Shown: positions 1-21,571 of the stretch, piece by piece | Position numbering within the stretch: the first letter of the stretch is position 1 | Layout of the letters: every line of letters starts with the position of its first letter | Origin: a virus | Virus record (IMG/VR): IMGVR_UViG_3300032246_001980 | Location: 1-21,571 of that record | Reading direction: 5' to 3' (one strand) | Length of the DNA stretch: 21,571 bases | Notes under the pieces: generated by a model | What the model was told of the DNA's origin: nothing | Databases searched by the model: none | What the model saw: the letters and a program-made list of their open reading frames with translations, nothing else | Position numbers and translations under genes: made by a program

Positions 1-24
1 CATTTTCATTAGTAAATCAGCCAT
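1..24 (-). CDS. 5' end of an unidentified gene running off the window
   Basis: An ATG on the minus strand at 24-22 opens a frame reading MADLLMKM to the window edge. It lies downstream of the HAD-fold gene on the same strand, separated by a 94-bp AT-rich gap (25-118). That gap holds a TATTTAT motif in the sense orientation 35 nt before the ATG, as seen before other genes here. Only eight codons are visible, so no product can be named. Its position after sheath makes a structural gene plausible, but that is inference. Confidence 0.4.
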
Positions 25-59
25 GTTATTATAATTTTGTTTTTTTTATTTTATATCTT

Positions 60-66
60 ATAAATA
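60..66 (-). promoter_or_regulatory. TATTTAT motif upstream of the gene entering the left edge
   Basis: The minus strand reads TATATTTATAAG here, 35 nt before the ATG at 24. It is one of nine sense-oriented TATTTAT copies found before genes that have a real intergenic leader. The same bases on the plus strand spell TATAAATA, the T4 late-promoter consensus, but facing away from the gene. A promoter role is inferred from position and recurrence only. Confidence 0.35.
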
Positions 67-118
67 TAGTCTTATCAAAAATATTTCTATTTACTTTGTC
101 GTTAAAAATTAATATTCA

Positions 119-946
119 TTATTTATATTCCTTCTTAATTCCTCCAGCAGTAGAATAAGTTTTAACTATATTATCTGGTTTATCTTTAAAATGCTTACTT
201 ATCTTTTCTACATTCTTTAAATCATCATCTGAAAAACCTATTTTAGGTTGCTTTGGAATGAATTTATTACCTATATCTTTTTTAAGAAATGCTTTCTTAT
301 TAAGTAAAGCAGCTAACCCTTTAACGTAGTCCACGAATTCGTCCATCGCCATAACTTTTAATTCCTCAGGACTTGCTGCACTTCCATCATTACCAAAAGA
401 AACAGGATGATATCTGTTAAGTTCTAAATAAGACCTTATTAAATCATCATCAGACATATCTTCCTCATCAGAGAACGTCCTATATTTTTTTAGGTTTTTC
501 ACCAGTTGGTCTTTATCTATACCACCAAAACCATTGATGATATAATTATAAACCGCTTCTTTTAACGTGTTTGGATTATGACCTCTTGCCGTAACAATTG
601 AAAAAACTGAACCGTTGTTGATAGCTTCTTTAAAGTCATTAAATGCTGGTCCTTTTTTAGCGGTCATCGCGTCAATCAAAAAGTCTTTATCTCCCGTGGT
701 TCTGAAGTTTCTAAAAGCATCATCTGCAAAACCCACAACCATCTCACCCTTATAATCAAATGGTTTTTTTCCAATGTCGTGTCTATACTCAGCAAAATCA
801 TCAGTACTCATACCTACCTCATCACCGTCGTCAGTCTTTAAAACTATTTTAGTAGGCATATGAACAATATTATCATCCCAATCGAATGCATAATATTTCA
901 TATCTGGTGTATGCTCTGATTTAAACCCTTCTACTATTCTTCTCAT
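119..946 (-). CDS. HAD-fold phosphohydrolase-like phage protein
   Basis: A 275-residue protein with HAD-superfamily signatures. The nucleophile loop is FDWDDN at residues 21-26 (Asp22 and Asp24 as the D-x-D pair). Motif II is SIVTARG with Thr119. A late acidic motif, GFSDDD, lies at residues 237-242. HAD enzymes usually hydrolyse phosphate esters through an aspartyl-phosphate; here the substrate is unknown. The region between the motifs is long and charged (roughly residues 30-110), suggesting a cap domain. The first ATG is used, although an internal Met16 directly before KYYAFDWDDN is an alternative start. The gene follows tail sheath on the same strand, separated by a hairpin terminator, so it may have a different expression level from sheath. 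A role in virion assembly, nucleotide metabolism or end processing cannot be decided from sequence. Confidence 0.7.
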   Translation of the reverse strand: MRRIVEGFKSEHTPDMKYYAFDWDDNIVHMPTKIVLKTDDGDEVGMSTDDFAEYRHDIGKKPFDYKGEMVVGFADDAFRNFRTTGDKDFLIDAMTAKKGPAFNDFKEAINNGSVFSIVTARGHNPNTLKEAVYNYIINGFGGIDKDQLVKNLKKYRTFSDEEDMSDDDLIRSYLELNRYHPVSFGNDGSAASPEELKVMAMDEFVDYVKGLAALLNKKAFLKKDIGNKFIPKQPKIGFSDDDLKNVEKISKHFKDKPDNIVKTYSTAGGIKKEYK

Positions 947-955
947 ATAGGCTAA

Positions 956-978
956 AAGGGGGAGATTAACTCCCCCTT
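956..978 (-). terminator. GC-rich hairpin between sheath and HAD gene
   Basis: A perfect 9-bp stem, AAGGGGGAG / CTCCCCCTT, with a 5-nt loop fills most of the 41-bp gap between the sheath stop (988) and the HAD start (946). On the minus strand it is followed only by a short T-run (TTTT, half of it inside the stem) and preceded by an A-tract. It could therefore act as an imperfect terminator or as an mRNA 3'-end stabiliser for the sheath transcript. The plus strand has the longer T-tract, so it may also block antisense transcription. Confidence 0.7.
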
Positions 979-987
979 ATTTTTTTA

Positions 988-3900
988 TTAGATATTTTCA
1001 AACGAAGCTCCTGTTGGAGTGATTAAGAACTCAATGTCGATGAATTCTAAAGCCTTCGTAGGTTTTAAGTAAATTTTACCTGTAAGTGTATTTCTATCTA
1101 AATCTTCAGGAGAAGATGAAACTGTTACACGGAAATCGTATAAACCTCTGTCTCTTCTGATAGAATCTAAAATTGGATTAACACTGTCTAAAAATTGTTG
1201 TCTAACGATTTGGTCGTTTTGTTCAAACAACAATCTTACAGCCACCGCTGAAATTAACTTACGAGCTTGTAACAACAATCTTCTAACATTTAATCTGTTA
1301 AGAGCTGTGTCAGCAACTTGTAAAGTTTTGTTACCCCAAATTACTGTTCCAACATCAGAGAAAGTTGCGATAGGGTTAATTCTACCTTGATACAAAGTAT
1401 CTCTATCTTCTTGAGTTAGTTTTTGTCTAGCTTTAATTGAATTTACAAGACCTCTTGTGTAACCCGCTGATGCGAACCAAGGAAATGCAATGTTATCTGT
1501 TAGAGCCAAGTTTCTACAAACTTCACCTGTTGGTGGTAAGTAGATTTGCGTATTGTTAACAGTATCTCTTGTTAAAATCCAAGGATAATAAGTTGCGGTA
1601 TAGTTAGAATCAATTCCTGTATTATTTAAGTTATCCACCGCTTCTTGAGAATAGATTACATCATATTGACTTGAAGCATCAGGAGTATACATATTGTAAT
1701 CAGGAGTTGTTACGATATAAACCGAATCAGCTCTTTGGTACTGAATCATATCAATCGCCTCTTCACATAAGTTAGAGTTGTTAACATAATCAATACTTGC
1801 AGTTGCAAAAACATTAATGTTAGTAGATTCAGGGTTTGAGAAAGTAAGAATACCAAGTAAATAAGCGTAATAGTCTGTATTTGCAAAATCTTGTGTATTG
1901 TTTTGAACCACAATTCTTTTGAATAAACCTTCACCTGTAGCAGCTGGATATCTTGAAGAAGGATAAGCTCCCGCTAAATAACCACTAGCACCTAATTGGA
2001 ATCTATCTTGGTTTGTTCTATGTTCATTATAGATATCCCAACCATCAAATCCACCTGCAAAACATACTGTGTACTTTCTTGAATAAATAAAGTAGTAAGG
2101 GTTTTCTTGAGTTTCTGGGTCTGTTCTAAAATCAGCGTCTCCACATTCAAACGCTGTTTGACCACTTGTTTGATAAGTGTTAGCAATTGTTACAACCGTA
2201 GCACCTGAGTCCATATGGAAACCTTTACTAACAATGTTCCAAGGAACCGCCTCTTGAGTTGGATTACTAATCCAGCTTGTTGGATTTTGTTTTCCTTTAT
2301 ATTGTAAGAATGATTCATCCACACCATATTGTGTTGAAAAACCTAAATAACTTCTTCTTACAATATCACCAGCAGATTCTGTTGTATTTGCCGCTCCACC
2401 AAAAGGAGGGTTAGCAATTGTTTCACCTGGGTAAAAATATTTTGTTTTATATTGAATGTAAGGTGATGGATATTCAGAAACATTATAATACTCTCTTTGA
2501 GTATATCCACGGAATCCACAAGGTATTGCATCTATTGGAGCTGTTGGTGACATCTCAATCATAACATACTTTGAAATTAAAACGTATTCTCCGTTTGAAG
2601 TACCAATCTTAACACCAATAAAGTTGTTAGATGCTGGGTCTAAATTACAGTTAGTAAATTTCTCAATAACAACTGGATTTGCATCTGTATCATAGAAATT
2701 TCTAACTAATACATCAAAAGACATATTATTAAAAGAAAGATTTGCAATAGAAACTTTAACTTCTGTGTTAGCAGCATCTCCATCAGATATTGAAATAAAT
2801 TTAAATAAATCATAAACCTTATTACCTCTTAACTCAGATACTAAGAACGGAGTTTCAGGGGATTGATATCTTTCCAAATTGTACGCAATTGATGTGTTAT
2901 TTTCACTTCTAGCATCTAGTAAGTCAATTAAATTACAATTAATTCCTCTAATATATCCTTGAGAATATGCGATATTTAAAGATGCTTGGTAAGACTCCTC
3001 AACAAACACAGGAACCGTAAATCTTGATTTACCAAAATTATCAACACCAAATACTTTTGTAAGATACTTTGATGAAGAAGCTAATAATGATGTTTCAAAT
3101 TGGAATGTATTATTATCATTAGTAACACCTGATATTAAGAATGTACCATAAGGGTTTTTACTTACACCAGAATACGCTCCATCACAAACCATAGTTAAAC
3201 CTGTAGTTTCATAAATTGGTCCGTGATTTTGTGAATCAGAATTATTAGTAAATAAAGCAACACCTCTTGAACGTAAAGTTGCAACAACCATATTGTTATA
3301 TGCTGAGTATGCAGTTCCTGAGAATGAATATGTGTTACCTGATATCGTACCTGTAACAACATCACCGTTAACCGATAAAGCGTTAACAATATAATCAAAA
3401 GAATAACCTGAATAACTATCATCTGAATAATTTTCAAAGTTAGCATAATACCAAGAATCGTTTCCACCAGCACTTAAATCGTTATATTCGATATCACCAT
3501 TTCCTGGTACACCATAAACATCCTTAAGATTATAATATTGATTAGTTAATGAAAACCAATCTTCAGCCGGTATTGAACCATACATTACTGAAGTGTTTGC
3601 CGATAATGTTGTTGAATCAGCAATTTGACTAATATATGTATTAAAGTCAGTTTGTAATGTTGAAGTACTTCCGTCTGCTAATCTGTATAGAACATTCAAA
3701 TTAGCCTCCACTTGTGCAGGTAATTCTGTTGTATCTAAGAAAGTAATTGTGTTTCCAGATGCACTACCTGTAAACGCCGCAACAAATGGTGTTGCCGCAG
3801 AAGATGATGTAAACCCAATAGTTAAAGGGTCAACATTTGCTGTTACAGTGATACTCCAAGATGGACCCGCATCATATCCTGATAAACCCAATACTCTTGT

Positions 3901-4188
3901 TACGAATAATTGGTTTGATTGTTGTAAGTAAGATTTTGCGATATACGCAGCTTCATACTTAGGAATTTGTGTGTTCACAAATTTCACTGGTTCTGTACCA
4001 CCAAAATAGGCTTGGAACTCATCATAGTTAGTTATAAAAATTGGTTCGAAAGCGGGGCCCTTTATTGTTTCCCCAACCACACCTAAAGTCGTTACACCCA
4101 CACTTTGGGCTACGAACGATAAGTCCGTTTCAGAAGTGTATACACCAGGTGAAACGTACACCTTTTTGTTTGCTTGTGCTGTTGCCAT
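988..4188 (-). CDS. gp18: Contractile tail sheath protein (gp18 type), enlarged
   Basis: The sheath subunit polymerises around the tail tube and contracts to drive DNA injection. The N-terminus carries the family signature (YVSPGVYTSETD near residues 11-22, then a GVVGETIKGPAF stretch and a YFGG near 61-64). The C-terminus has the conserved block with VIWGNKTL (about residues 949-956), a long helix and the GLYDFRVTVSSSPEDLDRN...GKIYLKPTKALEFI segment (about 1015-1051). At 1066 residues it is some 400 longer than T4 gp18 (659). The extra length lies in the middle (about residues 130-700), which is rich in Ser, Thr, Asn and Tyr and likely forms surface domains. The start ATG is preceded by an AT-rich leader without a Shine-Dalgarno sequence. 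A GC hairpin follows the stop. Shorter minus-strand and plus-strand frames inside it are shadows. Confidence 0.95.
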   Translation of the reverse strand: MATAQANKKVYVSPGVYTSETDLSFVAQSVGVTTLGVVGETIKGPAFEPIFITNYDEFQAYFGGTEPVKFVNTQIPKYEAAYIAKSYLQQSNQLFVTRVLGLSGYDAGPSWSITVTANVDPLTIGFTSSSAATPFVAAFTGSASGNTITFLDTTELPAQVEANLNVLYRLADGSTSTLQTDFNTYISQIADSTTLSANTSVMYGSIPAEDWFSLTNQYYNLKDVYGVPGNGDIEYNDLSAGGNDSWYYANFENYSDDSYSGYSFDYIVNALSVNGDVVTGTISGNTYSFSGTAYSAYNNMVVATLRSRGVALFTNNSDSQNHGPIYETTGLTMVCDGAYSGVSKNPYGTFLISGVTNDNNTFQFETSLLASSSKYLTKVFGVDNFGKSRFTVPVFVEESYQASLNIAYSQGYIRGINCNLIDLLDARSENNTSIAYNLERYQSPETPFLVSELRGNKVYDLFKFISISDGDAANTEVKVSIANLSFNNMSFDVLVRNFYDTDANPVVIEKFTNCNLDPASNNFIGVKIGTSNGEYVLISKYVMIEMSPTAPIDAIPCGFRGYTQREYYNVSEYPSPYIQYKTKYFYPGETIANPPFGGAANTTESAGDIVRRSYLGFSTQYGVDESFLQYKGKQNPTSWISNPTQEAVPWNIVSKGFHMDSGATVVTIANTYQTSGQTAFECGDADFRTDPETQENPYYFIYSRKYTVCFAGGFDGWDIYNEHRTNQDRFQLGASGYLAGAYPSSRYPAATGEGLFKRIVVQNNTQDFANTDYYAYLLGILTFSNPESTNINVFATASIDYVNNSNLCEEAIDMIQYQRADSVYIVTTPDYNMYTPDASSQYDVIYSQEAVDNLNNTGIDSNYTATYYPWILTRDTVNNTQIYLPPTGEVCRNLALTDNIAFPWFASAGYTRGLVNSIKARQKLTQEDRDTLYQGRINPIATFSDVGTVIWGNKTLQVADTALNRLNVRRLLLQARKLISAVAVRLLFEQNDQIVRQQFLDSVNPILDSIRRDRGLYDFRVTVSSSPEDLDRNTLTGKIYLKPTKALEFIDIEFLITPTGASFENI

Positions 4189-4222
4189 TATTAATTAATT
4201 CTGTTGCAGATTTATTTTAATG

Positions 4223-4229
4223 ATAAATA
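4223..4229 (-). promoter_or_regulatory. TATTTAT motif upstream of tail sheath
   Basis: The minus strand reads GAATATTTATCATT with the motif 34 nt before the sheath ATG, nearly the same spacing as at the left-edge gene (35 nt). The 4189-4308 gap otherwise holds only AT-rich sequence. A TTGACT at 4251-4256 on the plus strand has no well-spaced partner. Late-promoter function is inferred. Confidence 0.4.
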
Positions 4230-4308
4230 TTCATTAATAACACAAAAAACTTGACTTTTGAATATGTATTTGTAAAGGGTATGAATTAATTCTGCCTTTT
4301 TTCTACCT

Positions 4309-4470
4309 ATGAAAATAAAGAAAGAAATAAAGAACTTAAAGATATCACCTGAATCTCACGAGGTATTAAAAAAATACTGTGATAAAAGGGGTATTAAGAT
4401 TTATAAGTTTGTCGAAAATTTAATTATGGAAAAGTGTAAGGAGAAGAGAGATATCTATGGTGAGGGTTAG
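4309..4470 (+). CDS. Small ribbon-helix-helix-like protein, 53 aa
   Basis: An ATG at 4309 opens a 53-codon frame ending in TAG at 4470. The product is strongly basic at its start (MKIKKEIKNLKI). A pattern typical of small RHH (Arc/MetJ-like) DNA-binding proteins follows: a short strand LKIS, then PESHEVLKKYCDKRG, then IKIYKFVENLIMEKCKEK as two amphipathic helices. It sits alone on the plus strand between two minus-strand structural genes, and its stop overlaps the end of the gp15-like gene by 4 bp in a convergent arrangement. No Shine-Dalgarno sequence is visible. RHH proteins generally repress transcription as dimers; a target here is unknown. The clean heptad-like pattern and the tight convergent end support a real gene, but its length makes this moderate. 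Confidence 0.6.
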   Translation: MKIKKEIKNLKISPESHEVLKKYCDKRGIKIYKFVENLIMEKCKEKRDIYGEG

Positions 4471-5507
4471 ACTAATTTATTTTCAAAAATAATTTTTCCA
4501 TCTAAACTATTGTCCTCTTTAACTACCTGTATTCTTAAAGTATCGTTGGTTGTAATTTGAATTAAATTAACATCACTACCATAATAATCATTATTGATGT
4601 AGACGTCGTAACTTGAAATGTTTTCAGTCCCCACTAACTGCATGTTTGCGGTAAAATCAATTACATCAACCAAGGTTGTATTTCCCGCAACAAATAAAAA
4701 ATCATTTTTAAAATCATCAGGATTTTCGGGGAATTGATGTCTTCTTTTGTTCAATCTATTATTATCTATTTCAAACAATTGTGTGACTCTTTGAATGGCT
4801 GGTTTAACTTCAAACTCTTCTTCATCAATAAGATATCCTAACATTGTAAAGTCATAACTTTGAACATAATACTTTCTTGACTCCAAACTCATTTGAGATT
4901 CATCTGAAACATTGTTCATAATGATTGGAACGTATTGTCCTTTAATAAACGTGTAGGCTTGTCTTGATGAAAAAGTTTGCATAACAACTTTGTTAAGTTG
5001 ATTTAACTCTCTCATTCTATTACAAATGATTTTTACACTATAATTGATATCAACAGGAACTGGTTGTGGTATTGTATAAATGTCCATACCTTGTTCGTTA
5101 CCGTTCCAAGTTGGAACTGAGGCATAATAGAATTGTTTTCTATTTGGTATTGTATATTGTAGTGATGGGTTTGTACCGTATTTAACTTCGGGACTTCTAA
5201 CAACTGTAATAAAAGGTGGAGAAGGATTATAATCTAAATCAACAAACAAAGCAGTCTCAACATATTGTGACCAGTTTTGAGTTGTTATGATAATATCAAC
5301 CATTGGAACAATCTTCCCACTTGTAACAACTTTTAAATCTTCTTTAACAAAATCTAACATACCCCTATCCAAGTCGGCATGTAATACTGACTTAGGCAAA
5401 TATGTACCATCTTCCTTAATATACTCAAGAAGTTGTTCTCTTCTTTCCGAAAGAATTTTTTTCGGAACTAAGGGTAATGTTGGTTTAACTTGTTTTGGAA
5501 ATGCCAT
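4467..5507 (-). CDS. Probable tail terminator / sheath stabiliser (gp15-like)
   Basis: A 346-residue protein without an obvious enzymatic motif. Its central part resembles the layout of T4 gp15: a strand-rich segment with YNPSPP, then VDINYSVKIICNRMRELNQLNKVVMQTFSSRQAYTFI (residues about 154-190). A RKYYVQSYDFTMLGYLIDEEEF segment resembles the gp15 region in which an Arg pair precedes a long strand and a Gly-aromatic turn. In T4, gp15 caps the tail and joins it to the neck. It is translationally coupled to the upstream gene (TAATG overlap at 5505-5509) and sits next to sheath, which fits a tail-completion role. The C-terminal 60 residues may form an extra beta domain. Similarity is by pattern only; another neck or tail-completion role is possible. 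Confidence 0.5.
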   Translation of the reverse strand: MAFPKQVKPTLPLVPKKILSERREQLLEYIKEDGTYLPKSVLHADLDRGMLDFVKEDLKVVTSGKIVPMVDIIITTQNWSQYVETALFVDLDYNPSPPFITVVRSPEVKYGTNPSLQYTIPNRKQFYYASVPTWNGNEQGMDIYTIPQPVPVDINYSVKIICNRMRELNQLNKVVMQTFSSRQAYTFIKGQYVPIIMNNVSDESQMSLESRKYYVQSYDFTMLGYLIDEEEFEVKPAIQRVTQLFEIDNNRLNKRRHQFPENPDDFKNDFLFVAGNTTLVDVIDFTANMQLVGTENISSYDVYINNDYYGSDVNLIQITTNDTLRIQVVKEDNSLDGKIIFENKLV

Positions 5508-6019
5508 TATATTCCTCTAAATTCATTTTCACTTACCCATGTTGCTGTAACCGTTCTATAGAATGGTTTGTAACCACCGTAAGTATGTTTATTGTCGGAC
5601 TTAACAAGACCATCATCAATTACTGTATAATATCTAACTCTGTCTTCTGTCTCATAATATCCAAAATAATCCCCAACAAAAATATTAACCTGAAGGTCAT
5701 CCAAAGTTTTTTGGTAAATTGAAAACTTCATATTACCTGGCTCGTTTTGAGCAACTTTAGAATTACCCAAGTTTTTGTTAGAGGGAGCCATAATTTGAAC
5801 CAACCCTTTCAACTCAACAGGAGCCAAGAATTGTATACCATCTTCTAAAACCTCACCATAAACAGCATCCGTTTTGGTCTTATATCTATCAATTCTATAA
5901 AGAATAATTGTAAAGTTCATATCACCTAACAACCACTCCTCACCCATACCAATATCCAACGTATAATCTTCGCCACCGAAGAATTTACCTAAACGAGTAA
6001 TAGGGACTAATTTTTCCAT
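5507..6019 (-). CDS. Probable neck / head-tail connector protein (gp14-like)
   Basis: The likely start is the ATG at 6019, giving 170 residues (MEKLVPITRLGKFFGGEDY). A longer reading from 6088 would add a hydrophobic 23-residue stretch that runs into the divergent gene, and is unlikely. The C-terminal half contains VGDYFGYYETEDRVRYYTVIDD followed by KPFYRTVTATWV. In this layout a strand pair is followed by a PFYR segment, recalling the part of T4 gp14 where a gDxIYF block precedes DPFYQLG. gp14 is part of the neck that joins head to tail. The stop overlaps the next start as TAATG, so the two genes are probably translated together. The assignment is tentative; a generic connector or tail-completion protein is the safe reading. 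Confidence 0.45.
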   Translation of the reverse strand: MEKLVPITRLGKFFGGEDYTLDIGMGEEWLLGDMNFTIILYRIDRYKTKTDAVYGEVLEDGIQFLAPVELKGLVQIMAPSNKNLGNSKVAQNEPGNMKFSIYQKTLDDLQVNIFVGDYFGYYETEDRVRYYTVIDDGLVKSDNKHTYGGYKPFYRTVTATWVSENEFRGI

Positions 6020-6065
6020 ATTGATAAATACTTTAATTATAACTATATTTAAAGTAAAATTTTTT
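6020..6065. promoter_or_regulatory. Divergent 46-bp control region
   Basis: This gap separates the starts of the minus-strand neck gene (6019) and the plus-strand SET gene (6066). Facing the neck gene it has AGTATTTATCAA (motif at 6024-6030), ending 4 nt before the ATG. Facing the SET gene it has CTATATTTAAAG (6042-6053), a near match, and the plus-strand GATAAATA at 6023-6030, one mismatch from the T4 late consensus. A leader of 4 nt would make the neck mRNA nearly leaderless if TATTTAT is the -10 element. All regulatory readings are inferred. Confidence 0.4.
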
Positions 6066-6464
6066 ATGAGGATAAATCCAACAACCAAAATTTATGTTAA
6101 AAGTAGCTCAATTCATGGGTTAGGCGTTTTTGCATCTGAAGACATTAAAGAAGGGGAAATCTTAGAAGTCTGTAATGTAATTGATATGGGTATGAGATTT
6201 GGAGAATCTAGTCACATATTAATTGACTATAGATTTAATTGGCCTCAAGGAGGGAATTCTTGGGAAAAACAAGTGGTACCAACAGGTTTTGGATTACTTT
6301 ATAATCACAGTAATACCCCAAATGCTGCGTGGAGGTCAAATCTCGAAAACAATACATTTGAATTTTACTCTACAAAAAATATAAAATCTGATGAAGAAAT
6401 TTTTGTGTGGTATGGCGACATTAATTATTGGAATGACGGAAGGACCCACACTAATGTTATTTAA
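6066..6464 (+). CDS. SET-domain protein (probable lysine methyltransferase)
   Basis: A 132-residue stand-alone SET domain. SET enzymes move a methyl group from S-adenosylmethionine to protein lysines. The family blocks are all present: the cofactor loop IHGLGVFASEDIKEGE (residues 16-31), the NHSNTPNAAW block (80-89), matching the usual N-H-S-x-x-P-N signature, and the C-terminal IKSDEEIFVWYGD (106-118) with the catalytic-type Tyr. The start is taken at ATG 6066; an upstream TTG would add residues overlapping the divergent promoter. It is the first gene of a plus-strand run and the SNF2 gene follows after 5 bp. The target could be a virion or host protein. Stand-alone SET proteins are uncommon in phages. 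Confidence 0.85.
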   Translation: MRINPTTKIYVKSSSIHGLGVFASEDIKEGEILEVCNVIDMGMRFGESSHILIDYRFNWPQGGNSWEKQVVPTGFGLLYNHSNTPNAAWRSNLENNTFEFYSTKNIKSDEEIFVWYGDINYWNDGRTHTNVI

Positions 6465-6469
6465 TTAAT

Positions 6470-8221
6470 ATGGAAGTTAGTTTAGAATCAAAAGCGATGT
6501 CCTTGTTGGAAGAATACGAGGGAGCCAACAACTACATTCTTGAGCTTAAGAGGAAGTCACAGTTAAATAAAAAGTTTTATCCTACAAGGAGTCAATCCGA
6601 GTATATCATAAACAATCACGACAAGACTCCTAAAGTGGCTAAGAAGTGGGTGGTTCTTGATGCTTATTTTGCTCAGAGATTAGCAGATGATAAACTATAC
6701 ACCACAATACCTGAAAAGGTTTGGGTTGAGAAATTACTTGCGGACAAAGAAAAGGCGTTTCACATTTGGGGAAAAGTTTTTGATAATGAAGAACTTCATG
6801 ATTTTTGGTTACCTAAAGCGGCAGTAATTAAAGATAACACCGTAAAAGATGTTGTTATCAGTTATGAAAAATATTCTAAACGACCTCCACTATCACACCA
6901 AAAAGAGGCAATACAAAAACTTGTTGAAAACAAGAAATACATTTTGGCTGATGATATGGGTCTTGGTAAAACTACCTCAACAATAATTGCCGCTCTTGAG
7001 AGTAGAGCTAAAAAGATATTAATTATATGTCCTGCGAGTTTGAAGATTAACTGGCAGAGAGAAATTGCAAACTATACAGATAGAAGTGTTTATATTTCTG
7101 AAGGAAAGAACTTCAGTCAAGAACACGACTTTGTTATTATAAATTACGATATTATAAAAAATTTCCACAATGTTAAAAAGAAATCTGATTCGCAAATTCT
7201 TGGAGCCAATTTTGATTTGGTGGTCGTTGACGAAGCACACTATATTAAAAACGGTCAAGCACAAAGAACAAAACTAATCAATGACCTTGTAAAAAAAGTT
7301 GATAGACTTTGGTTGTTAACCGGTACACCAATGACCTCAAGACCAATGGACTACTTTAACTTATTAAGTTTGGTTGATTCGCCCGTAGCTAAAAATTGGA
7401 TGGCATACGCCATCAGATATTGTAGTGGATATCAGTTTAATGCTGGTGGTAGAAAGATATGGAATGTTACAGGTGCCAGTAATCTTGAAGAATTAAGAGA
7501 CAGAACCTCTGGTCTTACCTTGAGAAGATTGAAAGAAGATGTTTTAGATTTACCTGATAAGATTATAACACCAGTATACCTTAGATTAAAGTCCAAAGCT
7601 TATGAGGATATCATGGGTGAATATTATGATTGGTATGATAAAAATCCTGATGAATCAAAATCACTTACCGTACAATTTACCAAATTAACAAAAATACGAC
7701 AAGTAATTGCCGATGAGAAGATTAGTCAAACAATTGAACTTGCGGAGAACATTGTCGAACAAGGAAAAAAAATCATTATATTCTGTAACTTCACAGACTC
7801 ACTATCTAAAATATGTGAACATTTTGGAAAGACTGCCGTAAGAGTTGATGGCTCAACACCAAAACACGAAAGACAAAACGCTGTTGACCAATTCCAAGAC
7901 AATGAAAAAATTAAAGTGTTTGTTGGTAACATCAAAGCTGCCGGTGTTGGTTTAACATTAACCGCAGCTGAAGCCGTTATTATGAATGACTTATCATTCT
8001 TACCATCAGACCACTCACAAGCCGAAGACCGTGCCTACAGATACGGTCAAAAGAACAATGTATTAGTTTATTACCCCATATTCGAAAACACAATCGAAGG
8101 AATTATCTACGACATATTAAATAATAAAAAACAAGTGATTGCCACAGTTATGGGGGACAATCAAAACACGACAGATGCTGCGGAGGAAATTCTCAAGAGA
8201 ATTCAAGAAATGCGTCGTTAA
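6470..8221 (+). CDS. SNF2-family superfamily 2 helicase/ATPase
   Basis: A 583-residue DNA-dependent ATPase. Motif I is DDMGLGKT at 161-168, Ia is ICPASLKINW near 186-195, II is VDEAHYIKN at 253-261, and III is LLTGTPMTSRP near 282-292. A TLRRLKEDV segment (350-358) is typical of the SNF2 linker. Motif IV is IIIFCNFTDS near 435-444, V is IKAAGVGLTLT near 488-498, and VI is QAEDRAYRYGQ at 517-527. The QxxDRxxRxGQ form of motif VI is characteristic of SNF2 rather than UvsW-type helicases. The closest known architecture is the annealing-helicase / SMARCAL1-like type. The 140-residue N-terminal part has no motif I recognise. In size and likely role (fork remodelling, recombination-dependent replication) it could stand in for T4 UvsW, but that is inference. 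It starts 5 bp after the SET stop, so the two are probably cotranscribed. Confidence 0.92.
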   Translation: MEVSLESKAMSLLEEYEGANNYILELKRKSQLNKKFYPTRSQSEYIINNHDKTPKVAKKWVVLDAYFAQRLADDKLYTTIPEKVWVEKLLADKEKAFHIWGKVFDNEELHDFWLPKAAVIKDNTVKDVVISYEKYSKRPPLSHQKEAIQKLVENKKYILADDMGLGKTTSTIIAALESRAKKILIICPASLKINWQREIANYTDRSVYISEGKNFSQEHDFVIINYDIIKNFHNVKKKSDSQILGANFDLVVVDEAHYIKNGQAQRTKLINDLVKKVDRLWLLTGTPMTSRPMDYFNLLSLVDSPVAKNWMAYAIRYCSGYQFNAGGRKIWNVTGASNLEELRDRTSGLTLRRLKEDVLDLPDKIITPVYLRLKSKAYEDIMGEYYDWYDKNPDESKSLTVQFTKLTKIRQVIADEKISQTIELAENIVEQGKKIIIFCNFTDSLSKICEHFGKTAVRVDGSTPKHERQNAVDQFQDNEKIKVFVGNIKAAGVGLTLTAAEAVIMNDLSFLPSDHSQAEDRAYRYGQKNNVLVYYPIFENTIEGIIYDILNNKKQVIATVMGDNQNTTDAAEEILKRIQEMRR

Positions 8222-8234
8222 ATAAAAAACGGAT

Positions 8235-8241
8235 TATTTAT
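8235..8241 (+). promoter_or_regulatory. TATTTAT motif upstream of the SOD-fusion gene
   Basis: The plus strand reads GGATTATTTATTATTAG in the 39-bp gap after the helicase gene, with the motif ending 19 nt before the ATG at 8261. It matches the sense-oriented copies before other genes. Promoter function is inferred. Confidence 0.35.
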
Positions 8242-8260
8242 TATTAGATAGTCCAATAAT

Positions 8261-9799
8261 ATGAACAAAACAGAAGAGAAAATTCAACTAACAGAAAACA
8301 AAATAATTGAATCAAAAGTTGAAGAACAAGCCAATCAGTTAATTACTGAAATGAAAAAAATTGGAATAGAAAAATTACCCTATTCCTACTCAGCCCTTAA
8401 ACAATTCATTGACCCAGAGACAATGAACTTTCACTACAACAAACATTATAAAGGTTATGTTGATAAGTTAAATGATGCTCTTTCAAAGAAAAAATACGGG
8501 GACTTAGAGTTAGAACAAATTATCAAAACGATAAGTAGGTTCGATAAATCAATCAGAAACAATGCGGGTGGGGCATTTAACCACGCATTATTCTGGAACA
8601 TGCTAACACCAACACCAAAAAAATTAGAGGGTGACCTTTATAAAAAAATTATAAAAAATTTTGGTAGTTTTCCCGCATTTAAGAAAAAGTTTGAAGCAAT
8701 TGCCAAGGATAGGTTTGGTTCAGGTTGGGTATGGTTAGTTCTTACTGCCAATAACAGTTTAAAAATTATGTCTACACCAAACCAAGACAATCCGTTAATG
8801 AACGTGATTGAGAATGGTGGATTTCCACTTTTAGGTTTAGACCTATGGGAACACGCATATTATCTAAAGTATAGAAACAAAAGAGATGAATATATTGCAA
8901 ACTTTTGGAAAGTTGTGAATTGGGATTTTGTAACCAAAATGTACGAAATGAAAACTAAAACAAAGTTAGCTGAATCGTTAGAATTAAAACAACTTATGTC
9001 TGAAGGAAAATCGGAAGCCTGTTCTCCTGAAAAAACTGATTTCTACAGAAAGTTATTTAACACCCACAAAGAAATTGAAACAAAATACAGAGCAGGTATT
9101 GAAAAAATTTTAATCGAAGTATTCAGTGACTTGTATGTTTCAAATCCACCAGAGGGGGAATTACCAGGAATATTTAATTTAGAAAATAATGGAAGGTCCG
9201 TTATTAACAAGTTGAATACAAATTACACAACATTCTGTATTTTACTTAATGATATCAATCAAGTGATTAAAACAATCGAAGGTAAAAAACCAATTGTGTT
9301 TAAAGGTAAAACCCCAAAAGAACAAGTTAAAGAAGTTGTAAGATTTGTTAACGCTTTAGACCATTTTAAATACAGAATATTCGATACAAAAAGTTTAACA
9401 TTTATTAATATAATGAGAACTTTAGAAGAAAAAAATGCAATGGGTGATAAAAGAGAAGAAATAACGGCAACAATATTAAGAAGATTTTTTGGTAAAGATG
9501 TTAAAGTTGAACAAGTTGGTAAATTGGGTAGTAAAGAAGATGCTTTATCAGGTGTTGATTTAAAATTAACTAACGGAGACAAAACAGAAACCGCACAAGT
9601 AAAACCATACAAAGTTAAAGTTGTTGATGAAGAAAAAGGAACAATTACACTTTTTGGTACCGGTAAAGTTAAACATTATTATACCGATTTATTAATTTTT
9701 CAAAAAGGAAAAAACGTTTTAATCTTTAATCAAAAACCTAAAATAATGGGAGGTAATTATGTGTTCCCAATTGATGCGTTGAAGTTAAATATAGAATAA
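8261..9799 (+). CDS. Fe/Mn superoxide dismutase domain fused to a C-terminal (possibly PD-(D/E)XK-like) domain
   Basis: A 512-residue protein about 2.5 times the length of a normal SOD. Residues about 37-232 form a complete Fe/Mn SOD: LPYSYSALKQFIDPETMNFHYNKH with metal ligand His58, NHALFW with His108, and LGLDLWEHAYYLKY with Asp194 and His198. The ligand spacing and the DxWEHAYY signature match active enzymes, which convert superoxide to oxygen and hydrogen peroxide. Residues about 235-400 are charged and helical. Residues about 396-510 read REEITATILRRFF, then GVDLKL, then ETAQVKPYK; Asp433 and Gln446-x-Lys448 fit the D-xn-(E/Q)-x-K core of restriction-endonuclease-like folds. No signal peptide. 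It sits between the SNF2 helicase and the neck gene. The SOD call is firm; the nuclease-like reading is a pattern guess. Confidence 0.88.
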   Translation: MNKTEEKIQLTENKIIESKVEEQANQLITEMKKIGIEKLPYSYSALKQFIDPETMNFHYNKHYKGYVDKLNDALSKKKYGDLELEQIIKTISRFDKSIRNNAGGAFNHALFWNMLTPTPKKLEGDLYKKIIKNFGSFPAFKKKFEAIAKDRFGSGWVWLVLTANNSLKIMSTPNQDNPLMNVIENGGFPLLGLDLWEHAYYLKYRNKRDEYIANFWKVVNWDFVTKMYEMKTKTKLAESLELKQLMSEGKSEACSPEKTDFYRKLFNTHKEIETKYRAGIEKILIEVFSDLYVSNPPEGELPGIFNLENNGRSVINKLNTNYTTFCILLNDINQVIKTIEGKKPIVFKGKTPKEQVKEVVRFVNALDHFKYRIFDTKSLTFINIMRTLEEKNAMGDKREEITATILRRFFGKDVKVEQVGKLGSKEDALSGVDLKLTNGDKTETAQVKPYKVKVVDEEKGTITLFGTGKVKHYYTDLLIFQKGKNVLIFNQKPKIMGGNYVFPIDALKLNIE

Positions 9800-9811
9800 A
9801 CCTTTTTAAGA

Positions 9812-9818
9812 TATTTAT
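9812..9818 (+). promoter_or_regulatory. TATTTAT motif directly before the neck gene
   Basis: The 24-bp gap reads AAGATATTTATTTGATATG, so the motif ends 5 nt before the ATG at 9824. This close spacing matches the copies at 6024-6030 and 14542-14548. If it is a -10 element the mRNA would be essentially leaderless; otherwise it may act at the translation step. Confidence 0.35.
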
Positions 9819-9823
9819 TTGAT

Positions 9824-10951
9824 ATGTCAGTAATACCAGAACCAGAAAGGTCAAAAATATACACTAGAATTAAGCACTTATTAGGTGCTCCATTGAGAAG
9901 TGTTGAAGTAGAAGATGAAATGATGGATTCACTTATGGAACTATCTATTCAAGACTATGAGGAATATATTCTACAATGGTTAATTGATAGTCAATGGGTT
10001 AACTTAGTTAATCTTAACATGAGTGAAAAGTCTGTTGCTAAAGCCCTTGTTACAAGAACAATGGATTTTGAACAACAATTTGCATACTCATATTCTAAAA
10101 TTGTTGGACTTCAAACAATGGGTCCTTGGGTTTTAAAGAAAGATTATTTCATACTTGAAAAGAATAGACAAAACTACGAAATCCCTGCGGGTCGTGAAGT
10201 TAATGAACTTTTATGGTTCAGTAACCAAGATTGGACAGCATTCGGTTTAGGTGGTGTTGGTGGATTTGGAATGGGTGGTGTTGGTTTAGGTGCCAATGAA
10301 GCAGGATTTGCTCAAATGGGTTATCAGGGTTCTTATTTTATGATGTCAGGTTTTGACTATCTAATAAGAATGCAAGAAGCTAATATTCTAAATAGAATTT
10401 TGGGTGGTTCGTTAACATATAGAATTACCGGATTACCTGATGGCAAAAAGAATGTATTCTTATACAATACTCCTGGTGGAAAATTCAACTGGAATCAATA
10501 TAGTGATTATGAAGGAAAGGCTGTTTGGTATTGGTATTATGATGTAGGTCCTGATGATAGAGCCGCTTGTTTAAAAGCAAACAAAGATATTATCAAACTA
10601 CCAACAGACGTACCATTAGAAGAACTTACTTGGGAAGAATTAAATGTTCCCGCAAAACAATGGGTTAGAAGATGGTTTACTGCTTATGTAAAAGAAACAT
10701 TGGCAAGAGTAAGAGGAAAATATAGTGGTAATTTAAAAACACCAGACTCTGAAATAACAATGGATTATACAAGTTTGTTAACTGAAGCAAAAGATGAAAA
10801 ATCAAAATTGTTAGAAGAACTAACAGGAGCTGAAGGTTGGTTAACAAGATTAAGACCCGAAAAGGTAATGGAGAGAGAAGCACAAATTGCAGAGAATTTG
10901 AATAAACAAATGAAATTCAGAGCAATGCCTCGTCAAATATATGTAATCTAA
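9824..10951 (+). CDS. gp13: Neck protein, gp13 type (head completion / connector)
   Basis: A 375-residue protein with both ends typical of T4-like gp13. The N-terminal block IKHLLGAPLRSVEVEDEMMDSLMELSIQDYEEYI (residues about 16-49) matches the 'LG.P...VEV.D..L...I..A' helical start. The C-terminal half has KQWVRRWFTAYVKETLARVRGKY (278-300), a TMDYTSLLTEA block and a closing LRP segment. In T4, gp13 joins gp14 to complete the head and receive the tail. Between them lies a glycine-rich tract (residues 141-167, GLGGVGGFGMGG and on) followed by aromatic segments. The next gene begins 4 bp after the stop. The gp14/gp15-like genes are on the opposite strand about 4 kb away, unlike the T4 order. Confidence 0.75.
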   Translation: MSVIPEPERSKIYTRIKHLLGAPLRSVEVEDEMMDSLMELSIQDYEEYILQWLIDSQWVNLVNLNMSEKSVAKALVTRTMDFEQQFAYSYSKIVGLQTMGPWVLKKDYFILEKNRQNYEIPAGREVNELLWFSNQDWTAFGLGGVGGFGMGGVGLGANEAGFAQMGYQGSYFMMSGFDYLIRMQEANILNRILGGSLTYRITGLPDGKKNVFLYNTPGGKFNWNQYSDYEGKAVWYWYYDVGPDDRAACLKANKDIIKLPTDVPLEELTWEELNVPAKQWVRRWFTAYVKETLARVRGKYSGNLKTPDSEITMDYTSLLTEAKDEKSKLLEELTGAEGWLTRLRPEKVMEREAQIAENLNKQMKFRAMPRQIYVI

Positions 10952-10955
10952 TTTT

Positions 10956-11291
10956 ATGGCTATAGTAAGAACAATACCCTCAAGAAGAATCATCAACGGA
11001 ATGCAAATCAATACATCTGAAATCTCTTTGGTTTCTGAAGTTGATTACCGAACAAACGGTGAAGAATGTATTATTGTGACAAATATACCATTTTCAGTTG
11101 TCGTTCTTGATTCAAGAACAACTGACCACGTTGTGGTTAAATCTATGACACACCTCACAATCAGACCTGATGTAGGTAAGATTGATGAGGATTACGATGA
11201 AATTGTAATGGACAGGTATGCCTGTGTTGAATTTAGATTTGTTGGTGGTACTTGGTATATCTTATCAAGTGATGGTTTAAAGAATTCTTAA
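10956..11291 (+). CDS. Small conserved-looking phage protein of unknown function, 111 aa
   Basis: I do not recognise this family. The 111 residues are mostly alternating hydrophobic and polar residues, suggesting a compact all-beta fold (VTNIPFSVVVLDSRTTD; VVVKSMTHLTIRPD; ACVEFRFVGGTWYIL). An acidic turn, GKIDEDYDE, lies near residues 74-82. There is no signal peptide or membrane segment. It begins 4 bp after the neck gene stop, so it is probably cotranscribed with it and may be a small structural or decoration protein. Its last 15 bp overlap the convergent end of the DNA polymerase gene. Confidence 0.7.
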   Translation: MAIVRTIPSRRIINGMQINTSEISLVSEVDYRTNGEECIIVTNIPFSVVVLDSRTTDHVVVKSMTHLTIRPDVGKIDEDYDEIVMDRYACVEFRFVGGTWYILSSDGLKNS

Positions 11292-14066
11292 TTTTTCTTC
11301 CCAACCTTCTTCAGCCAAGTCATACATATAATCAGGTTTTAAACCTCTTTTATCCCAATAACGTAGTTCCGCTTCAGTAATATCCATAACGTCTTTTTGT
11401 AAATCGTCTTGGTCACCCTCACCTAATGGATGTCCATTTATTAATTCACATTGTGATGTTGTAAAAATCCCTCTATCTTGTGGGTTATCAACAATCAAAT
11501 GATTTCTAACCTCATCTTGAAACACGACCATCAACGGTTCAATTCTTTTATTGAATGTTGTTATTGCTCTTGGAACATTATAATCACCTGTTAAATCGGG
11601 GTCTTTATCCAATATATCTTTGTCCAACATATAACAATTAATCATAACACCATCAGTGATTGGTTTTGCCTTTGGGTCATTATATTGATTAACTAAATTA
11701 GTATCTTTAATCTGTTTTGCAGTCATCTTCTGAACATCTCCTTGAGATGATTTAGTTCCATTATTAACATACATAATAACATCACCCAAGTTTACATTTA
11801 ACTTTTCCTTGATTGCTAATTCCATGTGAGCCATTCTACTCATACTATTACCAGCTTTAGTTTTAGTGTTTAGTCTTTTGGTATAATCCTCAAGGGTTAA
11901 TTTAACCTTTGCTCTCTGTGCAATTTTACTCAACGGAATTTTCTTATCGTAAATCATTTGAAGATACTCATAATAGTATTCCACAAACGCCTTACCATTA
12001 CCTTCCAATAACATTTTAACACCTTTATCTAAAAACGCCTCAATATACAATGGAAGTTTTTTTGACTTAATACTATTACCTGTTAGTTTAATTTTACCCT
12101 TGGCATCCATAACCGCATAGTTCTTACGAGCCAAGTTAATACATGACGGCCATACCCCATCGGTATCAAGAGCCATCTCACCTCTCATAAAGATATCGTT
12201 ATACTCCGCAACATCAGCTTCAGGACCATAATACTCTTTACCCAACTTCACCTTCCAATTCAATCCACGACCAACGTATACTCTGTCTTTGGCATCATCA
12301 GGAGTAGAGAAGTTCACACCATCCGTATCCATTACCAAAGGAACATAACCTTTAGTCATAAAGAACTTAATCATCTGACGAAGGTATTGTCTACCCGTAC
12401 AAGTAATCTGTTCTCCCATATACATGTCACCCCACGCATACACTTGAGGCGCGGACAAAGCTCCGAACATCGAGTTGATGAAAATCTTAATCGGTAATTG
12501 TTTGTTACCGTATGATTCAGATTTCTTACGGTCAATGTTATAATATTCCTCAGCGAGTTGTTTGTATTTGATACGGGTGTTACGGAAATAACTTAACATT
12601 CCTTTCATCGCACCTGTGACATCACAGTCGGGGAATACATCGTGTACGAGCTGAATAGAGGGGTATAGAGACGAGAAGTCGAGCTTTAATACATTCTTAC
12701 TATAACCAACCTTAAGTAGTCGAGAAAGACCTCCTACGAAGTCTGTCTTGGATTCTTTGGCTGGTATTGCAAGTCCATGTTTATATGACCAAGCTAACAT
12801 CAACATCTTCCATAATGTTGCCGTACCCATTGTGGATACTCTCTCATAAGTTGTTGGAATCATCGCAGCAAGTAGGAATGAACCTTGATTAAACTCTTGG
12901 TCAACCTTTAATGTTTCATCTAAGTCATCGTCAAGATATCTCTCAACAATATTATCTCCCGTTGTTTTAATATAAACGTCAGTTCTCTTTTCACAAATTT
13001 CATCAATCTTTGGGTCAACCTTTGCCTTTCTGTAATTACCATTTTGTATGTTCAACCAATAGTCCTCTTTGTTTGTATACATTTTACCGATGTTCTCGTG
13101 GTCGATATACACACGGTCAGGAGCTTCGGCATTAATGAACTTTGTGATATACTTTAAACCCGCAGCTTTAATACTCGAGTTAATTGCCTGAGCTCTACGA
13201 ACAGCATGGATAATATCAATTACGTTATAACCCCAAATAGATGTCTGAACATATTCTTCCACCTCATTAGCAAGTTTTAACATACTATCCTTTCTTGTAA
13301 ATGAATGGTCGGGGTGTAATGATTTACATATCTTCTTTGGGTCGATACCTAAGATTCTACATCTTTCAAATATCCAATGCCAGTCGAAGTTCGCTGAGTT
13401 ATACCCACCAATAATACTTGGTTTGATTTCGTTAATAATCTTAAAGAATTCAATGATGGCACCCATCTCTTGGGATTCATCCATACATTCGATAACCTTG
13501 TGATAACCCTTATTTGTTTTAATTCCAATCATGAATATACGACCATCCTTCGGGTCAAGGGCGGTCGTCTCTAAGTCATATACAAGTCGAGTCACTTCTT
13601 CATAGTTCTCAAAACCTTTGAATAGTCTTTTTTCTTTGGAAATTAAATATTGTTCTACAGGAGGTAGAATCATCACTCTGTCCTTTGTCTTATCTCCCCA
13701 CGGGTCACAACCACCGTCTCTAAAGAACTGAATAAGTTCTCTATAACCTTTAAGGGATTTAACCATGTAGGTCATACCTTTCTCTAATCTCTCGTTATCG
13801 TGTGTTTCTAATTTGTCTATAACAATGCCGTGTTTGGTCATTGCCTCTTTCTGCAATGCTTTGGAATCATTATAGAACTTAATACCACGTAAATCTCCTA
13901 CCCACGCAAATGGTGTGAATGTATCTTTACGTATTTCTTTTCCTTTACCAGGGATTTCTTTGATTTTGTAAATGCAGTTTTCGCGATAGTCGTACTCGAT
14001 GGCGACAATAAATTCTTCAGGGTCGTTTCCGTGTAGGAACGATTCAATCTCTTCGTCAGATATCAT
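11277..14066 (-). CDS. gp43: Family B DNA polymerase with proofreading exonuclease (gp43 type)
   Basis: A 929-residue replicative polymerase (T4 gp43 is 898). Exonuclease motifs: Exo I VYDLETT with Asp164 and Glu166, Exo II GYNSANFDW with Asp228, Exo III YLDDDLDET with Tyr377/Asp381. Polymerase motifs: A LDFSSLYPS with Asp463 (461-470), B IKIFINSMFG with Lys527 (526-535), C MDTDGVN with Asp580 and Asp582. All catalytic residues are present and no intein or split is seen, so it should be fully active. The start at 14066 gives an N-terminal domain (EEFIVAIEYDYRENCIY) like that of T4 gp43. The 90-bp leader holds a TATTTAT motif and a small hairpin, a possible autoregulatory operator. Its 3' end overlaps a convergent gene by 15 bp. 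Confidence 0.97.
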   Translation of the reverse strand: MISDEEIESFLHGNDPEEFIVAIEYDYRENCIYKIKEIPGKGKEIRKDTFTPFAWVGDLRGIKFYNDSKALQKEAMTKHGIVIDKLETHDNERLEKGMTYMVKSLKGYRELIQFFRDGGCDPWGDKTKDRVMILPPVEQYLISKEKRLFKGFENYEEVTRLVYDLETTALDPKDGRIFMIGIKTNKGYHKVIECMDESQEMGAIIEFFKIINEIKPSIIGGYNSANFDWHWIFERCRILGIDPKKICKSLHPDHSFTRKDSMLKLANEVEEYVQTSIWGYNVIDIIHAVRRAQAINSSIKAAGLKYITKFINAEAPDRVYIDHENIGKMYTNKEDYWLNIQNGNYRKAKVDPKIDEICEKRTDVYIKTTGDNIVERYLDDDLDETLKVDQEFNQGSFLLAAMIPTTYERVSTMGTATLWKMLMLAWSYKHGLAIPAKESKTDFVGGLSRLLKVGYSKNVLKLDFSSLYPSIQLVHDVFPDCDVTGAMKGMLSYFRNTRIKYKQLAEEYYNIDRKKSESYGNKQLPIKIFINSMFGALSAPQVYAWGDMYMGEQITCTGRQYLRQMIKFFMTKGYVPLVMDTDGVNFSTPDDAKDRVYVGRGLNWKVKLGKEYYGPEADVAEYNDIFMRGEMALDTDGVWPSCINLARKNYAVMDAKGKIKLTGNSIKSKKLPLYIEAFLDKGVKMLLEGNGKAFVEYYYEYLQMIYDKKIPLSKIAQRAKVKLTLEDYTKRLNTKTKAGNSMSRMAHMELAIKEKLNVNLGDVIMYVNNGTKSSQGDVQKMTAKQIKDTNLVNQYNDPKAKPITDGVMINCYMLDKDILDKDPDLTGDYNVPRAITTFNKRIEPLMVVFQDEVRNHLIVDNPQDRGIFTTSQCELINGHPLGEGDQDDLQKDVMDITEAELRYWDKRGLKPDYMYDLAEEGWEEKLRIL

Positions 14067-14094
14067 AATATATTTTTTAAAGTGGTGTATTAGC

Positions 14095-14111
14095 TTTCAC
14101 GAGATGTGAAA
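14095..14111 (-). promoter_or_regulatory. Hairpin in the DNA polymerase leader (possible translational operator)
   Basis: A perfect 6-bp stem, TTTCAC / GTGAAA, encloses a 5-nt loop (ATCTC on the minus strand), 28 nt upstream of the polymerase ATG. In T4 and RB69, gp43 binds a hairpin just upstream of its own start region to repress translation (established). Position and size fit that idea, but the loop sequence is not one I can match, so the role is inferred. Confidence 0.35.
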
Positions 14112-14124
14112 TTTACCTTCCTTA

Positions 14125-14131
14125 ATAAATA
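14125..14131 (-). promoter_or_regulatory. TATTTAT motif upstream of DNA polymerase
   Basis: The minus strand reads TTTTATATTTATTAAGG, 58 nt before the polymerase ATG and just upstream of the leader hairpin. It is a further sense-oriented copy of the recurrent motif. Promoter function is inferred. Confidence 0.35.
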
Positions 14132-14156
14132 TAAAAATTAGATTCAATTAATCAAA

Positions 14157-14537
14157 TTAACAACAAGCAGTTTCAGAAATAAAACTATCTTGGATATTAA
14201 TAAACAACTCTTCTCTGATAGGTAAAATTAAACTACCTTCATCATTTTTAATTAAGAATTGACCCTGATATCTACCAGGAGTGTTTGTATCCATAGCAGT
14301 GAATTGATAATAAATGTAATACTCAGTTGGAGCACCGTCTTCCGCAAAGATAAGAGGGACAATATAACAAGGTGCTGAAACAATCTTGGGTATACCATTG
14401 TATACATCAACCATTGAGAAAAAAATAGTTGAAACTTCTAAGTCTTGCATTAACTGAATATATCCAGCTCTTCCGTCTTTTACAACCTGCATTTTTAAAA
14501 CAGGGAGGGTTGCATTTTTCTTAATATAAAATTCCAT
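14157..14537 (-). CDS. Small beta-rich protein of unknown function, 126 aa
   Basis: I cannot name this protein. It opens with MEFYIKKNATLPVLKMQVVKDGR and continues with alternating strands. An acidic/aromatic stretch (EYYIYYQFTAMDTNTPGRYQ) and a closing LPIREELFINIQDSFI segment follow, then a CysCys end. The 'matched property, then range of strands, then GxYxGxF' layout is like small Ig-like modules at the N-terminus of phage baseplate or tail accessory proteins (BppU type), but this is a resemblance only. It begins 16 bp after the last glycosyltransferase gene, and a 24-bp inverted repeat covers its start codon. It may be the last gene of the glycosyltransferase operon. Confidence 0.65.
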   Translation of the reverse strand: MEFYIKKNATLPVLKMQVVKDGRAGYIQLMQDLEVSTIFFSMVDVYNGIPKIVSAPCYIVPLIFAEDGAPTEYYIYYQFTAMDTNTPGRYQGQFLIKNDEGSLILPIREELFINIQDSFISETACC

Positions 14538-14558
14538 AACAATAAATATATTGTTATG
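14535..14558 (-). promoter_or_regulatory. 10-bp perfect inverted repeat over a start codon
   Basis: CATAACAATA (14535-14544), a 4-bp AATA spacer, and TATTGTTATG (14549-14558) form a perfect dyad. It spans the stop of the upstream glycosyltransferase (14554-14556), the whole 16-bp gap and the ATG of the 126-aa gene. In the minus-strand mRNA the AUG lies in the 3' arm of the hairpin. A TATTTAT motif (14542-14548) is embedded in it. It could be an operator for a dimeric repressor or a translational lock. Confidence 0.55.
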
Positions 14559-16233
14559 ACTCTTTACGTAAACCCCCGTCGTAATGTTCGAATCTATTAT
14601 GTTCAGTTGGGGTTAAAAGTAACAATCCAGGATATAATTCACCTTTTTTAACAAGTTGATACATATGACTCATCCATGTTTGTTCGAATGGGTGTGCCCA
14701 TGTTGTATCCAAAAACATTTTCTTATTTCCTTCTCTTGTCACAATCTGAGGCCAGTTACAATAGTAAACTTCACCTACAGCATATGGTAATCCTTTATGT
14801 GATAAGACAGCATCGAATCTACTTTTTGGTGCATTTGGGTCTAATCCCATTTGTGGAAGTCTTGGTTTACCAGGCCAGAATTCATCTCTAACGTGTTGAG
14901 GTACATTATACCAAGCCCATTGAGTTCCATTGTCACCATAAAATTCTGTGTAATTTAATTTTAAGAAATCAAAATTTTCTTTCTTAACTATTTCTAAAGA
15001 TTTTGTAAATAAATTTTTAACAACTCTATTGAATCCATTTCTACACACTTCTCCTTCTTTAGGGTAGAAAAACATGTCGTCTTCAAAGAACAAGTAGAAA
15101 TCTAAATCCTGTTCATTAAAATGTTCAGCAATCCACTGTCTTCCTCCACAAATACCTAAGTTATCTTTTTTGATGTGTTCAAACCCATGTTCTTCACATA
15201 ACTTTGCATATTCATCAAATGTTGAAGTATCTGACGAATTATCTAACAAAAATTTCTTTGTCTTTAACAGATAATCATTATCGTAAAGTTTCATTGAATT
15301 AATCAACGTTTCAAATTGATTTGGGCTATTGAATGTTATAACATATAATCCAACCTTATTAGTATCTAAATTAGATTGAGACCTAAGAATTACAGATGTT
15401 TCAGATTTAACTTTTAATTCATCATTCTTCAATTCTTCAAAGAACCTACCAATTAATCCGTTACCATCGATTTCAAAGTAATTAATTAAATCACTGTGTT
15501 TGTAACACATTATAGAGAAAATAGATTCTTCAGTACCCATATAACCTTCTTCAAGTGTAGTTTTCAATAAACTATAATAGATACCATTTATGTCTCCAAT
15601 TGAATCTTTAGGTCCACCAAAAAAACCTCCTCTAGCAACTTTAGTAACTTTATCACCAGCATACTCGTTTAGTTTACTATAGTTAAATCCATGAATTTCA
15701 GTTTCAGCACCATATGGAAAACAGATAAATGAGAACTTTGTAATATACTTTGATAACTTATCTAAAACTTTATCGTGAGTGAAATAACCTGGATGAACAG
15801 TATTAGTTAATCCACCATCAATCCAAAACAAATGTTGTGAATTGAACTGGTCCATTATTTTGGCATCATTAAGTAAAAATACTTTAGACATCACAAGAGG
15901 GTTATAGTTTTCCAATCTTGCTTGTGTTGATTCTTTTAACCAACCTACTTGAGTAGACCAAGTCTCATTAGTTCTGATTTTTTGAATCATATCAAAAAAC
16001 TCATTATTCCTAAACCAGTCTAAAGGTCTTGTGATAAATTGAGTGTTTTCCCTACTTCTTTTACTGAAGACAAAGTCTTTTAATTCTTCGTCTCCAAATA
16101 TTATCATGTTGTTATCAACTTCTAATAATTGTGAAAACTTATCCAAATAGTGTTGGAAAGGTCTTGACCAACCTTCTTGTAGTTCACCTCTACCAATGTT
16201 CCATATTCCTGTTACTAAAGTTATATTACTCAT
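14554..16233 (-). CDS. Two-domain glycosyltransferase: HtrL/YibB-like plus GT2-like
   Basis: A 559-residue fusion. Residues 1 to about 275 resemble the HtrL/YibB family: an ITLVTGIWNIGRG start, HYLDKFSQLLEVDNNMIIFGDEE, the LFWIDGGLTN signature (136-144) and a GGFFGGPKDSI...GTEESIFSIM block (202-241). Residues about 294-559 form a second GT-A-like domain: VGLYVITFNSPNQFETLINSM, a LDNSSD turn, KKDNLGICGGRQW and the acidic FFEDDMFFY motif (Glu384-Asp385-Asp386), likely binding metal and nucleotide sugar. GT2-type enzymes transfer sugars from nucleotide donors. The N-terminal domain is a paralogue of the next gene upstream. It overlaps that gene by 8 bp, so translation is coupled. The sugars used are unknown. 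Confidence 0.8.
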   Translation of the reverse strand: MSNITLVTGIWNIGRGELQEGWSRPFQHYLDKFSQLLEVDNNMIIFGDEELKDFVFSKRSRENTQFITRPLDWFRNNEFFDMIQKIRTNETWSTQVGWLKESTQARLENYNPLVMSKVFLLNDAKIMDQFNSQHLFWIDGGLTNTVHPGYFTHDKVLDKLSKYITKFSFICFPYGAETEIHGFNYSKLNEYAGDKVTKVARGGFFGGPKDSIGDINGIYYSLLKTTLEEGYMGTEESIFSIMCYKHSDLINYFEIDGNGLIGRFFEELKNDELKVKSETSVILRSQSNLDTNKVGLYVITFNSPNQFETLINSMKLYDNDYLLKTKKFLLDNSSDTSTFDEYAKLCEEHGFEHIKKDNLGICGGRQWIAEHFNEQDLDFYLFFEDDMFFYPKEGEVCRNGFNRVVKNLFTKSLEIVKKENFDFLKLNYTEFYGDNGTQWAWYNVPQHVRDEFWPGKPRLPQMGLDPNAPKSRFDAVLSHKGLPYAVGEVYYCNWPQIVTREGNKKMFLDTTWAHPFEQTWMSHMYQLVKKGELYPGLLLLTPTEHNRFEHYDGGLRKES

Positions 16234-17110
16234 AAATTCTATTAAATTCTTCTAATATTCTATAAAAACTTTTATTGTTTTGGAACAACTCTTCTGAGGT
16301 TCCTTGAGGTGCGTTGTCTCTACACCACCAAATGTCGAAATGTTTTCTTACAAATAAATCTCTATTGTTAACATACATTAAAGTTAATATTTGTTCTTCG
16401 TGAGGTAAACCTTCATCTTCAATTAAAATCTTATCTACATAACCCTCGAACATATTAACAATAGTATCCCACTTATCTCTATGACCCCCAAATAATCCAC
16501 CAATAATATGAATACTTCTATCATATTCATTATACCATTTTGGATTCACAGTACCTGACCAATAGTTTCTATCATTCTCTTTACCCCACAACATAAACTT
16601 ATCGCCAGTATCTTCTATTAAGTGTTTTAAAAATTTGTTATTAAACAAATCACTTTCATAGAATCTTCTCATTGGATGTTTATCGTATGTTAGATATTTT
16701 AAAGGTATCAAACCACAGTGAGAAAGTCCGGCATCAATCCAATAGTAGTAATCATAACTTCTGTCTTCATTCCACCACCAGTTCAATTTAAGATATTGTA
16801 TTTCAATACATCTATCACCTCGTTTAATTGCATCAACATCTTTACGAGAATTAATCAAATCTTTAAATTTAGATTCGCTAATATCAAAAGGTTGAAACTT
16901 AAGTTGTTTTTCTGATATATTATTTTCCGTGTAAAAAAATTCTTTTAATGATTCTATCTCTCTTTCTGAAGTGTAGCAGAAAAAATCTGCATCTGTCATC
17001 TTCAATAGTGATAATAAACTATATCTGTAATGTCCTCCCCTTGCAGGTCTTCCACCAAATTCTGTTCCATTTAAATCACTATAAATTGCTGTTATAAATT
17101 TAACCGACAT
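16226..17110 (-). CDS. HtrL/YibB-like glycosyltransferase-type protein
   Basis: A 294-residue protein. It has the family's opening (MSVKFITAIYSDLNGTEFGGRPARGGHYRYSL), the IEIQYLKLNWWW stretch, and the core YYWIDAGLSH signature at about 122-131. A later IIGGLFGGHRDKW block is followed by LPHEEQILTLMY. The same blocks in the same order occur in the N-terminal half of the downstream two-domain enzyme, so the pair are duplicates. HtrL/YibB-type proteins are found in surface-polysaccharide clusters and are treated as glycosyltransferase-like; a precise reaction is not established here. It overlaps the GT25 gene by 11 bp and the next gene by 8 bp, fixing it in one operon. Confidence 0.75.
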   Translation of the reverse strand: MSVKFITAIYSDLNGTEFGGRPARGGHYRYSLLSLLKMTDADFFCYTSEREIESLKEFFYTENNISEKQLKFQPFDISESKFKDLINSRKDVDAIKRGDRCIEIQYLKLNWWWNEDRSYDYYYWIDAGLSHCGLIPLKYLTYDKHPMRRFYESDLFNNKFLKHLIEDTGDKFMLWGKENDRNYWSGTVNPKWYNEYDRSIHIIGGLFGGHRDKWDTIVNMFEGYVDKILIEDEGLPHEEQILTLMYVNNRDLFVRKHFDIWWCRDNAPQGTSEELFQNNKSFYRILEEFNRIYE

Positions 17111-17843
17111 TATATGGTAAATGTTTGTTTTCTTGTTTTATTTTTTTGTTCTCAGGTTCATTAAGATAAGTATGATGAATCTTAATTGGTGAGTATTGAT
17201 TCCAATTATACGTTTGAGTATAGAAGTTATTATACATACCATGAGAAACATCAGAATACGAATTTTTTTGTGGTGCAATTGGTAATACTGGTGTGTAAGA
17301 TTGTAATACAGGATAAACGTGTTTAACTAATTGTTCATCAATAGGGAGAACATAATCACCGCTTTGAAATGCATATTCTTTGATATTTTCTACAAGTTCA
17401 AACGACGACACATCGTAGATAAGAATATTAGTTGCAAATGTTTCAGTTAATCTATCGTGAGGTTTTGGTGGTAAATTAGTTAAATCTAACAACATACTAT
17501 ATTTTTCACTGATGTTGACAGGTCTATTTAAAGTCGGAGCCAAATTCATAACACCAAACTCAATACCCTCAATTTGTTTCTCTAAATCTTCTATAAATGA
17601 TTTTGCATATGGCATGACATCACAATCATCCTCAATAACCATCACACGTTTATACCCTCTTTCTTTAGCAATGTTTATAATTCCTAAGTGAGAAAGGGTA
17701 CAACCCATGTAACTATTTCTATTAACCGCTTTGAAAACTTCATAGTCCCAACCAAGATAGTTTAGTTCAAATTTAATATCTTCTAATCTATCTGGTCTAA
17801 TTTCTAAATTGACTACGAACTTTGGTAATTCATTGAATTTCAT
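17100..17843 (-). CDS. Glycosyltransferase family 25 (LPS/galactosyl-type)
   Basis: A 247-residue GT25 enzyme. The family start is VVNLEIRPDRLEDIKFEL (residues 10-27), then MGCTLSHLGIINIAKERGYKRVMVIEDDC (46-74) with the acidic motif Glu71-Asp72-Asp73. Next come TFATNILIY and, near residue 165-170, PIDEQL. Known GT25 members move galactose or similar sugars onto lipooligosaccharide, and eukaryotic relatives onto collagen hydroxylysine. It starts directly at the stop of the GT60-like gene (TAATG overlap at 17841-17845) and overlaps the next gene, so it is part of a tight glycosylation operon. The last 50 residues are basic and may sit on the surface. Donor and acceptor cannot be read from sequence. 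Confidence 0.88.
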   Translation of the reverse strand: MKFNELPKFVVNLEIRPDRLEDIKFELNYLGWDYEVFKAVNRNSYMGCTLSHLGIINIAKERGYKRVMVIEDDCDVMPYAKSFIEDLEKQIEGIEFGVMNLAPTLNRPVNISEKYSMLLDLTNLPPKPHDRLTETFATNILIYDVSSFELVENIKEYAFQSGDYVLPIDEQLVKHVYPVLQSYTPVLPIAPQKNSYSDVSHGMYNNFYTQTYNWNQYSPIKIHHTYLNEPENKKIKQENKHLPYNVG

Positions 17844-19111
17844 TAACTAACGTGGTTATGATTTAATTGACCTGTTAATCTATCACACCAACCTTTTGAT
17901 TCTGAGTGTGGCCAAACAACCCAATAAGCTGGTAATTCTGTTGTTTGGAATTCTCTCCAAACTTTACAATATCCATCAGGGTCTCTCATGAAACCAGCAA
18001 TTTCATTTTTATCTGCATCCTTTCTGAATAAAGTTTCGTCTTTATCATTATGGAATGCAACAACCCAAAAGTCATAATCTTTCTCAGGAACACTTGAATA
18101 ACCAACGTCAATACAATGTTTGTATATTGTTGCAAAACTGGCCTTCCACTCTTCTTCTGTTTCAAAATTATAAGGACTTGGTGGATATTGTTTATCTAAA
18201 CAATGTTTATCAATTGCTCTTTTTTCGAACAATAAACCTGAATATTTTTCATAATCTTTTAATGTTCTAACAGTACCAAATCCATAAGGACCATCATGAC
18301 CTTCTTGAGTCTCACCATCCATACCAAATAACTTTCTGTTTGTTAAGTGAGATATTCTATTCTTTTCACCCCAAGTCTTATCATCATCCCATTGTTTAGT
18401 TCTACCTTTACGAGTATACTCGTGGTAAACTACAGGGATGTGTGGGTGGAATAAATCATAACCCCATGTGTAAGCTCTTGCGGCAATTGAAATCTCTTCT
18501 CCGTGGAAATAGTATTCAGGGTTATGTTGAACTTCAGTTGAGAACTCTCCTAATGTAAAGCAGAAATGAGCCGAATAAAATCTTGCGGTAACAGGTTTCT
18601 TCATTTCTCTCCAGCCTGGAATTGTTTCGGGTAGAAAGAAAACAGCACCTTCAGGAATAAACCTATCAAAGGCCATTCTCCAAGCATCGGTTGCTCTACC
18701 TGCAGGGTCATTATCAGGGTCAAAGGATGGTACATAACCCGTAAGTAGAGGTTTCTTATACCCATCCTTTTGTAACCCCTTTATCATTTTAATTAAGATA
18801 TCATCCCAATCTTTAACAAATCTCATGTGAGAATCAATTTGCATTGTATAAGTCTCACCATCATATAGTTGTTGAGTTAAATTTCTTGCCCAACAAACAC
18901 CTTTAGCGTCTTGATATGGAATATCTAAGATTTTAAATCTTTTGTCGTTTCTGAATTCGTCGAGGTTATCAAAACCATCAGTTTCACTGAATTGTCTTGC
19001 GATTGAGAAAACCAAATTTTTTGGTTTCTTAGCATTTGCAATCATATCTTTTAAAGTAGGGATTAACTGTGGGTCCCTATATGATGCGATTTGAATAAAA
19101 ATTTTGCTCAT
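17843..19111 (-). CDS. GT60-like polypeptide N-acetylglucosaminyltransferase
   Basis: A 422-residue protein of the GlcNAc-transferase family that includes Skp1 hydroxyproline GlcNAc-transferase and protozoan polypeptide alpha-GlcNAc-transferases. Evidence: IFIQIASYRDPQLIPTLKDM (residues 4-23), GVCWARNLTQQLYDGE (71-86), the IDSHMRF motif (92-98; Asp93-Ser-His95 replaces the usual DxD), FHGEEISIAARAYTWGYDLF (202-221) and HPHIPVVYHEYTRKG (222-236). The last 130 residues are family-like but less conserved. Known relatives act on proteins, not lipids. It is the first gene after a strong terminator, and downstream genes overlap it, so it leads the operon. The gene just upstream encodes a Thr/Pro-rich protein, a natural acceptor. 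No signal peptide or membrane segment, so it acts in the cytoplasm. Confidence 0.85.
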   Translation of the reverse strand: MSKIFIQIASYRDPQLIPTLKDMIANAKKPKNLVFSIARQFSETDGFDNLDEFRNDKRFKILDIPYQDAKGVCWARNLTQQLYDGETYTMQIDSHMRFVKDWDDILIKMIKGLQKDGYKKPLLTGYVPSFDPDNDPAGRATDAWRMAFDRFIPEGAVFFLPETIPGWREMKKPVTARFYSAHFCFTLGEFSTEVQHNPEYYFHGEEISIAARAYTWGYDLFHPHIPVVYHEYTRKGRTKQWDDDKTWGEKNRISHLTNRKLFGMDGETQEGHDGPYGFGTVRTLKDYEKYSGLLFEKRAIDKHCLDKQYPPSPYNFETEEEWKASFATIYKHCIDVGYSSVPEKDYDFWVVAFHNDKDETLFRKDADKNEIAGFMRDPDGYCKVWREFQTTELPAYWVVWPHSESKGWCDRLTGQLNHNHVS

Positions 19112-19136
19112 TAATAGTATTTTGTATTAAAAATAA

Positions 19137-19164
19137 AAAACCCTCCACAAAAGTAGAGGGTTTT
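19137..19164 (-). terminator. Rho-independent terminator after the Thr/Pro-rich gene
   Basis: On the minus strand, AAAACCCTCTAC pairs with GTGGAGGGTTTT across a TTTT loop (one G-U wobble), followed by TTTTTTATTTTT. The stem plus T-tract is a textbook terminator for transcription coming from the Thr/Pro-rich gene (stop 19189), 25 nt downstream of it. It isolates that gene from the glycosyltransferase operon, whose first ATG is at 19111. The GT60-like promoter must therefore lie within 19112-19136 or come from readthrough. Confidence 0.9.
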
Positions 19165-19188
19165 AATTATATTATTTTTATTATTTTA

Positions 19189-20256
19189 TTAACAAAGATT
19201 ACTTGATGTAATAAGACCTGAACCACCCGTTACTTGATAGAATCTTGTACCGTTAGAGTAATATCCATTAGGTGCTGGTGTGGTCTTAGATGAGTTAAGG
19301 TATAATGTTTCTCCAACATCAGGTCCATCAGCTTGAGATGCTAAACCATAAATATTTTGACGTGATGCAACACACGCATCGTTAGATGTTGCTCCTGTAC
19401 CTAAACTATAAACAACATATGTTGGTGTTGAACTTGGTGTTAATGATGGAGTTGGTGTTAATGATGAAGTTGGTGTAGGTGTTGGAGTTGCCAAACAAAC
19501 GGAGATTGCTCCTACAGTACCTTCGCTATCTAATTCATAAACATCACCATCATAAACATAATATCCTGCTAAATTAACCTCAGGACATAATCCTGAAGAA
19601 CATCCGTAAAAGAATGTATTATTTGAGAATATTGGGTCATTACCAAATATTGTTGCGGTAAGTGATGTATAACAAGCATCAGAAGATGTGTCTTCACTGT
19701 GTGGAACAACAAATCTATATCTTGTAGGTTGAGGGTCAGTTGGTGATGGTGTTGGTGTAATTGTAGATGTTACAGATGGTGTATTCGTTTGAGTTTGTGT
19801 ATTAGTTGGTGTTTGTGTTGGAGTACCTGTTGGTGTTCCAGTGTTAGTTGGAGTTTGAGTATTTGTTGGAGTTTGAGTATTTGTTGGAGTTTGAGTATTT
19901 GTTGGAGTTTGAGTATTTGTTGGAGTTTGAGTATTTGTTGGAGTAACACTTGGTGTTGGTGTATTTGTACCTGTATTAGTTGGTGTTTGTGTCGGTGTTG
20001 GTGTGTTTGTTGCAGTATTAGTTGGAGTTTGTGTTGGAGTTGGAGTTACTTTTGGTGGAGGGAACACACCTAAATCAACTTCAACAATACTTGTTGGAAA
20101 TGCTGTTGAGTAAGTTGTATCTAATAACCAAATGTTTTTTGTTTGGTTTGGTGCCAACTCAACTTGGTATTCCCACATTGCGTCGTCACATCTTTGATAA
20201 TTAAAGTTCACAATTGTTGAACCCGTATTCGTTAGTGTATATTTGCTACATGCCAT
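19189..20256 (-). CDS. Mucin-like Thr/Pro repeat protein with duplicated C-terminal Cys-bearing domain
   Basis: A 355-residue protein. Residues 1-66 form a compact beta-rich head with Cys3 and Cys23. Residues about 71-178 are almost only Thr, Pro, Asn, Gln, Gly and Ser, with five exact TNTQTP repeats at 107-136. Residues about 180-254 and 281-355 are two copies of one domain: SDAC near the start, an IFG/IYG turn, FFY or LYL, AGYY or NGYY, and a closing Cys. A second Thr/Pro linker (about 257-280) joins them. The shape (head, extended stalk, paired end domains) suits a virion fibre or adhesin, and no secretion signal is present. It has its own promoter region and terminator. The adjacent glycosyltransferases could decorate its Thr residues. 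The repeats may change copy number, varying stalk length. No enzymatic motif is seen. Confidence 0.85.
   Translation of the reverse strand: MACSKYTLTNTGSTIVNFNYQRCDDAMWEYQVELAPNQTKNIWLLDTTYSTAFPTSIVEVDLGVFPPPKVTPTPTQTPTNTATNTPTPTQTPTNTGTNTPTPSVTPTNTQTPTNTQTPTNTQTPTNTQTPTNTQTPTNTGTPTGTPTQTPTNTQTQTNTPSVTSTITPTPSPTDPQPTRYRFVVPHSEDTSSDACYTSLTATIFGNDPIFSNNTFFYGCSSGLCPEVNLAGYYVYDGDVYELDSEGTVGAISVCLATPTPTPTSSLTPTPSLTPSSTPTYVVYSLGTGATSNDACVASRQNIYGLASQADGPDVGETLYLNSSKTTPAPNGYYSNGTRFYQVTGGSGLITSSNLC
19847..19936 (-). repeat. Five perfect 18-bp tandem repeats
   Basis: The plus-strand unit GTTGGAGTTTGAGTATTT is present five times without a mismatch at 19847-19936, with a partial sixth to 19944. Each unit encodes six residues (a TNTQTP permutation) in the minus-strand protein. 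Flanking Thr/Pro codons are diverged versions of the same unit. Exact identity in a short array suggests recent slippage or unequal recombination. As the unit is a multiple of three, copy changes keep the frame. Confidence 0.97.
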
Positions 20257-20275
20257 CTTAAATGTTATTTACTAA

Positions 20276-20282
20276 ATAAATA
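20276..20282 (-). promoter_or_regulatory. TATTTAT motif upstream of the Thr/Pro-rich gene
   Basis: The minus strand reads GTAGTATTTATTTAG, with the motif ending 19 nt before the ATG at 20256, the same gap as at the SOD-fusion gene. It lies downstream of the decayed repeat relic at 20330-20407, so it serves the intact gene. Promoter role inferred. Confidence 0.35.
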
Positions 20283-20329
20283 CTACGATTTTCTCTAATT
20301 TTATAAAGTAATCTTATTTTATTTCTTAA

Positions 20330-20407
20330 TTAAGATTTATGTTGTTGCAGGGGTTTGAGATTAGTCGGTGTATTAGTTAGAGTTTCCGTGTTTGTTGAAG
20401 TTGTTAA
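20330..20407 (-). pseudogene. Relic of a Thr/Pro repeat coding sequence
   Basis: In one minus-strand frame this otherwise noncoding gap reads LTTSTNTETLTNTPTN, then LKPLQQHKS and a stop. There is no start codon and a stop lies immediately upstream. The Thr/Asn/Pro pattern is the same as in the intact Thr/Pro-rich protein that follows, and the bases match diverged copies of its 18-bp unit. It looks like a leftover from a duplicated, deleted or recombined repeat gene. The rest of the 186-bp gap (20257-20442) is AT-rich with only the TATTTAT motif. Confidence 0.55.
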
Positions 20408-20442
20408 TTATTATAAAATAATTACATTCTGTTGAATACATA

Positions 20443-21522
20443 TTAACTCAATAATCCCGAAAGATAATCAGAAGTTAAATCAGTCCAAGTACCTGCGGAT
20501 GTTACACTATTCCATGTCCACGCAGAAAATCCATCAACTTGAACATAAGATTCATAACCATAATCTGTGTTTATAAAAATACCATTACACAAATATACTG
20601 GATTTTCACTAACATATCCTAAAGCCGCTAATGTTCCTCCTGTAACTGCCGCTGGTAAATAATCATATAAAAATTGATTAGCGTTATTTCTAATAACTCT
20701 TGTAGCATGTACCATACTATCACCATATGTCATTGCTGATAAAGTTACTCTTTCAGGCCATAACATATCTTGAAGATAATAAAATTCATAATCTCCAGTT
20801 CCTGACCAAGATGGAAAGATTGGTTGTGTTGCACCTGATGCAATAACTTGAGCGATTGCTCCAGCAACTGCACCGCAAGTTGTTGACAAAGTAGTACCAC
20901 TAACGTTACCTTTACGATAGATGTAACCTACATCACCATCAAGAGTAATTCCAATATGTGGTGTACTTGAAATAAATAATGTTCCTCCAGAAATTGTTGA
21001 ACCTGTTGTTATATGACTTGCCCACGCTCCCAAACCAACTTGGCCAACAAATGGATAACCAGCTAAACCTCCTGACATAAATGGCCCAAGAAGAGAACTC
21101 ATCGATGCAGGAAATTGACCAATATTACTAACTCCTTGTACTACTAGAGCATCAACATCATCAGAACAAATTCCTTCAGCATATACAATATCTTCAGGTG
21201 CAAACCCTAATGATTGCATAAATCCTGTAGTATATGAACCCCAAAAACTAGATAAAACAGAACCTGTAAATGTTAAATTAACAGTTTCAGTATACGCCGA
21301 TTGAGCTGGTGCTGGTTCAGGTATTGTTATGGTATATTCTGTTTGATATTCAGTGATGAATAAATCGTACTCTCCATATGGATATTCTGAATAATAATTA
21401 AATGGAACTATTTGGGTACCTAAACTAATTGTTCCTCCAGTTACTGGCTTAAAAACAGTAGGATTTGATGTTTTTCCTATTAAACTGTTACTTGAGATTC
21501 TAACTCCTTCTATTGTTGACAT
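20443..21522 (-). CDS. LCIB/LCIC-like beta-carbonic-anhydrase-type protein with an N-terminal phage domain
   Basis: A 359-residue protein. Residues about 100-230 match my recollection of the LCIB/LCIC family (algal and bacterial limiting-CO2-inducible proteins with a beta-carbonic-anhydrase fold). Key blocks are VYAEGICSDDVDALV (113-127), the GGLAGYPFVGQVGLGAWASH stretch (151-170), STPHIGITLDGDVGYIYRKG (186-205) and TTCGAVAGAI (214-223). Candidate zinc ligands are Cys119, His189 and Cys216, with an Asp at 121 or 122 and Arg203 as the catalytic pair. Carbonic anhydrases interconvert CO2 and bicarbonate, but some family members are inactive. Residues 1 to about 75 (GTISLGTQIVPFNYYSEYPYG) resemble a short beta module of phage structural proteins, so the product may be virion-attached. 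The gene is followed by the Thr/Pro-rich gene on the same strand. The family call rests on motif recall, not alignment. Confidence 0.62.
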   Translation of the reverse strand: MSTIEGVRISSNSLIGKTSNPTVFKPVTGGTISLGTQIVPFNYYSEYPYGEYDLFITEYQTEYTITIPEPAPAQSAYTETVNLTFTGSVLSSFWGSYTTGFMQSLGFAPEDIVYAEGICSDDVDALVVQGVSNIGQFPASMSSLLGPFMSGGLAGYPFVGQVGLGAWASHITTGSTISGGTLFISSTPHIGITLDGDVGYIYRKGNVSGTTLSTTCGAVAGAIAQVIASGATQPIFPSWSGTGDYEFYYLQDMLWPERVTLSAMTYGDSMVHATRVIRNNANQFLYDYLPAAVTGGTLAALGYVSENPVYLCNGIFINTDYGYESYVQVDGFSAWTWNSVTSAGTWTDLTSDYLSGLLS

Positions 21523-21534
21523 ATTTTTTTATTT

Positions 21535-21541
21535 ATAAATA
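21535..21541 (-). promoter_or_regulatory. TATTTAT motif upstream of the LCIB-like gene
   Basis: The minus strand reads AATATTTATAAATAAA, 12 nt before the ATG at 21522. This copy contains both TATTTAT and, overlapping it, the exact T4 late consensus TATAAATA in the sense orientation. The remaining 30 bases to the window edge are AT-rich and hold nothing I can name. Confidence 0.4.
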
Positions 21542-21571
21542 TTATGATTTATTAAAATTTTTATTTATTGA

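Follow-up and report, generated by a model that had tools for sequence, protein, structure and literature searches.

A superoxide dismutase and a PD-(D/E)XK nuclease fold in one chain at a fixed locus of T4-like phages: a possible head-packaged precursor

Within the 21,571-nucleotide stretch of viral DNA analyzed here (the window), a single gene encodes what we predict to be two enzymes in one chain, a Mn-type superoxide dismutase (SOD) followed by a PD-(D/E)XK nuclease. Alignments and a structural model demonstrate the domain identities and the intact predicted active sites, while the enzymatic activities are inferred. The account we favor, to which we give even chances as a whole, with the two-enzyme reading as one of its parts, is that the protein is packaged in the phage head as a precursor, that the prohead protease processes it, and that SOD and nuclease are injected with the DNA. 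Packaging, cleavage and function are each inferred.

Results

The fusion gene at 8261..9799 (+ strand, as are all features of this gene) is a single open frame of 512 aa, bearing out the initial annotation, which had described about 280 residues beyond the SOD. Residues 1-30 (8261..8350, with the boundary at 8351) form an N-terminal extension that ends in I28-T-E30 and is a candidate leader or capsid-targeting propeptide, a function we infer. The Mn-type SOD domain follows at about residues 31-232 (8351..8956), assigned from Pfam matches, PDB matches and the homologue alignment. A linker of residues 233-255 (8957..9025) contains two (I/L)-x-E-type motifs, L236-A-E238|S and M246-S-E248|G, and leads into a helical region of residues 256-392 (9026..9436) and a PD-(D/E)XK nuclease-fold domain of residues 393-512 (9437..9796). 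We found 384 relatives of the SOD-nuclease protein in IMG/VR. Two scans gave 158 IMG/VR loci, the window's own included, with 63 distinct proteins, and all 63 are SOD-tail fusions of 508-512 aa, which makes the fusion a stable, widespread gene. An assembly artifact, raised as a concern when the gene was first described, is ruled out by the recurrence of these 63 full-length fusions on many independent contigs.

Both Fe/Mn SOD domains score well above the Pfam cut-off in the fusion protein (Sod_Fe_N, PF00081, residues 36-115, 80.2 bits, E 1.6e-22; Sod_Fe_C, PF02777, residues 124-226, 134.6 bits, E 1.5e-39). Searching PDB sequences with the fusion returned 161 distinct sequences at E <1, the best at 5.6e-60 to MnSODs. 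The four metal ligands named in the initial annotation, His58 (8432..8434), His108 (8582..8584), Asp194 (8840..8842) and His198 (8852..8854), are present and invariant in 63/63 distinct homologues. The same holds for the Mn-type marks GG-x-x-NH and Gln175 of TPNQDNP (63/63), and the second-shell residues that we inspected are identical in 63/63. Across usable sequence pairs, the median dN/dS was lowest in the SOD (0.043) and higher in the linker (0.136), in the helical region and the nuclease (0.20 each) and in the N-terminal extension (0.255). The nearest cellular SODs are mainly from Bacteroidota, at about 50-53% identity, and this likeness suggests that Bacteroidota is the host phylum or else was the donor. 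We found no Shine-Dalgarno-like sequence upstream of the ORF at 8261-9799; its lack would fit Bacteroidota, although this is weak evidence.

A possible PD-(D/E)XK-like domain had been proposed for the end of the protein from two patterns, GVDLKL with Asp433 (9557..9559) and QVK with Gln446 and Lys448 (Gln446-x-Lys448, 9596..9604). Both are there, as the predicted catalytic Asp and the predicted catalytic (E/Q)-x-K. The first reading overlooked Glu399 (9455..9457), the predicted catalytic helix Glu and the fourth invariant residue of the predicted nuclease site. E399, D427, D433, Q446 and K448 are invariant in 102/102 distinct tails, the most divergent being 26% identical to that of the window, and most other positions vary among these tails. 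Searched as a single sequence, the tail had no hit above cut-off in Pfam, PHROGs, PDB sequences or isolated phages. The tail has weak matches to DUF6602 (E 0.0014) and to PADLOC PD_DExK (E 0.029), and no sequence relation above cut-off to the named Pfam nuclease families.

With the whole fusion, only SODs were among the best 50 Foldseek matches to the PDB that were listed, and we therefore modeled the tail separately. The AlphaFold2 model, built from a shallow alignment of 16 tails, had a mean pLDDT of 82, with the last 120 residues mostly >85 except for two loops. Foldseek of this model against the PDB placed I-Ssp6803I and Hjc on top (E 0.02-0.04, probability 0.98-0.99). VIA-align matched it to Archaeoglobus fulgidus Hjc (2wcw) with Z 8.5 and 3.5 A over 104 residues, a score only just over VIA's own caution level. 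The rows below Hjc are mostly PD-(D/E)XK enzymes (SPARDA, NhoI, RecU, PvuII, EcoRV), and those outside the superfamily (e.g. tRNA splicing endonuclease, Rep15) are few and lower-scoring. Such a list of structural matches cannot rule out other relatives of the tail. A profile search of PDB sequences found no match to the tail, and the likeness to Hjc is one of fold only; for the helical region (residues 256-392) no fold match was found. A non-nuclease fold, the outcome that would have refuted the original proposal, was not seen, and the proposal is supported by the fold comparison together with the invariance of E, D, Q and K. The predicted fold and active site of the tail are established at the level a model allows, and DNA cleavage is inferred from them.

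The gene sits, as originally described, between two conserved neighbors, a SNF2 helicase upstream (6470..8221, +; PF00176, E 2.2e-30) and a neck or head-completion gene downstream (head-tail adaptor Ad2-like, 9824..10951, +; phrog_211, E 1e-10). A family B-type polymerase is encoded near the fusion gene. Upstream of the helicase lies a SET-domain protein (6021-6464, +; PF00856, E 2.5e-14), which is present in only part of the relatives. Elsewhere in the window, positions 19189-20256 (-) encode a protein with long PTxTPT(N/Q) repeats.

We sampled the SOD by a DNA-pattern search of IMG/VR that was not conditioned on the tail, which yielded 120 ORFs. Of these, 72 have the nuclease tail, 21 are plain SODs, 6 have other tails, 9 have an N-terminal HExxH-bearing domain and 12 combine a HExxH-bearing domain with another tail. 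Classes were assigned by tail-profile match and HExxH motif, and the few ORFs cut by contig ends are perhaps misplaced. In every class, the majority of loci with sufficient flanking sequence show the SNF2 helicase on the upstream side and the neck gene on the downstream side. In a second sample, drawn by the neck gene, the SOD lies upstream in 44/49 new loci, and the other five (L482, L484, L514, L526 and L548) are natural empty sites where the neck gene comes straight after the helicase. From the class flanks and the neck-gene sample, we conclude that the SOD gene of these loci is one orthologous gene, with which the phages can dispense; its SOD is constant and its partners are exchangeable. 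Gene order and domain predictions thus demonstrate a fixed locus in T4-like phages at which interchangeable partners surround a constant SOD.

The partners themselves are diverse. An N-terminal domain with LAHEWVHxYQ ... NEDEANA precedes the SOD in L177:1-10006, L190, L170, L234 and others; this HExxH-bearing domain is zinc-peptidase-like, with weak Pfam matches. L190, L162, L170, L179, L202 and L208 have a different C-terminal tail, GQD...(Y/F)(I/F)QVKP, which is PD-(D/E)XK-like by motif, and L202 (914 aa) has it twice, each copy after its own L-x-E-S leader. The motif of this L190-type tail resembles that of the nuclease tail, but hhalign gave a probability of only 6 and homology was not shown; the test was weak because the alignment mixed several unrelated tails. 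Further unrelated C-terminal tails of 360-400 aa follow the HExxH-SOD in L169, L277, L182, L163 and L280, and the one of these that we tested had no Pfam match.

Three (I/L)-x-E motifs, whose middle residue is free to vary, mark the beginning of the SOD (E30), its end (E238) and the beginning of the nuclease half (E248). In the all-class alignment, the residue at -9 from the SOD core is Glu (E30) in 94/96 sequences, with I or L at P3 in 92/96 and a variable P2. After the SOD, P1 (E238) is Glu in 107/109 and P3 is L or I in 106/109, again with a variable P2, and ten residues further on P1 of the third site (E248) is Glu in 96/108. Plain SODs of the same clade also have E at -9, and in the most divergent members (e.g. 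L165, L171, L204) it is shifted or lost.

The (I/L)-x-E motif is the rule of the T4 prohead protease. Prohead proteases of the T4 type and of giant phages cleave C-terminal to Glu (PMC5694885); T4 gp23 loses 65 residues, and T4 gp21 removes nine residues from itself (PMC9958956). A 182-kb relative with the fusion, G001, encodes both a gp21-type protease (Peptidase_S77, E 1.7e-23) and a gp23 capsid protein, neither of which was found inside the 21.6-kb window. The capsid protein of the clade has a predicted site LINE|A at about residue 60 in 64/64 sequences, close to the cleavage position of T4 gp23, and since these proteins are closely related, its invariance shows that the site exists and not that it is under special constraint. 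By capsid protein, the nearest isolates are Flavobacterium phage immuto and Microcystis phage Mel-JY01, and both are distant. At residue 8, 28/36 prohead proteases of the clade have ILE|A, and some lack this motif. By sequence pattern, the motifs of the SOD-nuclease protein match these predicted cleavage sites. Across the proteome, 9/412 proteins have leader-like N-termini, compared with 0.58 in shuffled sequences; this enrichment is real but small, orthologues were counted, and some of the nine are the SOD itself. In G001, unrelated proteins at 108576-109043 (L287), 122712-123575 (L288) and 172677-173297 (L290) start with a leader such as MKTVKLTESDITRLVKRVLSEQ and are possibly further head-targeted cargo. 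The T4 late promoter TATAAATA did not occur above chance in the window.

Discussion

We hypothesize that the fusion protein is made late and that its leader would bring it into the prohead core, each enzyme module being preceded by a leader of its own. The gp21-type prohead protease would then cut after E30, E238 and E248. The first two cuts would free a SOD of normal length, and the third the nuclease half. Once freed, both enzymes would remain in the head beside the packaged DNA and be injected into the host together with it. In the infected cell, the SOD may remove superoxide that arises from infection-disturbed respiration or from a response of the host, ahead of phage gene expression; the nuclease may act on host DNA or DNA intermediates, although its substrate and the reason for its pairing with a SOD are unknown. 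We count the modular exchange at one locus beside the neck gene as support for this account. A SOD carried in the virion has a counterpart among the giant viruses of eukaryotes (PMC9405923). That the virion delivers a functional SOD and nuclease freed by the prohead protease, from a cassette in which effectors are exchanged around the constant SOD, is a proposal we hold at just short of even confidence. Packaging and cleavage remain unproven, because we found no virion proteomics for this clade. The motif (I/L)-x-E is also short, and its conservation in Glu-rich helical linkers could instead serve helix capping or packing.

The main rival to a packaged precursor is an uncut bifunctional enzyme that works in the infected cell without any packaging, combining a SOD of the auxiliary-metabolism type, which would shield the host or the replicating phage DNA against superoxide, with a nuclease for replication, repair or junction resolution. 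We doubt this explanation but consider it a real possibility, since the SNF2 helicase adjoins the gene, the polymerase is close by, the top fold match of the tail is a Holliday junction resolvase, and Fe/Mn SOD is listed as a ROS-buffering auxiliary gene in putative Microcystis viruses (PMC12542629). It leaves unexplained, however, why three conserved (I/L)-x-E sites with a free P2 stand exactly at the domain borders and why unrelated partner domains are swapped around a constant SOD. The initial annotation had guessed that the protein might guard DNA or virion against superoxide, or that the SOD fold might be put to structural use. The location just upstream of the neck gene could also mean that the SOD fold serves the head or neck as a structural or docking module, with catalysis incidental. 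The strong constraint on the domain (dN/dS 0.04) argues against a purely structural use, and neither its low dN/dS nor the invariance of every ligand and second-shell residue inspected would be expected of an enzyme kept only for its shape. Moreover, five loci run from helicase directly to neck, so not every member needs the gene for assembly, and we regard this role as very improbable.

A separate question is whether the C-terminal domain has the PD-(D/E)XK fold without a nuclease role, for example binding DNA only. Gln replaces the usual Glu of E-x-K, the Z score is below 9 and the model rests on a shallow alignment, all of which leave room for this idea. Against it, E, D, Q and K are kept in 102 tails whose other positions mostly vary, and Q-x-K is generally known as an active variant in the PD-(D/E)XK superfamily (Mrr-type). 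We therefore think a non-nuclease tail unlikely.

SOD genes of environmental phages are interpreted as auxiliary metabolic genes of benefit to the host. If the SOD is instead virion cargo, as the packaged-precursor account would have it, it acts on the injected DNA or in the first minutes of infection, and superoxide would be something that phages must meet at entry. The cassette also offers a catalogue of candidate injected effectors (nucleases, the HExxH domain and unknown tails) belonging to a widespread uncultured T4-like clade.

The phage SOD shares all ligands, the Mn-type signature and a full-length domain with cellular Fe/Mn SODs (PF00081/PF02777), and differs from them by its 30-aa N-terminal extension and its nuclease-fold domain. 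The initial remark that a SOD in a phage is unusual needs qualification, as it is not unique: plain Fe/Mn SODs are annotated in PA5oct-like Pseudomonas phages and in the jumbo Vibrio phage 2.275.O. These are unfused and only 27-29% identical to the window SOD. We found no SOD-nuclease fusion in isolated phages (50,697 phage records), no paper on such a fusion in a search that was not exhaustive, and no tail in 84,980 prokaryote genomes, hence no prophage or cellular source. UniProt A0A6J5L953 (uncultured Caudovirales phage, 501 aa) is apparently the same fusion, with 50% identity over 482 columns, but is annotated only as 'superoxide dismutase', its second domain unnamed. Foldseek with the whole model also matched BFVD A0A8D9CCA0 (1113 aa, uncultured marine phage; E 5e-16, 16% identity, 555 columns), and this match could be a larger protein related to this architecture. 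The tail has the core fold and the E-D-(E/Q)xK site in common with PD-(D/E)XK nucleases (Hjc, I-Ssp6803I, the SPARDA nuclease, NhoI), and differs in the unmatched helical region that precedes it.

The closest functional precedents are the T4 internal proteins and Alt, which are leader-targeted, processed by gp21 and injected (PMC3012670, PMC9958956); a SOD is not reported among the internal proteins in these two papers. The clade is likewise T4-like, with gp21 and gp23, and has (I/L)-x-E at the module starts. In contrast to T4, where the capsid-targeting leader has 10-20 residues, the extension of the fusion is longer at 30 aa, shares only the end motif, and heads a precursor with two enzyme modules. 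Polyvalent proteins (PMC5512222, which does not mention SOD) also place disparate activities in one chain and exchange modules, as the SOD cassette does. Their zincin is absent from the window protein, and some relatives have the HExxH domain with its weak Pfam matches. Unlike polyvalent proteins, the SOD cassette is predicted to be cut by the prohead protease and does not depend only on a fused zincin.

Follow-up and report, generated by a model that had tools for sequence, protein, structure and literature searches.

A putative LCIB/theta-type carbonic anhydrase joined to exchangeable N-terminal modules in large T4-like phages

Introduction

The closest described relatives of the protein reported here belong to the LCIB/LCIC family, for which structures are available of PtLCIB4 (5b5y), 6kfs, and the Chlamydomonas proteins LCIB (5k5w) and LCIC (5b5x). 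Purified Chlamydomonas LCIB and LCIC have the fold and the zinc site without carbonic anhydrase (CA) activity (PMC5876011), and therefore fold and ligands are no proof of activity; in these reportedly inactive proteins, His162/161 and Arg194/193 are disordered (PMC5876011). Classical beta-carbonic anhydrases, such as those of Coccomyxa (3ucj) and H. influenzae (2a8c), are alike in overall fold and in the Cys-His-Cys zinc scheme. Among viruses, it is the giant viruses of eukaryotes that have been reported to encode a carbonic anhydrase, treated there as an auxiliary metabolic gene (PMC13037468); these are not tailed phages, and a structural fusion is absent from the relevant sections of that paper. 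Most enzymes known on the particles of tailed phages cleave cell walls, polysaccharides or DNA.

Here we describe an LCIB gene on a virus record of 21,571 bases (IMG/VR IMGVR_UViG_3300032246_001980), the whole of which is referred to as the window. The phage copies share with the LCIB/LCIC family a fold common to the whole core (Z 19-26), the order of the sequence blocks and the Cys/Asp/His/His/Arg/Cys set, with a Ser following the first Cys as in PtLCIB4. They differ in being only about 25% identical to it, in forming a separate long-branch clade, in carrying phage-specific insertions (e.g. residues 128-145) and in being fused to structural modules. Stand-alone LCIB proteins of bacteria (metagenome-assembled genomes of Prolixibacteraceae, Balneolaceae, Planctomycetota, Chloroflexota and Spirochaetota) have the same active-site residues, but they are ~230 aa long, lack extra modules and phage context, and are 23-30% identical to the window protein. 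The classical beta-carbonic anhydrases are more distant, with Z scores of only ~10-12 and no significant sequence match.

Results

An LCIB-family protein and its predicted fold

The gene is encoded on the minus strand (Table 1), and the plus-strand frame at 20443-21522 is riddled with stops. The Pfam profile LCIB_C_CA (PF18599) matches residues 102-332 of the window protein with an E-value of 1.1e-28 and 100.5 bits, the curated cut-off being 25 bits, and a phmmer search of PDB sequences returned 6kfs (E 2.9e-15), along with PtLCIB4 and Chlamydomonas LCIC and LCIB. An AlphaFold2 model, built without templates from 46 aligned sequences (window, phage and bacterial), is largely confident for the core from residue 72 onwards and mostly above 90 for the last 120 residues, with low confidence in the loop 128-145. 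LCIB-family entries ranked at the top when this model was used in Foldseek (6kfs, E 2e-14). In particular, VIA-align superposed residues 72-358 on 6kfs with a Z score of 26.3 (243/248 residues, rmsd 2.3), followed by PtLCIB4 (25.9) and Chlamydomonas LCIB (19.6) and LCIC (19.0), with classical beta-carbonic anhydrases only at about 12 and below. No meaningful match to the core model was present among the viral protein structures of BFVD. The window protein is a genuine LCIB/theta-CA family member that occurs here in a new context, its family and fold being close to certain.

Table 1. Position of the LCIB gene, its parts and its neighbour in the window
Feature	Position	Strand	Extent	Remark
LCIB-type carbonic-anhydrase / phage structural fusion gene	20443..21522	minus	359 aa	
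Docking-like module, type A	21298..21522	minus	75 aa	predicted six-strand Ig-like beta domain
LCIB_C_CA / theta-type beta-carbonic anhydrase core	20524..21273	minus	residues 84-333	
Cys119-Ser120-Asp121	21160..21168	minus		inferred first Zn ligand and Asp of Asp-Arg pair
His170	21013..21015	minus		His161/162 of Chlamydomonas LCIC/LCIB by spacing; H88 of PtLCIB4
His189	20956..20958	minus		inferred Zn ligand
Arg203	20914..20916	minus		Arg193/194 of LCIC/LCIB by spacing
Cys216	20875..20877	minus		inferred Zn ligand; aligns with CCG of algal LCIB
Pro/Thr-repeat fibre-like gene	19189..20256	minus		neighbour in the window; N-terminal module unlike that of the LCIB gene

An invariant active site

Across 49 phage and 37 bacterial sequences, Cys119, Asp121, His170, His189, Arg203 and Cys216 are invariant wherever aligned. 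Following the beta-CA scheme, we infer that zinc is bound by Cys119, His189 and Cys216 and that Asp121 and Arg203 form the pair beside it, an assignment that rests on a review (PMC5876011), on the PDB alignments and on what is generally known of beta-carbonic anhydrases. Counting along the PDB sequence alignment, H88 of PtLCIB4 aligns with His170, and Ser120 is the same residue as in PtLCIB4; the His-to-Arg spacing is 32 residues in Chlamydomonas LCIB/LCIC and 33 in the window (His170/Arg203). The core evolves under purifying selection, with dN/dS values of 0.05-0.23 between phage homologues (15 pairs). Since the active-site residues are invariant and the core is under purifying selection, a working enzyme is favoured, though not proven; carbonic anhydrase activity of the phage protein is likely, but it remains an inference in the absence of CO2 hydration data.

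An earlier note on this locus, made from the sequence alone, had placed the gene at 20443-21522 and recognised four LCIB-type sequence blocks in it. The coordinates held, the strand not having been given there, and all four blocks were found in the order stated; their recognition was correct, as the Pfam and PDB sequence matches demonstrate. Two of the checks that it had named, a search with the LCIB_C_CA profile (E 1.1e-28) and superposition on LCIB structures (Z 26.3/25.9), were passed. The residue numbers that it gave for Cys119, His189 and Cys216 were correct, and the Asp/Arg pair that it saw nearby held as Asp121 and Arg203, both invariant wherever aligned; the second invariant histidine, His170, was not in it and is added by the present analysis. 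The clustering of the Cys and His residues round a zinc ion is inferred only by superposition on, and alignment to, known structures, and not from measured distances.

Several N-terminal modules on one core

The LCIB core of the phages is fused to several unrelated N-terminal modules. The window and most contigs carry a 75-aa module (type A); a 776-aa protein is encoded on L028 and L029 (type B); the N-terminus starts MAQTKDQLTALLN on L088 and L091 (type C); L089 combines a short N-terminus with a C-terminal extension (type D); and L090 and L093-L097 share the N-terminus MPTYIELQNNG (type E). The 776-aa protein of L028 (9671-12001, plus strand) ends in a C-terminal part of ~400 aa that is of unknown fold and weakly matches PHROG 14952.

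When modelled by itself, the type-A module folds with high confidence into a beta domain of six strands (pLDDT 91.5). Its fold search returned generic Ig-like matches only, the best at Z 6.1 and within background, and since nothing beyond such matches (Z <=6.1) was obtained, no named virion domain is claimed for it. A profile HMM of the module also picks up Pro/Thr-repeat proteins encoded nearby and others related to them, the best six at E 4e-26 to 2e-8, and on L001 the module is 49% identical to its counterpart in the upstream gene. Likewise, the type-C module that is joined to LCIB on L088 forms the N-terminus of a separate gene adjoining LCIB on L096, with 83% identity over 59 residues. 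Module swapping is shown by these contigs; swapping of this kind is usual among fibres and other particle proteins.

Distribution and origin of the phage copies

The LCIB core occurs in a family of large uncultured tailed phages, on about 67 distinct IMG/VR contigs found in three scans, the largest being 272 kb, a count from which re-trimmed duplicates have been taken out. No match was found by tblastn among 50,697 phage records (INPHARED) for the full protein, for the N-terminal module or for the type-C fibre neighbour, and PHROGs held no match to the window LCIB protein. One scan of bacterial and archaeal genomes yielded 40 stand-alone homologues (L101-L140), mostly from Bacteroidota and Balneolota, with a few from Planctomycetota, Chloroflexota and Spirochaetota and one from an archaeal bin. 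The bacteria that carry them (Prolixibacteraceae, Balneolaceae and others) are apparently heterotrophic.

In a maximum-likelihood tree the phage proteins form a single clade (support 100/100, branch length 2.56), separate from bacterial and algal LCIB, the algal rows being fragments. The single clade is shown by the tree; its simplest reading, which we regard as likely, is one acquisition by a phage lineage from a donor that is undetermined.

Gene neighbourhood and host

In the window lineage, the LCIB gene sits between Pro/Thr-repeat/fibre-like and glycosyltransferase genes on one side and DNA polymerase B on the other, beyond which lie a neck protein, a superoxide-dismutase fusion and an SNF2 helicase; it is thus outside the tail cluster, and only beside fibre-like genes. 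On L088, L091 and L093-L096 it lies between the neck (Ad2) gene and the sheath/tube/hub genes, the order in types C and E being head-tail adaptor, two unknown genes, (fibre-like), LCIB, an 82-aa gene, tail sheath, tail tube and baseplate hub. The type B gene is near a major head protein gene. The downstream part of the type C/E order is syntenic with that of Flavobacterium phage immuto (Immutovirus), which has a small protein, sheath, tube, hub and tape measure; the matches are 1.5e-16 for the 82-aa gene, 2e-181 for the sheath (54% identical), 1e-71 for the tube, 2e-95 for the hub and 4e-34 for the tape measure. In immuto, an isolate, the stretch that corresponds to the LCIB slot, just upstream of the syntenic genes, is occupied by structural, tail-fibre and lysozyme genes; these show no homology to the LCIB phages at E 0.01, and a match to LCIB is absent from its record.

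The neighbourhood of structural genes is shown by these contigs. Association of the phage LCIB protein with the virion is likely, but it is inferred from the neighbourhood and from the shared modules, without proteomics. Support was obtained for the suggestion, made before any database search, of a structural module in the first ~75 residues: the type-A module is also found on adjacent Pro/Thr-repeat fibre-like proteins, and in other phages the core is joined to different modules within the tail gene cluster. Literature searches for phage LCIB, or for carbonic anhydrase with phage tail fibres, returned nothing on a phage LCIB. A link to CO2 concentration of the algal type is not supported, as none of the partner carbon families searched for was found in 12 long but incomplete contigs and expression signals are Bacteroidota-like.

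Indeed, a Shine-Dalgarno-like motif precedes only 2% of 215 type-A genes, and their leaders are 52% A. A-rich leaders without Shine-Dalgarno motifs are typical of Bacteroidota. Because the type-A leaders are A-rich and the motif is rare, a Bacteroidota host is indicated, and the type C/E sheath agrees with it; the hosts are thus probably Bacteroidota, an inference from expression signals and from that sheath. The nearest record to the window sheath is from a Microcystis phage, at 31%, and therefore a cyanobacterial host is not excluded for the window lineage. The reaction-centre (Photo_RC), SulP and PEP-carboxylase families were all absent from the 12 long but incomplete relative contigs.

Interpretation and alternatives

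The explanation that we favour, with a probability of roughly 0.55, is that these large T4-like phages bear an active LCIB/theta-type carbonic anhydrase docked on their particle, activity and location being inferred. In this reading the gene would encode a virion protein of two parts, in which the small beta module (residues 1-75) would anchor the protein onto the particle, while the complete core (residues ~84-358) would hold one zinc via Cys119, His189 and Cys216. Asp121-Arg203 and His170 would complete the site, and the core would interconvert CO2 and bicarbonate. The phage lineage would have gained the enzyme once and later shuffled it among structural modules of different kinds. It would work on the host surface, at or just inside the envelope, or soon after entry, and the gain may be a shift in local pH while the phage adsorbs or injects, or the control or supply of bicarbonate early in infection. 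Zinc binding and any benefit are likewise inferred parts of this reading. Several points count against it: purified Chlamydomonas LCIB and LCIC were inactive in spite of their fold and zinc site, the window gene lies outside the tail cluster, its N-terminal module matches no known virion domain, and the N-terminus on L089 is short. For a bolder version, in which a catalytic carbonic anhydrase sits on the tail or neck, alters the pH or the bicarbonate level on the surface of the host or early after entry, and is traded between docking modules like fibre domains, the odds are slightly less than even. If the favoured reading is true, a CO2/bicarbonate enzyme on a particle would add a new type of chemistry to the virion, and a family known mainly from algal carbon concentration would be placed in phages whose hosts are probably heterotrophic.

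Alternatively, the protein could be an intracellular auxiliary metabolic enzyme, made during infection, that provides host carboxylases (nucleotide, fatty-acid, anaplerotic) with bicarbonate or CO2 or buffers pH, with N-terminal modules that serve merely for oligomerisation or solubility. In its favour are the maintenance of the active site by purifying selection and the position of the window-lineage gene, which adjoins DNA polymerase B and is near the superoxide-dismutase fusion, likewise an enzyme. We nevertheless hold both this role and that of the modules to be unlikely, as bacterial LCIBs are stand-alone proteins of ~230 aa whereas nearly all phage copies have extra modules, some of which are common to neighbouring fibre-like or structural genes; moreover, the gene is within the tail cluster in one phage group, and genes for carbon fixation or bicarbonate were otherwise not found in the 12 long contigs. 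It is also improbable that the protein is a structural one without CA activity, in which only the LCIB fold and possibly a zinc of structural function have been retained. The Chlamydomonas proteins, with fold and zinc site but no measured activity (PMC5876011), and the fusion of the core to structural modules speak for it; a pure scaffold is disfavoured because the Asp, Arg and second His, which are invariant together with the zinc ligands wherever aligned in the phage clade, would be needless for it.

A beta-CA-fold enzyme acting on another small substrate, as CS2/COS hydrolases do, or on a molecule of the host surface would be compatible with the beta-CA fold of CS2 hydrolase (3ten, Z 6.6) and with the long branch (2.56) of the phage clade. 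This reading is very unlikely, since LCIB-type carbonic anhydrases are by far the nearest structures and the entire LCIB site is retained. Chance resemblance, a chimeric contig or another artefact, and bacterial contamination can be all but ruled out, given the profile match at E 1e-28 and the homologues on about 67 contigs, many of which also encode a sheath, neck or capsid protein or a DNA polymerase, and nothing was found in favour of them.

Other genes on the LCIB contigs

The window also encodes, at 8261-9799 (plus strand), a 512-aa protein in which a complete Fe/Mn superoxide dismutase (Pfam Sod_Fe_C 1.5e-39, Sod_Fe_N 1.6e-22) is fused to an unknown C-terminal domain. The gene adjoins that of the head-tail adaptor and the fusion is kept in many relatives, the homologue on L016/L012 being 294 aa long and seemingly without the dismutase part. 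A tailed-phage SET-domain protein (Pfam SET 2.5e-14) is encoded at 6066-6464 (plus strand), and the fibre-like genes are flanked at 14554-19111 (minus strand) by a series of glycosyltransferase-like genes (GlcNAc transferase, GT25, HtrL_YibB) that differs in gene content among relatives. The SNF2 helicase homologue of L004 (16783-19662, minus strand; 959 aa) has an intein-like insert past the Walker A motif, which the window copy of 583 aa lacks. The window tail sheath (988-4188, minus strand) has 1066 aa, about twice the 578 aa of the L088 sheath, its C-terminal part being conserved and accompanied by a long N-terminal or inserted region. Finally, the contig that carries the type-D LCIB (L089) has GroES-like and GroEL-like genes at 15667-17620 (plus strand).
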